A program made the position numbers and the translations under genes. From Ignavibacteriales bacterium (lineage in GTDB: Bacteria > Bacteroidota > Ignavibacteria > Ignavibacteriales > Melioribacteraceae): a stretch of 64,000 nucleotides of DNA. This document shows positions 1 to 64,000 of the stretch, one piece after another. The notes beneath the pieces were generated by a model that had not been told where the DNA came from, ran no database searches, and saw nothing but the letters and a program-made list of their open reading frames with translations. The DNA lies in contig JAGUYK010000033.1 of assembly GCA_020061355.1 (NCBI GenBank), positions 1 through 64,000 of the forward strand, read 5' to 3'. How positions within the stretch are numbered: position 1 is the first letter of the stretch; the number at the start of each line of letters is the position of its first letter.

Positions 1-1634
1 GCTAATTCTTCTCTAATTCGTTCATAAATAAGAACGTTTGCATCTACTGCCATACCCATTGTTAAAACAATTCCGGCAATACCGGGTAATGTTAATGTCC
101 CTTGGAAACCAGCTAACACTCCCAATATAATTAACATTGTGACAATAATTCCTATATTTGCCATTGATCCGGCTTTCTTATAATAAACGATCATAAATAC
201 AGCAACCATTAAATAACCCAACCACATAGAATTAAATCCCTGGCTAATTGAATCCTGACCCAATGATGGACCGACAGTTCTTTCTTCAATAATATCGATT
301 GGGGCTGGAAGTGCACCGGCTTTAAGCACGATTTCCAAAAGTTTAGCTTCATCAAGATTTGGTATTCCGCTAATCTGTGAGTTACCGGAAGGAATTTTAC
401 CCTGAATAGTTGGAGCAGAATAAGCAACACCATCTAATACAATGGCACATCTTTTTCCGATGTTAGAACCGGTTATCCTTGCCCATTCGCGTGAGCCTTC
501 GGAGTTCATCTGCATTGAAACAACAGGTGCAGATGTTGTGGGGTCCAGGTTTGCCTGTGCATCAACAATAACACCGCCTGTCAGCTCAGCCTGCTTGTTA
601 ACCATATAAAGTCTATAATATTGAATACCTCCGTCAGCCATTTCGGGTTTAGCTTCGTATATAAATTCTACGTTATCTGGAATTACTTTTTTTACTTCTG
701 GACGACTTAACAAATTGTTTAATACATCACGGTCAGATTCCTTTACAAATGCATCTGCCATTCTTCCTTGTGGATCAATTAAACGAGCAATTCCAAAAAA
801 AGGATGTTGCTTTGTAAATTCTGCTTCTGTTAAATCTTTAGTTGTATCTCTTTCAATAGTTTTAGAGGATGAATCTTTTGCTGCAAGCACTTCGTCAATT
901 CTATTCATTATTGGAATTGCGAAATCTGGATCTTTTAACAGTTTGAACTCCAGCAATGCTCTTCCCTGCAAGAGTCTTTTTGCTTCTTCTTCTCTTGAGA
1001 TGCCGGGAAGTTCTACAATAATTCTTCTTGAGCCTTGTTTTTGAATACTTGGTTCAGAGACACCATATTGGTTTATTCTGTTATTAATAATTTCCAATGC
1101 ACGGCTTACAGCATCGGATTCCTGTTCAAGTAATCTATTTTGAATATCCGCATCATCTTCACGGATAGTACCGAAATACCGGCTTAATCGGATCCCTTTT
1201 TCCTGCATTTTTTGAGATAGAATTGTAACAACATTTTCTTCGGACAATTTTGATTCTCGTTCAGCGTCGCTTAAAAGTTGTTTGAACTGCTCATCGGGAT
1301 CTTTAGCAAGTCTTTCAAGAAGTTTTGCTGTATTAACTTCCATTACAAGATACATACCGCCCTGTAAATCAAGGCCCAGTTTAACTCTTTTATCCCGCGC
1401 TGATTTGTAATCGGGATTACTTGAAAGAATGCTATCCTTTTTTGCTTGAATAAATTCTTTTAATTCGATCGCTGAGATTTCCGGATTGCTCTGTTTTATA
1501 CTCTGACTTAGAGATTCAAGTGTTTTTCCGACCTCTTTGTTGTTCAGATAATCTTGATATGTGGGATAAAGCAAGTATAAACTAAGAGCAATAGCACCTA
1601 TGATTAATATTAATCTAAATCTTATTTCTTTCAT
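1..1634 (-). CDS. secD: Protein translocase subunit SecD (C-terminal end outside window)
   Basis: SecD is the inner-membrane subunit that works with SecF and SecYEG, using the proton motive force to pull exported proteins across the membrane. The gene runs off the left edge after 544 codons. The translation starts MKEIRFRLILIIGAIALSLY, an N-terminal membrane segment, followed by the SecD signature GLDLQGGMYLVME near residue 90, the periplasmic P1 region, a second membrane segment, and finally the diagnostic GMAVDANVLIYERIREEL in the membrane domain. Only the last membrane helices are missing. The start ATG has little Shine-Dalgarno sequence. A short hairpin separates it from rplI upstream, so it is probably its own transcription unit, with secF expected further left. 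Identification is firm. Confidence 0.96.
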   Translation of the reverse strand, partial: MKEIRFRLILIIGAIALSLYLLYPTYQDYLNNKEVGKTLESLSQSIKQSNPEISAIELKEFIQAKKDSILSSNPDYKSARDKRVKLGLDLQGGMYLVMEVNTAKLLERLAKDPDEQFKQLLSDAERESKLSEENVVTILSQKMQEKGIRLSRYFGTIREDDADIQNRLLEQESDAVSRALEIINNRINQYGVSEPSIQKQGSRRIIVELPGISREEEAKRLLQGRALLEFKLLKDPDFAIPIMNRIDEVLAAKDSSSKTIERDTTKDLTEAEFTKQHPFFGIARLIDPQGRMADAFVKESDRDVLNNLLSRPEVKKVIPDNVEFIYEAKPEMADGGIQYYRLYMVNKQAELTGGVIVDAQANLDPTTSAPVVSMQMNSEGSREWARITGSNIGKRCAIVLDGVAYSAPTIQGKIPSGNSQISGIPNLDEAKLLEIVLKAGALPAPIDIIEERTVGPSLGQDSISQGFNSMWLGYLMVAVFMIVYYKKAGSMANIGIIVTMLIILGVLAGFQGTLTLPGIAGIVLTMGMAVDANVLIYERIREEL

Positions 1635-1687
1635 TCCGAATCTTGAGTTTAGTTAATAAAATTTTTCAATTAAGTTATTGATTATTT

Positions 1688-1708
1688 TGAAAACCGGAAG
1701 TCTCCGGC
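1688..1708 (-). terminator. Possible rho-independent terminator after rplI
   Basis: On the minus strand a short hairpin (GCCGGA, loop GACT, TCCGGT) begins 7 bases after the rplI stop and is followed by only four T. It would end the rpsF-rplI operon before secD. The stem is short and the T run poor, so this is tentative. Confidence 0.45.
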
Positions 1709-1714
1709 TATTTT

Positions 1715-2158
1715 CTATTCTCTTACAACCCATGTTTTAATTGTAGCAGCAACACTTGGATGTAATTTTACAGAAACCGAGTAAATGCCAAGTGCTTTGA
1801 TCGGCTCTGTAATTTCAATTTTACGTCGATCGATTTCAAAGCCTTTTTCTTTGATAGCATCTGCAATCATTTGATTAGTCACGGAACCGAAAATCTTATC
1901 TTCTTCGCCAACTTTAACAGAAATTGTAATCGATATTTTTTCTAATTCCGCAGCTAACTTCTGAGCATCATCAAGTTCTTTAACTTCTTTTTTAACGATC
2001 TGCTTTTTTTCTTCTTCCAGAGCACGGATATTTCCGGGTGTTGCCTGATATGCTATTTGTCGGGGAATGAGGTAATTCCTGGCATAACCATCTTTTACAA
2101 CTACAACATCGCCCACTTTTCCGAGCTGATCAAAGTTTTTTCTTAATATTACTTTCAT
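1715..2158 (-). CDS. rplI: 50S ribosomal protein bL9
   Basis: bL9 binds 23S rRNA at the base of the L1 stalk and affects translational fidelity. The 147-residue product has normal family length, with the N-terminal signature MKVILRKNFDQLGKVGDVV and DGYARNYLIPR, a charged central helix (residues about 45-75), and the C-terminal globular domain with VGEEDKIFGSVTNQMI. A GGGAG sequence 7 bases before the ATG supports the start. It is the last gene of rpsF-ssb-rpsR-rplI, the common bacterial order, 11 bases after rpsR. Confidence 0.97.
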   Translation of the reverse strand: MKVILRKNFDQLGKVGDVVVVKDGYARNYLIPRQIAYQATPGNIRALEEEKKQIVKKEVKELDDAQKLAAELEKISITISVKVGEEDKIFGSVTNQMIADAIKEKGFEIDRRKIEITEPIKALGIYSVSVKLHPSVAATIKTWVVRE

Positions 2159-2169
2159 AGTATCACTCC

Positions 2170-2391
2170 CTATTTAACCGCTTCTGAAACGAACGGTAGA
2201 ATTGCCAAATGACGGGCTCTCTTAATTGCTGTAACTAATTCGCGGTGTTGCTTAGCACTAAGCCCTGTTATCCTTCTCGGAATTATTTTACCCTGATCGG
2301 TTAGAAACCTCTGGAGCTGTTTTGATTCTTTGTAATCGATATAACTATCGATAATCCTCTTTACTTTTTTAGTTTTTACTTCTTTTCTCAT
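2170..2391 (-). CDS. rpsR: 30S ribosomal protein bS18
   Basis: bS18 forms a heterodimer with bS6 on the 30S platform. The 73-residue product carries the family core [40 protein letters not shown] and [10 protein letters not shown]. It lacks the cysteines of zinc-binding S18 forms, so it is a zinc-free version. Its ATG overlaps the ssb stop codon by four bases (ATGA), which implies translational coupling. The order rpsF-ssb-rpsR-rplI is canonical. Confidence 0.97.
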
Positions 2392-2867
2392 TTTTTATCA
2401 CCATTTTTCATTAGATCTGATTCTTCATCAGTCAAAAATTTATCAAATGAATTATCTTCATAGTCGGAATCTTCAACAGAAGAGTCAACGGCAATATCAA
2501 CACCGTTTTCCTGATTCTTGCTGAATTTATTTAAGAACTGGATTCTCTTTGCTTTAATTTCAACAACTGTTCTGTTTTTACCATCTTCAGTTTTAAAAGT
2601 TCTGCTCTGTAATTCGCCATCAATGAGTACAGCACTTCCTTTCTTAAGACGATCTTTGCAGCTATCGGCTAATTTATTCCAGGCAACAACACCAACATAG
2701 CATACATCTTCTTGCCATTGGTTACTACTGTCTTTGTATCTTCTGTTTGCAGCAATGTGAAAATTAACAACAGGCGTATTGTTAGATGTTTGTCGGAAAA
2801 CTGGATCCTTTGTTAAATTGCCGGCAACAATAACACTATTAAGTTCTGGCATCTTTAGTTCAGCCAT
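2388..2867 (-). CDS. ssb: Single-stranded DNA-binding protein
   Basis: SSB coats single-stranded DNA during replication and repair. The 159-residue protein starts [20 protein letters not shown]. The OB-fold occupies residues about 8-112, with the family's [15 protein letters not shown] and [15 protein letters not shown]. The tail is acidic ([14 protein letters not shown]), but it lacks the classic DDDIPF ending and finishes NGDKK, so partner binding may differ. An ATG 12 bases upstream is in frame, but the one chosen has GGAGGT at proper distance and that upstream ATG lies in this ribosome-binding site. It sits between rpsF and rpsR. Confidence 0.95.
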
Positions 2868-2895
2868 CGTGACCTCCATTACTTGACTTGTTTAG

Positions 2896-3285
2896 TTAAA
2901 CTTTACTTTCATTGTTATTTGGAACTTCTTCTTCAATAATCACATCAACTGTTTTGGAAGATTCCTTTTGCTTGGCGATTGCTTCAAGAGCAAACTTGTC
3001 AAGAGCAATAGTAATATAACGGATTATGTTTTCATCCAAACGATAGTTACGTTCTAAAGTTGTAATTAATTGGGTCGGAGCTGTAAAGCGCAATACAAGA
3101 TAATAACCGCTCTTTGCTTTTTTGATTGGATAAGCGAGACGTTTTCTGCCCCATTTATCAACTTCTAATATTTCACCACCGTTGGTAGTGAGTACTTCAA
3201 GTATTCGTGAGATCGTTGCTTCGATCTGCTCATCTTCGAGAGCAGCATTAATTAAAACAACACTCTCGTAGTTTCTGGCTCGCAT
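2896..3285 (-). CDS. rpsF: 30S ribosomal protein bS6
   Basis: bS6 pairs with bS18 on the small subunit platform. The product is 129 residues, starting MRARNYESVVLINAAL, with the ferredoxin-like core (GGEILEVDKWGRKRLAYPI, then KAKSGYYLVLRF) and YRLDENIIRYITIAL; the last 25 residues are a charged tail. An in-frame GTG lies 9 bases upstream but overlaps the Shine-Dalgarno GGGAGGTG, so the ATG is preferred. It heads the rpsF-ssb-rpsR-rplI operon, 85 bases after hppA. Confidence 0.96.
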   Translation of the reverse strand: MRARNYESVVLINAALEDEQIEATISRILEVLTTNGGEILEVDKWGRKRLAYPIKKAKSGYYLVLRFTAPTQLITTLERNYRLDENIIRYITIALDKFALEAIAKQKESSKTVDVIIEEEVPNNNESKV

Positions 3286-3311
3286 TCTTTTCACCTCCCT
3301 TTGGACGTTTG

Positions 3312-3339
3312 GCCTACCACACTGCGAATGTCAGTAAGC
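3312..3339 (-). promoter_or_regulatory. Candidate structured leader upstream of rpsF
   Basis: In the 85-base spacer before rpsF, the minus-strand RNA can form a stem of six pairs (GCUUAC with GUAGGC) enclosing a small inner hairpin (CUG-ACAUUCG-CAG) and an asymmetric bulge, 26 bases upstream of the start codon. rpsF leaders in many bacteria carry an RNA element bound by the S6:S18 dimer. The CCG bulge typical of that element is not clear here, so this is only a candidate. Confidence 0.3.
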
Positions 3340-3370
3340 AGGGTTAATAAATTAGGACACAAAAATAAGA

Positions 3371-5452
3371 CTATTTAATAAGCGGCGCAATAACTAAAGA
3401 TACAACCGACATAAGTTTAATCAATATATTTAACGATGGTCCGGAAGTATCCTTAAAGGGGTCACCCACAGTATCGCCTACAACAGCTGCTTTATGAGCA
3501 TCTGAGCCTTTAACATAGGTAAATCCCTCTATTTCAATTCCCCCTTCTATTAACTTTTTAGCATTATCCCAGGCACCACCTGAATTTGACTGGAAAATAG
3601 CCATTAATACCCCGCTAACCGTAACACCGGCAAGTAAACCGGCTAACATTTCTTTACTTGCAAAACCGACAATGACTGGTATTACTATGGCCATCAAACC
3701 CGGAAAAATCATTTCTTTAATTGCAGCTTTAGTAGAAATTTCAACGCACTTTGAATATTCTGCTTTTGCAGTTCCTTCACGTAACCCTTTTATTTCTCTA
3801 AATTGTCTTCCGACTTCAATTATCATTTGTTTAGCTGCTCTTCCAACGGCACCCATTGCTAAAGCGGAGAATAAAAATGGAAGCATTGCGCCTACAAAAA
3901 CTCCTCCCATTATTATTGGTTGAGCAATATCTATAACTTTAATTTGTGCCTGATGCATGTAAGCACTGAAAAGAGCTAAAGCAGTTAACGCTGCCGACCC
4001 AATTGCAAAACCTTTGCCAATTGCAGCTGTTGTATTTCCAACAGCATCTAACTTATCTGTTCTTTCACGTACTTCTTTCGGAAGTTCTGACATTTCAGCA
4101 ATACCTCCGGCATTATCAGAAATAGGTCCGTAAGCATCAACGGCAAGTTGAATTCCGGTCGTTGATAACATTCCTAATGCAGCAATAGCAATTCCATACA
4201 GATTAGCAAAATGATATGATCCAATAATTCCCGCAGCGATTATGATAATTGGAAATGCTGTGGACATCATTCCAACACCTAAACCGGAGATGATATTTGT
4301 GGCAGCTCCGGTAATTGACTGGCTGGCAATTTCGAATACAGGTTTATTATCCGTACTAGTATAATACTCAGTTATCATTCCTATTAAAACACCTGCTGCT
4401 AAACCAATTAGAGTAGCATAAAATACTCCCATGCTTGTGTAATTAAATCCTTCAAATGACCAACTCTCCGGAAGGAGATTGGTTATTAAAAAGAATGAGG
4501 CAATGATCATCAACCCGGCGGCTAAAAATTCCCCGGTGTTTAATGCTTTTTGAGGATTACCTCCTTCTTTAACTCTTACAAACAAGGCACCTACAATCGA
4601 TAGAAGAATTCCTGCCCCTGCTAAGAGAAGAGGAAGTAGAACCGCTTCCAGTCCAATTTCTGGAACATCAGGGTTGGCAAATATTGAACCTAATACCATT
4701 GTGCCTACAATTGCACCAACAAAGGATTCAAATAAATCAGCACCCATTCCCGCAACATCTCCAACATTGTCGCCCACATTATCAGCAATTACAGCTGGAT
4801 TGCGCGGGTCATCCTCCGGAATTCCTTCATAAATTTTTCCGGCAAGATCAGCGCCTACATCTGCAGCCTTTGTGTAAATTCCGCCACCTACACGCGCAAA
4901 CAACGCAATTGATGAAGCTCCAAGTGAGAAACCTGATAATACATTTATTATTCTTCCTAATTCCAAAGTGTTAGAAATATCCCATATGTTTGAGTAGAGT
5001 AGCAGAAGGGAACCAAGACCCAGAATTCCTAATCCAACTACATTCATACCCATAATTGAACCGCCTGAGAATGCTATTTGTAATGCTGCGCCAAGACTTT
5101 TTCTTGCTGCATTAGTGGTTCTTACGTTAGCTTTTGTTGCAGCCATCATTCCAAGGAATCCGGAGAGTGCAGAAGTAAAAGCACCCCCCATAAACGAAAC
5201 TGCAATTAACCAGGATGAATCTTCTCTTCCATTATTAGAAATGCCTAACAGTAAAGCTATTGCAAGAACAAAAAATATTAAAACTTTATATTCGGTCTTA
5301 AGGAATGCAATTGCACCTTCACGTATATAATTTGAAATTTCCACCATTCGTTCAGTGCCGGGATCCTGTTTAGAAATCCAGGAATTTTTAAGGTATGAGT
5401 AAAGCAGAGCAAATAAACCAAATAGTGGAATTATATATATTAGCCAAGTCAT
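3371..5452 (-). CDS. hppA: Membrane-bound ion-pumping pyrophosphatase, K+-dependent type
   Basis: This integral membrane enzyme couples pyrophosphate hydrolysis to H+ or Na+ export. The 693-residue protein has about 16 membrane segments and the catalytic acidic loops [33 protein letters not shown] and, near the C-terminus, [13 protein letters not shown]. The motif [10 protein letters not shown] has Ala where K+-independent enzymes have Lys, which places it in the K+-dependent class; the sequence alone does not say which ion is pumped. AGGAG precedes the ATG. It starts 10 bases after pth, so it sits in the prs-rplY-pth operon and may dispose of the pyrophosphate made by biosynthesis. Confidence 0.95.
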
Positions 5453-5461
5453 ATTAATCTC

Positions 5462-6073
5462 CTAATTGGGCTCTTCTAATGATTCTTGTTGATTTGATTT
5501 TTTTATTTTATTCTGCTTACTATAAAAATTCAACATCGAGTTATAGCCGCCGGTGATGAACTCATAAATCAACTCTTGTGAAAAACCAAAACTTTCGCGC
5601 ATTGTTTCCATTTCAGATTTGGAGAATTTATCAAGAACAAAACCAGATAATTCTCCTTTTTCGAATTGATTACCGACACCAAATCTCAGGCGGGGGAATG
5701 TATCATCTTGTAAGCTATAAATAATTGATTTCAATCCATTATGTCCGCCGTCGCTTCCGCTTTTTCTTAAACGTATTTTACCGAGGGAGAGGTTCACATC
5801 ATCAACAATTACTAACATTTCTTTTACATCGATTGAGTTATCAATTACAAAATCGAGTACGGCTGCACCGCTAAGGTTCATGAATGTAGTAGGCTTAATT
5901 AAAAAAAAATCGGAAGATCGCAATGTACCTTCCGAATATAAATATTCTCTTTTTGAAGACTTGAAAATTAATTTGTGTTTATCTGCAAAATAATCTAGAA
6001 TATGAAAACCGATGTTATGCCTAGTCAACTCGTATTTTTTTCCGGGATTGCCCAGACCAATTACAGCTCGCAA
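5462..6073 (-). CDS. pth: Peptidyl-tRNA hydrolase
   Basis: Pth releases peptides from prematurely dropped peptidyl-tRNA. The 203-residue protein has the N-terminal GLGNPG (Asn9), the catalytic His19 in LTRHNIGF, TTFMNLSG (Asn66), the Asp pair in VDDVNLSLG near residue 91, and GSDGGHNGLKSI. The open reading frame must begin with TTG, because family members start directly at this point and no ATG is close; the TTG lies 7 bases after the rplY stop. The basic, glutamine-rich tail after residue 185 is non-conserved. The rplY-pth pairing is widespread. Confidence 0.95.
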   Translation of the reverse strand: MRAVIGLGNPGKKYELTRHNIGFHILDYFADKHKLIFKSSKREYLYSEGTLRSSDFFLIKPTTFMNLSGAAVLDFVIDNSIDVKEMLVIVDDVNLSLGKIRLRKSGSDGGHNGLKSIIYSLQDDTFPRLRFGVGNQFEKGELSGFVLDKFSKSEMETMRESFGFSQELIYEFITGGYNSMLNFYSKQNKIKKSNQQESLEEPN

Positions 6074-6080
6074 AACTCAA

Positions 6081-6728
6081 TTATTCCTCATCTTCTACCT
6101 GCTTGCCTTTACTGATTACCTCGGGTTCAACTTTTTCTTCACCTAAAGTTTCAGCTACTGCAACAGGGGCTTCAACTTGTGCTCTTGGCATTACAACTGC
6201 AACAATTATTACTTCTTCATTATGAAGAAATTTCACTCTTTCAATTGAAAGATCTTTTACGTGTACAGCATCGCCAACGCCTAAATCCGAAATGTTAATA
6301 GTAATATGTTCCGGAATGTCACCAGGCAAACATAAAACATGTAATTTGTACATCGATTGCTGAATGATTCCACCGTCTTTAATTCCTTTGGGTTGACCTT
6401 CAATTGCAATCGGCACTTCGATATCAATTTCCTTATCGAGAGAAATTCCAAGTAAATCAAAATGAACAATTTTATCCGTTACAGGATCGAATTGAATATT
6501 TTTCAAGATGGATTTTTTTACTTCATTATCTCCCAGTTGAAGATCAATGATATGAGCTTCAGAAGTATATACAATTGGGTTTAGAGATAATTCCTGTACC
6601 GAAATTGGAATCGGTTCAGTCCCTTTAGTATAGTATATACCCGGTATTTCGCCATTTCTTCTTAATTTATTAACGGCTCCCTTGGTAGATAATTCTCTTT
6701 TTTTTGCCTGAATTGTTATTTCTGACAT
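6081..6728 (-). CDS. rplY: 50S ribosomal protein bL25, CTC form
   Basis: bL25 of the CTC/general-stress type binds 5S rRNA. The 215-residue protein has the N-terminal L25 domain (residues about 1-92, with LRRNGEIPGIYY and HFDLLGISLDKEIDIEVPI) and the beta-rich TL5/CTC domain (about 100-185, with GGIIQQ and the INISDLGVGDAVHVKDL stretch), ending in an acidic tail. It lies 31 bases after prs and 7 bases before pth, the usual prs-rplY-pth order. Confidence 0.95.
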   Translation of the reverse strand: MSEITIQAKKRELSTKGAVNKLRRNGEIPGIYYTKGTEPIPISVQELSLNPIVYTSEAHIIDLQLGDNEVKKSILKNIQFDPVTDKIVHFDLLGISLDKEIDIEVPIAIEGQPKGIKDGGIIQQSMYKLHVLCLPGDIPEHITINISDLGVGDAVHVKDLSIERVKFLHNEEVIIVAVVMPRAQVEAPVAVAETLGEEKVEPEVISKGKQVEDEE

Positions 6729-6759
6729 TGCTTAATGACTCCTAATAATTATTTTAAAA

Positions 6760-7707
6760 CTATAATTTGTCTTTATCTATTTCGAATAAAGAACTTATTG
6801 ATTCATTTCTATTTGATCGGATTATTGCCTCAGCAAATAAGCCGGATGCAGTCCTTACAACGATTTTACTACTTTTATTACTTTTTAAGGGAATACTATC
6901 TGTCACATAAAGTTTTTCAATATCACTTGCCTCAATTTTTTTAAGCGCTTCACCGGATAATAATGGATGAGTGGCAACACCATAAACTTTTTTTGCAAGA
7001 TTCTTTTTTAATGCATTGACAGCAGCAACAAAAGTTCCTCCTGTATCAATCAAATCATCTACCAGTAAAACATTTTTATTTTCAACGTCTCCTATTAAAT
7101 TCATAATTTCAACTACATTATGGTCCGGTCTTCGTTTATCAATTACAACAAATTCTGCATTAAGCTTGTTCGCGTAAGAGCGCGCTAATTTAATACCTCC
7201 GATATCAGGAGAGACAACTATAAGATCCTCAATCTTTTCTTTGAAAAGAACAGTAAAGATCGGAGAAGCATAAAGGTGATCGAAAGGAATATCAAAGAAA
7301 CCTTGTATCTGAGCAGCATGTAAATCCATTGTAATTACTCTATCTGCTCCGGCGACAGTAATTAAATTAGCAACCAATTTTGCCGAAATAGAAACGCGAG
7401 GTTGGTCTTTTCGATCCTGTCTTGCATATCCAAAATACGGAATAACAGCCGTTACCCTTTTTGCAGATGCGCGTTTTGCGGCATCCAGCATTATAAGTAA
7501 CTCCATTAAATTTTCTGCCGGTGGTTGTGTAGACTGAATAATATAAACATCCCGGCCTCTTATATTATCCTTAAACTTGACCCAGATTTCACCGTCGCTG
7601 AACTTCTTCTCATCTATCACACCTTGTTGTAAACCCAGATATTCACAGATTTTTACAGTTAATTCAAGACTAGATGTACCGGAAAATATTAACGGTTCTT
7701 GTTCCAA
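6760..7707 (-). CDS. prs: Ribose-phosphate pyrophosphokinase
   Basis: Prs makes PRPP from ribose 5-phosphate and ATP for nucleotide, histidine and tryptophan synthesis. The 315-residue length is normal. Visible motifs are the ATP-loop FGYARQDRK, the metal site DLHAAQIQGFFDIP, VVSPDIGG, and the PRPP-binding VLLVDDLIDTGGTF. The reading frame opens at a TTG with no ATG in front of the conserved IFSGTSSLELT stretch, so TTG initiation is inferred. A phylum-type promoter lies 37 bases upstream, making prs the first gene of prs-rplY-pth-hppA. Confidence 0.95.
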   Translation of the reverse strand: MEQEPLIFSGTSSLELTVKICEYLGLQQGVIDEKKFSDGEIWVKFKDNIRGRDVYIIQSTQPPAENLMELLIMLDAAKRASAKRVTAVIPYFGYARQDRKDQPRVSISAKLVANLITVAGADRVITMDLHAAQIQGFFDIPFDHLYASPIFTVLFKEKIEDLIVVSPDIGGIKLARSYANKLNAEFVVIDKRRPDHNVVEIMNLIGDVENKNVLLVDDLIDTGGTFVAAVNALKKNLAKKVYGVATHPLLSGEALKKIEASDIEKLYVTDSIPLKSNKSSKIVVRTASGLFAEAIIRSNRNESISSLFEIDKDKL

Positions 7708-7743
7708 GTTGGTTTTTTTATTTATTTTTCAAAAAATAGACGC

Positions 7744-7774
7744 CAAATATATGCAAATAACTGGGGTTAGTCAA
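7744..7774 (-). promoter_or_regulatory. Promoter of the prs operon
   Basis: Minus strand: TTGA, 19 bases, TATATTTG. This matches the Bacteroidota-type consensus (TTTG/TTGA, N19-21, TAnnTTTG) exactly at the -7 element. It lies 37 bases before the prs TTG start. Confidence 0.75.
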
Positions 7775-7827
7775 CCCTGAATATTTCTCGCAAGTTTATA
7801 TAAATCAAGAAGTTAGAGAAAAAAATA

Positions 7828-8487
7828 TTATTTAAAGCGCTTGCTGAATAAATAAATAACAACAATAATGAGTACGAAAAGAGCACTATAATAGATCCAC
7901 GAGGGCGTCTCTTTCAGTTTAAAAGGTCTATACGTAGCTGATATATATTTTCCCGTTCCAATCTCATCCAAATAATATTTCCATGTAAGTTTATTCCTTG
8001 AAATTTCAGTTGCATTATGACTTAGTATTTCACCGGGTAAATAATAAGTATATGTCATAGTAAAGTCTTTGCTTTTCATTCCAAACCCAGTTGCTATCGG
8101 TGCAATAAATTGAGAAAAAATCTTTGTATTGTTCTCACTCTCCTTTATTGAAAGCTTGGAATCTTTAAAAGCCGGAAGCTGATTCAAAGAATCGAGGCTG
8201 TTGAAACCGAACTCAACCTTTGCGTGAATTGTACTATCTGAAAAATCACGATAGACTTCAACATTTTTAATTATGTTAAATTCGGAAGTAAATTCTTTGT
8301 AAACAGAATCTTTTTCGAATAAGCCGAGCTGCTCAACTATAATAGAATCGCGGGAGGATGTCCATTTCATCCAGTAATGAATGAACATATTACCGGATCC
8401 GTCTTTTTTAATAGTTGTTACCTGAGTGTAATCTAAGCAGCCGATAATAATTAATAGAAATAAAAATGCAGGAAATATTCTCTTCAT
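7828..8487 (-). CDS. Putative lipoprotein with C-terminal membrane anchor, unknown function
   Basis: I do not recognise this 219-residue protein. It starts MKRIFPAFLFLLIIIGCLDY, a lipoprotein signal peptide with lipobox IIGC (Cys at residue 17). The middle is predicted beta-rich (for example KDGSGNMFIHYWMKW and YTYYLPGEIL). The C-terminus has one membrane helix (WIYYSALFVLIIVVIYLF) followed by basic residues (SKRFK). A lipidated N-terminus plus a C-terminal helix is unusual. A longer frame begins 24 bases upstream, but the signal peptide fixes the start used here. It precedes prs by 120 bases and has its own spacer, so no operon link is clear. Confidence 0.75.
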   Translation of the reverse strand: MKRIFPAFLFLLIIIGCLDYTQVTTIKKDGSGNMFIHYWMKWTSSRDSIIVEQLGLFEKDSVYKEFTSEFNIIKNVEVYRDFSDSTIHAKVEFGFNSLDSLNQLPAFKDSKLSIKESENNTKIFSQFIAPIATGFGMKSKDFTMTYTYYLPGEILSHNATEISRNKLTWKYYLDEIGTGKYISATYRPFKLKETPSWIYYSALFVLIIVVIYLFSKRFK

Positions 8488-8546
8488 TTGAGTTTCGATT
8501 TTTTTGCACATTCAATATGCAAAAATAATAAGAAACAAAATAGAAA

Positions 8547-8577
8547 TTTGATATGAATTGAATGCTGACTATTTTTG
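8547..8577 (+). promoter_or_regulatory. Promoter of the FmdB-family gene
   Basis: TTTG, 19 bases, TATTTTTG: a perfect match to the Bacteroidota-type primary promoter, 37 bases before the start codon. Confidence 0.75.
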
Positions 8578-8614
8578 CACGGCTAAATTAATATTGTTCA
8601 TTAAAGAGGTTTAT

Positions 8615-8866
8615 ATGCCAACTTATGAATATAAATGCATTGAATGCGGATATTTATTTGAAAAGTTTCAGAGGATTACCGAGGATCCATTAAAAGAGTG
8701 CCCCAATTGTAAAGGGCATATTAAACGGCTCATTAGTGCTGGCTCAAGTCCAATTTTTAAAGGGAGCGGATTCTACCAAACAGATTATAAAAATAAATCA
8801 AATCAGAGTATTTCAAAATCGGAATCAAAGGTTGAATCGAAAACCGAGACTAAAACTTCAAAATAA
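8615..8866 (+). CDS. FmdB/CxxC family zinc-ribbon protein
   Basis: This small zinc-ribbon protein of the FmdB family has 83 residues and the hallmark start MPTYEYKCIECGYLFEKFQ, a second CPNC pair near residue 31, and the family's KRLISAGSSPIFKGSGFYQTDY. The last 25 residues are a low-complexity Ser/Lys/Glu tail. The frame extends upstream, but AAAGAGG 8 bases before this ATG and family conservation fix the start. The molecular function of the family is not well established; a role in transcription was proposed for the founding member. It is monocistronic, with its own promoter and a terminator shared with the convergent gene. Confidence 0.9.
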   Translation: MPTYEYKCIECGYLFEKFQRITEDPLKECPNCKGHIKRLISAGSSPIFKGSGFYQTDYKNKSNQSISKSESKVESKTETKTSK

Positions 8867-8870
8867 AAAC

Positions 8871-8896
8871 GCCCCGAATTTCCTGGGCACTTTTTT
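8871..8896 (+). terminator. Possible terminator between convergent genes
   Basis: GCCC and GGGC separated by ten bases, followed by ACTTTTTT, 4 bases after the FmdB-family stop. The stem is only four strong pairs, but a T run is present and the convergent gene ends here too. Confidence 0.5.
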
Positions 8897-11800
8897 AAAA
8901 GTCATACCCAATCGAAAAATAATAACGTGGACTGGAGAATCCTTCAACATTATATTTCCAGGCAACATCGAAACGCCATAGGAATAGAAGATAAAGTCTA
9001 AATCCAACACCTGTACCTATTAGCAGGTCATTTGTTATTGTATCGCCAAACTGATTTTTGGTAAACGGTTTTAGTTTGCTTGTTTCATTCCATGCAGCAC
9101 CGGCATCTATAAAAGCAACGCCTAAAATATTCTGGAAGAATAATGGAATTGGTCCTGTAAGTAAATATCGAATCAATGGCATTCTCAATTCCAGATTAAG
9201 AAGTGAATACTTTGAGCCGATTCTTTCAGCGTAATCATATCCTCTTAATGGCAAAGCGGGAGACAAGAATGCAAAATCTGATGCAGTTTCTATTGGAATA
9301 TCCTGTGTTGCGAAAGTGCGATTGATCCAGTTATCAGTTCCGCCCATAAAAAATTTTTGGGGGTTAGCGCCACCGGAATATCCTCCGGATAACCTGAATA
9401 CAAATGAATTATCGAACCAGAAGCGCAAGTATTTTCTGTAATCATAAACCATAGAATAGAAACTTTGCTTCTTATTGAAAATCCCCGGATTACCAAATAA
9501 AGTTAAGTTATATCTTGTCCCTTCAATAGGTGAAGTATAACCATACATTACATTATCGTGAACAAAGCTAAGTGCCGGGACAATATAGGTGGCTTTATCC
9601 GAAGCGACAAACACGTTATCTAAATTTTCCGATGTTACGCTCATTACACTTAAGGAACCATCAAATCTATAAAACCGGCTTAACGGGTAACTCGCAGATA
9701 CCACAGCACCGAAATTTCTGAAGCGATAGAGTTCCGATCCGAAAAATGAATTCCTATATAAAAATCTCGCAGTATGAAATGCTTCTATCCCGAAATTTAT
9801 ACGATTTTCGAGATAGTAATAAGCTAAACCGTAATCACTGTTTTTAATATCAATTTGAAGTGACGTTATTCCAATTAAACGGTGATTTCCTAAAACATCG
9901 CTGAAAGATAAAACAGTTGTACCGAGCAAACCGTATAAGGAACTATAACCTGCATTGGCATATATCAGGTCAGGTGTGAAATTAATTTTATACCTGTTAA
10001 CTAAAAAGTTTCCATCGTCATCAAGCTTTTGAGAGAAAACCTGTTCGCGGCTTTCAATCCTTGTGCTATCCGACTTTATATCCCGGCCTCCAAAAACATA
10101 TCGACTATATTCTGATGTAACAGAATCTGTTTTAGCCTCCTCTTCGGAAACATATTCTCCAATAAATATTCTCTTAGATTTCTCATCTGTTGAATCACTA
10201 ACATTTACAAGTGCTTTAGCTGTATCATCAATTTCTTTATAGCTTTCATCAACGAATAATTTAAGTGGTTCGGATCCATTGTTAATTAAACTTGCCATGT
10301 ATCTTGTAGGTTTTAGCGTATCGGATTCCAACTTCATATCAAAGGGATTATTCATCATAAAAATATTATAACCCATTTTATACAATGATGTAAATGCTAA
10401 TTTTTTCCCGTCATATGAAAGTGAAATTTGACTGATCTGAGTGTATGAATCAGTTATCGGAATTGCTTTCAAGTCAACCAAGTTTTGTTCAGAGGAGGAT
10501 TCATCAAGAACGACTTTTTTCCTGTAAATATTATCAACACCGTTTTTATCGGATATAAAAAGAATTTCTATACCATCGCTTGAAAATGCGGCAAACCTTT
10601 CATTGCTTAAAGACCAATCGGTTAATCGTTCGATAACCCTCGATTCAACATCGCATAAATATAAATCCAGCTGATTATAATTATGGTCCTGCATCATAAA
10701 ATTATCGCGAATTTTTGAACCATTTAAGATATCGTTTCTGTCAGAAGAAAAAACTATTTTACTTCCATCGGGTGACCAGACGGGATCAAAATCACTAAAA
10801 ATGTCGTTGGTTATATTATCAAGTTCTCCGTTCACTAAATTATATACATATACATCCGACTGTTTCGAATTATGTCCGTTAAATGCAATTTTATTACCGT
10901 CACGGGACCAGTTAACAGATTCAATACCCGGCATTTGAAATGGTAATTCTGAACTTGTACCGGTTTCAGTATCAATAATACTAATGCGGTCGAATCCCCG
11001 GCTTTTTATTGAGAGAGCAATTCTTTTATTATCCGGCGCCCATGTAAGTGAGGGATGAAGAAGATTGAGTTCTTCAAAATCATTTGTTCTGCCGCTTTCA
11101 ACTACTCTTTTTAATACTTTACCTGTACTTGCTTCCATTATATATACATCAAGGTAAATATCGCGGTCTGATATAAATGCTATTTTATCTCCTTGCGGCG
11201 AAAGAGCCGGACTTGAGTTATAAAATCCACCGTCCTTCCGATTATCAGTTAGTCTTTTAGCAAATTCATCCGGATCGTTTTTTATTGCAATATCGGGCCA
11301 GTATTCCTTCTTCAAACTTTTTTTCCAGCGTTCGTTTAATTCTTCAAGATTAATTCCAATTGAAGCTTTCAGTGCAGCTTCCAGTGATCCCAACCCTTGA
11401 ATCTTATTCATTATCTCGGTTATCTTCTGCCTTCCGTAAGTATCTGAAATATACTTGAAAACGGATTGTCCGCCTCTATAACCGAGATAACCGGTAAGCT
11501 GATTGATATTAGGCAAGACTTCGCTAATAACAGCGTTTCTTATAAACATATCGGTGTTGGTTTCCCATCCCTGAGAAAGAAATTCAGCACTCCCCTCCAT
11601 AAACCAGTGAGGTAGCTGTAATGTAATTCCTTTTGAAATTATATTCTGGACACTTCCGCCATAATATAAATCTTGCATAACTGCATGTACTAATTCATGA
11701 TGAATAACGTGCCGGAATTTTTCATACGAACCTTCAAACGGGAAAACGACACGGTTTTTGAAAGGTTCTGTAAATCCACCTATACCCTGACTCAAATATG

Positions 11801-12095
11801 CATCCGTTACATTAGTCTCATTAAAATCGTTATGGGAATTGTAAACAATAAGTGAGATTCTGCTGTTAACTCTGTAATTAAAATCATTATGTAACTTTTC
11901 AATCGCATCTTCTGCAACAGATGCTGTAAATTCAGCAATCCTTTCTCCGCCATCAGAAAAATAAATATCGAAATGTCTGGATTGAATGAAAAACCATTTA
12001 TAGTTTTTATATTGAACTTTATTCTGACCGAATTGAGCTGATGCATTACCAGATACAAGCATCAGTAATATGAAAGAATAAATTATTTTTTTCAT
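8895..12095 (-). CDS. Exported metallopeptidase-like / WD40-type propeller / outer-membrane barrel protein
   Basis: This 1066-residue protein has a signal peptide (cleavage near NASAQ, residue 21). Residues about 30-270 resemble the gluzincin MA clan: HELVH at 133-137 with a downstream EGSAEF that can supply the third zinc ligand (Glu167 or Glu171). Residues about 280-600 contain repeated PD40/TolB-type blades (SPQGDKIAFISDRD, SPDGSKIVFSSDRN). The last third, from about 700, is beta-rich with GYSSLYG, GTRYNLTLFG and a final aromatic YDF, as in BamA-family barrels. It is probably an outer-membrane protein with a periplasmic or surface peptidase domain. Such proteins are often mis-named TolB. 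AAGGTG precedes the ATG. It starts 24 bases after rnr. Confidence 0.82.
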   Translation of the reverse strand: MKKIIYSFILLMLVSGNASAQFGQNKVQYKNYKWFFIQSRHFDIYFSDGGERIAEFTASVAEDAIEKLHNDFNYRVNSRISLIVYNSHNDFNETNVTDAYLSQGIGGFTEPFKNRVVFPFEGSYEKFRHVIHHELVHAVMQDLYYGGSVQNIISKGITLQLPHWFMEGSAEFLSQGWETNTDMFIRNAVISEVLPNINQLTGYLGYRGGQSVFKYISDTYGRQKITEIMNKIQGLGSLEAALKASIGINLEELNERWKKSLKKEYWPDIAIKNDPDEFAKRLTDNRKDGGFYNSSPALSPQGDKIAFISDRDIYLDVYIMEASTGKVLKRVVESGRTNDFEELNLLHPSLTWAPDNKRIALSIKSRGFDRISIIDTETGTSSELPFQMPGIESVNWSRDGNKIAFNGHNSKQSDVYVYNLVNGELDNITNDIFSDFDPVWSPDGSKIVFSSDRNDILNGSKIRDNFMMQDHNYNQLDLYLCDVESRVIERLTDWSLSNERFAAFSSDGIEILFISDKNGVDNIYRKKVVLDESSSEQNLVDLKAIPITDSYTQISQISLSYDGKKLAFTSLYKMGYNIFMMNNPFDMKLESDTLKPTRYMASLINNGSEPLKLFVDESYKEIDDTAKALVNVSDSTDEKSKRIFIGEYVSEEEAKTDSVTSEYSRYVFGGRDIKSDSTRIESREQVFSQKLDDDGNFLVNRYKINFTPDLIYANAGYSSLYGLLGTTVLSFSDVLGNHRLIGITSLQIDIKNSDYGLAYYYLENRINFGIEAFHTARFLYRNSFFGSELYRFRNFGAVVSASYPLSRFYRFDGSLSVMSVTSENLDNVFVASDKATYIVPALSFVHDNVMYGYTSPIEGTRYNLTLFGNPGIFNKKQSFYSMVYDYRKYLRFWFDNSFVFRLSGGYSGGANPQKFFMGGTDNWINRTFATQDIPIETASDFAFLSPALPLRGYDYAERIGSKYSLLNLELRMPLIRYLLTGPIPLFFQNILGVAFIDAGAAWNETSKLKPFTKNQFGDTITNDLLIGTGVGFRLYLLFLWRFDVAWKYNVEGFSSPRYYFSIGYDF

Positions 12096-12119
12096 AGCTG
12101 CACCTTTTACATATTCTTT

Positions 12120-14219
12120 TTAATCAAGTAAAGTAAAATCAATTTCTCGCTTTTCGTTATCGACACGCACCAGTTTTACATTTATTTTATCACCGAGACG
12201 AATTCTTCTACCTGTTCTTTTTCCGGTAATAGCATAATTTTTTTCATCGAAAGTATAATAATCGTCTTCTAAATCTTTGTACCTGATCAATCCTTCTGCC
12301 AAATTTTGGCTCAGCTCAATGAATATTCCGAAATTTGTAATTCCCGAAACAACACCGTGAAATTCAGTCCCTACTTTACCTTTCAAGTATTCTATTTGTT
12401 TCAGCTTAACAGATAATCGTTCTGCATTTACTGCATTTCGTTCTTGAACGGACGAATGATTGCAAATTTCATCCAATTCTTCTACTGAAAAATTTTTCTC
12501 TTGATTATTCTGTAAATAATTAAAAATTATTTTATGGACAATTAAATCCGGGAAACGCCTGATTGGCGAAGTAAAATGTGTATAATCTTTAAATCCCAAA
12601 CCGTAATGTCCGATGTTATTTGTCGAGTAAACTGCCTTAGCCATTGATCTTATTGCAACCTCATTAACCACTGCTTCTTCCTCTGTTCCTTTACAACTTT
12701 CCAGCAATTCTTGAAACTGTTTCGATTTATTTGCCGAATTAGGATCAAATGAGTATCCAAGCGATTTTACGAATCTTGAGAACTCTATTATTTTTTCCTT
12801 ATCAGGTAAATCGTGTATTCTATAAACAAAAGGAAGCGGTAAATTGTTCTTTTTCGGTTTTAAATGTCCGGCCACTATTTGATTTGCAAGAAGCATCATC
12901 TCTTCGATAAGGTTATTGCTTTCTCGAACTTCTTTTATTTTAATTTCTACCGGAATTCCGTTTTTATCAAGTATAAATACAACCTCGGGCGAGAAAAAGT
13001 TTATACTTCCTTTCTTAATTCTTTTAGCCCGCAGTTTTTTTGCAAGGTCATTCAGTAATAATATTTTATCCTTCAGATCACCGTTGCCTTTTTCAATAAT
13101 TTGTTGAACTTCCTCGTATGTAAATCGGCGTTTACTATTTATTATAGTCTTTTTTATTTCATACGAAACAATCTTTGCCAAAGGTGTCATCTCAACCAGC
13201 ACCGAAAAAGTCAATCGATCTTTGTTTGGTACCAGTGAGCATATTACATTTGATAGGTTCTCGGGTAGCATCGGTATTACTTTGCCAACCAAATAAACAC
13301 TCGTTGCACGATTTAATGCTTCTTTGTATACTGGTGAATCTTCTGTTACATAATGACTAACATCGGCAATGTGGATACCGACCTGGTAATTTCCATTTGG
13401 TAATGATTCAACAGAGACTGCATCGTCAAAATCTTTTGCATCTTCCGGATCGATAGTGAATGTAATAGCATCCCGCAAGTCCAATCGATTTTTTATTTCT
13501 GCGTCATGTATTTTTTCCGAAATTGATTCGGCTTGTTTAAGCACTTTATCAGAAAATTTGTATGATAATCCGAACTCCCTTGCTATTGATGCAATTTCTG
13601 CATCATAGCTTCCGGCTTTTCCAAGCACATCTGTTATTTGTCCCTCGGGATTAAGATCTGGCGACTTCCATTCAATTTTTCCGACAACAACTTTATCGCC
13701 AACCTTAGAACCGTTTAAAAACTCGGAAGAAACATATATATCGCGGTGAATTTTTTTATTGTCCGGAACTACAAAGTAAAAAGATTTACTTTTTTCAAGT
13801 CTGCCGACAATTTCATTTTGCTTACGTTCAATTATTTCAATAATCTGGCCTTCGATATTCTTTCCGTGTTTTTTTGAAAGAAGATTAACATGCACCACAT
13901 CACCGTCGAATGCTGTCCCCAGATTCTTGCCGGAAATGAAAACATCAGTCTTATAAGTTTGATCTTTAAGAACAACAAAACCGTAGCCACCTTCACCAAT
14001 TATTTGAAGCTGTCCGATTAATTTCTCGGATCCAAAACTGCTTAAGGAGTAGCGCTTACCTTGTTTTTCAAGATATCCTTCCTCAGTTAATTTGTACAAA
14101 ACACTTTTTAACTCGGAGTAAGCATATTCCTCTACTATTCCAAAATGTTTTGCAATTTCTTTCGATTTAACTTTGAGCGAAGGATGATTTTTAAAGAATG
14201 CTTTGATTTCTTTTTTCAT
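12120..14219 (-). CDS. rnr: Ribonuclease R
   Basis: RNase R is a processive 3'-to-5' exoribonuclease that digests structured RNA and rRNA/tmRNA targets. The 699-residue protein is a shorter form than the 813 residues of E. coli. Domains are an N-terminal winged helix (about 5-65), two cold-shock domains (about 68-200), the RNB catalytic domain with metal-binding DPEDAKDFDDA at 257-267, IHDLPDKEKI and HFTSPIRRFPDLIVH, and a C-terminal S1 domain (about 620-699). Its ATG overlaps the tamB stop by one base (TAATG), which indicates translational coupling. Confidence 0.95.
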   Translation of the reverse strand: MKKEIKAFFKNHPSLKVKSKEIAKHFGIVEEYAYSELKSVLYKLTEEGYLEKQGKRYSLSSFGSEKLIGQLQIIGEGGYGFVVLKDQTYKTDVFISGKNLGTAFDGDVVHVNLLSKKHGKNIEGQIIEIIERKQNEIVGRLEKSKSFYFVVPDNKKIHRDIYVSSEFLNGSKVGDKVVVGKIEWKSPDLNPEGQITDVLGKAGSYDAEIASIAREFGLSYKFSDKVLKQAESISEKIHDAEIKNRLDLRDAITFTIDPEDAKDFDDAVSVESLPNGNYQVGIHIADVSHYVTEDSPVYKEALNRATSVYLVGKVIPMLPENLSNVICSLVPNKDRLTFSVLVEMTPLAKIVSYEIKKTIINSKRRFTYEEVQQIIEKGNGDLKDKILLLNDLAKKLRAKRIKKGSINFFSPEVVFILDKNGIPVEIKIKEVRESNNLIEEMMLLANQIVAGHLKPKKNNLPLPFVYRIHDLPDKEKIIEFSRFVKSLGYSFDPNSANKSKQFQELLESCKGTEEEAVVNEVAIRSMAKAVYSTNNIGHYGLGFKDYTHFTSPIRRFPDLIVHKIIFNYLQNNQEKNFSVEELDEICNHSSVQERNAVNAERLSVKLKQIEYLKGKVGTEFHGVVSGITNFGIFIELSQNLAEGLIRYKDLEDDYYTFDEKNYAITGKRTGRRIRLGDKINVKLVRVDNEKREIDFTLLD

Positions 14220-17200
14220 TAGAACTCGAATTTATATTTTAATGCCATTTCAGTTATTTTATCATCAAGAACATAAAAGGTTTGACCAATAGGATCTTTT
14301 CTTTCAAGTCTTATAGAAAATTTGGGATTAAAGAGATATTCAATTTTAAGATTTGCTTTACCTATATTTTGAAATACTTCGGTAGTTCCGCCGAAACTGT
14401 AACGTAAGTTTTGTATTCGTCCCGAAAGACTAAACTTTGTATAGTCGCCGGACTGACTGATTTCAATATTATTTACCAAATCGCCGACTGTAGAATTGAC
14501 GAAACTTGTAAGAACAGAGCCCAAAAAAGAAGTAGCAGTGTTGCCAATTGCATTAGACTGCCCGGCAACTTCTGCACGGTCCTGGGCAGTAAGGTCATCC
14601 TTAAATTTTCCAAATAATATAAAAGAAAAGGCATCGGAATAATCGTAGCGAGTATCCCTAACATTATTTTGAATATCTCGTGAACCGATATAAACTCCCA
14701 TGCTTTCGGGATTGCCTGCTAAATTTTTTCCTAGATCATTTAACAGTCCTTGTATTTTAATCTTTACCGCAACTTCTTGAGGTGTTGCACTTGAATTACG
14801 CGGATCGATATAGTCGCTCTTGTATGTTGCAATTATATCGAGATAAGGATTTGTAATATCGGTTTCAAAACGGATCCTTCCTTCAGCATCAAAGGATTTG
14901 AAAAATTCGAGCTTGGATCCGGGCATTAGATTAAAAGCACCCTGGGCTCGAACTTCACCGGCAATGCTTTCATAATTCAAATCGCCACGCATTTCAATAA
15001 GAAGTTTTTGATTAACCGCCTGAGAAAGAACTATGTTTATACGTGCACTATTCTCAATTCTTACACCTATTTCATAATCTATACGCATAGGTTCATCGCC
15101 ATTATCTATACTTTGTTCATTGCGTAACTCTTCTTCGTCAAGAATCTCTTGAAAGCGGACCTGTTCTAAATCGATCTTACTCGAATCAACGACATAAATC
15201 ATATTGTAATTGCTGCTTGTTACTGTTGATTGGTCGGATGTAATTAATGTTAGGTTTGTTTCTTTAAGAAGAATATCACCCTGAAAGAATAATCTGTTGT
15301 TTCGTAGGGTTAATAACCATTCTCTCGAAGTTCCAATTTTTAGATCACCATAAAGAAAAGGGCTTGTTGAACGTGATATTTCGCTAAACAGCGCAAGATC
15401 ACCATTAAACCTAATTGACATATCCTTTGGTTTAAACCCTTCAAAAATGATAGAGCCTGTTCCGTTTATTTTCCCGGGATATTTTGTCCCACCTGCATTT
15501 GCAATATCTAAATTATCAATATGCAGACCTTGCTGGTCGAAGCTGACTTTCAAATCACAGCTATATGGTAAATTTGTATTGGTCGATCTGAAGTATCCTT
15601 CTTGAATACTGAAGAATCCGGAGAAGACCGGTTTATTAAGTATTCCGCTAATTGTAAGATCTGTTAATAGATTTCCTTTTTGGTCGGCTATGTACGGGAT
15701 TAAATTTGCAAATGACCTTAAATCAAAATCCTTCGAGAGCAATTTAAGATGCATTTCCAAAGAATCACTAATACGGTCCTCAACACTGGCAAAACTTAAA
15801 TCGATCGGAACTGTTCCGCTTAAAGTTAATAACGGTTTATTCAGATTGTATGTTGAATCTAAAAATTTAATGTCCGCAGTTACTAATTTATCTGAATAAC
15901 GGATTGAACCATCAAGATACCCGAGCTTATGATTTCCATATTTAAGATCGTTTAATTTAACAGTGGTATTAATGTACGGATCTTCAAAATCACCGCTTAT
16001 TATTGCTTTGAAATCAGCATCGGTTTTTAATTTATAATCATCTTTTCCAAAGATATATTTACTCAGAATTTTGCCTGAAATATTGTTTGCTTGAAGTACC
16101 AAATTTTGTTCTCCGCTGCTTTCTATAGTACCTTTCAAACTAATGGAAGAGGTATCGTTGTAAATAACGCAGTTGGCAATATTAAATCTATAGGGATTGA
16201 AGAAAACATCAATTGTATCTTTGTTGGACCAGAGTAATCCATTGTAATCGGCTTGAATATTCCCGATTCTAATCTGCTGTTCGATAGGTCTCATTAAAAC
16301 GTAACCGTCAATCTTTGCGTTAATCATATCTTCGATATTTGCAGATGCGTTAAAAAAGAGTCTGCTGTCATTGAATCTTAGATCAGCAGAGATATTCTTT
16401 ATGTAAGTTCCCGCATAAAATCTTTTTCCAGTTAAAAGAGCGGATCCCGATAATTTATCGAATTCCACATGATGGTTATCCCTAAGAAAATTAAATTCGG
16501 TTTTAATATCAGATAAATATAGAGTTGAATTCTTTTCAGTAAAGACAATATATTTTAAATCTAAGTTGGAGGAGATCGAAAAATTGGGTGGGCTATTGAC
16601 AACACTTCCAAAACCGGAACCCATAATATCAAATCTCTCAAAACCAACCAGTTCGGTTATTAATGCAAAGTCCTTGAAAATAAAGTCGAAATCGAATTTT
16701 AAATTCTTATTAATAATCTCGGGAAGAGTTTCAGTATCACCTGAATATGAAATCCCGCTACTCAGAACAGAAAGGGGATTTAACTCTTTTAATTTTTCCG
16801 AAATTATTTTTGATATAGTTTCGGCTTCGTATGAAACAATATCAATTCCTTCTTTGAACGAAAAATCTCCGCTTACTCTGAAGTCAACGAAATCGGATGT
16901 AAATTTAATTTCTCTAAAATTAGAATCTGTTTTGAATGTAACATCAATACTTGAATTGTGGATCCTGGTTCCGCGATATTTAGAGGAGTCAATTCCGATA
17001 GCAAATATCCCTGTGATTTCATCAGGATCAAAACCCTTTCCTTCTGCACTGAAATAAAAATTGAGATCACTTTTATAATCACCTTCGATGAAGGATGAAA
17101 GGTCGAGATGATTTAAACTACCCAGAAAACTGTAAGCTGGAATCGTATCATTGTCAAAGACCATTTCGCCGGTAATAAAAGCCTCGGAATTTTTGCTTAT

Positions 17201-18721
17201 TCCGTTTATTTCCATATCAATTTTTCTATCCGCAGCTTTTGATATTATGCTAAATTTCTCTAAAGGAATATTATTGAAAGTTGAAGCGCTGGAACTAAAA
17301 TTGAATTGAGAATTTAAATCCATTGGCGAAACGCCTTTACCAACCATACTTCCTTTGGAATTGAGTGAGGTCGTTATACCGATTACAGGATCGAGATTAA
17401 TGTTAACAGTTTCAAATTTTATATCATAGGTCATCGGTTCTTCGTTTAGGTTCATTGCGGCTTCAAACTTTAATACACCGTTTTCTACATTACCTGAAAA
17501 AACTGATTTGAAATTAGTCGGCTCACCTTCATAATTTATATTTACACCAGAAACTTTCAACCTTGCAAATTCCGGAAGTTTAAGGGAGGGAAGAAGAGCA
17601 TTAACATCAATATAATTTATATCTGTGTCCTTAATTTTTGCTTTGATAAATAAATCTTCAGGTCTATTCAGGTTAATTACCTGTCCGCCGATTTCAAAAT
17701 GAGTTGAACGGTAATCCATTACAAGTTTTTCAATATCAAAATTACCGAACCTGCCTTTAGCTTTCAATTCAAACGAAGGATTTCCCTTAAGAATTTCAGT
17801 TGCCTCAATGAATGAAGAGAGATCATCGAAATCAAATGATTTTGCATCCAGGTCAATTGAGATAGGGTAATTCTTAAAATCTTCCAGTTCAATATTTTCA
17901 AACAAATTCAGGCTGTCCAGACGGGTATTCAAACGGATATCACTTTTTTCGGTAATAAATGCAAAGTTTGTTATGCTTGCAAAATTTTCTGTAATTGCAA
18001 ACTCTCCGGAAATATTCTGAAGTGTAAAACGGTTTAAATTTGGTTTAAGTGATAATTCCTTAAGAATTAGTAAATATTCCGAATTCGGAATGTCAATAAA
18101 AGCTTGTGCCGTTAGAAATAAATTGTTTGCCCGGAGGTCATCGAAATTGATTGTCTTGTAATTGTTATCTGAGTTTAAATTTGAATAGGACTGCTGAACA
18201 TAATTAATATTTTTTAGTTGAAGGTCGTTTGCCTGAATATAAAATGAAAATCCGGATTTGGCAGTATCTTCTTCTGATGGTTTTGAAATTTTAGTGTAAT
18301 TCCAGTCACCATTTTTATCCTGAAGAAATTTAATAATTGCATCTTCTATTAAAATTTTTCTGAAGAATATTTTTTTAAGTAAAAGCTGCAGTGGGCTAAA
18401 TTTCACTTCTATATTTTTTGCAAAGAAAAGTGTATCGCCTTCCGTTGTAAGAAGCGTGTTCCTTAAGAATACCGACGTTAAAATTGTGCCGTTAATCTTT
18501 TCAATAGATAAATTGCCATTAATAGAAGAGTTAACTTCCGACATTAACTTGTTGCGCAATATTTCTCTGAATGTAACCGTTTGCGAAAATCCAAGAAGTA
18601 AAACTATAAGGGCAATAAAACCAAGTACAATCAGAATAAATACATTAATTATTCTTCTGAAAAGAGATCGCCTTGGTTTCCCGGATTGGACTTCTTCTTG
18701 TTTTAAATTTTGCTCTGCCAT
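14219..18721 (-). CDS. tamB: TamB-like translocation and assembly module protein
   Basis: TamB/AsmA-like proteins bridge inner and outer membrane through a long hydrophobic beta-groove; roles in phospholipid transport and autotransporter assembly are known for relatives. The 1500-residue protein has one N-terminal membrane helix (about 24-46, FILIVLGFIALIVLLLGFSQ), a long repetitive beta region, and the conserved C-terminal TamB (DUF490) domain with PGSKLEFFKSFDAEGRIRFE and DAFSFILFGKF. No TamA is adjacent. The start overlaps the rfaE2 stop (TAATG), and rnr follows in the same manner. Location beside heptose genes supports an envelope role. Confidence 0.9.
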   Translation of the reverse strand: MAEQNLKQEEVQSGKPRRSLFRRIINVFILIVLGFIALIVLLLGFSQTVTFREILRNKLMSEVNSSINGNLSIEKINGTILTSVFLRNTLLTTEGDTLFFAKNIEVKFSPLQLLLKKIFFRKILIEDAIIKFLQDKNGDWNYTKISKPSEEDTAKSGFSFYIQANDLQLKNINYVQQSYSNLNSDNNYKTINFDDLRANNLFLTAQAFIDIPNSEYLLILKELSLKPNLNRFTLQNISGEFAITENFASITNFAFITEKSDIRLNTRLDSLNLFENIELEDFKNYPISIDLDAKSFDFDDLSSFIEATEILKGNPSFELKAKGRFGNFDIEKLVMDYRSTHFEIGGQVINLNRPEDLFIKAKIKDTDINYIDVNALLPSLKLPEFARLKVSGVNINYEGEPTNFKSVFSGNVENGVLKFEAAMNLNEEPMTYDIKFETVNINLDPVIGITTSLNSKGSMVGKGVSPMDLNSQFNFSSSASTFNNIPLEKFSIISKAADRKIDMEINGISKNSEAFITGEMVFDNDTIPAYSFLGSLNHLDLSSFIEGDYKSDLNFYFSAEGKGFDPDEITGIFAIGIDSSKYRGTRIHNSSIDVTFKTDSNFREIKFTSDFVDFRVSGDFSFKEGIDIVSYEAETISKIISEKLKELNPLSVLSSGISYSGDTETLPEIINKNLKFDFDFIFKDFALITELVGFERFDIMGSGFGSVVNSPPNFSISSNLDLKYIVFTEKNSTLYLSDIKTEFNFLRDNHHVEFDKLSGSALLTGKRFYAGTYIKNISADLRFNDSRLFFNASANIEDMINAKIDGYVLMRPIEQQIRIGNIQADYNGLLWSNKDTIDVFFNPYRFNIANCVIYNDTSSISLKGTIESSGEQNLVLQANNISGKILSKYIFGKDDYKLKTDADFKAIISGDFEDPYINTTVKLNDLKYGNHKLGYLDGSIRYSDKLVTADIKFLDSTYNLNKPLLTLSGTVPIDLSFASVEDRISDSLEMHLKLLSKDFDLRSFANLIPYIADQKGNLLTDLTISGILNKPVFSGFFSIQEGYFRSTNTNLPYSCDLKVSFDQQGLHIDNLDIANAGGTKYPGKINGTGSIIFEGFKPKDMSIRFNGDLALFSEISRSTSPFLYGDLKIGTSREWLLTLRNNRLFFQGDILLKETNLTLITSDQSTVTSSNYNMIYVVDSSKIDLEQVRFQEILDEEELRNEQSIDNGDEPMRIDYEIGVRIENSARINIVLSQAVNQKLLIEMRGDLNYESIAGEVRAQGAFNLMPGSKLEFFKSFDAEGRIRFETDITNPYLDIIATYKSDYIDPRNSSATPQEVAVKIKIQGLLNDLGKNLAGNPESMGVYIGSRDIQNNVRDTRYDYSDAFSFILFGKFKDDLTAQDRAEVAGQSNAIGNTATSFLGSVLTSFVNSTVGDLVNNIEISQSGDYTKFSLSGRIQNLRYSFGGTTEVFQNIGKANLKIEYLFNPKFSIRLERKDPIGQTFYVLDDKITEMALKYKFEF

Positions 18722-19200
18722 TACTCTTTAAATCTTTCGAGTATTGAATTAATAATGTTTGTAGTGGATTGGAAGTTAACAAACTCGATCGTTTCTACTT
18801 TACCTCCGGCATCTTCAACTATAACCTTGCCGACGATATCGTCAATTTTCCAATCGGCACCTTTGATCAGAATATCAGGAATCAATCTCTTTATTGTCTC
18901 GAATGGCGTATCTTCTTCAAACTGTGTAACAAAATCTACAGCTTTAATATTGGCAATTACAAACGAGCGTTCCTTAAAAGGAACGATCGGTCTTTTTGCC
19001 CCTTTAATTCTTTTAACGGAAGCATCGGAGTTTAATGCGACAATTAAGATATCGCCGAATGTTTTTGCTTTTGTTAAGTAATCAATGTGACCGGCATGAA
19101 TTAAATCAAAACATCCGTTTGTAAAGACAACTTTTTTATTTTGCTTCTTCAGTTCATTTCTAATTTCAACGAGTTCTTCTAATGTTTTGATGTTACTCAT
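18721..19200 (-). CDS. rfaE2: D-glycero-beta-D-manno-heptose 1-phosphate adenylyltransferase
   Basis: The nucleotidyltransferase half of HldE makes ADP-heptose for the LPS core. The 159-residue protein has the cytidylyltransferase-like signatures TNGCFDLIHAGHIDYL (HxGH), LNSDASVKRIKG, RPIVPFKERSFVIANIKAVD and ILIKGADW. In E. coli this is fused to the kinase; here it is a separate gene whose ATG overlaps the kinase stop by four bases. The product of the pair implies heptose-containing LPS, or an ADP-heptose pool, in this organism. Confidence 0.94.
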   Translation of the reverse strand: MSNIKTLEELVEIRNELKKQNKKVVFTNGCFDLIHAGHIDYLTKAKTFGDILIVALNSDASVKRIKGAKRPIVPFKERSFVIANIKAVDFVTQFEEDTPFETIKRLIPDILIKGADWKIDDIVGKVIVEDAGGKVETIEFVNFQSTTNIINSILERFKE

Positions 19201-20192
19201 TTTAGTTCTTCCATTACTGCATTGAAAAGTTTTTTCTGATCAATTGGTACAATTCCGACCTCTTCGCAGACAAGTCCGCCGGCATAATTTGCGAGATAGG
19301 TAGCATCGTAAATATCCGCACCTGCAGTTAGTGCCATTGTTAATGTTGAAATAACAGTATCGCCGGCACCGGAGACATCGGCAACGTTTCTCGCTTTGGT
19401 AGGAACCCTTCGCTCAGGTTTTCCATTTTCAAACAATGCTATTCCTTCAGCTCCCAGGGTAACAAGTATATATTTTGCTTTTATATTATCAAGTAAAGTT
19501 TTACCGGCATTGGTAATGTCGCTTGCGGTTTTTATTCTAATGTTTAATGCATCTTCTGATTCTTTACGGTTTGGTTTAAATACTGTAACATTCTCATAAG
19601 CAAAAAAGTTATTGAATTTAGGGTCAACCGTAATAATCTTTTTTGATTCTTTTGCAATTGTAATAACTCTTGATATCAGATTATGCGTTAATACACCTTT
19701 ATTGTAATCCTGGAGAATGATGGCATCAATTTTTTTAATTTCTTTTTTTAGAAATGATAGAATTTTGTTCTCTACCCTTGTACTTACGGGAAAAGTTTTT
19801 TCTTTATCAATTCTTACAATGTGCTGATTCTCTGCAATAACTCTTGTCTTTGTAGTGGTAGGTCTTTCATTGTCAATAATAATTCCGAAATCATTGATCC
19901 CGTTTACCTTTAATAATTTCCGAAGTGTTTTGCCATCCTGATCGTTTCCAATAACTCCGATAGGAATCGGTATTCCACCTAATTTCGAAATATTGTGCAC
20001 AACATTCATTGCACCGCCGAAGCGTGAGAATTCTCTTTCCACCTCAACAATTGGCACCGGTGCTTCGGGCGAAATTCTTACAACGTTTCCCCAATAATAA
20101 CAATCAAGCATCATATCGCCAATTACAGCAATTCTTTTGTTGTTAAAATTATTTTGTATTCTTTTTAATTTTTTCAAAGAAGCATCTAGCAT
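19197..20192 (-). CDS. rfaE1: D-glycero-beta-D-manno-heptose-7-phosphate kinase
   Basis: This PfkB-family kinase phosphorylates heptose 7-phosphate at C1. The 331-residue protein has GDMMLDCYYWGNVVRISPEAP, the substrate motif FGGAMNVVHNISKLGG, and the catalytic anion hole DVSGAGDTVIS near residue 265. An in-frame ATG lies 21 bases upstream. The start chosen has AAGGAGAAAGG in front and overlaps the preceding stop as TAATG, which matches the coupling seen along the whole operon. rfaE2 overlaps its stop. Confidence 0.94.
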   Translation of the reverse strand: MLDASLKKLKRIQNNFNNKRIAVIGDMMLDCYYWGNVVRISPEAPVPIVEVEREFSRFGGAMNVVHNISKLGGIPIPIGVIGNDQDGKTLRKLLKVNGINDFGIIIDNERPTTTKTRVIAENQHIVRIDKEKTFPVSTRVENKILSFLKKEIKKIDAIILQDYNKGVLTHNLISRVITIAKESKKIITVDPKFNNFFAYENVTVFKPNRKESEDALNIRIKTASDITNAGKTLLDNIKAKYILVTLGAEGIALFENGKPERRVPTKARNVADVSGAGDTVISTLTMALTAGADIYDATYLANYAGGLVCEEVGIVPIDQKKLFNAVMEELK

Positions 20193-21268
20193 TACCTTTC
20201 TCCTTTTGTCCATTGTGCAAGCTGATTGAAAAAATTTATTTTAACCAGTCCTTTTCCCGTTGCAAGCCAAAGAAAAGTTCCGTCGAAAAATATTTTATTA
20301 ACAGTTTGCGGAATCCTTTCATCTCTAATAGGCACAACCTGGTTAGAAAGCCGGTTAATAATTACTAAACCTCTTCCATAAACTTCTTTTGTAGCTTTAC
20401 CAAATTGGTAAACCGAAGCCCAGATGAAATTACCCGTCAGTTCAAGATCAAGAATTCCGTTTCCGGTTAAACCTCTTGAACCATCGAACCTTAACCAATC
20501 ATTTCTCCTGTTGAACCTGAATAGCCCGCCAAGATTAAATTCCGGTCTTTCGGCTGTAATAAACTCATCCAGGCCAATCCACACATTGTTTCTTTCCAAT
20601 AAAATTGCTGAAATAGAAACCTGTTCACCTTCACCATTAAAATAATTAAATCTATTATCATAAAATGTAATTGAATTCGGATTATTCAAATCCCGGGATT
20701 TATTGTATTTATGAAGCCCGGCTTCTGTTCCAAACCAAACAAGGCTATCGCCATCTACCCTAATTGTTTTTATTGTATTTGTTTTCTGGTTGCCCCGTAC
20801 AGTAAGATTATAATCAGTAAAACGTCTTGTCTTTTCATCATACTTTGTAAGATACTGGAATCTACCAATCCAAACGGCTTTTTCGTAATCATCGTATGCA
20901 ATTGAACGGATCCAATTACTTAATTGCCCGCCTAAACCGAATTTTCTTTTTGTCCAGCTGTTCCGTTTTTTGTCGTAAATAAAAAGTCCGTCTATAGAAC
21001 CTGCCCAAATAAATTCATTGTTAACTGCAACACAATAGAATAAATCGTGCTGCAGGTTTCCGCGCGATGTTGAAAACTGATCCCATTTATTCTCTTTTTT
21101 CAAATATCGGAAAAGTCCGTTACCATTAGTTGCAAACCAGATTTCGTTTCCGTACGAAGAAATATCGGTTACTTCGGAGCCGCTTAAAAAGAAATCGAAC
21201 TCGAATTCTTCCTGTGCAAAAGTTGTTAAATTTATAATGAAGAAGAAAATTATCAGATTTTTTTTCAT
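20192..21268 (-). CDS. Exported two-component-regulator-type beta-propeller protein
   Basis: The 358-residue protein has a signal peptide (MKKNLIIFFFIINLTTFAQE, cleavage near residue 19). The rest is repeated blades of the Reg_prop type: WFATNGNGLFRY, IWAGSIDGLFIYDK, VWIGRFQYLTKYD, VWFGTEAGLHKYNK, FLWLATGKGLVKI. In Bacteroidota, such propellers form the sensor part of hybrid two-component systems; here the propeller stands alone with no kinase or membrane helix at the C-terminus. Its precise role is unknown. It is first in the operon with rfaE1, rfaE2, tamB and rnr, overlapping rfaE1 by one base. Confidence 0.8.
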   Translation of the reverse strand: MKKNLIIFFFIINLTTFAQEEFEFDFFLSGSEVTDISSYGNEIWFATNGNGLFRYLKKENKWDQFSTSRGNLQHDLFYCVAVNNEFIWAGSIDGLFIYDKKRNSWTKRKFGLGGQLSNWIRSIAYDDYEKAVWIGRFQYLTKYDEKTRRFTDYNLTVRGNQKTNTIKTIRVDGDSLVWFGTEAGLHKYNKSRDLNNPNSITFYDNRFNYFNGEGEQVSISAILLERNNVWIGLDEFITAERPEFNLGGLFRFNRRNDWLRFDGSRGLTGNGILDLELTGNFIWASVYQFGKATKEVYGRGLVIINRLSNQVVPIRDERIPQTVNKIFFDGTFLWLATGKGLVKINFFNQLAQWTKGER

Positions 21269-21397
21269 AATCCGTGTTTTTAAGAAATTTGTTCTATTAT
21301 GGCTGGAAATTTAACATTAAGATAGATGTTAATGAAGGGAATTGTTTGGGACAAATAAATTATAGGCGGCTTTTATTGTAAGAGAATCTCGGTAACC

Positions 21398-22132
21398 TTA
21401 AGATCTATTATCGAAATCGATTTTCCACTCTTTCTCAAATCCTTTAGTTAGACACAGGAATAGTCGCTCATAATCGACTTTACTATTCAATATTGTTTCG
21501 ATCTCGATAGTTTTTTCGTTAATCTCTTTTTCAAGGATTTGCTTTGTCAATTCATCGTAATTCAAATAGTCAACCAGCTTTTTATGAAATGACCCGCATA
21601 AGATCGATCCATGCTGAAGTATAACCGACTTTAGTTTTCTTTGAGCGCTACCGATTATTTTTTTCCCTGCAAACTTAACCTCGTTTTTAGCAGAACTTCC
21701 AAAACAGAGAACTCCGGACGGCTGCTTCAACAAAGCCGGAAAATCCGGCTCCATTTTTTCGAGCTCTGAATCAGCCAAAATAGGATTATAAAGTTCAAGA
21801 CCTTGTATAAGTGCGGTGGAGATCTTTTCATAAATCTGGCGGGGAGTTAATAAGTTACTAATTGGCATTACAACTGAATAAGTAATTTCCTCGGAATGAA
21901 GTATAGCCCTGCCTCCAGTGGGTCGTTTTACAACCTCGATGTTATCAAGATGTGCTTTCGCAATATTAATGTCGTCAAAACTTTGATTTGCACCAAGCGA
22001 AATACAATACGGTTGCCACTGGTAAAGTTTGAAAAAAGCTTCATCGGGTTTACAGGTTTGGGCAAGGTTAAGGTCAAAATCCATATTGAAACTACCGGAG
22101 CTTTTTCCGGTGTTCAGGAAATGCCATTTCAT
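21398..22132 (-). CDS. Lipoate/octanoate transferase family protein, LipM-like
   Basis: This BPL/LplA-fold protein of 244 residues acts in lipoic acid assembly. It has the acyl-binding RPTGGRAILH (residues 70-79) and the lysine motif GKKIIGSAQRK followed by VILQHGSIL. A cysteine at 143 (GVLCFGSSAKNEV) falls where LipM octanoyltransferases have their catalytic Cys, so octanoyl-ACP:protein octanoyltransferase activity is more likely than ATP-dependent lipoate ligation. The ATG overlaps the lpxA stop (ATGA), so it is the end of the lipid A operon. Both use acyl-ACP, which may explain the grouping. Confidence 0.82.
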   Translation of the reverse strand: MKWHFLNTGKSSGSFNMDFDLNLAQTCKPDEAFFKLYQWQPYCISLGANQSFDDINIAKAHLDNIEVVKRPTGGRAILHSEEITYSVVMPISNLLTPRQIYEKISTALIQGLELYNPILADSELEKMEPDFPALLKQPSGVLCFGSSAKNEVKFAGKKIIGSAQRKLKSVILQHGSILCGSFHKKLVDYLNYDELTKQILEKEINEKTIEIETILNSKVDYERLFLCLTKGFEKEWKIDFDNRS

Positions 22133-22905
22133 CTTCTGATTACGCCGCGGTCGGATTTTTCAATAAACTGAATTATATTTTTTACCAGTGGGTGTTCAGA
22201 ATATTTTTCTTTTAGTTCTTCAACCGCTTTTGAAAATATTAGGCCGGATTGATAAAAAATTCTGTATGCATCTTTAATTGCATTTATATCTTCGTCTGAA
22301 AAACTTCTTCTGCGTAATCCAACAACATTCAAACCCATGAAACGTGCCGGGTAACCGCTCGTCATACAATATGGTGGGACATCAGCATTAGCCATTGAAC
22401 CGCCACCAACCATTGAGTGTTGACCTATCTTTCCGAATTGATGAACTGCACATAGGCCTCCAATAATTACTGTGTGCTCTATTTCTACATGTCCCGCAAC
22501 TTGCACAGCATTTGCAATTATTACTTTATCACCTACAGTGCAATCATGAGCAATATGAGTGTAAGCCATAAGTAAACAATTAGAGCCAATAGTTGTCTTT
22601 CCTGTTGCAGTAGTTCCTTTGTGTAGAGCTGCAAACTCGCGAACTACAGTATCATCTCCTATGTAAAGGAAGGTTTGTTCATTACCGAATTTCAAATCCT
22701 GTGGTAAGTTTGCAATAGAGGCACCCTGAAATATCTTTACTCTGCTTCCGATTCGTGCCCCATCATAGATAACGGCATGTGGTCCTATCTTGCAGTCGTT
22801 TCCAATTTCAACATCATCCTGAATTATTGCATATGGTCCTACTTCAATATTATCTCCGATCCTGGCGTTGGAACTTACAATAGCGGTTGGATGAATATTC
22901 GACAT
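22129..22905 (-). CDS. lpxA: UDP-N-acetylglucosamine acyltransferase LpxA
   Basis: LpxA catalyses the first lipid A step, adding an R-3-hydroxyacyl chain to UDP-GlcNAc. The 258-residue protein begins IHPTAIVSSNARIGDNIEVG and consists of left-handed helix hexapeptide repeats to about residue 185, with catalytic-region AYTHIAHDC (His about 120) and GGLCAVHQFGKIG, then the C-terminal helical bundle (GLRRRSFSDEDINAIKDAYR). It lies 4 bases after lpxC/fabZ and overlaps lipM. Confidence 0.97.
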   Translation of the reverse strand: MSNIHPTAIVSSNARIGDNIEVGPYAIIQDDVEIGNDCKIGPHAVIYDGARIGSRVKIFQGASIANLPQDLKFGNEQTFLYIGDDTVVREFAALHKGTTATGKTTIGSNCLLMAYTHIAHDCTVGDKVIIANAVQVAGHVEIEHTVIIGGLCAVHQFGKIGQHSMVGGGSMANADVPPYCMTSGYPARFMGLNVVGLRRRSFSDEDINAIKDAYRIFYQSGLIFSKAVEELKEKYSEHPLVKNIIQFIEKSDRGVIRR

Positions 22906-22909
22906 AAGT

Positions 22910-24328
22910 TTAGTTCAAGTTTTCGGTTTTATTTTCTTTATTAATTATTGCACCCATAAATTCAGCTTCGGCAACAAGAATGTTGTCGACATATGCAGCG
23001 CCTCTAATAGAAAAATATTTGCTTTTCTTACTAATAACTTCAGCTTCAAGAATTAATTGATCTCCCGGTACAACCGGTTTTCTAAATTTTGCGTTGTTAA
23101 TACTCATGAAGTAAACAAGATGATTAGCAGGATCGATAAAAGAATTTAATACAAGTATTCCGCTAACCTGAGCCATAGCTTCTATAATTAATACTCCCGG
23201 CATAATAGGTTGACCGGGAAAGTGTCCTTGGAAAAACGGTTCATTTACTGTAACAGATTTAACACCAATAACACGTTTATCTAATTCAAGGTCAATTATT
23301 TTATCAACCAACAGGAATGGATAACGGTGGGGGAGAATTCTCTGAATTGCATTAGCATCGAAAACTACACCTTCTTTTTTAACGAACTGGTATTTCTTAA
23401 CAAGCTTTTTCTGCTGGTACAGACTCCTGATCTTTTTGGCAAATTCAACATTTGCTTTGTGACCCGGTCGGGCTGCCAATATCTGGGCTTTGATAGGAAC
23501 ACCAATAAGTGCCAAATCACCAATCATATCAAGAAGTTTATGACGTACCGGTTCGTTTCTAAAACGTAATTTATTGTTACTTAAAAATCCTTCATGTGTA
23601 ACAGAAAGATCCTCGTCGAGATCAAGTTTACCTTTTAATCTTTTTAATCCCTCCTCATCAATATCATGGTCAACAATTACAACAGCATTATCAAAATTTC
23701 CGCCTTTAATCAATCCTTGATCTGCAAGGGCTTCGACTTCGCTTAAGAAACAAAATGTTCTTGCCGGTGCAAATTCTGTAACAAATTCTTTTTCGAGATC
23801 GAAGAGACCGGAATGTTGACTTCCTAAAGCCGGGTTTTGATAATCAACCATAATTGTAATTCTATAACTGTTCATCGGAAGAGCTACTATATCAACCTGT
23901 CGGGCTTCATCGCTATACATAACTGTTTCATCAATTACTAAATAGTCTTTGGGGGCATCCTGGGTTACAAATCCGGCTTCCATTAGTTTTTCAACATATG
24001 GCATTGCGCTACCATCACCGATGGGCGGTTCAATTCCATTAAGTTCTATAATAAGATTATCAATTTGTAATCCTACAACAGCAGCCAAAACGTGTTCAAT
24101 TGTATGAACTTTTGCATTGCCGAGTCCTAATGTTGTACCGCGTGATGTATCAATAACGTAATCAGCGTTAGCCGGAATTTCAGGATTACCGCCAAGATCT
24201 GTTCTCACAAATCTAATACCGTAATTTTCCGGTGCTGGTTTGAAAGTCATTGTACATGATGTACCTGTATGTAGTCCAACTCCCGATAGAGAAACAGGTT
24301 TACCAATTGTTCTTTGGAGTTCTAACAT
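22910..24328 (-). CDS. lpxC/fabZ: Bifunctional LpxC deacetylase / FabZ 3-hydroxyacyl-ACP dehydratase
   Basis: This fusion joins the committed lipid A deacetylase to the fatty acid dehydratase, as in Bacteroidota and relatives. The 472-residue protein has LpxC at residues about 1-300 (TIGKPVSLSGVGLHTG, the zinc-binding HTIEHVLAAV, HKLLDMIGDLALIG) and FabZ at about 325-465 (ILPHRYPFLLVDKI, HFPGQPIMPGVLIIEAMAQ, with catalytic His in HFPG). A single protein may balance lipid A and fatty acid synthesis, which compete for 3-hydroxyacyl-ACP. It sits between lpxD and lpxA. Confidence 0.97.
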   Translation of the reverse strand: MLELQRTIGKPVSLSGVGLHTGTSCTMTFKPAPENYGIRFVRTDLGGNPEIPANADYVIDTSRGTTLGLGNAKVHTIEHVLAAVVGLQIDNLIIELNGIEPPIGDGSAMPYVEKLMEAGFVTQDAPKDYLVIDETVMYSDEARQVDIVALPMNSYRITIMVDYQNPALGSQHSGLFDLEKEFVTEFAPARTFCFLSEVEALADQGLIKGGNFDNAVVIVDHDIDEEGLKRLKGKLDLDEDLSVTHEGFLSNNKLRFRNEPVRHKLLDMIGDLALIGVPIKAQILAARPGHKANVEFAKKIRSLYQQKKLVKKYQFVKKEGVVFDANAIQRILPHRYPFLLVDKIIDLELDKRVIGVKSVTVNEPFFQGHFPGQPIMPGVLIIEAMAQVSGILVLNSFIDPANHLVYFMSINNAKFRKPVVPGDQLILEAEVISKKSKYFSIRGAAYVDNILVAEAEFMGAIINKENKTENLN

Positions 24329-24351
24329 TTTTTCCTTTAAGGTTCGGTTAA

Positions 24352-25389
24352 TTATGAAATTTTCTGTTCCAAAGATGCAATTTTTTCTTCTAATTTCTTA
24401 ATTTTTTCTACTAATGCGGGTATGTTCCTAATCTGGGCTTCCAGCCGAAGCTGTTGTGCCATATCCTGAGCAGGCGCGCCTCTATATTTCCCGGGTTTTG
24501 TAATTGATTTAGAAACTCCTGATTGTGCACCTATAATTGACTGGTCTGCAATCTCAATATGACCAACAAATCCTGCCTGTCCGGCAATCATACAATTCTT
24601 TCCAATTTTAGTGCTTCCTGAAATTCCAGCTTGTGCCGCAACGGCCGTGTGTTCACCAATTACAACATTATGGGCGATCTGAACGAGGTTGTCAATCTTA
24701 ACACCTTTTTTTAGAATTGTTGAACCAAATGCTGCACGATCAATCGAAACATTTGAGCCGAGTTCCACATCGTCTTCAAGGATTACGTTTCCAATCTGCG
24801 GTACTTTTTCGTATTCACCTTTGGAATTTGGAACGTAACCAAAACCATCCGAACCGATAACAGTATTGGAATGAACAATAACATTATTGCCAAGCTCACA
24901 TTTTTCTCTTATCGAAACATTAGGATAGATAAGACATTCATTGCCGATTTTAACCTTTTCCATTATCACTGTATTATGATATACCATAGTATTGTAACCA
25001 ATAGAACAACCAGCAGAGATAACCACATTTTTTCCGATTCCAACATTTTTCCCAAGGAACGCAGATGGATCTACTGATGCGCTCGGATCAATACCATTTA
25101 TTACGAATGAAGGTTTTAGAAATGTGATAATGAATTTTTGAATTGCAACATTAGGATTTTTTACTTCAATATAACTGATATTGGTTCTTGTCTTTTCAAA
25201 TTCGGGTGAAATTAAAACGGCCGAAGCTTTGGTTGTGTTTAGATATTTCTGGTAAGCAGGTAGATATAGAAATGTAATATCGCCTTCTTTGGCATCTTCG
25301 ATTTTTGCAATATTTGATATTTCGAGTTCGGGGTTACCAATAACAACACCGCCGACAAAGTCGGCGGCATCTTTCAATCTAATTTTCAT
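24352..25389 (-). CDS. lpxD: UDP-3-O-(3-hydroxyacyl)glucosamine N-acyltransferase LpxD
   Basis: LpxD adds the second 3-hydroxyacyl chain in lipid A synthesis. The 345-residue protein has an N-terminal uridine-binding domain (about 1-100, [13 protein letters not shown]), a hexapeptide-repeat helix (about 100-290) with the catalytic His in [22 protein letters not shown] and [14 protein letters not shown], and a C-terminal coiled coil (about 315-345, [18 protein letters not shown]) that is longer than in E. coli. It lies 6 bases after the second skp gene. Confidence 0.96.
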
Positions 25390-25395
25390 ACTAAC

Positions 25396-25905
25396 TCATT
25401 TTAGTTTTTCTAAAACTAATCTAGTTAAATCATATTCTTCCTTAGCAAAAAGAAAAATAATATCACCGCTTTTATCGAAGACAAAATCATATTCATTTTC
25501 TTTTGCCACTTCCTGAATAATATTAAAAATCCGGTTCTGGATCGGCTTCATTAACTCTTCCGATTTCTGGAATAATTCACCCTGTACACCGAATTTGCCG
25601 CCTCTGAATTTAGAGATTTGATCTTCAAGCTGAACTAATTCTTTTTCAATCTCAACTCTTTTCTGCTCGCTCAAAATAAGTTTTCTTTTATCGTAGTCAT
25701 CATATTTTGTCTGCCAGTCGCGTTCCATCTTAGTCAATTCTTCCTGCCATTCTTTAATTATGGCATCAAGCTTTTTCTGGTTATCCTGAGCTTCCGGAAG
25801 TTGTTTCATTATTGTTTCGATATCGACAAATCCGATTTTTTGCTGTGCAATAGAAACTGAAGCAGTTAGCAGAAATACGGAAAGTAAAAATCCAATCTTT
25901 TTCAT
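25396..25905 (-). CDS. OmpH/Skp family periplasmic chaperone (second copy)
   Basis: This Skp-like holdase would keep outer-membrane proteins soluble before BamA. The 169-residue protein has a signal peptide (cleavage after SIAQ, about residue 20), the family start KIGFVDIETIMKQLPEAQ, a long charged coiled coil (about 40-125), and a C-terminal strand region ending DYDFVFDKSGDIIFLFAKEE. It is a paralogue of the gene just upstream (16 bases away); both lie between bamA and lpxD. Confidence 0.9.
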   Translation of the reverse strand: MKKIGFLLSVFLLTASVSIAQQKIGFVDIETIMKQLPEAQDNQKKLDAIIKEWQEELTKMERDWQTKYDDYDKRKLILSEQKRVEIEKELVQLEDQISKFRGGKFGVQGELFQKSEELMKPIQNRIFNIIQEVAKENEYDFVFDKSGDIIFLFAKEEYDLTRLVLEKLK

Positions 25906-25921
25906 GATCTAATTCCGTTTA

Positions 25922-26458
25922 TTATTTATTACCTCTTTTAAGACGGTCTAACACTTTAAATGTAACATCGAATTGCTCATCGGCATAAAGAACAACAACT
26001 TCACCAGCTTTGTCCAGAACATATTGCATTTTTTCTTCTTTTGCAATTTCACCAATAGCATTAAATATTTTTTGCTTTACAGGTGCGAGTAGTTGTTCCT
26101 GGCGTACAAAGTATTCTCCGTTGGGCTGACCAAATTTTTGTTCTCTGTATCTCTGTAAATCTTGTTCTTTTTCAACAATTTTTGTCTGAACTTCACGCTG
26201 CTGTTCAGGTTTCATTGTTGATGATTGCTTCTGATAATCAGCATATGCTGTTTGAAGAACGGTGCCCATACTGTCTGCATCTTTTCTCCATTTTGCAACG
26301 AATCCTTCAAGGTCACCTTTTGCCTTTATTGCTTCAGAAAATTGTGCCATAATTATTTCTGAATCAACATATCCAACTTTTAGGTTAATCGGTTGCTGAG
26401 TTTGTGCGATGATTGAAACTGCAGAAATCATTAGTAAAATAAAAATGCTTCTTTTCAC
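25922..26458 (-). CDS. OmpH/Skp family periplasmic chaperone (first copy)
   Basis: The 178-residue exported protein has a signal peptide (MKRSIFILLMISAVSIIAQT), the Skp start LKVGYVDSEIIMAQFSEAIK, coiled-coil tentacles, and a C-terminal stretch MQYVLDKAGEVVVLYADEQ that mirrors its neighbour's. Two adjacent copies are common in Bacteroidota and may form mixed trimers, but that is inference. It lies 23 bases after bamA. Confidence 0.9.
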   Translation of the reverse strand: MKRSIFILLMISAVSIIAQTQQPINLKVGYVDSEIIMAQFSEAIKAKGDLEGFVAKWRKDADSMGTVLQTAYADYQKQSSTMKPEQQREVQTKIVEKEQDLQRYREQKFGQPNGEYFVRQEQLLAPVKQKIFNAIGEIAKEEKMQYVLDKAGEVVVLYADEQFDVTFKVLDRLKRGNK

Positions 26459-26481
26459 TTTTTACCTCTTATTAATTAATG

Positions 26482-28977
26482 TTAAAATCCTTTACCAAAT
26501 TGGAAGTGGAATAACCACTGAGGTTCTTGATCGTCAACACTTCTACGGTCAAAACCATATCCGTAATCAAATCCTAATAATCCGATCGGATTGATTAAAA
26601 TTCTAGCACCAACTCCAACCGAACGCTTCAGATTAAATAGATCTGTTTGTTTTATATCGAAATATACGTTACCGGCTTCTGCAAATGCCAATAAATAAAT
26701 TGGAATCGGTTCCAACGCAAGAGCGGCTCTTAATTCAAAAGTGTGTTTAACCTGTAAACGGCTCCCAATAACTGTTCCGAATGCGTTCCGGGTTCCAAGA
26801 CTTCTATCATCATAACCGCGTAATGGAGTAGTGGCAATTATCATTCCATTACCCCCCATATAATAAAATTCAAAGGGTTGAATAGGAGTTCCTTTTTCTA
26901 ATTCGTGAATATACCCTAAATCAGTACTTGAATAAAGTACTATCCTATTGGAATTGAATAATGGTTTGTACCATTCTGCTTTAAAGTCGAATTTGTAATA
27001 ATCTACATTTCCGGGTAATAGGGGTCCACCTGATAGCTCTCCGCTTAAAATTATTTTAGAACCTCTTGAAGGGAAAATGGGATTATCAATATCAATTCGT
27101 GAAATGGTAGCTCCGAATGTATACTGTCTGGTTATACCTTCCCTGTAGTAACCCAGACCATCAATAACATCATTGTACTGGAACCTTAGTAAACCTTGCA
27201 CATAGAAGAAATCATCCGGCCAGGTAAGTTTTCTTCCGGCTTTGAGTGTAATACCTGATTGTCTTAGGTCGTAAACATATCGCTGGCGTGTATCAAACAA
27301 ATCGAATCCAACCAGGGTCGGGGTATCCATAAACCAGGGTTCGGTAAAACCAAGTGAAAAAGTTCTATAATAATTGCCAACACCAAACTGCCAGCTAAAA
27401 TTAAGAATCTGGCCTCCGCCCATCTGAAATGGCTCGGCTATCGAAAAGTTTGTTAATGTAAATCCAACTGCACCGCTGAATCCGAAAGCACCGCTGTAAC
27501 CAACAGATGCATTTAGATAATCACTCGACTTCTCTTCAACTTTATAAATAACATTAACAGTGCTATCGTTTACGGGTCGATAATCGACGCCTGTTTTATA
27601 TAAACTTTCAACATTAAAATACTGGAGATTTGCAAGCTGTTGAATGCTTCGAAGAATAAAACTTCTGCTGAAGTAACTTCCCGGCACTGTGTATAGTTCA
27701 CGTCTAATTACTTTATCCTTAGTTCTTGAATTCCCCTGGATATCAACTTTACCGATTTTGAATCTATTATTCTCATTAACGCGAATAACAATATCCAGTG
27801 AATCTTCTCCCACTTTAATTTCTTTGGCATCAAGGCTGAATCCCAGATAACCATTATCCTGATACAATGAGGATACGTCAGATTGTCTTTCATTATAATA
27901 AAGATTCATATTAAATTTTTCGAAATCGAAAACGTCTCCTTTAAAGAATCCTAATCTTTCCGAAAGAATTTCTTTTGCGTAAACTGTATTTCCTTCCCAT
28001 TGAATATCACGTATTTTGTACTGAGGTCCTTCATACACATCTACAACAAGATCTAAAAATTTTTTATCTTCAGAGAGAAATATTGTATCGTTAAGAATTA
28101 CAAAATCACGATATCCATTTTTACGGTAGAATTTCGTAAGCAGCTCTTTATCCTTTTCAAAATCCTCTTTTTTAAAATTCGGGAATGACCAGAACTTCCA
28201 CCATTTATTTTCACTCGTCTTATCGAATTCGCTTTTTAAATCATCATCGTCGAAAGCCAGGTTACCATTAAATGAAATATTTCTTATAAGAACTTCATCG
28301 CCCTCGGTAATATCGAGCATAACGATTGTTCTATCTTTTATACGCTCAACCGAATTGATTGATGTTGCTTTCTTAATATCAAATCGAGTCTGATATTCAT
28401 GCGCGAGATTTTTTTCGTTCCGCCAGGTTATTATTATTTCATCTTCGGTTGTATCTGACCTGAAGAAATTGAAATTATGAATATTGATTTTAGCGTTAAG
28501 GTATCCTTCATCCTCATATTTACTCAAGAATTTATTTTTTATCCGAACCACTTCCTGAGGTTTTAATGTTTGTCCGCGCACAATAGTAAGCATTTTATCA
28601 ATCTGGGTCTGACTGATTTCATCATTGCCTTCAATCACAAATTGCTCGAGTCGCGGATATTCTTTAATAACTATCTGGAGAAACACGCCATTGTCAATTT
28701 TTTTCTCGATGATTATTTGTATATCTTCAAAAATTCCTAGATTCCAGAGCCGCTTAATAGCGCTGTTGGTTTGATCACCCGGTATATCAATTTCATCACC
28801 AACTTTTAGACCGGTATTTGCAATGACCGTATTGGCATCAGCTGTTTTATTTCCAATAACGTTAATACCAAGTATTTTATAATTAGTTTTTTGTATTTGC
28901 GGATAAATTATCGCAGATACAAAAAAGAAAAAGATAAGACTAATTTTAGGCCAGCTGCTTTGAGTGAGTATTTGCAT
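26482..28977 (-). CDS. bamA: Outer membrane protein assembly factor BamA
   Basis: BamA inserts beta-barrel proteins into the outer membrane. The 831-residue protein has a signal peptide (FFFFVSAIIYPQIQ, about residues 14-28), five POTRA-like repeats (about 30-430, for example VIGNKTADANTVIANTGLKV and VDIQGNSRTKDKVIRRELYT) and a C-terminal 16-strand-type barrel. Barrel motifs seen are SRGSKIILSGELSGG, YMGGNGMIIATTPLRGYDDR and a terminal Phe (FHFQFGKGF). A longer frame opens 39 bases upstream, but this ATG gives the proper signal peptide. It overlaps the end of uppS by 32 bases. Confidence 0.95.
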   Translation of the reverse strand: MQILTQSSWPKISLIFFFFVSAIIYPQIQKTNYKILGINVIGNKTADANTVIANTGLKVGDEIDIPGDQTNSAIKRLWNLGIFEDIQIIIEKKIDNGVFLQIVIKEYPRLEQFVIEGNDEISQTQIDKMLTIVRGQTLKPQEVVRIKNKFLSKYEDEGYLNAKINIHNFNFFRSDTTEDEIIITWRNEKNLAHEYQTRFDIKKATSINSVERIKDRTIVMLDITEGDEVLIRNISFNGNLAFDDDDLKSEFDKTSENKWWKFWSFPNFKKEDFEKDKELLTKFYRKNGYRDFVILNDTIFLSEDKKFLDLVVDVYEGPQYKIRDIQWEGNTVYAKEILSERLGFFKGDVFDFEKFNMNLYYNERQSDVSSLYQDNGYLGFSLDAKEIKVGEDSLDIVIRVNENNRFKIGKVDIQGNSRTKDKVIRRELYTVPGSYFSRSFILRSIQQLANLQYFNVESLYKTGVDYRPVNDSTVNVIYKVEEKSSDYLNASVGYSGAFGFSGAVGFTLTNFSIAEPFQMGGGQILNFSWQFGVGNYYRTFSLGFTEPWFMDTPTLVGFDLFDTRQRYVYDLRQSGITLKAGRKLTWPDDFFYVQGLLRFQYNDVIDGLGYYREGITRQYTFGATISRIDIDNPIFPSRGSKIILSGELSGGPLLPGNVDYYKFDFKAEWYKPLFNSNRIVLYSSTDLGYIHELEKGTPIQPFEFYYMGGNGMIIATTPLRGYDDRSLGTRNAFGTVIGSRLQVKHTFELRAALALEPIPIYLLAFAEAGNVYFDIKQTDLFNLKRSVGVGARILINPIGLLGFDYGYGFDRRSVDDQEPQWLFHFQFGKGF

Positions 28978-29770
28978 TATTATTATTTTTTTCCAAGTTA
29001 TCCGATAATTGTTCACTAACTAGACCGAACCTCCGTTCTCTCTGCTGATAGTCTTTGACAGCAGCAATTAAGTGCTTCGATCTAAATTCAGGCCAAAGTA
29101 AATCAGAAACAAAAATTTCGGCATAGGCTATTTGCCATAAAAGAAAATTACTTATTCTTAATTCACCACCGCTTCTAATTAAAAGATCGGGGTCGGGTAC
29201 TTCCGACGTTGTTAAAAATTTTGAGACCAGTTCTTCAGAGATCTCATCGGTTTTTAGTATACCGGATTCTACTTGTGCAGTTATATTCTTTACCGCTTCT
29301 ACAAGTTCCCATCTTCCGCTGTAGCTCAAAGCCAGATTCAAAGTCATTTTAGTATTTGAAGAGGTCTTATTTACAGCTTGTTGAAGTTCATTCTGAACAA
29401 TTTCGGGTAAAGATTTTACATCACCAATTGTTGTAAGTCTTATTTTATTTGAATTGAGCTCATCGGTCTCATTCTGAAGACTTCTAACAATTAATCGCAT
29501 TAACATTGAAACTTCATCTTTAGGGCGTTTCCAGTTTTCAGTGGAAAACGTATAAAGAGTAAGAAATTTTACTCCTAAGCCAACACAGGTTTCAACAACT
29601 GCACGAACCGAATCAACCCCTTTTTGATGTCCGGCAACTCTGGGTAAATTACGTTTCTTTGCCCATCGACCGTTACCATCCATAATAATTGCAATATGGC
29701 GTGGAATATTACCCTTTGCTTTAGTCTCTTCTATTAACCGGATTTCTTTTGTGTTTAACCTTGCGGCCAA
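28946..29770 (-). CDS. uppS: Isoprenyl (undecaprenyl) diphosphate synthase
   Basis: This cis-prenyltransferase makes undecaprenyl diphosphate, the lipid carrier for peptidoglycan and O-antigen. The 274-residue protein has the catalytic IAIIMDGNGRWAKKR (Asp near residue 30), VAGHQKGVDSVR, TLYTFSTENWKRP and the C-terminal DLLIRSGGELRISNFLLWQ, ending in a non-conserved Asn/Asp-rich tail. The frame opens with TTG and has no ATG before the conserved core, so a TTG start is inferred. A promoter lies 31 bases upstream, making it first in the operon uppS-bamA-skp-skp-lpxD-lpxC/fabZ-lpxA-lipM. Confidence 0.95.
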   Translation of the reverse strand: MAARLNTKEIRLIEETKAKGNIPRHIAIIMDGNGRWAKKRNLPRVAGHQKGVDSVRAVVETCVGLGVKFLTLYTFSTENWKRPKDEVSMLMRLIVRSLQNETDELNSNKIRLTTIGDVKSLPEIVQNELQQAVNKTSSNTKMTLNLALSYSGRWELVEAVKNITAQVESGILKTDEISEELVSKFLTTSEVPDPDLLIRSGGELRISNFLLWQIAYAEIFVSDLLWPEFRSKHLIAAVKDYQQRERRFGLVSEQLSDNLEKNNNNANTHSKQLA

Positions 29771-29800
29771 TTTTTTTAACTACCTTCGAATTTAGGCTCG

Positions 29801-29831
29801 AAAAAATAGGGTGATAGTGAGTAAATGTCAA
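29801..29831 (-). promoter_or_regulatory. Promoter of the uppS-bamA-lpx operon
   Basis: Minus strand TTGA, 19 bases, TATTTTTT (7 of 8 matches to TAnnTTTG), 31 bases before the uppS TTG start. Same spacing as the prs, fmdB-family and HU promoters in this window. Confidence 0.7.
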
Positions 29832-29864
29832 GGTTACTTATTATGGATGAATATGTGAATTGAA

Positions 29865-30266
29865 TTAAAAACCGGATTTCTCTTTCTCTTCGGGAAGGGA
29901 AACTATCATTATTTTTTCTCGCGTGCTTTCTTTTAGAGATGAAAGTATCATATCAGCTTTAATTATTAATTTGTTAGGTACCCCGACAAATAAAGTTATC
30001 TTACTTTCTGATTCTTTTGATCTTGGATGTATAAGAAAATTTAGTTTGGTAATCAGATTCGGATCGTTCAGTTCCTCTTCGGATAATGTAATACCGATTG
30101 CAATCTTCTTTTTATACTTTGCAATAGCATCAACCTCATAATTACCAACCGGATTAGGAGAAGGGAGGTATCTTCCGAATTTCCGGCTTATAGTTAAGTA
30201 TCCATTACGCCATAAATGGTCGATCAAGGAATCAACTTTTGCTCTTTTTTCTTTTGTGCTTAACAT
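29865..30266 (-). CDS. Unknown protein resembling a degenerate PD-(D/E)xK nuclease fold, in lexA operon
   Basis: I do not recognise this 133-residue protein. The N-terminus (residues 1-30, RAKVDSLIDHLWRNGYLTIS) could be a winged-helix element. It is followed by YLPSPNPVGNYEVDAIAKYK and KKIAIGITLSEEEL. The order Glu-x-Asp, strand, strand recalls restriction-endonuclease folds, but the expected final Glu-x-Lys is replaced by Gly-Ile-Thr, so nuclease activity is doubtful. The end is charged (PEEKEKSGF). A TTG 12 bases upstream is a possible alternative start. It is the third gene of lexA-30285-29865, 18 bases after the second, so it is probably repressed by LexA. Function unknown. Confidence 0.6.
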   Translation of the reverse strand: MLSTKEKRAKVDSLIDHLWRNGYLTISRKFGRYLPSPNPVGNYEVDAIAKYKKKIAIGITLSEEELNDPNLITKLNFLIHPRSKESESKITLFVGVPNKLIIKADMILSSLKESTREKIMIVSLPEEKEKSGF

Positions 30267-30284
30267 CTTATCTATCAATTATTA

Positions 30285-30533
30285 TCAATTATATAACGGC
30301 ATTATCGGAATGATGGGTGAAAATCTTTCATAGCTCAATATTTTTATGTTCGAGATTTTTTCATAATCAAATCCGCGCACTTCGTTAAAACCATTAAGTC
30401 TGCCATAAAGAACTTTCTTACCGGTTTTATTCTTACCGATATAATAAGGTTCCAGGATTATTTCATTCAGACCGTACAGAAATTTCACTCTGTTTCGGTT
30501 AAAGATCGCTGTTGAAAAATATATTGTTTTCAT
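30285..30533 (-). CDS. Small protein of unknown function, WYL-like pattern, in lexA operon
   Basis: The 82-residue protein starts MKTIYFSTAIFNRNRVKFLYG. The pattern of short strands VKFLYG, EIILEPYYIGKNKTGKKVLYG, RGFDYEKISNIKILS, ending FSPIIPI, weakly resembles a minimal WYL domain (a ligand-sensing SH3-like fold in defence and stress regulators); this is a guess from the strand pattern and not a firm match. The start with GGGAAGGGAC in front is preferred over an ATG 12 bases earlier that has no Shine-Dalgarno. It begins 13 bases after lexA and is almost certainly co-transcribed. Confidence 0.6.
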   Translation of the reverse strand: MKTIYFSTAIFNRNRVKFLYGLNEIILEPYYIGKNKTGKKVLYGRLNGFNEVRGFDYEKISNIKILSYERFSPIIPIMPLYN

Positions 30534-30546
30534 GTCCCTTCCCATT

Positions 30547-31176
30547 TTAATTATAACTTCTAAATACTCCGATTACTTTACCTACAACTGAAAAATCTTC
30601 GTTGTTTTCGATTATAATCGGATCGTATTTTTCATTTTCGGGTATTAAATAAATTTTTTGGTTTACCAAAGAGTATCTTTTCATAGTTGCTTCATCCTTA
30701 AGTAATGCAACAATTATATCACCGTTTGAAGCTTCTTTCTGTGGCTGAATGATAACTAAGTCTCCTTCCAGGATACCTGCATTTATCATACTATCGCCAC
30801 GGACTTTTAAACCAAAACATTCAGTTCGGCTTCCCAGGAAATTTTTGTCGATTATAATATTCCCTTCAATATTTTCCTCAGCTAATATCGGTTGACCGGC
30901 AGCAACACGGCCAACTACAGGAATTTCAATTATTGTTTCTTCTTTTTGAACCGGATCATTATTGATGATTAGAGAAAGAGTTCGGCTGAGATTATTACTT
31001 GAATTTAAATAACCCTTTTTGACAAGTGCATCAATATGACGCTTAACTCCGAATGTACTAACTATTTTGAATTTTTGCCCGATCTCCCTGTAAGTAGGGG
31101 GAAAACCATTAAAATCCACATATTCCTGAATAAAGTTTAAAATTTCTTTCTGGCGTTCGGTTAATACGATTTTCAT
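30547..31176 (-). CDS. lexA: LexA repressor
   Basis: LexA represses the SOS regulon and cleaves itself when RecA filaments form. The 209-residue protein has an N-terminal winged helix (1-66, with PPTYREIGQKFKIVSTFGVK), the self-cleavage site Ala93-Gly94 (VAAGQPI), and the catalytic dyad Ser129 (RGDSM) and Lys166 (EATMKRY). The length is normal. AAGGA precedes the ATG by 10 bases. Two identical-geometry palindromes overlap its promoter and ribosome-binding site, indicating autoregulation. Two small genes follow within 20 bases of each other. Confidence 0.96.
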   Translation of the reverse strand: MKIVLTERQKEILNFIQEYVDFNGFPPTYREIGQKFKIVSTFGVKRHIDALVKKGYLNSSNNLSRTLSLIINNDPVQKEETIIEIPVVGRVAAGQPILAEENIEGNIIIDKNFLGSRTECFGLKVRGDSMINAGILEGDLVIIQPQKEASNGDIIVALLKDEATMKRYSLVNQKIYLIPENEKYDPIIIENNEDFSVVGKVIGVFRSYN

Positions 31177-31178
31177 GA

Positions 31179-31224
31179 TAGTGTTCCTTTGTTCACTACG
31201 AATATAGTGAACAGAATATCACTA
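31179..31224 (-). promoter_or_regulatory. Tandem candidate LexA operators TAGTG-N10-CACTA
   Basis: Two 20-base inverted repeats lie head to tail: 31205-31224 (TAGTGATATTCTGTTCACTA read on the minus strand) and 31179-31198 (TAGTGAACAAAGGAACACTA), separated by 6 bases. The first fills the spacer between promoter elements; the second covers the Shine-Dalgarno and stops 2 bases before the ATG. The geometry (5-base arms, N10) equals the E. coli LexA box TACTG-N10-CAGTA with C and G exchanged. The inner arms also form a 22-base inverted repeat (GTTCACTA-N6-TAGTGAAC). Confidence 0.75.
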
Positions 31225-31230
31225 TGTCAA
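31199..31230 (-). promoter_or_regulatory. lexA promoter
   Basis: Minus strand TTGA(CA), 20 bases, TATATTCG. It reads equally as TTGACA-18-TATATT. It is interleaved with the candidate LexA operators and lies 23 bases before the lexA ATG. Confidence 0.65.
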
Positions 31231-31297
31231 GTAATTTTTTTTATTTTTTTTGTAAAATAAAATTGAGCAGATTTGCTGAAGATAGATATTGGGAAGC

Positions 31298-31324
31298 AAA
31301 AAAAGACGCGCAGATGCGCGTCTT
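31298..31324 (-). terminator. Rho-independent terminator of ilvE
   Basis: Minus strand hairpin AAGACGCGC-ATCT-GCGCGTCTT followed by a run of seven T, 30 bases after the ilvE stop and before the lexA promoter. It is a textbook intrinsic terminator. Confidence 0.9.
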
Positions 31325-31353
31325 CAGAAATAAAATTAAAGAAAGATAATTTG

Positions 31354-32424
31354 TTAATCTAAGTATGTCATCCAACCATGCTTATCTTCTTTTTTACCGT
31401 ACTGAATTCCGGTTAATTCTTCGTATAATTTCATCCCAAGTTCTCCGGGTTTGACTTCATCAAACATTAAAAGTTTTTCGTTGAATTTAAGTTTACTAAT
31501 TGATGAAATTACAGCTGCAGTTCCTGTTCCGAATATTTCAACAAGCTTTTTATTTTCATAAGCTTCTAAAACTTCATGAATAGAAACTAATCTCTCGTTG
31601 ATATTATAGTTCCAGTCTTTTAAGAGCTGGATCACAGACATTCTGGTTATACCCGGAAGTATTGAGCCGCTCAAAGCGGGAGTAACAACCTCATCTTTAA
31701 ATCTTATAAAGATATTCATTGCACCTACTTCTTCAATATACTTTTGTTCAATTCCATCGAGCCATAGAACCTGAGAGTAACCCTCTTTCTTAGCTTCCTT
31801 TTGCGCTAACATTCCGGCAGCATAGTTGCCTGCAGTTTTTGCTTCGCCCATTCCTTTTCTAACCGCTCTAACATATTTGTCGGTAACAAGAATGGGAACG
31901 GGTTTGAATCCTTCCGGATAATATGGTCCAACCGGACTAAGCATGATGATTAGTTTGTACGTTTCCGATGCCCGGACACCAAGAAGAGGTTCGGTTGCAA
32001 ACATAATAGGACGGATATAGAGTGAATGCCCCGGTCTTGTAGGAATCCAATCTCTCTCTAATTTAATCAATTCTAGAAGTGAGTTGAGTACAAAATTTGA
32101 ATCGACTTCGGGCATACACATTCTCTTAGCTGAACGGTTAAGTCGTTCAATATTCTTTTCCGGTCTGAATAATGCAATTCTTCCATCAATCTGCTTGTAT
32201 GCTTTTAATCCTTCGAAAATCGATTGACCGTAATGAAGTGAAATAGCAGCAGGGTGGAGTTCAACTTTACTGAAATTTTTTATTGTGGCATTATGCCAAC
32301 CGCCGAATTCAGGATCGTAATCCATTTCAAATACATGATCAGTATAAATCTTTCCAAATACCAGGTTCTCGGGTAATACAACCTTTGATTCTCTCTCGAG
32401 GATATCAATGTTTAATTCGTTCAT
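31354..32424 (-). CDS. ilvE: Branched-chain amino acid aminotransferase
   Basis: IlvE transfers amino groups between glutamate and the 2-oxo acids of Leu, Ile and Val. The 356-residue protein belongs to the longer PLP fold-type IV group: YGQSIFEGLKAYKQ, FRPEKNIERLNRSA, the PLP lysine in EAKTAGNYAAGMLAQKEA, LWLDGIEQKYIEEVGAMNIF, SGSILPGITRMSV and EIFGTGTAAVISSI. The frame extends 29 codons further upstream through the attenuator terminator; this ATG has GGTG at good distance and matches family starts. No other ilv gene is adjacent. A leader peptide and terminator lie in its 5' region. Confidence 0.94.
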   Translation of the reverse strand: MNELNIDILERESKVVLPENLVFGKIYTDHVFEMDYDPEFGGWHNATIKNFSKVELHPAAISLHYGQSIFEGLKAYKQIDGRIALFRPEKNIERLNRSAKRMCMPEVDSNFVLNSLLELIKLERDWIPTRPGHSLYIRPIMFATEPLLGVRASETYKLIIMLSPVGPYYPEGFKPVPILVTDKYVRAVRKGMGEAKTAGNYAAGMLAQKEAKKEGYSQVLWLDGIEQKYIEEVGAMNIFIRFKDEVVTPALSGSILPGITRMSVIQLLKDWNYNINERLVSIHEVLEAYENKKLVEIFGTGTAAVISSISKLKFNEKLLMFDEVKPGELGMKLYEELTGIQYGKKEDKHGWMTYLD

Positions 32425-32478
32425 AATAGTCACCATACTTTTATTTGTAGATAATAATAATGGATGATACGCATAAAT

Positions 32479-32503
32479 AAAAAACCCGGTATAGATTACC
32501 GGG
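32479..32503 (-). terminator. Attenuator terminator in the ilvE leader
   Basis: Minus strand CCCGGTA-ATCTA-TACCGGG followed by six T, placed upstream of the ilvE start and 14 bases after the stop of an Ile/Leu-rich mini-ORF. A terminator between promoter and its own gene is the hallmark of transcription attenuation. A weak competing helix (ACCG at 32514-32517 with CGGT of the first arm) can be drawn. Confidence 0.75.
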
Positions 32504-32517
32504 CATATCAAATCGGT

Positions 32518-32568
32518 TTAATATAAAATGATAGTAATGAGTAGCGATATTTTTAATCTAATTTTCAT
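32518..32568 (-). CDS. Putative Ile/Leu-rich leader peptide of ilvE
   Basis: The 16-codon reading frame encodes MKIRLKISLLITIILY. Nine of 16 residues are Ile (5) or Leu (4), the products of the pathway of the downstream gene. It lies between the predicted ilvE promoter and a terminator hairpin 14 bases beyond its stop, as in leader-peptide attenuation: ribosome stalling when charged tRNA-Ile or tRNA-Leu is scarce would let transcription proceed. No clear Shine-Dalgarno is seen, only an A-rich stretch. AT-rich DNA favours Ile codons, so the composition alone is not proof; the position and terminator carry the argument. Confidence 0.6.
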   Translation of the reverse strand: MKIRLKISLLITIILY

Positions 32569-32607
32569 TTTTTTAATTCAATAAACCAAAATTGGTTTCT
32601 CATGCTT

Positions 32608-32639
32608 GAAATATATATGAATTTGGTATTAATTGGCAA
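32608..32639 (-). promoter_or_regulatory. ilvE promoter
   Basis: Minus strand TTGC, 20 bases, TATATTTC (7 of 8 to TAnnTTTG). It predicts an RNA start near 32601 and a leader of about 180 bases. Its upstream element overlaps that of the divergent stress-protein promoter. Confidence 0.6.
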
Positions 32640-32662
32640 TAAGAAAAGTTTTACTTAATTTG
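32633..32662 (+). promoter_or_regulatory. Promoter of the universal stress protein gene
   Basis: TTGG, 18 bases, TTAATTTG, 22 bases before the ATG. The downstream element is the same octamer as in the mraZ promoter. It is back to back with the ilvE promoter. Confidence 0.5.
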
Positions 32663-32684
32663 AAATAAAAATCTTTGTAAGAAA

Positions 32685-33521
32685 ATGATATTTACTAAGA
32701 TAGGTCTTGCAATTACTTTTTCGCCAAACGGATTACCGTTGCTTAAAACGGCAGCACGAATTCAAAACCTCTTTTCATCGAAATTGTGCTTAATACATGT
32801 AGGTGAAAAGACTGATTATTCGGAAATTCAAATGAAAAAATTGATTGAAAAAGCCGGAATTCCCGAAGAATCTTATCAACTTGTTTGGCAGAATGGCGAA
32901 CCTTCAAAAGCAATTATTAATGCAGCATCGGAAAATGGAGTTGATTTATTAATCGCAGGAGCCCTCGAAAAGGAAACAGTGATTAAGTATTACATGGGCT
33001 CTGTTGCAAGGACACTGATGAGGGAGGCTTTATGTTCGGTACTTATTATAACAAATCCTTCAAGTGAATTAGGATCATTCAAGAAATTTTGCGTATCGGT
33101 AGAGTTTTCATCATTAGGGGAGACTGCTGTAAAAAAATCGTATGAATTTGCGAAACTTGAAAAGGCAGAAGAATTTGTTTTGATAAAGGAATTTGAAGTT
33201 CCGGGGCTGGCAATAACAGTTTATGACAGCGGTTCAACTCAAGACACGCAAAAAAGTAAACTTCAATGGCAGCATGAAGAGGAAGAGAAACTTGGTATTT
33301 TTGCAAAGGAATTGAATTTAAAGGGTCTTAAATATTACAATGTTGCCCTCTTTGGTAAACAGGGTTGGGAAGCAAGGAATTTTGTTAAGAATAACGGGAG
33401 TGATCTATTTGTTGTTCCATCGCCCCCTAAAAAATTAAAATTCTTCGATAAAATTTTTCAGCATGACCTTGAATTTATTTTAAGCCAATTGCCCTGTTCA
33501 CTATTAATAATTCGAAATTAG
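32685..33521 (+). CDS. Universal stress protein, tandem UspA domains
   Basis: The 278-residue cytoplasmic protein has two UspA folds. Domain 1 (about 1-125) has the start IGLAITFSPNGLPLLKTAAR, the strand DLLIAGALEK and the nucleotide-binding type ending GSVARTLMREALCSVLIITN. Domain 2 (about 130-278) is more diverged (FCVSVEFSSLGETAVKKSYE, SLLIIRN). It lies 4 bases before the antiporter-PTS IIA fusion gene and is surely co-transcribed with it. Usp proteins paired with cation/proton antiporters are common, and here Usp may sense nucleotide state to gate transport; that link is inference. Confidence 0.88.
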   Translation: MIFTKIGLAITFSPNGLPLLKTAARIQNLFSSKLCLIHVGEKTDYSEIQMKKLIEKAGIPEESYQLVWQNGEPSKAIINAASENGVDLLIAGALEKETVIKYYMGSVARTLMREALCSVLIITNPSSELGSFKKFCVSVEFSSLGETAVKKSYEFAKLEKAEEFVLIKEFEVPGLAITVYDSGSTQDTQKSKLQWQHEEEEKLGIFAKELNLKGLKYYNVALFGKQGWEARNFVKNNGSDLFVVPSPPKKLKFFDKIFQHDLEFILSQLPCSLLIIRN

Positions 33522-33525
33522 AAAA

Positions 33526-35208
33526 ATGATATTATCAGTTAATGAAATAACAATCTTTCTGATCAGTATAAGCGTACTACTATTTTTTGCACGAAGTTTT
33601 GGTGAACTTTCAAGGTACTTGAAACAACCTATTATAATCGGAGAAATTACTGCCGGTATAATTTTGGGCCCAACTATTCTAGGAGCATTCTTTCCGGAAA
33701 CTCTCAATAAACTTTTTCATGAATCGGATGGTGTAAATTATGCCTTACAAGGACTAACTTTGTTGGGTGTAATAATGCTTCTTTTAGTTTCTGGATTAGA
33801 AATTGATTTAAGTCTTATCGTAAGACAGAGCAAAACAGCTTTTTTAATAAGCATTGCTGGAATAATATTTCCATTTTTTGTGGGATTCACATCAGCATAT
33901 TTCTTTCCAAAATGGTTTGGAATACATGATATGGAAATGCATTTTATCTTTGCATTATTTGTTGGCACCGCTTTATCGATTACTGCATTACCGGTTGTAG
34001 CAAAAACATTAATGGACCTAAATATTTTTAAAACTGAGATAGGATTTTTAGTAATTGCTTCTGCTATGTTTGATGATTTATTGGGATGGATAATATTTTC
34101 TATAATACTTGGTATGATTGGTCAACATAGTTCTAATAATATTGGGCTAGGGTATTTACTTATTTCAATTTTTACATTTATTGTTTTTGTCCTAATATTT
34201 GGAAGAAAATTAATCAACTTTATCATTCCTTATCTGCATAAGTTTACTTCTTATCCTGGAGGGATATTAAGCTTCATTTTCATACTTGGATTCTTAGGTG
34301 CTGCTTTTACAGAGTATCTTGGAATTCATGCAATATTCGGTGCTTTCATAGTGGGTATTGCTATAGGAGATTCAGTACATCTTAGAGAAGAAACACGTGA
34401 AATAATTTACCAGTTTGTAACAAATATATTTGCACCGCTTTTTTTTGTCACAATTGGTTTGAAGGTAAACTTTATTGAACATTTTGATTTTGGATTAGTT
34501 ACAATTTTTCTATTACTTGCTTTTTTGGGAAAAGTTGTTGGATGCAGTTTGGGTGCATACTGGGGTGGTGTTGGAAAATATGAATCACTTGCAATAGGAT
34601 TTGGTATGAACTCCCGCGGTGCTATGGAGATTGTGCTCGGCACTTTAGCTTTACAAGCCGGACTAATTCAAGAAAAGGTTTTTGTAGCTCTTGTTATTAT
34701 GGCTCTTGTAACTTCAATTTCCAGTGCCCCTATAATGAGCTATTTTATTAAAAAAGGGAAGGAGAATTTTGGAATTCTATCATTTCTAAAGCCGAATAAT
34801 ATAAACTTCTCAAATGCTGTTTCAAAAAATGAAATTATTACCGAATTGTGTGAGACCATATCTAAAAATTATAATTTAAATAACGAAGAGATCCTTAGTA
34901 AGGTTTTAGAAAGGGAGAAATCTATTTCGACAGGATTGGAAAAACACCTAGCTATTCCTCATGCAAGGATTAACATAACGGATCCGATTGTTGCTATTGC
35001 AATTCATAAAAACGGAATTGATTGGGATTCATTTGATAAACTTCCGGCTAAACTTATTATTCTACTATTAACTCCTATTGACAAACCCGAAATGCAGCTA
35101 ATGTTTTTGTCCGATATTGCGAAAAAATTTAACGATATTAATTTCATAGGGGAGATTATTTCTTCAAAAGATTCAAAAGAAATAATTTCTAAAGTGAAAC
35201 AACTTTAG
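33526..35208 (+). CDS. CPA2-type cation/H+ antiporter fused to a PTS EIIA-like domain
   Basis: The 560-residue protein has about 12 membrane segments (residues about 1-400) of the Na+/H+ or K+/H+ exchanger (KefB/NapA) family: PIIIGEITAGIILGPTILG, the ion-site region FDDLLGWIIFSIIL (Asp-Asp), GAFIVGIAIGDS, NSRGAMEIVLGTLALQAGLI. A cytoplasmic C-terminal domain (about 415-560) resembles fructose/nitrogen PTS EIIA, with the phosphorylatable His479 in AIPHARI. No KTN/RCK domain is seen. The fusion suggests control of ion exchange by a phosphorelay or by protein contact. It is in an operon with the upstream Usp gene. Confidence 0.88.
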   Translation: MILSVNEITIFLISISVLLFFARSFGELSRYLKQPIIIGEITAGIILGPTILGAFFPETLNKLFHESDGVNYALQGLTLLGVIMLLLVSGLEIDLSLIVRQSKTAFLISIAGIIFPFFVGFTSAYFFPKWFGIHDMEMHFIFALFVGTALSITALPVVAKTLMDLNIFKTEIGFLVIASAMFDDLLGWIIFSIILGMIGQHSSNNIGLGYLLISIFTFIVFVLIFGRKLINFIIPYLHKFTSYPGGILSFIFILGFLGAAFTEYLGIHAIFGAFIVGIAIGDSVHLREETREIIYQFVTNIFAPLFFVTIGLKVNFIEHFDFGLVTIFLLLAFLGKVVGCSLGAYWGGVGKYESLAIGFGMNSRGAMEIVLGTLALQAGLIQEKVFVALVIMALVTSISSAPIMSYFIKKGKENFGILSFLKPNNINFSNAVSKNEIITELCETISKNYNLNNEEILSKVLEREKSISTGLEKHLAIPHARINITDPIVAIAIHKNGIDWDSFDKLPAKLIILLLTPIDKPEMQLMFLSDIAKKFNDINFIGEIISSKDSKEIISKVKQL

Positions 35209-35242
35209 TAGTTTTATACCTGATTTTAAATTAAAAATATAA

Positions 35243-36010
35243 ATGAAACTTCTTCAAATACTCGGTAGAAAGACACTGGATTTTTTTCAAGAGTGTGGTC
35301 AGATCTCTAGGCTATTATGGGAGATAATAAAACATGCACCATCCTTAATAAAAAACAGAAGAAACTTTGTTTATCAAATGGAACATATCGGTGTAAACTC
35401 CGTCCCGCTTGTATTCATAATAGCTATTTTTACCGGGGCAGTAGCTGCGTGGCAGGCAGCATATCAATTAAAAGGAATTGCACCACTCTCGTTTTTAGGA
35501 ACTTCCACTAGCAGAGCGATAATTACTGAATTAGGACCGGTCTTAACCGCAATTGTTATTGCCGGAAGAGTAGGTGCGTCAATTGCTGCTGAACTTGGGT
35601 CTATGAAAGTTACCGAACAGATTGATGCTCTTGATACAATGGGAATTAGTCCGTCCAGGTTTTTAGCAACACCAAGATTCTTTGCAGCAATAATAATGAT
35701 GCCGATTCTGGTAGTACTTGCAAATTCAATAGCTGTTATGGGAGCCTTTTTTATCTCTAATTTGTTTCTTGGCGTTTCATTCAATGTTTTTTTTGAATCA
35801 GTTAGAAGATATTTTGAATTCAACGATTTGATCTTCGGATTGATTAAAGGAATGATGTTTGGCGGAATTACTGCATTACTTGGATGTCATATTGGTTTTA
35901 AAACCGAAGGGGGAGCCGAAGGTGTTGGGCTTTCTACCATCCGATCTTTCGTATTAAGTTCCGCTATGATACTAATTATAGATTATTTAATGTGGACTTT
36001 AATTTTCTAA
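35243..36010 (+). CDS. MlaE-family lipid ABC transporter permease
   Basis: The 255-residue membrane protein has the MlaE/YrbE signatures QMEHIGVNSVPLVFIIAIFT, GRVGASIAAELGSMKVTEQI, DALDTMGISPSRFLATPR and GCHIGFKTEGGAEGVG, with five to six helices. MlaE forms the membrane part of an exporter/importer that moves phospholipid between membranes with MlaF (ATPase) and MlaD (MCE). Neither partner is adjacent, so they must be encoded elsewhere or this permease is an orphan. It lies 34 bases after the antiporter gene. Confidence 0.92.
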   Translation: MKLLQILGRKTLDFFQECGQISRLLWEIIKHAPSLIKNRRNFVYQMEHIGVNSVPLVFIIAIFTGAVAAWQAAYQLKGIAPLSFLGTSTSRAIITELGPVLTAIVIAGRVGASIAAELGSMKVTEQIDALDTMGISPSRFLATPRFFAAIIMMPILVVLANSIAVMGAFFISNLFLGVSFNVFFESVRRYFEFNDLIFGLIKGMMFGGITALLGCHIGFKTEGGAEGVGLSTIRSFVLSSAMILIIDYLMWTLIF

Positions 36011-36080
36011 GCTAATCTTTTTTACTTTATTCTTATCGAAAATTATAATAGATTTAGTTCAAATCTTATGATTTGAATTT

Positions 36081-36776
36081 ATGTCAGCTTATTATAAGAA
36101 AAGGCTTTTCGATCTTCTTATTACAATCCCACTGATAATAGTAACCATACCAATTCAGATTATTATCTATATTATTATTCTAATCGGATTTAAGGAAAAT
36201 CCCATCTTCATTCAGGAAAGGGGAATGACGATAAGCAACTTTCGATTCAGGATCATAAAGTTCCGGACAATAAAAAGTTCGCAACTGAAGAAAGTAAACT
36301 CTAACCTCCCTAAGATTAACTTTCTATGCTCAAGCGTAAATTTCCAATTTAACAAAATTACCGGATGGCTGAGAAGAAAAGGAATGGATGAAATTCCACA
36401 ATTGTACAATATATTATTTGGACAAATGAGTCTCGTAGGTCCGCGTCCTTTAATGAAGCAGGAATTATTGATAATGAAAAATGAATATCCTGATTATAAT
36501 GAAATAAGAAATTCATTTCGAAGCAGACCGGGATTAACGGGAGTCTGGCAAATCTTTGGTAATAGAATTCTCGGAATCAAAAATCTAATTGAGCTGGATA
36601 GTTTCTATGAAATGAATGGATCTCTTAAAATGGATTTTAAGATTTTGCTAATTACTTTTTTGATTACTACAATTGTAAAAAAATCCCACATCAATTTTTT
36701 CCGGTTAATATTTTTTAATAAAATTATTCCAAATAGTGTATTCCAAATTGCGAATCAATCTTTTAGTAAAATCTAA
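36081..36776 (+). CDS. Bacterial sugar transferase (polyprenyl-phosphate hexose-1-phosphate transferase)
   Basis: The 231-residue monotopic or single-span enzyme starts polyprenyl-linked glycan assembly. One N-terminal membrane segment (about 12-37) precedes the motifs RIIKFRTIKSS, RRKGMDEIPQLYNILFGQMS (with the catalytic Asp-Glu pair), LVGPRPLMKQE and SRPGLTGVWQIFG. It lacks the large N-terminal WbaP/WcaJ membrane domain, so it is the small PglC-like type. A C-terminal hydrophobic stretch (about 190-220) is extra. There are no other polysaccharide genes next to it; rmlB lies 27 kb away. Confidence 0.88.
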   Translation: MSAYYKKRLFDLLITIPLIIVTIPIQIIIYIIILIGFKENPIFIQERGMTISNFRFRIIKFRTIKSSQLKKVNSNLPKINFLCSSVNFQFNKITGWLRRKGMDEIPQLYNILFGQMSLVGPRPLMKQELLIMKNEYPDYNEIRNSFRSRPGLTGVWQIFGNRILGIKNLIELDSFYEMNGSLKMDFKILLITFLITTIVKKSHINFFRLIFFNKIIPNSVFQIANQSFSKI

Positions 36777-36858
36777 ATTAACAACCGGTTACATCTACTT
36801 TTATTCTGATAACAGTTAGGTATTAATCAATAATCCCTTTCAAATTTTCCTTTCTAAA

Positions 36859-36889
36859 TTGAAGTTCGCGGACAAATGAACTAACTTTT
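36859..36889 (+). promoter_or_regulatory. Promoter of the aminotransferase gene
   Basis: TTGA, 19 bases, TAACTTTT (7 of 8 to TAnnTTTG), 39 bases before the ATG. Confidence 0.6.
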
Positions 36890-36928
36890 GTTTGTAATTA
36901 TTCAATTATATATTGAGTTGGGGTTGAA

Positions 36929-38152
36929 ATGACAGAATTTGTAATTAAACCTGCTGTTAGAACTAAAAATGTAACTTATGCAGTTAGAGATATTGTTGTA
37001 CTGGCTAATGAAATTGCTAAGACAGGGAAGGAGATGCTCTACTTGAACATTGGTGATCCTAACTTATTTGATTGGGAACCGCCAAAGCATCTTATTGAAG
37101 CTACATATAAGGCAATGTTGAAAAACTTAAATGGTTATGCCCCTTCGTCGGGAATTAAAGAGGCTGTGAAGGCAATTGAAACGGAAGCAGATAAAAAAGG
37201 AATTAAAAATGTTCAGGATATTTTTGTAACGACCGGTGCCAGCGAAGCAATTGATATTTGTCTGACTGCTTTAGTGAATGATGGTGAAAACGTTTTAACA
37301 CCAACACCCGGTTATCCGCTTTATACGGCTATTCAAAGCAAACTTCAGATGTACGAAAATCCGTATTACTTAGATGAAAGCAACGGCTGGCAGCCGGATA
37401 TCGAGGATATAAAAAGTAAAATTAATAGTAAAACCCGGGCTATCATTATTATTAATCCGAATAATCCAACCGGATCGAATGCTTCTCCGGATACATTGAA
37501 GAAGTTAATTGATCTTGCGATTGAACATAACCTTGTGATTTTTGCCGATGAGATTTATGATAAACTTTTAATGGATGGAAAGAAACATACTTCGATTGCA
37601 TCGCTAAACTCAGAAGTTCCCGTTATAACATTCGGCGGACTTTCTAAAAATTATATGGTACCCGGTTTTAGAATAGGGTGGGGAATAGTAAGCGGCAACA
37701 GAGCAGTGTTGAAAGATTATATCGAAGCGATTAATAAGTTGCTGCGTGCACGCTTATCCGCAAATCATCCCGAACAATATGGAATAGCACCTTCTCTTCT
37801 TGGTGATCAATCCCATCTTGAAGTAGCGATGAAAAAGTTAACGAACCGGCGTAACATGACGGTCGAAATGATGAATGCAATACCTGGCATTTCATGCGTT
37901 GAGCCTGAAGGTGCGTTTTACGCGTTCCCCCGAATTCATAATATTTTAGATGACGCTCACTGGACACAGGAATTGATTAAAGAAACAGGTGTTGTTGTTG
38001 TTCATGGAAGCGGTTTCGGTCAGGTCCCCGGCACAAACCATTTTAGAATAGTATTCCTCCCATCTGAGAATATTTTAGAAAAAGCCTACAAAGCGATAGC
38101 AAAGTTTCATGAAAAGTATGTTGAGAAATTTGAAAAGTCAGCGATGAAATAA
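36929..38152 (+). CDS. PLP-dependent aminotransferase, AlaA/AspC class I
   Basis: The 407-residue fold-type I aminotransferase has LYLNIGDPNLFDWEPP, VTTGASEAIDICLTALV, NPNNPTGSNAS, FADEIYDKLLMDG and the PLP lysine in FGGLSKNYMVPGFRIGWG. The pattern is closest to the AlaA/AlaT alanine aminotransferase branch (pyruvate + Glu to Ala + 2-oxoglutarate), but substrate cannot be fixed from motifs alone. The N-terminus (FVIKPAVRTKNVTYAVRDIV) is typical. It is monocistronic, with its own promoter, and ends at a strong palindromic terminator shared with the convergent cupin gene. Confidence 0.88.
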   Translation: MTEFVIKPAVRTKNVTYAVRDIVVLANEIAKTGKEMLYLNIGDPNLFDWEPPKHLIEATYKAMLKNLNGYAPSSGIKEAVKAIETEADKKGIKNVQDIFVTTGASEAIDICLTALVNDGENVLTPTPGYPLYTAIQSKLQMYENPYYLDESNGWQPDIEDIKSKINSKTRAIIIINPNNPTGSNASPDTLKKLIDLAIEHNLVIFADEIYDKLLMDGKKHTSIASLNSEVPVITFGGLSKNYMVPGFRIGWGIVSGNRAVLKDYIEAINKLLRARLSANHPEQYGIAPSLLGDQSHLEVAMKKLTNRRNMTVEMMNAIPGISCVEPEGAFYAFPRIHNILDDAHWTQELIKETGVVVVHGSGFGQVPGTNHFRIVFLPSENILEKAYKAIAKFHEKYVEKFEKSAMK

Positions 38153-38163
38153 TGAATCATTTT

Positions 38164-38183
38164 GCGGGAATTATAATTCCCGC
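38164..38183 (+). terminator. Terminator of the aminotransferase gene, overlapping the convergent stop codon
   Basis: A perfect 20-base palindrome GCGGGAATTATAATTCCCGC followed by TTTACTCTTT, 11 bases after the stop. It covers the last codons and stop (TAA) of the convergent cupin gene. Confidence 0.85.
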
Positions 38184-38533
38184 TTTACTCTTTCCATAGT
38201 AAAAGCCGGAATACAAACGGAAACATATTCGCACTTTTCATCGAAAGGATTTGAATAACGAACCCGTGCACTTTTTTTAACACAAATAGATTCACCTTTT
38301 GATAGGATTATTTCATTTCCATCGACCTCAAATTTTTTTCTGCCTGAAATGATATATGTTATTTCATCAAATTCCGGTGTTTGATATGGTTCCGACCAAT
38401 GTGGCGGTGCAATCATATGAGCAAAACTGTAATCCCCAACATCAATACTTACTTTACCAAAATGCTCTTCGATTAATTTATTATCCGTTGTCGGTAACAC
38501 AAATGGTTTTGTTTGAATGAAATATTTTTGCAT
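38171..38533 (-). CDS. Cupin-domain protein, function unknown
   Basis: The 120-residue protein forms a single cupin barrel: FGKVSIDVGDYSFAHMIAPP, then PYQTPEFDEITYIISGRKKF and EVDGNEIILSKGESICVKKS. Histidines and a Glu at cupin metal positions are partly present (HW, EFDE), so metal binding is possible. The pattern recalls EutQ-like or small sensory cupins, but no ethanolamine genes are nearby. Its last codons lie in the terminator of the convergent aminotransferase gene. Confidence 0.8.
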   Translation of the reverse strand: MQKYFIQTKPFVLPTTDNKLIEEHFGKVSIDVGDYSFAHMIAPPHWSEPYQTPEFDEITYIISGRKKFEVDGNEIILSKGESICVKKSARVRYSNPFDEKCEYVSVCIPAFTMERVKREL

Positions 38534-38546
38534 AACATTCTCCTAT

Positions 38547-38574
38547 GTAGAGATGAAGCATGTTTCGTTTCTAC
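38547..38574. repeat. REP-like 28-bp palindrome (degenerate copy)
   Basis: An imperfect 28-base inverted repeat beginning GTAGAGATGAAGCA and ending TTTCGTTTCTAC. It matches the perfect palindrome at 38823-38850 in outer arms and centre (GCATG). It supplies the stop codon (TAG) of the transposase C-terminal frame. Confidence 0.75.
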
Positions 38575-38837
38575 ATATAATTATTATAAAAATTGTTTTT
38601 TTCTAGATCCCAATTCAGAGGATTTTGTTCAATATATTTTCTGATATTGAATAATTCTTTTTCATTACGAATAATGTGATCATAAAACCGAGATTGCCAT
38701 TGAAATGAACGTTTTCCGGATTTATGAATATTTTTTGTAACAGCAGATTTAAAAGAACGAATAATTACAGAAAGTGAATTTGGTTTAGAGATATTTTTGA
38801 AAAAGGATTTATCTTTTATTCTGTAGAGACGTTGCAT
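38571..38837 (-). CDS. REP-associated tyrosine transposase, C-terminal part
   Basis: The 88-residue frame holds the second half of an IS200/Y1-type (RAYT) transposase: SLSVIIRSFKSAVTK, then FQWQSRFYDHIIRNEKE (the tyrosine region) and IRKYIEQNPLNWDLE. It begins at an ATG in the centre of the palindrome at 38823 and ends at a TAG inside the palindrome at 38547. It is in a different frame from the N-terminal half, so an intact enzyme would need a frameshift; otherwise it is a broken gene. Confidence 0.75.
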   Translation of the reverse strand: MQRLYRIKDKSFFKNISKPNSLSVIIRSFKSAVTKNIHKSGKRSFQWQSRFYDHIIRNEKELFNIRKYIEQNPLNWDLEKNNFYNNYM

Positions 38838-39124
38838 GCAACGTCTCTACCAGTATCATTCAAAATTATTATTCCGTGAATATGATTTGGTAATATCATA
38901 TAATAATCCAATTCTGTATTTATAAAATGTTTCTCAATATCTAACCAACATTTCTCAACTACTTTTGCTAATTCATTTAATATCATCATTTCTTTTTCAA
39001 TAATTCCAAAATATTCGATGTGAGCTTTAGTGTTAATTGTTACAAAATACCACCAGGGATTTGAATAATCACATTCATTCAATCTAGTTGATTCAATCCG
39101 GTATTTGTTTTGGTACTTAGTCAT
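38816..39124 (-). CDS. REP-associated tyrosine transposase, N-terminal part
   Basis: The 102-residue frame has the N-terminal half of a Y1/HUH transposase: PWWYFVTINTKAHIEYFGII, then YYMILPNHIHGIIIL with the HUH motif (His-Ile-His). It then runs into the 28-base palindrome, which encodes GRDVACNVST, and stops three codons later. RAYT proteins act on REP hairpins, so the palindrome inside the gene is a likely target or an insertion. The frames of the two halves differ by two bases modulo three, so a simple 28-base insertion does not restore the frame. Confidence 0.75.
   Translation of the reverse strand: MTKYQNKYRIESTRLNECDYSNPWWYFVTINTKAHIEYFGIIEKEMMILNELAKVVEKCWLDIEKHFINTELDYYMILPNHIHGIIILNDTGRDVACNVSTE
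38823..38850. repeat. REP-like perfect 28-bp palindrome inside transposase gene
   Basis: A perfect 28-base inverted repeat, GTAGAGACGTTGCA followed by its exact reverse complement. It disrupts the transposase reading frame and gives the C-terminal part its ATG. Confidence 0.9.
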
Positions 39125-39147
39125 CTATTTTGAAATATTCCAGATTG

Positions 39148-41382
39148 TTAATCAAGTTGAGCTTTTCTTAATCTGAGTGAATTTGTTACTACTGAAACAG
39201 AGCTTAACGACATCGCTAAAGCTGCAAACATAGGGTCCAACATTCCGAAAGCTGCTAACGGAATTAAAACCGTATTATAAATAAATGCCCAGAACAAATT
39301 TTGTTTGATTGTCTTCAATGTTTTGTGGGACAAATTAATCGCTTTTACAACTCCATTCAAACTTCCCTTAACGAGCGTTATTTGCGCAGTCTCAATTGCA
39401 ACATCAGTTCCGGTTCCGATAGCAATTCCGACATCAGCTTGGGCCAGAGCCGGAGCGTCATTTATTCCGTCACCAACCATACCAACAATTTCTTTATTCA
39501 TTTGATATTGTTTTACAATTTCAGTTTTTTCATCAGGTAATACCTCAGCTTTGAATTCTTTTATTCCAACTTTATTTGCGATTTGCTCCGCTATTTTTTT
39601 ATTATCACCAGTGATCATTACCGTTTTAATTTTCATTTCGTTTAATTTTTTTACAGCATCAGCCGAATCTGCTTTTAAATTATCTTCAATTGACATCAGA
39701 CCTTTAAGCTCTCCTTCTATTGCAATGCAAACTACTGTTTTACCATCGTTCACTTTTTGATTGTAGATGGCTTGACCGTTTTCGACATTAATAGAGGATT
39801 CTTTCATTAAGTTCATATTTCCGATAATTACATTTTTATTATCAATCGTGCCAGCAACTCCAAATCCTGAGTAATTCTTAAAATTATCCGGCCCATTCAA
39901 TTCGATATTAGCATTTTTTGCTTTATCAATAATCGCTTTTGCCAGCGGATGTTCGGATTTAGATTCAAGCGATGCTGCTAACTTTAATATTTCATTTTGC
40001 TCAATTCCAAAAGTAATTAGATCCGAAACTACCGGTTTGCCTTCCGTTAATGTCCCGGTCTTATCGAATATAATTGTAGAGATTTTATTTGCAAGCTCTA
40101 AACTTTCACCATTTCTTATTAACACTCCATTCGAGGCACCTAATCCAGTTCCAACTATTATTGCGGTTGGAGTTGCCAATCCTAATGCACATGGACATGC
40201 AATAATAAGTACAGCTACAAAATTGATAAGGGCATTATTGAATGAATGGTCTGATGTAAAAATAAACCAGCCAATAAAAGTAATTATTGCAAGCAGTATG
40301 ACAATCGGAACAAATATCCCCGCTATTTTATCAACTAATTTTTGTATTGGTGGCTTTGAAGCTTGTGCTTGTTCAACCAGACGAATTATCTGACCAAGAA
40401 CTGAATTATCGCCAATCTGTGTTACCTTGAAATTAAGAGTTCCATTTTTATTTATTGTTCCTCCAATAATTTTTTCGCCAACAGTTTTTTCTACCGGGAT
40501 ACTTTCTCCGGTTACCATTGATTCGTCTATTGATGAACTTCCCGAAATTATTTCACCATCCGCCGGAATTTTTTCTCCCGGTTTTATAACAACAATATCT
40601 CCGCGCTTCAATTCGGAAATATTAATCACTTTTTCATTTCCAAAATGAATAATATTTGCAGTTTTTGGTTTTAGTTCGATTAATTTTTTAATGGCATAAG
40701 TTGTTTTATTTTTTGCTTTGTGTTCCAGCAGTCTGCCCATCAAAATAAGTGTAATTATAACAGCGGCTGTTTCAAAATACACATGAACATCTTTTCCTTC
40801 TATGTTTAAAAAGTTCGGAAAGAGTGTAACTAATGTGCTGTAACTGTAAGCTGCACCGGTTCCAATTGCAATAAGAGAATTCATCTCGGCAGAGAAATGT
40901 TTAAGATTTTTCCAGAATACTTTGAAAAATCTTTTTCCGGAGATGAAAATAACCGGGGTAGTGAGAACTAATAGTATCTTCCTTGTTTCATCCTGATTGA
41001 ACTCCCATATGCTCTGGAAGAATTGATAATCCATTAACATGCTTACTAAAAATATCGGTATCGTTATAATAATTGCAAAGATGAATTCCGATTTTAATGA
41101 TTTGTAAAAGTCGTCCGACTTTTCAAATTTATTTTCACTTAAAAAATCACCTGATATTTTTTCTTTTTCATCTAATTTTAATTCGTAGCCATATTCTTTA
41201 ACTGCTTCTGAAATTTCCGGGAGATTAATCTTATCGTTTTCAGCTTCGAAATTCACCCGTTCGGTTGCAAGGTTTACACTAACGTATTTTACACCGTCAA
41301 ATTTTTTGATTATCTTTTCTACACGTGTAACGCAGCTAGCACAAGTCATGCCTTCAACCGGAAAATCAAATTTTTTTAACAT
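39148..41382 (-). CDS. copA: Copper-translocating P-type ATPase
   Basis: This P1B-1 ATPase exports Cu+ from the cytoplasm. The 744-residue protein has one N-terminal metal-binding domain (Cys14 and Cys17 in GMTCASC), eight membrane helices with the transport motif ACPCALGLATP, the actuator TGES, the phosphorylation site FDKTGTLTEGKP, the SEHPLAKAI loop and the GDGINDAPALAQADVGIA hinge. It lies 3 bases after copZ; no CsoR/CueR regulator is adjacent. Confidence 0.96.
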   Translation of the reverse strand: MLKKFDFPVEGMTCASCVTRVEKIIKKFDGVKYVSVNLATERVNFEAENDKINLPEISEAVKEYGYELKLDEKEKISGDFLSENKFEKSDDFYKSLKSEFIFAIIITIPIFLVSMLMDYQFFQSIWEFNQDETRKILLVLTTPVIFISGKRFFKVFWKNLKHFSAEMNSLIAIGTGAAYSYSTLVTLFPNFLNIEGKDVHVYFETAAVIITLILMGRLLEHKAKNKTTYAIKKLIELKPKTANIIHFGNEKVINISELKRGDIVVIKPGEKIPADGEIISGSSSIDESMVTGESIPVEKTVGEKIIGGTINKNGTLNFKVTQIGDNSVLGQIIRLVEQAQASKPPIQKLVDKIAGIFVPIVILLAIITFIGWFIFTSDHSFNNALINFVAVLIIACPCALGLATPTAIIVGTGLGASNGVLIRNGESLELANKISTIIFDKTGTLTEGKPVVSDLITFGIEQNEILKLAASLESKSEHPLAKAIIDKAKNANIELNGPDNFKNYSGFGVAGTIDNKNVIIGNMNLMKESSINVENGQAIYNQKVNDGKTVVCIAIEGELKGLMSIEDNLKADSADAVKKLNEMKIKTVMITGDNKKIAEQIANKVGIKEFKAEVLPDEKTEIVKQYQMNKEIVGMVGDGINDAPALAQADVGIAIGTGTDVAIETAQITLVKGSLNGVVKAINLSHKTLKTIKQNLFWAFIYNTVLIPLAAFGMLDPMFAALAMSLSSVSVVTNSLRLRKAQLD

Positions 41383-41385
41383 GCT

Positions 41386-41589
41386 TCAGCCCTTTCTTAC
41401 TTTATATCCGGCATTTTCAATGGCTATTTCAATCTGTTCATTTGAGGTTTTTGATTCATCAAAATCTACTTTTGCTGATCCTATCTCAACCTCATAAGAT
41501 ACCAGATCAAGTTTAGATAATTCTTTTTTTACTGCCATTACACAGTGTTGACAATTCATGTTTTCGATTAAAAATCTTTTACTTGTCAT
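41386..41589 (-). CDS. copZ: Heavy-metal-associated domain protein, CopZ-like copper chaperone
   Basis: The 67-residue single HMA domain has the copper-binding MNCQHC (Cys13 and Cys16), KKELSKLDLVSYEVEIGSAK and the C-terminal ENAGYKV. It should hand Cu+ to CopA, whose gene begins 3 bases downstream. The first gene of the pair starts 110 bases after an unrelated gene. Confidence 0.9.
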   Translation of the reverse strand: MTSKRFLIENMNCQHCVMAVKKELSKLDLVSYEVEIGSAKVDFDESKTSNEQIEIAIENAGYKVRKG

Positions 41590-41699
41590 TTATTTTCCCC
41601 TTTCCAGTAAATTCATTGATAAAAGTATTTTTATATTCAAAATATACAATACGTGTGCTAAAAAATTTTTTGATTTCTGGTTGAGAAGAAAATTGAAAT

Positions 41700-42245
41700 T
41701 TACTTTTTCTTATTGGAATCTTTTTTCTTTGTATTCAGGGTGTACATTTCATTGATATCATCTTCTGAATACTTGTCCAGAATTTTATCTCCCAGAGAGG
41801 AGACATTCTTATCCTGAGCCGAGGTTTTTTCTTTCGAAGTATCATTTACCATATCGTTTTGATTCTTTGCCACTCTCGATGATTTCGGTGTTAATGATTT
41901 GACAATTTCAATTCGTTCTGAATTGGAAGCATGTTTTGATTCTTTCGGATTCTTTTTATGCGTTTCTTTTTGCTTAGATTTTTGTTGTGGATTGTTAACT
42001 TCTTCTTTAAATAGAGGATTTTGTAAAAGTGGTTCGGGAGGTGGTAATGGTTTTGTAATCCTATTAATAATTTTTTTTACAGACTTCTCGGTGATTTCCC
42101 CGGTTTTTGTCAATCCTTTACCTGGAAGTACAATAGTACCCCTTTTTAGTTTTATTTTATAGGATACATATGAGAACCCTATTACTAATATAGCTATAAC
42201 GAGTACAATCTTAAGTGTAGTAAATATAATGGGGACTAGTTCCAT
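41700..42245 (-). CDS. Bitopic membrane protein of unknown function (paralogue of 42306 gene)
   Basis: The 181-residue protein is not recognised. It starts MELVPIIFTTLKIVLVIAIL, one membrane helix (about 5-30), then GFSYVSYKIKLKRG. The rest (about 40-181) is a hydrophilic, Lys/Ser/Asn-rich tail with little predicted fold, ending DDINEMYTLNTKKKDSNKKK. The N-terminus matches that of the next gene upstream (VPIIFT/VPIIYT, SYVSYK/SYLSYK), so the two arose by duplication. The disordered basic tail could bind DNA, RNA or envelope polymers; no function is known. Confidence 0.7.
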   Translation of the reverse strand: MELVPIIFTTLKIVLVIAILVIGFSYVSYKIKLKRGTIVLPGKGLTKTGEITEKSVKKIINRITKPLPPPEPLLQNPLFKEEVNNPQQKSKQKETHKKNPKESKHASNSERIEIVKSLTPKSSRVAKNQNDMVNDTSKEKTSAQDKNVSSLGDKILDKYSEDDINEMYTLNTKKKDSNKKK

Positions 42246-42305
42246 GCTTAAAAATATAAAAATAAACCAAACCGAACAATCAGTATTATGGTTTAGTTTA
42301 TAAGA

Positions 42306-42893
42306 TTAAACAGCATGACGGGCGGGTATTGCAGTCGCTGTTACAAAATTATTCTCAGAAGAGTTATCGGAGTAAAAGCTTAAAATATTAAATTGAGACA
42401 AATCATTAATATAATTTGCCCTCGACGTTTTTTTATCGGTTTTATATACCTCATTCGTTCGGTATTTTATATTTTCATTCATTACTTCTATTCTCGATTT
42501 ATTCATCATTGTCTTTTGTAATCTTGAATTTCTCTTTTGTTCATCAATTCTTTCTGTGTTTCTTTTAATTATTGTATTGTATGATTTTGGTTTTCTTTGT
42601 TCTTTATTAAAGTAATCATATGGCAGGACAATTGGTTGATCGGATAATTTTGTTTTAATGGATTTGTCCCTTACTTCCAAATTTTGTTCTAAAAAGGTAA
42701 ATGAATTTTGCGGGATTCGATTAACAATTAGTTTAGGTGGCTGAATTATTCTTTTTTGTTTAAGTATTTCCTCCTCAATCACAGGGTTCTTTTTACCCCG
42801 GGTTTTATATGACAAGTAGGAAATTGTTAACACAATAAGCATCAATCCAAAAAACAGGATTAAACTTGTGTAAATAATTGGTACAAGTGACAT
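42306..42893 (-). CDS. Bitopic membrane protein of unknown function (paralogue of 41700 gene)
   Basis: The 195-residue protein starts MSLVPIIYTSLILFFGLMLI, one membrane helix (about 5-28), then ISYLSYKTRGKKNP and a long basic tail rich in Lys, Arg, Asn (for example RNTERIDEQKRNSR). Only the N-terminal 35 residues resemble the neighbour; tails differ. AGAGG precedes the ATG by 7 bases. It is divergent to the HU gene. Function unknown. Confidence 0.7.
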   Translation of the reverse strand: MSLVPIIYTSLILFFGLMLIVLTISYLSYKTRGKKNPVIEEEILKQKRIIQPPKLIVNRIPQNSFTFLEQNLEVRDKSIKTKLSDQPIVLPYDYFNKEQRKPKSYNTIIKRNTERIDEQKRNSRLQKTMMNKSRIEVMNENIKYRTNEVYKTDKKTSRANYINDLSQFNILSFYSDNSSENNFVTATAIPARHAV

Positions 42894-43075
42894 TTTTTTC
42901 CTCTATTTGCTGTTAATATTATACAATCGGCATACCAAACATTTTTGAACCATTTTCTTGCTTTTTGGTCTATTATCGGTTCCTATTTGTAGATTGTGTA
43001 TTACTATGAAACATCAAAATTTGTTGGATTTCATATTATCGTGATATTAAATAATTACGCTAAGTCCTTTCACCG

Positions 43076-43106
43076 TTGGATATTAATCCACTATTTGATA
43101 TTTTTG
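43076..43106 (+). promoter_or_regulatory. HU gene promoter
   Basis: TTGG, 19 bases, TATTTTTG (perfect TAnnTTTG), 41 bases before the HU ATG. Confidence 0.7.
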
Positions 43107-43147
43107 CGTGCTCAAAATTGAAAATAGAAGTTAAATGAGGAAATGAA

Positions 43148-43453
43148 ATGACCAAAGCCGACATTGTAGAAAAAGTTGCCCTTGGAACAGGGTTGACTAA
43201 ATTGGAAACTGAAGCTATTATAGAGGGTTTTTTGAATACTGTTATTCATGCATTGAGGGAAGGTAATGGTATTGAAATTCGTGGATTCGGTAGTTATAAA
43301 GTTAAGAAGAAGAAAGCTCGGTATGCTCGAAATCCTAGAACCGGTGAAAAAGTATATGTCGGTGATCATTTCGTTCCGGTTTTCAAATTTTCTAAGGATT
43401 TTAAGAGTACTGTTGATTCGGGGATGAAAGCAATTAATGTTGAACAAGAATAG
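43148..43453 (+). CDS. HU/IHF family DNA-binding protein
   Basis: The 101-residue nucleoid protein starts MTKADIVEKVALGTGLTKLE and has GNGIEIRGFGSYKVKKKKAR and the DNA-arm consensus RNPRTGEKVYVGDHFVPVFK. It bends DNA as a dimer. The product is somewhat longer than HU (90) and shares IHF-like features; which of the two cannot be told. TGAGGA precedes the ATG. The next gene starts 17 bases after its stop. Confidence 0.95.
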   Translation: MTKADIVEKVALGTGLTKLETEAIIEGFLNTVIHALREGNGIEIRGFGSYKVKKKKARYARNPRTGEKVYVGDHFVPVFKFSKDFKSTVDSGMKAINVEQE

Positions 43454-43470
43454 TACGGAATAATTACTTA

Positions 43471-44235
43471 ATGAATAATAACCTTGAAAATTTAATATGT
43501 ACTAATTGCGGCGAGTCCTTAAATGCTAGGGATAATTTTTGCTCAAGTTGTGGTGCTTCTGTAATAAAGCCTAAAGAAATGGATGATTCTAAAAAGTCAA
43601 TTCCAAATGAGAAGAGAAATAAAAAAAGTTTGAGAGGCAAAGGTCTGGAAAATAAAAATATCGGATCCAATCCCGATCAAAAAAAAATATCGACTGTAAA
43701 AATAGTTTATTTAGCATTTTTTTTCGTAGTGATTGCTCTGGTAATAGTTTATTCATCGGGGTCATTTGATAAGCCGGGAATTTCTGCAGCAGCTCAGAGC
43801 AGCGAAAATGATGTTCATAAAGGTGTTGACCTTCAGTATCTTCAAAGAATTAATACCCTGGAAGAAGAATTCAAAATAAACCCGGATGATTCAAAGCTTT
43901 TAGAACTGGCACATCTGCTTAATGATTCGGGATTAAAAGAAAAAGCAATTGAAAAATATCAAACATATTTGAAATCGAATCCTAAAGATGCAGACGTTCT
44001 TGTTGATATGGGCGTTTGCTTTTTTGAGTTAGGAAAAAATGAGGAAGCTCTCCGTTTTATGAAGGATGCTTTAAAATATCAACCGAAGCATCAGATTGCA
44101 CATTTGAACCTTGGAATTGTATCTCTTTCTGCTAACCTTCATGATGAAGCTGTTGATTGGTGGAAAAAAGCAGTGGAATTAGATCCAAGTAATTCAATTG
44201 GTAAGAGAGCACAAGAATTAATTAATTCACACTAA
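43471..44235 (+). CDS. Zinc-ribbon, membrane-anchored TPR protein
   Basis: The 254-residue protein has an N-terminal zinc ribbon (CTNCGESLNARDNFCSSCGA, residues about 10-29), a basic linker, one membrane helix (about 78-98, YLAFFFVVIALVIVYSSG), and three TPR repeats (about 140-245, AIEKYQTYLKSNPKDADVLV and EALRFMKDALKYQPKHQIAH and EAVDWWKKAVELDPS). The zinc ribbon would lie in the cytoplasm and the TPRs outside. The function is unknown; it lies in an apparent unit with HU and the small ribosomal protein gene. Confidence 0.8.
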   Translation: MNNNLENLICTNCGESLNARDNFCSSCGASVIKPKEMDDSKKSIPNEKRNKKSLRGKGLENKNIGSNPDQKKISTVKIVYLAFFFVVIALVIVYSSGSFDKPGISAAAQSSENDVHKGVDLQYLQRINTLEEEFKINPDDSKLLELAHLLNDSGLKEKAIEKYQTYLKSNPKDADVLVDMGVCFFELGKNEEALRFMKDALKYQPKHQIAHLNLGIVSLSANLHDEAVDWWKKAVELDPSNSIGKRAQELINSH

Positions 44236-44249
44236 AGGAGGTAGTAAAT

Positions 44250-44345
44250 ATGCCGTGCGGCAGAAAAAGAAAACGCCACAAAATGGCAACTCACAAGCGT
44301 AAGAAACGTTTGCGTAAGAATCGTCACAAAAAGAAATTGAGGTAA
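44250..44345 (+). CDS. AURKAIP1/COX24-domain small basic protein (bS22/mS38-like)
   Basis: The 31-residue reading frame encodes MPCGRKRKRHKMATHKRKKR then LRKNRHKKKLR, extremely basic. The pattern KRHKMATHKRKKRLRKNRHK is that of the AURKAIP1/COX24 family, which includes mycobacterial bS22 and mitochondrial mS38, ribosomal proteins of the small subunit. An optimal AAAGGAGGT lies 7 bases before the ATG. It is 14 bases after the TPR gene and 16 bases before tRNA-Thr. Such short genes are often missed in annotation. Confidence 0.88.
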   Translation: MPCGRKRKRHKMATHKRKKRLRKNRHKKKLR

Positions 44346-44361
44346 TACTTTCTTAAGTTAA

Positions 44362-44434
44362 GCCACCTTAGCTCAGCTGGTAGAGCAGCTCATTCGTAAT
44401 GAGCGGGTCGTAGGTTCGAGTCCTATAGGTGGCT
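44362..44434 (+). tRNA. tRNA-Thr (anticodon CGU)
   Basis: The cloverleaf is complete: acceptor GCCACCT/AGGTGGC, D-arm GCTC/GAGC, anticodon stem GCTCA/TGAGC with loop TTCGTAA (anticodon CGT, reading ACG), T-arm with TTCGAGT, discriminator T. The 3' CCA is not encoded. It lies 16 bases after the small ribosomal protein gene. Confidence 0.96.
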
Positions 44435-44805
44435 CAATCATTATAATTCCATATCTAAAATTTCTTCATCTATAATTCGTCGATTTTGTATATGTAAATT
44501 GGTATTGAATGAATTTGCTTGACACTTCGCATTTTCTAATCCAACTCATTTCGAATATTCAAAACGCTTATACGTAATTTTATTTTCTATCTATTTTTAA
44601 GATTGTACATTAATTCCATTTAAAAAGAGTCAGAATTGTTTCTACATATTACTTCACAAATTTGTTATTGCAATAATAGAAATATTGTAGTAATCCAACC
44701 TTAAACGATATCATAAGGATGTCGTACGAAAACTGTTACGGATCTTACATCAATTTGCTCTAACTCATAATCCTTGGATTTTTAGAATTTTTCACAAAAA
44801 AAATC
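44435..44805. other. Gene-free AT-rich spacer
   Basis: This 371-base stretch between tRNA-Thr and the dcw promoter has no convincing reading frame, tRNA or strong hairpin that I can see. It is very AT-rich with short T and A runs, and may hold tRNA 3' processing sites or extra upstream regulatory sequence of the mra operon. Confidence 0.6.
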
Positions 44806-44836
44806 TTGACAATCCCATGTAAAATGAGTTAATTTG
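44806..44836 (+). promoter_or_regulatory. dcw operon promoter (mraZ)
   Basis: TTGACA at 44806 and TTAATTTG at 44829; spacing from TTGA to the octamer is 19 bases, as in the HU and prs promoters. Confidence 0.65.
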
Positions 44837-44843
44837 CATACAA

Positions 44844-44878
44844 GTGGGTAATAGTGTTTAATTTTCCCAAAGAGTGGT
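44844..44878 (+). promoter_or_regulatory. Candidate MraZ operator repeats
   Basis: GTGGG at 44844, GTGTT at 44854 and GTGGT at 44874, all preceded by A, fall on a 10-base grid just downstream of the promoter. MraZ of other bacteria binds direct TGGGN repeats with 5-base spacers in front of its own gene. One unit of the grid (44864) is missing. Confidence 0.5.
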
Positions 44879-44882
44879 GTAT

Positions 44883-45332
44883 ATGTTCCTAGGTAGTTTC
44901 AAATATTCGGTAGATGCAAAGGGAAGAATCAGTATTCCATCCCGTTTTCGCAAGTATGTAACCCAGGATGCCAACGATACTTTTATTATAACACGGGGTA
45001 TCGTTCAGTGCATCGATATTTATCCACAAGATTTTTGGAAAGAAGATGTATTGGTAAGGATTAATCAGCTTGATGATTTTGATCCGGATGAATCGGCTTT
45101 TAAAAGAATGTTATTGGAATTAGCTGCAGAGGATAAACTCGATTCACAATCGCGTCTTCTTGTTCCAAAAAACTTATTGGAGTTTGCAGGAATAGAAAAA
45201 GAAGTCTTGATCCTTGGCCAGAATAAGAAGATTGAGATATGGAATCCTGAAAAATATGAATCACATAAAAAAGAAAATTCAAAACCATTTGCTGAAATCG
45301 CTAAACAGGTGATGCAGAAAAAACAAAAATGA
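44883..45332 (+). CDS. mraZ: Transcriptional regulator MraZ
   Basis: MraZ is an AbrB-like ring-forming DNA-binding protein that controls the dcw cluster. The 149-residue protein has two SpoVT/AbrB halves with the signature DAKGRISIPSRFRKYV and DSQSRLLVPKNLLEFAG. The start chosen, MFLGSFKYSVDAKG, fits the family; GTG codons 6 and 9 bases upstream are in frame. It is first of a continuous operon to ftsZ, overlapping rsmH by four bases. Confidence 0.95.
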   Translation: MFLGSFKYSVDAKGRISIPSRFRKYVTQDANDTFIITRGIVQCIDIYPQDFWKEDVLVRINQLDDFDPDESAFKRMLLELAAEDKLDSQSRLLVPKNLLEFAGIEKEVLILGQNKKIEIWNPEKYESHKKENSKPFAEIAKQVMQKKQK

Positions 45333-46249
45333 ATCAACATGTGCCGGTACTCTTAAAAGAGAGCGTTGATTTATTAGTAAAGAACGAAGAAGGAATTTAT
45401 TTCGACGGTACAGTAGGTTTTGGCGGACACTCTTCAGAAATATTAGGAAGACTTCATAAAAAAGGAAAACTTGTTGCAACAGATAAAGATTTTGAAGCAT
45501 TCACCTTTTGTAAAGAAAAATTCATTAACGATAAAAGATTTTCGGTTTACAACACAAGTTTTTCCAATATAGATACAATTGCTAAAATTGAGTTCATTGA
45601 AAAATTTGACGGCATCTTTGTAGATCTAGGGGTTTCTTCCTATCAGCTCGATAATATTCAATCGGGTTTTACATTTAGAGAAGATGCACCCCTTGATCTA
45701 AGGATGAATAAAAATGAAGGAACTCCGGCATCCCACATACTTAATTCATTTTCTCAGGAGCTGATTACTCAAATTATCTGGAATTATGGGGAGGAAAGAT
45801 TAGCAAAGAAAATAGCCAGAATGATTATTGAAGAGCGCGAGAAAAATAAATTTGAATCGACCGCACAGTTAAGAAACCTGATTGAAAAAATTGTACCGCA
45901 AAGATTTTTATCTAAAACATTATCAAGAGTTTTTCAGGCACTTAGAATTTATGTTAATAATGAACTTGAAGAATTAAGAAACTTTTTGGATAAGGTAGTT
46001 AACCTGTTAAATGTAAACGGAACTATTGTTGTTTTAGCCTATCATTCATTGGAAGACAGAATTGTAAAAGAAAAATTTAAGTACGAAAGTCTTGAATGCA
46101 TTTGTCCGCCGGGAACACCAATCTGTATCTGCGGAAAAGTAAAAAAACTGAAAATTGTTAATAGTAAACCGATCATACCGGGTGAAAACGAAATTAATGA
46201 AAATAAAAGATCAAGAAGTGCAAAACTGCGGGCAGCAATAAGAGTTTGA
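45329..46249 (+). CDS. rsmH: 16S rRNA (cytosine-1402-N4)-methyltransferase
   Basis: RsmH (MraW) methylates N4 of C1402 in 16S rRNA. The 306-residue protein has HVPVLLKESVDLL, the SAM-binding FDGTVGFGGHSSEIL, FVDLGVSSYQLD, GFTFREDAPLDLRMN, and the C-terminal HSLEDRIVKEKF with a cysteine cluster (CICPPGTPICICG) and KRSRSAKLRAA. Its ATG overlaps the mraZ stop. Confidence 0.97.
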   Translation: MNQHVPVLLKESVDLLVKNEEGIYFDGTVGFGGHSSEILGRLHKKGKLVATDKDFEAFTFCKEKFINDKRFSVYNTSFSNIDTIAKIEFIEKFDGIFVDLGVSSYQLDNIQSGFTFREDAPLDLRMNKNEGTPASHILNSFSQELITQIIWNYGEERLAKKIARMIIEEREKNKFESTAQLRNLIEKIVPQRFLSKTLSRVFQALRIYVNNELEELRNFLDKVVNLLNVNGTIVVLAYHSLEDRIVKEKFKYESLECICPPGTPICICGKVKKLKIVNSKPIIPGENEINENKRSRSAKLRAAIRV

Positions 46250-46250
46250 T

Positions 46251-46571
46251 ATGAAGGGATCTTCACTTAAAATTTTTCTCGGCATTGTTATAACAGTTGC
46301 AACTATTGTGTTTATCTATGTTGCTGTATTAACCGAAATTAAGAATATGAACAAAGAACGATTAAATAAAATAGAATCATTAAATGAAAAACAAAATAGA
46401 ACACAGGCATTGATGGTAGAGATTCAAAAATTATCAGCTGAAGATAGGGTGGTGAAATTTGCAATCGAAACATTAAAAATGGAACGTCCGGTCGATAATT
46501 TAGAATCGATATCTGTTTCTAAAGAACAAATTCAACAGATTGAAAAAATATTGAACAATAAATATGATTAA
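46251..46571 (+). CDS. ftsL: Cell division protein FtsL-like
   Basis: The 106-residue bitopic protein has one membrane segment (about 6-28, LKIFLGIVITVATIVFIYVA) followed by a coiled coil (about 30-70, EIKNMNKERLNKIESLNEKQ) and a short C-terminal stretch. FtsL proteins are poorly conserved; the call rests on size, topology and position between rsmH and ftsI. It overlaps ftsI by 8 bases. Confidence 0.85.
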   Translation: MKGSSLKIFLGIVITVATIVFIYVAVLTEIKNMNKERLNKIESLNEKQNRTQALMVEIQKLSAEDRVVKFAIETLKMERPVDNLESISVSKEQIQQIEKILNNKYD

Positions 46572-48585
46572 TTACCGCGCACTTTTAATGACCTTGATTA
46601 TTTTCATTGTATTCATTGCACTGATCGTTAAACTTTATTCCATCCAGATATCAAATAATGAATTTTATAAATTAATTGCTGATCGTCAGCAGAATAAACC
46701 ACAATCAGTTAAAGCAGAAAGAGGATTAATAACTGATATGAATGGAGAAGTCCTTTCCTTCACAAGAGATAACATTTCATTTTTTGCAGATACTCGAATG
46801 ATGAATGATAAAAAGGTGGATTCTATTGCTAGCGTTTTCTCCGACATATTCGGTAAGAACAAAAGTTACTACAAAAATATTATTGGACAGGGAGTAAAAA
46901 ACGTTTGCCTTGAGAAAAAAGTATCCATGGATAAAGCCCTGAAACTTAAAAAGGTTGTTATCGAAGGTCTTTTTTATGAAGAGGATTTTTCACGTGTTTA
47001 TCCATATGGAAGTTTAGCGTCCCACATCCTTGGATATGTTGACACTAAAATGAAAGGAACCGACGGAATCGAAAAAATCTACGATAACACATTGACTGGA
47101 ACTGATGGTTTTTATGTTTTTGAGAGAGATGTATTAGGTAGAATTGTTTCAATAAGTGAGAACCAATCGAGAGCACCAATTCCGGGAAATAATATTACAC
47201 TTACGATTAATAAAACTTACCAGCAAATATTAGAAGAAGAATTATCAGTAGGATTAACAAAATATGAAGGTGAGTCTGCAGTCGGAATAATTATGAATCC
47301 AAACACCGGTGAAATCTATGCCTTAGCAAATTCACCTGATTATGATCCTGCTAACTTTGAAATCTTTTCGAACGATGTAAGAAGAAATAGAATTTTAACT
47401 GATACTTTCGAGCCGGGTTCAACAATGAAATCAATTTCGTTGTCAATTTTGCTGGATCAGCATCTTGCCAAATCCGACGAGTTAATAGATACTGAAAATG
47501 GTACTTTTTATTATAAGTCAGCAAAGATATCTGATACACACCCTCACAGTAATTTAACGGTTAGAGAAATTCTTGAGCTATCAAGCAATGTTGGCATGGC
47601 TAAATTATCCCTCAGGATTCCAGACGATGTTTTTTATAAATACTTAAGAGATTTTGGATTTGGTAATCCAACATCAATCGATCTACCGGGTGAAACATCG
47701 GGATTCTTAAAAAAACCGAATAACTTTTCTGCTCTTACAAAACCGTTTCTTTCGTTCGGTTATGAAATATCTGCAACACCTCTTCAGATGATAGCTTCTT
47801 ATAGTGCTTTAATTAACGGCGGCGTTTTATATCAACCTTACATTCTGAAATCGGTTAAGGATTATCTGGGAAATATTATTGGAGAAAATAAACCCAAGAA
47901 AATCAGAAATGTTATTGATAAAGAAACTTCGGATTTGATTAGAGATATGATGGTTGGAGTTGTGGAACAGGGGACTGGTAAGACGGCGCAATTAGAAAAT
48001 GTAATGGTTGGTGGTAAGACCGGTACGGCTCAGCAATTGGTTGATAATTCCTATTCTAATAGAAAGCACAATTCATCATTCATAGGATTTTTCCCGGCTC
48101 AAAACCCAAAAATAATTTGCATGGTTTTGGTTAATGCCCCCAAAATCGGAAAATACGGAGGACTTGTAGCTGCGCCTATTTTCCAACAAGTAGCCAAAAG
48201 AATTATTGAAACCGATCTGTCGATTGTGCCCGAGAAAAGAAAAATTGAAAGAAAAGAAAACATAGTAGATCAATTTATTGCCGAGATGAAAACAGCACCG
48301 GTAAGTAACGGTAAAAATTATTTGAATGTTTCGAATAAAAATAAAAATGGGATTTCAAAAAGAAATTTTTTTAGAGAAGCAAGAACAACTATGCCTAATA
48401 TTGTCAACAGTTCGATGAGAGATGCCGTAGCTCAACTGAATGAGTTAGGATTGGAATATAAAATTTCCGGAACAGGAAAAGTAATTGAGCAAAGTATTGA
48501 ACCCGGCTCATCCATTGCTGCCGGCGATACATGTCTGATAGTTTGTTCGCCATCAAGAAAAACTAATTCTATGAGAGTTAATTGA
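46564..48585 (+). CDS. ftsI: Penicillin-binding protein, septal transpeptidase FtsI with PASTA domain
   Basis: This class B PBP cross-links septal peptidoglycan. The 673-residue protein has one N-terminal membrane segment (about 5-27), a dimerisation domain (RVYPYGSLASHILGYVD), and the transpeptidase domain with catalytic Ser286 in EPGSTMKS, SSN at 340-342 and KTGTAQQ near residue 478. The C-terminus (about 610-665) is a PASTA domain (MPNIVNSSMRDAVAQLNELG, GSSIAAGDTCLIV), as in SpoVD-type enzymes. The last base of its TGA is the first base of the murE ATG (TGATG). Confidence 0.95.
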   Translation: MINYRALLMTLIIFIVFIALIVKLYSIQISNNEFYKLIADRQQNKPQSVKAERGLITDMNGEVLSFTRDNISFFADTRMMNDKKVDSIASVFSDIFGKNKSYYKNIIGQGVKNVCLEKKVSMDKALKLKKVVIEGLFYEEDFSRVYPYGSLASHILGYVDTKMKGTDGIEKIYDNTLTGTDGFYVFERDVLGRIVSISENQSRAPIPGNNITLTINKTYQQILEEELSVGLTKYEGESAVGIIMNPNTGEIYALANSPDYDPANFEIFSNDVRRNRILTDTFEPGSTMKSISLSILLDQHLAKSDELIDTENGTFYYKSAKISDTHPHSNLTVREILELSSNVGMAKLSLRIPDDVFYKYLRDFGFGNPTSIDLPGETSGFLKKPNNFSALTKPFLSFGYEISATPLQMIASYSALINGGVLYQPYILKSVKDYLGNIIGENKPKKIRNVIDKETSDLIRDMMVGVVEQGTGKTAQLENVMVGGKTGTAQQLVDNSYSNRKHNSSFIGFFPAQNPKIICMVLVNAPKIGKYGGLVAAPIFQQVAKRIIETDLSIVPEKRKIERKENIVDQFIAEMKTAPVSNGKNYLNVSNKNKNGISKRNFFREARTTMPNIVNSSMRDAVAQLNELGLEYKISGTGKVIEQSIEPGSSIAAGDTCLIVCSPSRKTNSMRVN

Positions 48586-50063
48586 TGAAATTAACGGATT
48601 TGCTAAATCGAGTTAAAGTAATTCAGGTTATTGGAAAAGCCGAAATGAAGGAAATTGAATTACTTACTATCGATTCCAGAACCGCTGGTAAAAACTCTCT
48701 TTTTTTTGCAATCGAAGGGTTTAAAATAGATGGTCATCAATTTATTAATGAGGTTATAAGTAAAGGCGCCAGCGCGGTAGTTCTTCATAAACCGGAAATG
48801 GTTCCTGATCAGATCTTTACCCATAGTAACTGCGTAAAAATAGTAGTTAAAGATACAAGAATTTCATTAGCCGAATTTGCGAATCAATTTTATGATGAAC
48901 CATCAAAAAGGCTAAACCTTCTTGGTATAACCGGAACAAAAGGTAAAACCACAACTGCATTTTATTTGAAAAATATTTTTGAACATACAGGTAATAAAAC
49001 TGGATTAATTGGAACGGTAGCTAATTATATAGGAAAGAGTGAGGTAAAAACATTACTAACTACTCCTCAGCCACATGAAGTAAATTCACTTCTTGCTCAA
49101 ATGGTAAATGAGGGTTGTTCACATTGTGTAATGGAAGTATCATCACATGCACTTGATCTGCATAGAGTTGATTACCTGAAATTCTCAAATGCAATCTTTA
49201 CTAATATTACTTCTGATCACATGGATTATCATAAGACTGAAGAACATTACCTCAATTCGAAAAAGATTTTATTCGATATGATCGGTCCCGATGGAAAAGT
49301 AATCTATAATATTGACGATCTGAAGTCATCCTTGCTAATTAAGGATTCACAAGCAAAAAAATATTCATATGGAACTGATTCAAAATCCGACTTTCAAATA
49401 AAAGATATCGAATTCAACCTTGACGGAACCACTTTCACAGTATCCTATAAAGGAGTTGATTACAAATTATCGACCAGATTAGCAGGACATTTTAATGCTT
49501 ATAATGCAACATCTGCATTTGCAGCTGCCGTTCTAAATGGAATTAATCCCGATGAAGTAACTGAAGGTATCAAAAGTACTCCACAGGTTCCGGGCAGGTT
49601 CGAAATAATTTCCAGAAAAAATAAAAAAGTTATTGTTGACTACTCACATACATCAGATAGTCTTAAGCAAGTATTGTCGGCAATTCAACATATAGTTAAA
49701 AACGAACGACCTATATATACTGTCTTTGGTTGCGGCGGCGACCGCGATAGAACCAAGCGACCAATCATGGGAGAAATTGCTTCATCGATGAGTGAACGCG
49801 TTTATATTACTTCGGATAATCCGCGAACAGAAGATCCTTACTTGATCATTGATGAAACTCTAAAAGGGATCAAACAAAATAATTACAGGGTAATTGAAAA
49901 CCGGGATGAAGCAATAAAAACTGCAATTTTTGAAAGCGAAGATAATGCTGTTATTCTTGTTGCAGGTAAAGGGCATGAGAGCTACCAGGAAATAAACGGA
50001 GTAAGGAAAGATTTCTCCGATAAAAATATTTCAGAAAAATATCTGGAAGAATGGGCAAAATAA
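48585..50063 (+). CDS. murE: UDP-N-acetylmuramoyl-tripeptide synthetase MurE
   Basis: MurE adds the third stem residue in peptidoglycan precursors. The 492-residue protein has the N-terminal domain with IDSRTAGKNSLFFAIEG, the ATP-loop GITGTKGKTTTAFYL, EVSSHALDLHRVDYL, and DYSHTSDSLKQVL. The third-residue selector reads DNPRTEDP; DNPR marks meso-diaminopimelate specificity. A TTG three bases earlier is in frame but the ATG coupled to the ftsI stop is preferred. murF begins 13 bases before its end. Confidence 0.96.
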   Translation: MKLTDLLNRVKVIQVIGKAEMKEIELLTIDSRTAGKNSLFFAIEGFKIDGHQFINEVISKGASAVVLHKPEMVPDQIFTHSNCVKIVVKDTRISLAEFANQFYDEPSKRLNLLGITGTKGKTTTAFYLKNIFEHTGNKTGLIGTVANYIGKSEVKTLLTTPQPHEVNSLLAQMVNEGCSHCVMEVSSHALDLHRVDYLKFSNAIFTNITSDHMDYHKTEEHYLNSKKILFDMIGPDGKVIYNIDDLKSSLLIKDSQAKKYSYGTDSKSDFQIKDIEFNLDGTTFTVSYKGVDYKLSTRLAGHFNAYNATSAFAAAVLNGINPDEVTEGIKSTPQVPGRFEIISRKNKKVIVDYSHTSDSLKQVLSAIQHIVKNERPIYTVFGCGGDRDRTKRPIMGEIASSMSERVYITSDNPRTEDPYLIIDETLKGIKQNNYRVIENRDEAIKTAIFESEDNAVILVAGKGHESYQEINGVRKDFSDKNISEKYLEEWAK

Positions 50064-51433
50064 AAATTACACTTGAGGATTTATTCAATCTACCGTCTGC
50101 GGTTATTTATAATCCCGACAGATACAAACCGGTGTCTATTGTCCAGATTGATTCCCGAAAAATTGTAAAAGGATCTCTATTTGTTGCTATTAAAGGGGAG
50201 AAATTTGACGGTCATGATTTTGTTAAGGATGTTGTGAAAAAAGGAGCCGGCGCTGTAATTATTGATTGCAGAATGTTATCGAAATTTAATTCAATTGAAA
50301 CTCTTCTTATTACTGTTGAAGATACAACAATCACTCTTGGAAACTTAGCAAACATCTGGCGTAATAAGCTAAAAGCTAAAGTTGTTTCAATTACAGGAAG
50401 TACCGGAAAAACTACTACTAAGGAAATCGCAGCTACCCTGCTTTCGGAAAAGTATAAAGTGGTTAAAACAGAAGCCAATAACAATAACCATATTGGTGTT
50501 CCTCTTACAATTCTTTCCGCAGATGAAAAATGTGATGTTTTAGTTCTCGAACAAGGAACGAATCATATCGGAGAAATTCCATATTCGGTAAAAATATCCG
50601 AACCCGATATTTCAATCATCACCAATATTGGAGAGTCACACATAGAGTTTTTAAAAAACAAACAAATGGTTTATAAAGAAAAATCTGCATTATTTGATGC
50701 TACAGAAAAAAGAGGGGGAATAATATTAGCGAATACAGATGATCCGATAATTAAGAAAAATGTTAAGCGTTATTCGAATGTAGTAAGCTTTGGTTTCCAA
50801 GGTAATCCATATATCAAAGGAAAAATTAACGGATTTAATGATGATGGAAAAACAAAAATTAAAATTTCCGGTTCCAAAAGTGCAATTGATCTTCCAATTT
50901 ATGGTGAATCGGGTGCAAAGAATTTTTTAGCTGCTGCCGTAATTGCAAAGTTATTAGGTCTATCTAATGATGAAATAAAAAAAGGTACACGAAAATTATT
51001 CCCGGTTCATGGAAGGTTGGAAGTAAAAAAATATTCTAACGCTTTAGTTATTGACGACACATATAATTCCAGTCCGGCTTCAATTAATGCTGCTTATGAT
51101 CTTGTAAAACATATTAAAACTTTCAAATCAAAAATTGTTGTACTTGGCGACATTTTTGAACTTGGTAAACATTCTCCCAAAATTCATAAAGAACTTTCGA
51201 AAATATTTTCTTATGATAAAAATTTATTTGTATTAACAATTGGCAAAATGATGAGTAATCTTACTGCGGAACTGCGTAAGAAAAAAATAAAATCAATTCA
51301 TTTTCATCTTCGGGAAGCTTTATCTCTCTATCTGCAATATGAAGAAATAGATAATTCGGTTATACTCGTTAAAGGTTCACGCGGAATGAAGATGGAGGAA
51401 TTTGTAAACATATTGGAGAAAAGGTTTGAGTAA
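50051..51433 (+). CDS. murF: UDP-N-acetylmuramoyl-tripeptide-D-alanyl-D-alanine ligase MurF
   Basis: MurF adds D-Ala-D-Ala to the tripeptide precursor. The 460-residue protein has IDSRKIVKGSLFVAIKGEKF, the ATP-loop ITGSTGKTTTKEI, EQGTNHIGEI, NIGESHIEFLK and VIDDTYNSSPASINAAYD. Ddl is not in this cluster, so D-Ala-D-Ala is made elsewhere. It overlaps murE by 13 bases and mraY by one (TAATG). Confidence 0.96.
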   Translation: MGKIKITLEDLFNLPSAVIYNPDRYKPVSIVQIDSRKIVKGSLFVAIKGEKFDGHDFVKDVVKKGAGAVIIDCRMLSKFNSIETLLITVEDTTITLGNLANIWRNKLKAKVVSITGSTGKTTTKEIAATLLSEKYKVVKTEANNNNHIGVPLTILSADEKCDVLVLEQGTNHIGEIPYSVKISEPDISIITNIGESHIEFLKNKQMVYKEKSALFDATEKRGGIILANTDDPIIKKNVKRYSNVVSFGFQGNPYIKGKINGFNDDGKTKIKISGSKSAIDLPIYGESGAKNFLAAAVIAKLLGLSNDEIKKGTRKLFPVHGRLEVKKYSNALVIDDTYNSSPASINAAYDLVKHIKTFKSKIVVLGDIFELGKHSPKIHKELSKIFSYDKNLFVLTIGKMMSNLTAELRKKKIKSIHFHLREALSLYLQYEEIDNSVILVKGSRGMKMEEFVNILEKRFE

Positions 51434-52542
51434 TGCTCTACTATTTATTTGATTACATCAACCAAAAATTTAATCCGCCCGGATTCGATCTGTTCCGGTT
51501 TTTAACTTTCCGGTCAGCTCTTGCGGCAATTACTGCTCTGATTCTTTCTTTTTACATCGGACCTAAAATAATTGCCAGATTAAAAAAACATCACGTAGAC
51601 CAGCCGATACGTGATGACGGACCGCAATCTCATAAAAAGAAAACCGGTACACCCACAATGGGCGGATTGATTATTTTATTCTCTGTTATTCTACCTGTTC
51701 TCTTATGGAGTGATATTAAAAGTATTTTTATTCTGCTGGTTTTGTTTGCAACAGTTGTTCTTGGACTTGTTGGTTTCCTTGACGATTATCTGAAAGTAGT
51801 TAAAAAACTCCCTCAAGGATTAATCGCACGATACAAGCTTATAGGTCAAATATTTGTCGGTCTGGTTGTCGGATGCGCTGTTTATTTCTTACCCGAGTTT
51901 GCACAATATAATACTCAAACAACACTGCCATTTTTCAAAAACTTAAATTGGGATTTTTCCTACCTCTATATACCATGGATTGTTTTTATAATCACTGCAA
52001 CTTCAAATGCTGTTAACCTGACCGATGGATTGGATGGACTTGCGATAGGTACAATGATAATAGTAATGCTTGCTCTTGCAATAATTTCATATATGACTGG
52101 CAACGTAATTTATGCAGATTACTTAAACATCATTTACATGCCGGGAAGCGGTGAACTAACTGTATTTATTGCAGCATTAATCGGGGCAGGTCTTGGTTTC
52201 CTATGGTTTAATTTTTATCCCGCTCAAATATTTATGGGTGATACCGGTTCACTTGCACTTGGCGGTGCCTTTGGTGTTATGATGATTGTGATTAAGAAGG
52301 ACTTACTAATTCCAATTCTAGGCGGAATTTATTTTGCTGAAACTTTGTCGGTGATCATTCAGCGTCTCTATTTCAAATACACTAAAAGAAAATATGGCGA
52401 AGGGAAAAGAATTTTTAAGATGGCTCCAATCCATCATCACTTTGAAAAACTCGATTGGGCCGAACCAAAGATTGTAGTAAGATTTTACATTATAACAATA
52501 ATACTAACTATAATAAGTCTGGCATCGTTTAAGATTAGATAA
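51433..52542 (+). CDS. mraY: Phospho-N-acetylmuramoyl-pentapeptide transferase MraY
   Basis: MraY transfers phospho-MurNAc-pentapeptide to undecaprenyl phosphate, forming lipid I. The 369-residue protein has ten membrane segments and the motifs KKTGTPTMGGLIIL, FLDDYLKVVKK, NAVNLTDGLDGLAIG, FMGDTGSLALGG and the C-terminal MAPIHHHFEKLDWAE. It is coupled to both neighbours by TAATG overlaps. Confidence 0.97.
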   Translation: MLYYLFDYINQKFNPPGFDLFRFLTFRSALAAITALILSFYIGPKIIARLKKHHVDQPIRDDGPQSHKKKTGTPTMGGLIILFSVILPVLLWSDIKSIFILLVLFATVVLGLVGFLDDYLKVVKKLPQGLIARYKLIGQIFVGLVVGCAVYFLPEFAQYNTQTTLPFFKNLNWDFSYLYIPWIVFIITATSNAVNLTDGLDGLAIGTMIIVMLALAIISYMTGNVIYADYLNIIYMPGSGELTVFIAALIGAGLGFLWFNFYPAQIFMGDTGSLALGGAFGVMMIVIKKDLLIPILGGIYFAETLSVIIQRLYFKYTKRKYGEGKRIFKMAPIHHHFEKLDWAEPKIVVRFYIITIILTIISLASFKIR

Positions 52543-53891
52543 TGGATATAAAGGGAAATAACATATCGATCATCGGGGCAGTTAGAAGCGGTATAGGTGC
52601 TGCAAAACTCGCTAAGAAATTTGGTGCAATTCCATTTGTTAGCGATAGCAGCGATCGGCAAAGATTGCAACGGTCAATTCTTCAGATTGAATCGGAAAGG
52701 ATTGATTATGAATGCGGAATTCATTCGGAGAAAGTTTTTGACTGCGATTTTATTGTTACAAGTCCGGGCATACCTACCGAATCTGAAATCTTAAGTAAAG
52801 CAAAAGAAAGAAAGATAAAAATAATCAGCGAAGTTGAATTTGCTTCCTGGTTTTGTAAAGGTAAAATTATTTCTATAACCGGTACAAACGGCAAGACAAC
52901 CACCACTGCATTAATGGCACATACATTAAATGAGTGTGGACTTAAAACTTACTCCGCCGGAAATATAGGCAAAGCATTTTCAGAAATTGTTCTCGATGTG
53001 AAAGAAGAAGAGTTTGTTGCACTTGAAACATCAAGTTTTCAGCTTGATTTTATTGATCAATTCAAACCCTTCTTTTCAATCATATTGAATATTACACCAG
53101 ATCATCTTGATCGTTATCAAAACAGATTTGAAAATTATATCGCATCCAAAATTAAAATTTCTGAAAACCAGGATGAGAATGATTTCTTCCTTTTTAATGC
53201 AGATGATTATAACACTTATTCGACAATGAAAAACAAGCGGGTGCAAAAATTAAGTTTCTCCTTAAAGAAAGAAGTACCTGCCGGGGCATATTCAAAAAAT
53301 GGTAAAATGTTTTTTTCGTGGTTCGGTTCAACTGAAGAAGTCTGTTCTGTAACTGACCTCTTCATTAAAGGTGAACACAATGTTGCAAATGCTCTTGCAG
53401 TTTTATCAATTGCAAAAACATTGAATCTGCCGAATAAAAAAATTAGAGAATCATTCAAATCATTTAAAGGTGTTGAGCACAGAATTGAGTTTGTGAGAGA
53501 ATTAAATGGTATTGAATTTTATAATGATTCGAAAGCTACAAATGTTGATTCGGTAACTGTAGCACTTAAAAGTTTTAACAAGCCGATCTACCTGATTCTT
53601 GGTGGAAAAGACAAAGGAAATAATTACGATCAGATTAGAAATTTGGTTAAGCAGCACGTAAAGAAAATTTATGCAATCGGTATCTCGGCGCAAAAAGTGA
53701 AAAATTATTTCGCACAAATAGTTGAAACGGAAATTAAAGAATCACTCGAAAGCTGTGTCATTACTGCGAGGGAAGAAGCATCACCGGGTTCGGTTTTACT
53801 CTTATCTCCGGCATGTGCAAGTTTTGATATGTTCGAGGATTATGAACACAGGGGAAGAGTTTTTAAAGAAGCAGTGAATAGATTATCCTAA
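52542..53891 (+). CDS. murD: UDP-N-acetylmuramoyl-L-alanine-D-glutamate ligase MurD
   Basis: MurD adds D-Glu to UDP-MurNAc-Ala. The 449-residue protein has the N-terminal Rossmann part (SIIGAVRSGIGAAKLAKKFG), VTSPGIP, the ATP-loop SITGTNGKTTTTALM, ETSSFQLDFIDQFKP, NITPDHLDRYQ, FYNDSKATNVDSVTVAL and LLSPACASFDMFEDYEHRG. Start and stop overlap the neighbours by one base. Confidence 0.96.
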   Translation: MDIKGNNISIIGAVRSGIGAAKLAKKFGAIPFVSDSSDRQRLQRSILQIESERIDYECGIHSEKVFDCDFIVTSPGIPTESEILSKAKERKIKIISEVEFASWFCKGKIISITGTNGKTTTTALMAHTLNECGLKTYSAGNIGKAFSEIVLDVKEEEFVALETSSFQLDFIDQFKPFFSIILNITPDHLDRYQNRFENYIASKIKISENQDENDFFLFNADDYNTYSTMKNKRVQKLSFSLKKEVPAGAYSKNGKMFFSWFGSTEEVCSVTDLFIKGEHNVANALAVLSIAKTLNLPNKKIRESFKSFKGVEHRIEFVRELNGIEFYNDSKATNVDSVTVALKSFNKPIYLILGGKDKGNNYDQIRNLVKQHVKKIYAIGISAQKVKNYFAQIVETEIKESLESCVITAREEASPGSVLLLSPACASFDMFEDYEHRGRVFKEAVNRLS

Positions 53892-55003
53892 TGAAAGGTC
53901 TTGTAAAAATATTGATAGTTCTGGTCGTTGCATTTATGCTCTTAGGCGCAATAATGGTTTTTACGGCAAGCGGAACTTACAGCATAACAAAATTCAACAG
54001 CATCTATTACTTATTCAAATCTCACCTGTGGAAAGTAATTGCTGCAGGATTTTTATTCTGGATTTTTGCTCATGTTCCATACGACTTATATAGAAAATAC
54101 AGTAAACCACTTTTAATAGGGATTATTGTCGTCCTGATTCTTACTTACTTCTTTGCTCCAAAAGTTAAAGGTGCATCACGCTGGATTGATTTAGGGTTTA
54201 TACAATTTCAGCCGTCGGAAGCGGCAAAACTGATTTTAATAATGCATCTCGCAATGATGATTGAAAAATTCGATACTAAAATTGCAGATTTCAAAGAAGG
54301 ATTTGGTTTTACATTAATCTGGATTATCGTGATAAGTGCTCTGGTTCTTATTCAACCGAATGTTAGTACAAGTCTGATAATAGGTGTAACCGGTTTCACG
54401 TTATTATATGTAGGAGGCGCGAGACTCAAGCATATAGCTTTTACCTTTATAACAGCTTTTGGATTTGCGAGCATCGGTATAATGATTTTTAAACACTCCA
54501 GGGAACGAGTGTTGTCATATTTTCAAAGTCTTTCAACAGGTAATGATATAAATATTCAGGTTACTCAGGCAAAGATTGCATTAGGTAGTGGCGGATGGCT
54601 GGGGGTCGGATTAGGGCATAGCAGGCAGAGTGATCTGTTCCTTCCTGAATCGTACGGTGATTTTATTTTTTCAATACTCGGAGAAGAGATTGGATTTCTA
54701 GGAGCGATATCAATTTTGTTCTGTTATTTAACACTTTTTGTAATCTGCCTCATCATTGCGAAAAAAGCTCAGGATAAATTCGGACAATTATTAGTCTTCG
54801 GTTTGGGATTCAATATTCTTGTTAGTGCATTCATTAATGCAGGAGTTGTAACAGGTCTTCTTCCAACAACAGGTATAACACTTCCTTTTATAAGCTTTGG
54901 CGGTACATCAATTATTCTATTTGCAGTTTCAACCGGAATAATTGTGAATGTGGCAACAGAAAGTCTTAAGACAGAAGGATTAAGGATAGCTCAGGTAGGA
55001 TGA
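53891..55003 (+). CDS. ftsW: Lipid II glycan polymerase FtsW
   Basis: FtsW polymerises glycan strands at the septum with FtsI. The 370-residue SEDS protein has ten membrane helices and the motifs KGASRWIDLGFIQFQPSEAAK (catalytic-loop side), LPESYGDFIFSILGEEIGFL and LLPTTGITLPFISFGGTS. A RodA identity is excluded by position between murD and murG. Confidence 0.95.
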   Translation: MKGLVKILIVLVVAFMLLGAIMVFTASGTYSITKFNSIYYLFKSHLWKVIAAGFLFWIFAHVPYDLYRKYSKPLLIGIIVVLILTYFFAPKVKGASRWIDLGFIQFQPSEAAKLILIMHLAMMIEKFDTKIADFKEGFGFTLIWIIVISALVLIQPNVSTSLIIGVTGFTLLYVGGARLKHIAFTFITAFGFASIGIMIFKHSRERVLSYFQSLSTGNDINIQVTQAKIALGSGGWLGVGLGHSRQSDLFLPESYGDFIFSILGEEIGFLGAISILFCYLTLFVICLIIAKKAQDKFGQLLVFGLGFNILVSAFINAGVVTGLLPTTGITLPFISFGGTSIILFAVSTGIIVNVATESLKTEGLRIAQVG

Positions 55004-56100
55004 GTAAAACAGCAATATATCGTTTTCTTTTTGCAGGTGGCGGAACCGGGGGACACTTATATCCGGCACTTGCAGTTGCGCAGCAGATAAAAGTATTAAA
55101 GCCGGAAGCTGAAATTTTATTTGTAGGAACAAAAAAGAAAATTGAAGCAAGAGTTGTTCCGCAATATGGATTTGATTTCAAATCGATCTGGATTAGTGGA
55201 TTCTCGAGGAAGCTAACATTAAGTAATCTTCTTTTCCCGTTGAAGGTTGTCGTTTCGATGATTCAGTCTTTGCTGCTGGTAATGAAATTTAAACCAAGAG
55301 TTGCAATTGGAAGCGGAGCTTATGTATCGGGTCCGGCAATTTGGGCTGCTTCGGTATTAGGTTCAAAAATAATTTTGCTTGAACAGAATAGTTATCCGGG
55401 AATTACGAATAGAATGCTCGAAAAAAAAGCTGAAGAAATTCACATAACGTTTGAGGAATCAAAAAAATTTTTTAGGAACCAAAACAAATTAAAACTTACC
55501 GGTAACCCGGTTAGAATGAACTTAGCATTAATAGATAAAATCGAAGCATTAAAGAATTATAGACTTGATAGCAAAAAGAAAACTGTTTTGGTAATCGGAG
55601 GAAGCGGCGGTTCGAAAAATATTAATGAAGCAGTTTCAAATTCAGTTTCTGAATTATTGGCTGACAATATCCAATTAATTTGGCAGACCGGTCAAACATA
55701 TTTTGATAATTATAGAAAGTTCGAAAATGAATCTGTAAGGGTTTTCCCGTTTATTGATGATATGACAGCAGCCTTTTCTGCATGCGATCTGTTGATTGCA
55801 CGAGCCGGAGCAACAACTATTACAGAAGTTTCATATCTCAAAATCCCTGTGATATTTGTTCCATCCTCACATGTGGCGGCAAATCATCAGTATAAGAATG
55901 CAAAAGCAATTAGCGATGCTTCTGCCGGAATATTAATTGAAGATAAAAATTTGAACTCAACTTTAGCAGATTCGATAAAAAAAATAATAAACGACGAAAA
56001 AAAACTTGAGCAATTGAGAAGAAATATCGCAGCATTTGCTAAACCCGAGGCAGCCAGAATTATCGCTGAGGATGCAATTAGATTGACAGAAAAACTTTGA
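55000..56100 (+). CDS. murG: UDP-GlcNAc:lipid I N-acetylglucosaminyltransferase MurG
   Basis: MurG adds GlcNAc to lipid I, making lipid II. The 366-residue GT28 enzyme has the N-terminal FAGGGTGGHLYPALAVAQQI, GSGAYVSGPAIWAA, LEQNSYPGITNRML, TGNPVR, the hinge GGSGGSKNINEAV and the donor-binding LIARAGATTITEVSYLKIP. Its ATG overlaps the ftsW stop by four bases. A 71-base gap follows before murC. Confidence 0.96.
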   Translation: MSKTAIYRFLFAGGGTGGHLYPALAVAQQIKVLKPEAEILFVGTKKKIEARVVPQYGFDFKSIWISGFSRKLTLSNLLFPLKVVVSMIQSLLLVMKFKPRVAIGSGAYVSGPAIWAASVLGSKIILLEQNSYPGITNRMLEKKAEEIHITFEESKKFFRNQNKLKLTGNPVRMNLALIDKIEALKNYRLDSKKKTVLVIGGSGGSKNINEAVSNSVSELLADNIQLIWQTGQTYFDNYRKFENESVRVFPFIDDMTAAFSACDLLIARAGATTITEVSYLKIPVIFVPSSHVAANHQYKNAKAISDASAGILIEDKNLNSTLADSIKKIINDEKKLEQLRRNIAAFAKPEAARIIAEDAIRLTEKL

Positions 56101-56171
56101 TGGGAAATTAATAATACATATAAATTGAAATTTCTTGAAAGGATATAAGTTTTGAAAAAGGAAACTTATTT

Positions 56172-57551
56172 ATGATGATGCAAACCGTAAAGAATGTTCA
56201 CTTCATCGGAATCGGTGGGATAGGAATGAGCGGTATCGCTGAAATTTTATTAAGTCAGGGTTTCACAATAACCGGTTCCGATCTCAATAAGACAGAAGTA
56301 ACCGATCGGCTTGAAAGTCTGGGAATAAAAATTTATGAAGGGCATTCAGCAGAAAACTTGAAAGAAGCTGATGTAGTTGTTTTTTCATCTGCGGTTACAC
56401 TCGATAATCCCGAAGTGAAAGCAGCTCAGGAAAGAAAAATTCCGGTTATCAAACGTTCGGAAATGTTAGCCGAATGCATGCGAATGAAATACGGAATTGG
56501 GATTGCCGGTACACACGGAAAGACAACTACTACATCAATGGTTGGACTTGTATTAACCGAAGCCGGTATTGATCCTACAATTATTGTGGGTGGGAAGCTT
56601 AGCAGTCTTGGCGGTACTAATGCACGCCTTGGTCATAGTGATTATATAGTAGTTGAAGCTGATGAATTCGACAGAACATTTTTAAAATTAACACCGGTCA
56701 TAGCAGCATTAACAACACTTGAAAGAGAACATCTGGACACCTATAAAGATCTGGATGATATAAAAGGTGCATTCGTAGAATTTGCAAACAAAGTTCCCTT
56801 CTTCGGATTTGTTGTTCTTTGCCTTGACGAACCGGCTCTTCAGGATATTATTCCTTTAATCAATAAAAAAATCTTTACTTACGGATTAACACCACATGCT
56901 GATATTCGGGCGATTGATATTACTCATAAAGAAAGATCAACAGAATACACATTGGTTTACAAAGGGAAAGAACTTGGACGCATTAAACTTAATATCCCCG
57001 GTTTACACAATGTTAGAAATTCATTGGTAGCCGTTACTATAGCCTCTGAAATGGGAGTTGAATTTGATGTTATTAAGAAAGCACTCGAATCATTCTCCGG
57101 TGTTTACAGACGGTTCGAAAAAAAATATGATAACGATATACTGGTGATTGATGATTACGGTCATCACCCAACAGAAATAAATGTCACACTCGATGGAATC
57201 AGAAGAGGATGGAACAGAAGGTTGTTGGCAGTATTTCAACCCCACCTCTATTCGCGTACAAGGGATTTTTCTCAAGAGTTTGGAAGATCATTTTTGAATT
57301 CTGACATCTTCATTTGTACCGATGTTTACCCGGCAAGAGAAAAACCGATTGAAGGAATTACCGGGGAGTTAATCACAGACGCAGCAAAGAAGTTTGGTCA
57401 TAAAAATGTTTACTACGAACCAGATAAAACAAAGTTGCCGGATCTTCTTAAGAAGATATGTAAGAAGGGTGATATTGTAATCACTCTTGGCGCCGGCGAT
57501 ATCTGGAAGTTCGGTGAAAAATTTGTTGAGCTATTAAAAGCAAAAAAATAA
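56172..57551 (+). CDS. murC: UDP-N-acetylmuramate-L-alanine ligase MurC
   Basis: MurC attaches L-Ala to UDP-MurNAc. The 459-residue protein has VHFIGIGGIGMSGIAEILL, the ATP-loop IAGTHGKTTTTSMVG, VVEADEFDRTFLKL, LEREHLDTYKD, DDYGHHPTEI and FQPHLYSRTRDF. Three consecutive ATG codons open the frame; a GGA sits upstream of the first. It follows a 71-base spacer, the only gap of size in the cluster besides that before ftsZ. Confidence 0.96.
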   Translation: MMMQTVKNVHFIGIGGIGMSGIAEILLSQGFTITGSDLNKTEVTDRLESLGIKIYEGHSAENLKEADVVVFSSAVTLDNPEVKAAQERKIPVIKRSEMLAECMRMKYGIGIAGTHGKTTTTSMVGLVLTEAGIDPTIIVGGKLSSLGGTNARLGHSDYIVVEADEFDRTFLKLTPVIAALTTLEREHLDTYKDLDDIKGAFVEFANKVPFFGFVVLCLDEPALQDIIPLINKKIFTYGLTPHADIRAIDITHKERSTEYTLVYKGKELGRIKLNIPGLHNVRNSLVAVTIASEMGVEFDVIKKALESFSGVYRRFEKKYDNDILVIDDYGHHPTEINVTLDGIRRGWNRRLLAVFQPHLYSRTRDFSQEFGRSFLNSDIFICTDVYPAREKPIEGITGELITDAAKKFGHKNVYYEPDKTKLPDLLKKICKKGDIVITLGAGDIWKFGEKFVELLKAKK

Positions 57552-58322
57552 ATGACGAAGAGACAGAAAATATTTAATCTGGCATTAATGATAACCGTAT
57601 TTGGTCTATTGACCTATTTATCGGTTTCATTAAGTCATTTTGAGAATAAAAAAATTGAAATCATATCGCTCGATGGAAACCTTCATTTATCAAAAGAGCA
57701 ATACTTTGAATTCGCTAACCTTTTAGATAGAAACAACTATAGTAACCTGACCACACAGTCCATAAAAGACAGAATTAGAAAGCATCCTTATGTAGAAAGG
57801 GCAGATGTTAGATATGATGGAAATGGTAAAGTATCAATAAAAGTTTCGGAAAAAATATTCGAATCAATTCTATTATTCGGCGATAATCAATATTTATTAA
57901 CGGAAGAACTGCAAATACTTCCGATGCTTCCTAAAACAAAAAAAATTGATTACCCAATAATTTCAAATCCGGCATTGGAGAATTTGAAAACGCTTAGGTA
58001 CATGAATAAGAATAATGATTTAGTAATTGCTTCCAAAATAATTAGTGCCGTAAAATTAATTAATCCGGAATTATATGACGGATTTTCAACTGTCGATTTG
58101 CAAAATGGCGGTGATATAATTCTCTATTTCTCATTCTTTGATTATCCGGTAATTATTGGAAGAGGAAGCGAAATAAGAAGAACTATTTATTTCAACAATT
58201 TATGGACTTACCTGAAAGGAAAGGAAATTAACAATTTTATGAATTATGTGGATCTGCGTTATGGCGGACATGTCTATTTAGGAATTCAAGAAACCTCAAA
58301 AGAGGGGAATAAACAATCATGA
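57552..58322 (+). CDS. ftsQ: Cell division protein FtsQ
   Basis: FtsQ (DivIB) links FtsL/FtsB to the divisome. The 256-residue bitopic protein has one N-terminal membrane segment (about 9-29, FNLALMITVFGLLTYLSVSL) and a POTRA domain (about 33-105, ISLDGNLHLSKEQYFEFANL, IRKHPYVERADVRYDG), then a beta domain ending VDLRYGGHVYLGIQ. It begins immediately after the murC stop and overlaps ftsA by four bases. Confidence 0.92.
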   Translation: MTKRQKIFNLALMITVFGLLTYLSVSLSHFENKKIEIISLDGNLHLSKEQYFEFANLLDRNNYSNLTTQSIKDRIRKHPYVERADVRYDGNGKVSIKVSEKIFESILLFGDNQYLLTEELQILPMLPKTKKIDYPIISNPALENLKTLRYMNKNNDLVIASKIISAVKLINPELYDGFSTVDLQNGGDIILYFSFFDYPVIIGRGSEIRRTIYFNNLWTYLKGKEINNFMNYVDLRYGGHVYLGIQETSKEGNKQS

Positions 58323-59560
58323 AGAAAAATATTATAGCAGGGTTAGATCTTGGAACAACAAAAGTATGTGCTGTCATTGCCGAGAAAACAGAGAACTCGA
58401 TCAACATACTCGGTTTTGGAGTTGCCCCTTCTGAAGGATTGAACAGAGGATTGGTCGCAAATATTTCGAAGACTGCCGAGGCAATTACTGAAGCAATGAG
58501 TATTGCATCGAACCGTGCCGGGCTTACCGTTAAAGAATTAAATGTTGGAGTTGCCGGTGAGCATATCACAAGTCTGCGTCATAGAAATTATGTAACAATA
58601 AATAATCCCGAACATGAAATTGCAGAAAGCGACTTAGAACGTTTGAAATCTGATGTTCAAACAATCCGTATTCCGTCCGACCGGCAGATATTACATATTA
58701 TTCCGGAAGAATACTTTGTTGATTACCAGGGAGGAATTGAAGACCCGATTGGAATGTGCGGGCAGCGACTGGAAGCGGTAAATCACGTTGTGCTTGCTTC
58801 TGTACCGGCAATTCAGAATATAAAGAAATCCGTTGAACGTGCCGGCTTCGTTGTAAAGGATTATATACTTCAACCGGTTGCATCAAGCTTGTCAGTTCTC
58901 GAAGAAAATGAAAAGGATCTTGGTATTCTGTTGATTGATATCGGCGGCGGGACAACCGATATAGCAATTTATCATAAACGGGCAATCAAACATACCAAGG
59001 TTATTGGTGTTGCTGGAAACCAGGTTACAAATGATATCCGCGAAACTTTGGGAATTGTGACTGCAGATGCAGAAAAACTTAAAAAAGAATATGGATATGC
59101 AATAGAGACAGCTATTATAAAAGATGAAGACATATTTATTAAAGGAGTTGGCGCCCGGGGTAATATTAAAATTCCGGTAACTCTTCTTACACAAATAATC
59201 AGTGTGAGAATGAGAGAACTTTTTTCATTGATTGAAAATGAACTTCGGCATACTGGATTCAAAAATAAAATAAAAGCCGGTGTTGTTTTAACTGGCGGCG
59301 GGTCACTTCTAAAAGGATGTACGGAACTTGCCGAAGATGTATTCGGATTACCGGCACGTATTGGTGTGCCGCTTGAACTCGGTGCAGGTTTATCTAACGA
59401 AGTTGAAAGTCCCGAGTTTGCAACAGTAGCCGGATTGATAAAGGGAATTCCGGGTAAATCTTCATCAGAAGGTTTTACAACTGTCAAAACTTCATCAGCT
59501 AAAAAAATTGATTTAGTTAAAGCATTTAAAAAAGTTCAAGATTTTTTTGAAAAACTATAA
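58319..59560 (+). CDS. ftsA: Cell division protein FtsA
   Basis: FtsA is the actin-like anchor of FtsZ at the membrane. The 413-residue protein has the ATPase motifs IAGLDLGTTKVCAVIAEK, LLIDIGGGTTDIAIY and VLTGGGSLLKGCTELAED; the 1C domain lies at about 85-165. The C-terminal KIDLVKAFKKVQDFFEKL is the amphipathic membrane-targeting helix. It overlaps ftsQ by four bases; 23 bases separate it from ftsZ. Confidence 0.97.
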   Translation: MKKNIIAGLDLGTTKVCAVIAEKTENSINILGFGVAPSEGLNRGLVANISKTAEAITEAMSIASNRAGLTVKELNVGVAGEHITSLRHRNYVTINNPEHEIAESDLERLKSDVQTIRIPSDRQILHIIPEEYFVDYQGGIEDPIGMCGQRLEAVNHVVLASVPAIQNIKKSVERAGFVVKDYILQPVASSLSVLEENEKDLGILLIDIGGGTTDIAIYHKRAIKHTKVIGVAGNQVTNDIRETLGIVTADAEKLKKEYGYAIETAIIKDEDIFIKGVGARGNIKIPVTLLTQIISVRMRELFSLIENELRHTGFKNKIKAGVVLTGGGSLLKGCTELAEDVFGLPARIGVPLELGAGLSNEVESPEFATVAGLIKGIPGKSSSEGFTTVKTSSAKKIDLVKAFKKVQDFFEKL

Positions 59561-59583
59561 TAATACCACAACAAGGAGGTTAT

Positions 59584-60864
59584 ATGCTTAAATTCGTCAC
59601 TCTTGATAAGGAAGAACCTAGAAAACTTTCTGCTCAAATTAAAGTCGTAGGCGTTGGAGGCGGGGGATGCAATGCAATCGACAGCATGATCAAACGAGGA
59701 CTTAACGGCGTCGAATATGTAGCGGTTAATACCGATGCGCAAGTTCTTGATAGCAGTCTTGCTCTTCACAAAGTTCAGGTCGGTACAAATGTAACTCGCG
59801 GACTCGGTGCCGGAGCCGATCCCAACGTTGGCAAAAAAGCAATTGAAGAAGACCGCGAAAAACTTACTCATATTTTAGAAGGTAGCGATATGGTTTTTGT
59901 TACTGCCGGAATGGGCGGCGGTACAGGAACCGGCGGAGCCCCTATCGTTGCTTCGATAGCTAAAAGTCTCGGTGCCCTGGTTATCGGTATTATTACCAAA
60001 CCATTTGCATGGGAAGGTAAGCAGAGAATGAAAAATGCCGACGAGGGAATTAAGGAATTAAAACAATATGTCGATAGTCTTATTGTAATCCCAAACGGAC
60101 GAATTTTAAGCATACTCGACAGCTCAACAGCGGCACGTGCCGCATTCGATAAACCGAATGAAGTTTTATATGAAGCCACTCGCGGTATTGCAGATATCAT
60201 AACTATCACAGGAATAATTAATGTTGACTTCGCCGATGTTCGTACAGTAATGAAAGAAAGCGGACAGGCATTAATGGGTTGCGGAATTGCAAGCGGAGAA
60301 AACCGTGCAATTGAAGCTGCTCAGAAAGCAATCTCCTCTCCTCTGCTTGAGGGTATTTCAATTAAAGGTGCCAAGAATATTCTTCTAAATGTTTCCGGTT
60401 CATCAAATATGACGATGCAGGAAATTGAAGAAGGGAACAAAGTTATTTATGAATCCGCCGGTGAAGAAGCCAATATTATTTTTGGTCTGGTTAACAAAGA
60501 AGATATGACTGAATATATTTCTTATACTGTTATTGCAACAGGATTTGGCACAGAGGTAAGTACTAAAACTATAAGCAATATAAAGAAAGAGAAAGAGGAA
60601 AAAGTTAAAGAAAAGAAAACCGTTGCAGTCGGAGGATTCTCCAAAGGCAAAATGGAAGTAGATCAGAATGCGGATCTAAATGTCCCAACTATTTTAAGAT
60701 ATAAACCGAAGGGGAACGATCCCGAACTATTTCCGGATGATTCAATTATCCAGAGCGGATTTAAAACCGAACCTAACATATATATGGAAGAAGAGGATAA
60801 TTATTCCAAACCGAAATTTGATGAAGAAGATAGTTCCTCGTTCTTAAGAAAAATTATGGATTGA
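59584..60864 (+). CDS. ftsZ: Cell division protein FtsZ
   Basis: FtsZ is the tubulin-like GTPase of the division ring. The 426-residue protein has VGVGGGGCNAIDSMI, the tubulin signature GMGGGTGTGGAPIVA, FDKPNEVLYEATRGIAD and NVDFADVRTVMKESGQALMG. The tail is unusual: a motif like the conserved C-terminal peptide (NVPTILR, 366-372) is followed by 54 more, acidic residues that end with SSSFLRKIMD. A perfect AAGGAGGT lies 6 bases before the ATG, implying high expression. Confidence 0.97.
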   Translation: MLKFVTLDKEEPRKLSAQIKVVGVGGGGCNAIDSMIKRGLNGVEYVAVNTDAQVLDSSLALHKVQVGTNVTRGLGAGADPNVGKKAIEEDREKLTHILEGSDMVFVTAGMGGGTGTGGAPIVASIAKSLGALVIGIITKPFAWEGKQRMKNADEGIKELKQYVDSLIVIPNGRILSILDSSTAARAAFDKPNEVLYEATRGIADIITITGIINVDFADVRTVMKESGQALMGCGIASGENRAIEAAQKAISSPLLEGISIKGAKNILLNVSGSSNMTMQEIEEGNKVIYESAGEEANIIFGLVNKEDMTEYISYTVIATGFGTEVSTKTISNIKKEKEEKVKEKKTVAVGGFSKGKMEVDQNADLNVPTILRYKPKGNDPELFPDDSIIQSGFKTEPNIYMEEEDNYSKPKFDEEDSSSFLRKIMD

Positions 60865-60892
60865 GAATATTTTAAATATCTGAAGGTGAAAT

Positions 60893-60994
60893 ATGACAGG
60901 GTTCATTTTACTCGGTACAATGTTCCTTGTAATTGTTCTTATGTTGAACAAGGCATTTAAGATCTTTCATTACTTTAGATCTGATATAGAATAG
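60893..60994 (+). CDS. Small membrane peptide downstream of ftsZ
   Basis: The 33-residue reading frame encodes MTGFILLGTMFLVIVLMLNK then AFKIFHYFRSDIE: one membrane helix (about 3-19), then a short basic amphipathic end. GAAGGTG lies 6 bases before the ATG, and the frame ends just before the operon terminator, so it is probably the last cistron of the dcw operon. I know no named family for it; a role in division is guessed only from position. Confidence 0.6.
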   Translation: MTGFILLGTMFLVIVLMLNKAFKIFHYFRSDIE

Positions 60995-61003
60995 TCTTTC
61001 AGT

Positions 61004-61076
61004 AAAGGCTGTATTTGATTTTCCCTTGTTGTGGTGACGAGCGGATCAAAAGAAAATCAATGCAGCCTTTTTTATT
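61004..61076 (+). terminator. Long-stem terminator of the dcw operon
   Basis: AAAGGCTG(T)ATT(T)GATTTTC at 61004-61023 pairs with GAAAATCAATGCAGCCTTT at 61052-61070 (about 19 pairs with one G-U and one bulge), followed by a T-rich run. The loop of 28 bases is large for a terminator. Confidence 0.8.
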
Positions 61077-61169
61077 CTTTTGGCAAAATCCCGAAGTGCT
61101 TTTTTCATTTAATTAATTAGCTGGGGAAAAGCTTAATTCCTTGTAATTCTATTTTCTTTTACCCTCTTA

Positions 61170-61195
61170 ATTACTAATTTTAACCAACCTAAAAA
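61170..61195 (+). repeat. 26-bp direct repeat, copy 1
   Basis: A 26-base sequence beginning ATTACTAATTTTAACC, identical to 62792-62817. Each copy lies shortly before a start codon (19 and 16 bases) of the outer-membrane gene and its broken copy, so it is shared 5' sequence of a duplicated gene. Confidence 0.85.
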
Positions 61196-61213
61196 GACAC
61201 GCAAATTAATCCT

Positions 61214-61320
61214 ATGAAAAAATTATTATCTTTGTTTTGATATTAATTTCACTAAACACAGCAATTGCTCAAGAAGGTGAAGATGTTGGTTGGGTTGCAA
61301 TGTTTGGTGCTTCCGGCCGT
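61214..61320 (+). pseudogene. Truncated, frameshifted copy of the outer-membrane gene at 62833
   Basis: After the shared upstream repeat, this stretch starts ATGAAAAAATTATTA and continues with the signal peptide and AQEGEDVGWVA of the gene at 62833 (there AQEGEDVGWVARFG, here AQEGEDVGWVAMFG). A frameshift in the signal sequence puts a TGA after eight codons. Homology ends near 61320 at the junction with the methyltransferase region. It is a broken remnant of a tandem paralogue. Confidence 0.8.
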
Positions 61321-61359
61321 GTAGAAAAAATACTTCACCAAACTTACGAGATAGACCTC

Positions 61360-62244
61360 TTAGTTACTTTTTTTCAGCAAAAAAGTGACGCTTGCAATGT
61401 ATCTACCGCCCAAGTATCCGAGCTTATCGATCAGTCCCAAATTTTTGTACATGTATGGCCGATGTCCAAAATAAGAGAACAACTTCGATAGAAAATAATC
61501 CTTAGTGTATGTAAAGGAGGCTTTGAGTGTTGCACGTTCAGCAACCCGAGCCAGCTCCCTTGCGGTCAGGTAGTTCGTGTCTGTCTCAAGGACATGCGCG
61601 AACACCTCTGCAAACTCTTCCAGTGATTGCCAGCCTCGCCTGTCCATTTCACGATAGTAGTGTGCATTAAATCCAAGCTTTGCAAAGAAAAGCATCAGCC
61701 TCGCTCGCCTTCTCACATTTCTGACTTTGTGTACAAACGGCATGAGCGCATGACCTTCCCACAAAACTTCACGAGTGGGAAATACGTTGATACTCACTCC
61801 CCCTGTATGCAAACAGCGATGAATCTCGCGGAAAACAAAGTCGTGGTTCCCAACATGCTCAAGGACTTGGTTGCTTGTAATGAAATCGAAGCTGTTATCG
61901 GGAAATGGCCAGACGTCTTGTACCGAGATGTGGGAAAGTTGATTGTTCCAATTAACTTGCGGATGTCGCTGCGACAAAAATTGCTTTGTCCCCTCCATAT
62001 ACGATGAGTGTTGCTGTCCGGCGTCCGTAACATCCATGCCAAACGCATCAAACTGAATACTTGGCTGAAGCATCGGCAATACTGCCAAAATGTGTGACAG
62101 TAGCCTACCATCGCCACAACCGACATCAAGAATGCGGATTCGACCTTCCTTTTCTTGGCTCCCATTCCCAATAAAGCTATTGATTACTGCGACGATATGT
62201 TGATGCGTAATGGAGCCAGCAGTGGAAAAGTTTTGCTTATTCAT
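61360..62244 (-). CDS. SAM-dependent methyltransferase, horizontally acquired
   Basis: The 294-residue class I methyltransferase has the SAM motif I ILDVGCGDGRLLSHI (residues about 38-52), an acidic FGMDVTDAG, and the motif IV-like FDFITSNQVLEHVGNHDFVF, then CLHTGGVSINVFP. The target is unknown; similar enzymes modify sugars, lipids or small molecules in surface-polysaccharide loci. The DNA is visibly richer in G+C than all neighbours, with codons such as GCG, CGC and CTC. It is flanked by a broken gene and an IS3 remnant and is opposite in direction to its neighbours. AGGA lies ahead of the ATG. Confidence 0.85.
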   Translation of the reverse strand: MNKQNFSTAGSITHQHIVAVINSFIGNGSQEKEGRIRILDVGCGDGRLLSHILAVLPMLQPSIQFDAFGMDVTDAGQQHSSYMEGTKQFLSQRHPQVNWNNQLSHISVQDVWPFPDNSFDFITSNQVLEHVGNHDFVFREIHRCLHTGGVSINVFPTREVLWEGHALMPFVHKVRNVRRRARLMLFFAKLGFNAHYYREMDRRGWQSLEEFAEVFAHVLETDTNYLTARELARVAERATLKASFTYTKDYFLSKLFSYFGHRPYMYKNLGLIDKLGYLGGRYIASVTFLLKKSN

Positions 62245-62309
62245 TGTCGTCCTAACAGATAGTCAGTCATCCAGAAAAGTCCCAGCTAAATGCAAACCTC
62301 GATGAACCA

Positions 62310-62559
62310 ATGAGTGAGTCGTCCTAAAAAAGGTTGACTGTTATTTATACACCTCTCTGAGTAGCAGAGAGGTGTTTTTATTCCATTTTTTGACCGAAAC
62401 AGTATTTTGTATATGCATCTCTTGGGGCGTTAACATTGAACAACTTAAGTGTGGTCTCTTGGTATTGTAAATCATTATCGATTGCTCTACATGTTTTTTC
62501 GCCTTTTCAAAACTATCAAATTCTTCATCAAAATAAAACTCATCTTTCAGTATCTGCAT
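62310..62559 (-). mobile_element. IS3-family transposase C-terminal remnant and element end
   Basis: The frame 62341-62559 encodes 72 residues (MQILKDEFYFDEEF, YNTKRPHLSCSMLTPQEMH) matching the end of the IS3-family OrfB integrase domain, after the catalytic region, which is missing. The adjacent GTCGTCCTAAAAAAGGTTGA (about 62319-62338) looks like an insertion sequence end. The upstream part of the element is lost. It is likely the tool that brought in the methyltransferase, or a later scar. Confidence 0.75.
62349..62375 (+). terminator. Strong hairpin in the IS remnant
   Basis: ACACCTCTCTG-AGTAG-CAGAGAGGTGT (11 perfect pairs) followed by TTTTTATT on the plus strand. It encodes the last residues of the transposase remnant on the minus strand and could stop readthrough into the element. 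Confidence 0.7.
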
Positions 62560-62791
62560 TACCTTTTGGATTGAAAAAAGAAGTTGTTATGTGCTTAACT
62601 CGAGAGTGTAAATAATTATCAATCCATCTTTAGAAACTATTCTTATTCTTTTAAGAGTGGCTTCTTTTTTCATCAATCTTTCAATCAATTCATTCAAATC
62701 AAAAAACTCAACCTTGCCTGCCAGCCGACCGGTTCTCAATTATCAATTCTAAATTTGCTTCTGGGTTTATCATTTTTCTTTTGTCAGCGGA
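62560..62791. other. Intergenic stretch with a possible ORF fragment
   Basis: No complete gene is seen. On the minus strand, 62587-62733 reads about 48 codons from a TTG, ending with LMKKEATLKRIRIVSKDGLI and IIYTLELST before TAA. It looks like protein-coding text but I cannot assign a family or a sound start; it may be a decayed fragment. A CG-rich patch (GCCTGCCAGCCGACCGG, about 62716-62732) stands out from the AT-rich surroundings. Confidence 0.4.
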
Positions 62792-62817
62792 ATTACTAAT
62801 TTTAACCAACCTAAAAA
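62792..62817 (+). repeat. 26-bp direct repeat, copy 2
   Basis: This is identical to 61170-61195. It lies 16 bases before the ATG of the intact outer-membrane gene. Confidence 0.85.
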
Positions 62818-62832
62818 TTATATTATATAAAA

Positions 62833-63573
62833 ATGAAAAAACTATTAATTGCTATATTAATATTTGTCGCTATACACAATGCCGTTGCACAGGAAGGTGA
62901 GGATGTCGGCTGGGTAGCACGATTCGGATTAGCCGGTGGATTTAATCCGTCATTTGTTTTTCCGAATTTAGACCCTCTTAATGCTGAAGTCCGGAAAATG
63001 GGATTAAGTGAACTCTCCGGTTCAAGCCTGTTTCTATGGGGCGGAGGCGGATATGCCTACATAATGCTTATTGATAATTTACGCTTAGGCGGAATTGGAA
63101 TAGGCGGTTCAACAGGAAGCAAAGGTATGGTAAACGGATATAACCGTGAAGTCAATTATAATTTTGGTCTTGGCGGTGTAACAATTGAATATACCTTGCC
63201 ATTTATAAAACATATGGCACTTTCAGTGGGTGCTATTATTGGAGCCGGTTCGCAAAGTATTGAGATTTACCAGAATAAAAATGATTTTACATGGGGTGGT
63301 ATATGGGGCAAAGTAAGTAGCAGCGGAATTCTGATGCATGATGATGTTAATTATGAAATCTCAAATACATTCTTTACTCTGGTCCCTACTCTGAATCTTG
63401 ATGTTCCAATAAATCGTTTTGTCGCAGTACGATTAGGTGGCGGCTACATATTTAATTTTAATGAGAGCTGGAAAGTTAATAACGATAGAAATATCAGCGG
63501 TGTTTTTAAGGAATTAACCACCAATAATTTCTTTATTCAGACCGGAGTTTATTTCGGTTTCTTTGGATTCTAA
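62833..63573 (+). CDS. Exported outer-membrane beta-barrel-like protein, unknown function
   Basis: The 246-residue protein has a signal peptide (cleavage near AVAQ, residue 19) and a glycine-rich beta pattern: GWVARFGLAGGFNPSFVFPN, LFLWGGGGYAYI, LGGIGIGGSTG, FVAVRLGGGYIFN, ending FIQTGVYFGFFGF with a terminal Phe typical of outer-membrane barrels. No named family is recognised. A broken copy lies 1.6 kb upstream. rmlB starts 7 bases after its stop. Confidence 0.75.
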   Translation: MKKLLIAILIFVAIHNAVAQEGEDVGWVARFGLAGGFNPSFVFPNLDPLNAEVRKMGLSELSGSSLFLWGGGGYAYIMLIDNLRLGGIGIGGSTGSKGMVNGYNREVNYNFGLGGVTIEYTLPFIKHMALSVGAIIGAGSQSIEIYQNKNDFTWGGIWGKVSSSGILMHDDVNYEISNTFFTLVPTLNLDVPINRFVAVRLGGGYIFNFNESWKVNNDRNISGVFKELTTNNFFIQTGVYFGFFGF

Positions 63574-63579
63574 AAAATT

Positions 63580-64000
63580 ATGAAAAAAATTCTTGTTACG
63601 GGAGGAGCGGGCTTCATAGGTAGTAATTTTGTTAATTATATACTGACAAACCGTGACGATCTATTCTTAGTTAATCTTGATAAGCTTACCTATGCCGGTA
63701 ATCTCGAGAATCTTAAAGAGGTTGAAAATCATAAAAACTATTCCTTTATAAAAGGCGATATTACCAATAATGAGCTTGTCGATTATCTGTTCAAGAAATA
63801 TTCATTTAATTATGTAATTAACTTTGCTGCTGAATCTCACGTTGATAGAAGCATACTTGGTTCCGAAGTTTTCTTCCGTTCAAATGTTGTAGGTACTAAT
63901 GTGTTATTGGAAGCTTCCCGAAGATATGGAATAGAAAAGTTCGTACAGATCTCCACCGATGAAGTATACGGAAGTTTGGGTCCCACAGGATTATTCACCG
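63580..64000 (+). CDS. rmlB: dTDP-glucose 4,6-dehydratase RmlB (partial, runs off window)
   Basis: RmlB makes dTDP-4-keto-6-deoxyglucose for rhamnose and other deoxysugars. 140 codons are present: MKKILVTGGAGFIGSNFVNY with the NAD-binding GGAGFIGS at 8-15, LDKLTYAGNLENL, NFAAESHVDRSI and the catalytic STDEVYG (Asp-Glu). The YxxxK motif is beyond the edge. It is probably the first gene of a surface-polysaccharide cluster to the right. Confidence 0.95.
   Translation, partial: MKKILVTGGAGFIGSNFVNYILTNRDDLFLVNLDKLTYAGNLENLKEVENHKNYSFIKGDITNNELVDYLFKKYSFNYVINFAAESHVDRSILGSEVFFRSNVVGTNVLLEASRRYGIEKFVQISTDEVYGSLGPTGLFT

Follow-up and report, generated by a model that had tools for sequence, protein, structure and literature searches.

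The question raised by this locus is whether two inverted repeats of the form TAGTG-N10-CACTA, found before a lexA gene in a 64,000-nucleotide stretch of an Ignavibacteriales genome (the window, i.e. the whole stretch analysed), are the operators of the LexA repressor and represent the SOS box of this lineage. The product of the gene has the canonical LexA domain, with matches to Pfam LexA_DNA_bind and Peptidase_S24, and it scores 216 bits against the NCBIfam model TIGR00498 (cut-off 111), which identifies it as a LexA repressor. The Ala-Gly self-cleavage site (A93-G94) and the catalytic dyad S129/K166 are present and are invariant in an alignment of 18 sequences; the catalytic residues were also aligned to solved LexA chains.

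The original prediction of two TAGTG-N10-CACTA repeats with the same geometry and a 6-base gap at the lexA promoter was exact. These two boxes (Table 1) are the only exact copies in the window; 1000 dinucleotide shuffles of the window gave a mean of 0.023 exact sites, and none of the 1000 contained two. Their predicted overlap with the lexA promoter region was also confirmed. Read along the lexA strand, TTGACA is followed by the distal box, TATATT (for the most part within the gap), the proximal box and ATG. The distal box sits in the spacer of TTGACA-N18-TATATT and the proximal box lies in the leader, ending 2 bases from the start codon. A dyad-symmetric site over lexA's own promoter is what is expected of a LexA operator. 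A further inverted repeat, TGTTCACTA-N6-TAGTGAACA, perfect over 9 bases, arises from the inner half-sites of the twin boxes. The B. subtilis-type GAAC-N4-GTTC had been described as absent. No perfect copy is found at the lexA promoter (the sole one in the window is at 29027, outside the promoter), but there is one GTTCACTA/TAGTGAAC half in each box, and the claim holds only for the perfect palindrome.

Table 1. Coordinates of the lexA promoter elements in the window and of the polymerase gene clusters discussed in the text.
Feature	Stretch	Positions	Strand	Remarks
lexA	window	30547..31176	-	209 aa; winged HTH and S24 peptidase; Pfam and NCBIfam matches
Proximal LexA box (predicted), TAGTGAACAAAGGAACACTA on the lexA sense strand	window	31179..31198	-	between -10 and start codon
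Distal LexA box (predicted), TAGTGATATTCTGTTCACTA on the lexA sense strand	window	31205..31224	-	inside the -35/-10 spacer
Central inverted repeat, TGTTCACTA-N6-TAGTGAACA	window	31190..31213		the two boxes contribute their inner half-sites
-35 hexamer TTGACA	window	31225..31230	-	relatives also keep it immediately before the distal box
-10 hexamer TATATT	window	31201..31206	-	in and beside the inter-box gap; column conservation in relatives
Split DnaE2-type polymerase genes	L046 (window genome, contig C8)	10129-11778; 13186-14883	-; +	break between palm and fingers
Gene run behind the LexA2 box in G028	L290	1157-6730		lexA2, UPF0047, O6-methylguanine methyltransferase, DUF72, DinB, DnaE2 N-half

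A LexA search of 58 genomes of the family gave a match in 54. Two of these (G049 and G057) have only a distant LexA, leaving 52 primary promoters. Twin boxes are found before lexA in all 52, the window's own genome included. The box-finding script always reports the two best windows of a promoter, hence a control with shuffled promoters was included: the weaker box matches the consensus at 10 or more of 14 letters in 51/52 family promoters (9 in G028, Ignavibacteriales bacterium Tobar12.5m-G23), compared to 2 of 2600 shuffled promoters. The exceptions within the 52 are G035 and G050, two genomes of one genus with an N8 spacer in the distal box, which the script mis-registered, and G028, in which the bases are changed. 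The gap between the boxes is 6 in 47 promoters and 5, 8, 8, 8 and 9 in the others (by eye, 6 in G035 and 8 in G050). In the family the outer TAGTG/CACTA and an inner C and G are best conserved, whereas the inner AA/TT differ from site to site. Several genera have a degenerate outer half in the distal box (e.g., CCTG). Over 47 aligned promoters no column upstream of the -35 has more than about 0.4 bit of information, and conservation falls again past the proximal box. A further sample of 40 lexA promoters (two from this family, 38 from two others in the order) has twin boxes in 40/40, every box with at least 11 letters. The gap is 6 in 37 of these and 8, 9 and 9 in the remaining three, and several have a proximal box whose right end, beside the start codon, is degenerate.

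The 3.69-Mb genome from which the window derives contains three exact copies of TAGTG-N10-CACTA, two of them adjacent at lexA. The shuffle rate of the window predicts about 1.3 exact copies per genome by chance, so it is only the location of the third copy, not the number, that is informative. It is found at G000:C8:75175 in the divergent promoter between dinB (minus strand) and the gene for the C-terminal half of DnaE2 (dnaE2C, plus strand); the gene for the N-terminal half (dnaE2N) follows dinB. From the lexA and dnaE2 sites we drew a refined consensus, TAGTGNNCANNTGNNCACTA, and the core of the lineage box can be written as TAGTG-NNCA-NN-TGNN-CACTA. A search of the same genome for this refined pattern with up to two mismatches gave five places, namely the three known boxes and two places in or at coding frames. 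Relaxed searches gave no enrichment: TAGTG-N10-CACTA with up to one mismatch occurs at 37 places (reversed control, 72), and allowing up to three mismatches in the refined pattern gives 44 (reversed control, 88). Since the weak sites are rarer than the reversed control, they are indistinguishable from chance, and a wider regulon was rejected on these counts and on the coding position of the two extra two-mismatch places. The demonstrable regulon, as judged by the scan, is therefore small, with lexA and dinB/dnaE2 as its predicted members.

In the 58 family genomes an exact TAGTGNNCANNTGNNCACTA was found at 20 sites (13 at dnaE2C, 6 at lexA and 1 at a Y-family polymerase gene) and the reversed control at none. 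Finding sites at lexA and dnaE2 is partly circular because the consensus was built from them; what the search adds is the lack of exact copies outside SOS genes. In a class sample of 197 genomes, 19 of the 32 from Ignavibacteriales and 0/165 others carry an exact TAGTGNNCANNTGNNCACTA (control pattern, 2/197). The 10 sites in genomes of the order outside the family are all located at lexA or dnaE2C. A single box precedes dnaE2C in 30/30 loci read (own genome included), taken from 35 family genomes with the gene, at -25 to -142 from the first matched codon. No second window with at least 11 letters was found at these 30 loci, except for an overlapping register in one. The box is present at SOS genes other than lexA (dinB/dnaE2 and the Y-family polymerase gene), as a LexA operator should be. 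The expected enrichment at SOS genes was borne out for dinB/dnaE2, the Y-family polymerase gene and lexA (20/20 exact refined sites) and failed for recA, where no box was found at any of 30 loci read (0/30, taken from 54 genomes with a recA hit; the 320 bases preceding the Pfam match were read). By position weight matrix the best recA site scores 5.4, the proximal lexA box at least 17 in 51/52 promoters (lowest 8.5) and the dnaE2 boxes at least 15. The distal lexA boxes have a median of 18.3, and the lowest eight range from -9.8 to 11.3; as such low-scoring boxes exist, a degenerate recA site may still be there. Small LexA regulons without recA have been reported for other LexAs, so a recA site was not taken as defining a LexA operator.

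The single boxes at dnaE2C bear on two other readings of the lexA promoter. The working operator could be one extended site on TGTTCACTA-N6-TAGTGAACA, with the outer halves as extras and one dimer bridging the -10. The inner halves (GTTCACTA, TAGTGAACA) are better conserved than the outer ones and make up the perfect repeat in the window, and G035 and G050 have one box shortened to N8, all of which would fit such a site. However, one N10 box stands alone at all 30 dnaE2C loci, the gap between the lexA boxes varies while N10 is constant, and it is N10 that yields the dyad geometry of E. coli. We consider the extended site unlikely. Alternatively, the repeats may work as an RNA hairpin in the lexA leader, given that the proximal box is in the likely transcript and adjoins the start codon. 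The distal box is upstream of the likely start point, however, and the same element occurs at unlinked promoters at the varied distances given above, and we give the hairpin hardly any credence.

In all likelihood the twin repeats are LexA operators by which lexA regulates itself, with a single copy serving dinB/dnaE2; binding, repression, cleavage and damage induction are what we infer from the comparison. One LexA dimer would sit on each 20-bp box. Two dimers would extend from the -35/-10 spacer over the -10 and the likely start point into the leader and switch lexA off (autoregulation), and the single copy would repress the translesion-synthesis genes dinB and dnaE2. RecA filaments would then promote LexA self-cleavage and the boxes would be freed. 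The pair had been expected to define the SOS box of the lineage; the twin boxes at lexA in 52/52 and 40/40 promoters and the dnaE2C box in 30/30 loci support this, and the repeats are very probably, as a prediction, the SOS switch of Ignavibacteriales.

The E. coli LexA box is TACTGT-N8-ACAGTA and E. coli lexA carries two boxes. The Ignavibacteriales box resembles it in the 20-bp dyad geometry and in being doubled at lexA. It differs in that C and G are exchanged at positions 3 and 18, as had been noted by comparison with TACTG-N10-CAGTA, and in that the position of Glu45 in E. coli LexA is Arg in the window LexA. In PMC3091678 the E. coli box is given as CTG(TA)5CAG and the Gram-positive SOS box, that of B. 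subtilis, as CGAAC-N4-GTTCG. The E. coli-type CTGT-N8-ACAG accounts for 2 of 134 family sites, and both belong to G028. The B. subtilis-type GAAC-N4-GTTC, not perfect at the lexA promoter of the window, occurs at 5/134. There is some Gram-positive likeness, as TAGTGAACANNTGTTCACTA contains GAAC-N4-GTTC and the Y-family polymerase box of G016 also contains a perfect copy; the difference is that the Ignavibacteriales family conserves the outer letters and varies the inner AA/TT.

The box of Fibrobacter succinogenes LexA is TGCNC-N4-GTGCA. Fibrobacter LexAs come next after those of Ignavibacteria among 80 named loci (50-51% identity), and their lexA promoters carry TGCCCAATTGTGCA or a similar sequence in the same -35/-10 spacer, some of them sharing the central CA-NN-TG. 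The outer bases differ, and five Fibrobacter promoters inspected by eye have a second partial copy, TGTGCA[C/G]TG, which is placed before the -35 and not past the -10. An exact TGCNC-N4-GTGCA was found at only 2 of the 134 family sites. The two groups share the position and the core but differ in the outer letters and in where the second copy lies, so the Ignavibacteriales box is, by this comparison, a new variant of the known LexA boxes, nearest to that of Fibrobacter and overlapping the Gram-positive core. The repeats are real; the proposal of TAGTG-N10-CACTA as a new consensus needs amending, as the consensus is longer and akin to the Fibrobacter and B. subtilis boxes. In Fibrobacter, Latescibacterota and one other bacterium (L187-L192, L194), the lexA -35/-10 spacer or its vicinity holds a related palindrome, which suggests an old shared operator position.

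Balneolaeota, a neighbouring phylum, also have a canonical LexA with a regulon centred on translesion polymerases, but their motif TTACACATATTTTWTACATA is a direct repeat and their regulon includes recA (PMC7739468). The non-canonical LexA described for Bacteroidetes, a related group that likewise places error-prone polymerases under SOS control, has a CI-like DNA-binding domain and the motifs CTAA-N5-TTAG and GGA-N5-TCC (PMC8565304), whereas the window LexA has the canonical domain. Among the matches listed from the open literature, no paper was on LexA sites in Ignavibacteria. The repeats provide a candidate SOS operator, open to experiment, for a mostly uncultured order between Balneolaeota with their direct-repeat motif and Bacteroidetes with a different repressor.

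A joint change of box and recognition helix was found in G028 (L113, L186, L304). Its three boxes have CTG/CAG in 5/6 half-sites, and its dnaE2C box, TACTGTACAAATGTACAGTA, is E. coli-like (TACTG/CAGTA). DNA contacts of E. coli LexA are made by Ser39, Asn41, Ala42, Glu44 and Glu45 (PMC3091678). The window LexA has S, F, G, K and R at these five positions. The Glu45 position is Arg in 54 of 55 LexAs of the order, with CACTA-type boxes, and Thr in G028, whose helix reads SVNGAKTH compared to STFGVKRH, with two DNA-contact positions changed. No other LexA with more than 55% identity to that of G028 was found in 165 genomes of the order, so the shift of box and helix is a single event. G028 is a natural experiment on LexA specificity in which boxes and helix have both moved toward the E. 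coli side. Asn41 occurs with CACTA-type boxes in G013 and in four LexAs of the 40-genome sample, and Lys or Gly at position 45 occurs with CACTA-type boxes in 5/40 LexAs of the further sample. A one-residue code at position 45 was held back on account of the latter; with these combinations and one event only, no such code is proved. The left half of the proximal box is TGGTG in 5/5 of the Lys/Gly-45 LexAs (L370, L371, L375, L353, L354). This link is only suggestive, as GGTG halves occur with Arg too.

A second, distant LexA (LexA2) is found in 29 of the 58 family genomes, with 35-40% identity to the window LexA; no primary LexA was found in G049 and G057. Another repressor controlling lexA and dnaE2 could use the repeats, since the attachment of LexA to them is a prediction from comparison and half of the family genomes encode this second protein. 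LexA2 has a palindrome of its own, however: TACCATAC-AAAT-GTATGGTA, with at least 17 of 20 letters, is found upstream of 15/18 lexA2 genes read (of 30). In addition, the window genome has a single LexA match at E 1e-20, and the G028 boxes differ jointly with the helix of the primary LexA. A different repressor is accordingly very improbable, and the primary LexA is retained as the predicted ligand of the repeats. The LexA2 palindrome, TACCATACAAATGTATGGTA, is 20 bp long and has the same geometry as the primary box (L116-L133, e.g., L122, L297).

The chief gene downstream of the box encodes an error-prone polymerase in split form, and many genera have conserved it. DnaE2 is coded in two pieces, an N-half with PHP and polymerase alpha domains and a C-half with finger and HHH domains and an OB match below the cut-off. 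With the DnaE1 rows (most about 1150 aa) set aside, the open frames in the family reach at most 614 aa for the C-half and at most 592 aa for the N-half. The two halves presumably form one enzyme. Searched by term, two surveys of bacterial DNA polymerases (PMC12926913, PMC3919608) gave no mention of a split DnaE2; the latter states that some fragmented polymerase sequences were rejoined where intact relatives existed. No paper on a split DnaE2 was found among the literature matches listed, as judged by title and start of abstract.

The gene arrangement varies. The two halves are divergent around one box (G210, L313), and dinB with the N-half is divergent from the C-half in the window genome, G045, G012 and G022. 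N precedes C in G010, and C precedes N in G019 and G013. The N-half lies within 15 kb of lexA2 in G028, G003, G014, G009 and G017, and in G028 and G003 it shares a gene run that is preceded by a LexA2 box. In G028 the C-half has a LexA1 box while the N-half run follows the LexA2 box. Nine other N-half loci (L285, L286, L288, L289, L291, L293, L294, L295, L300) have neither box type in the stretch read. We tentatively propose, at somewhat less than even chances, that the damage-induced DnaE2 of Ignavibacteriales consists of two proteins that would have to meet (PHP and palm; fingers, HHH and OB), with one or both genes under LexA boxes, that some genomes such as G028 have a two-repressor gate, and that the operator switched between TAGTG and TACTG together with the helix. 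If true, mutagenesis in such genomes would be gated by two repressors, with the halves under LexA1 and LexA2.

In the class sample examined for DnaE2 (149 genomes, 38 with a match), the polymerase is split, as it is in f1, in families f2 (510-584 aa, four genomes) and f13 (four genomes with 587-606 aa and one with a piece of 298 aa). Four of the 19 rows of f4, f12 and f23 and the two rows of f22 are 470-849 aa long and may include frames cut at contig ends. DnaE2 is mostly full length in f4, f12 and f23, with frames of 1037-1111 aa in 15/19 rows.
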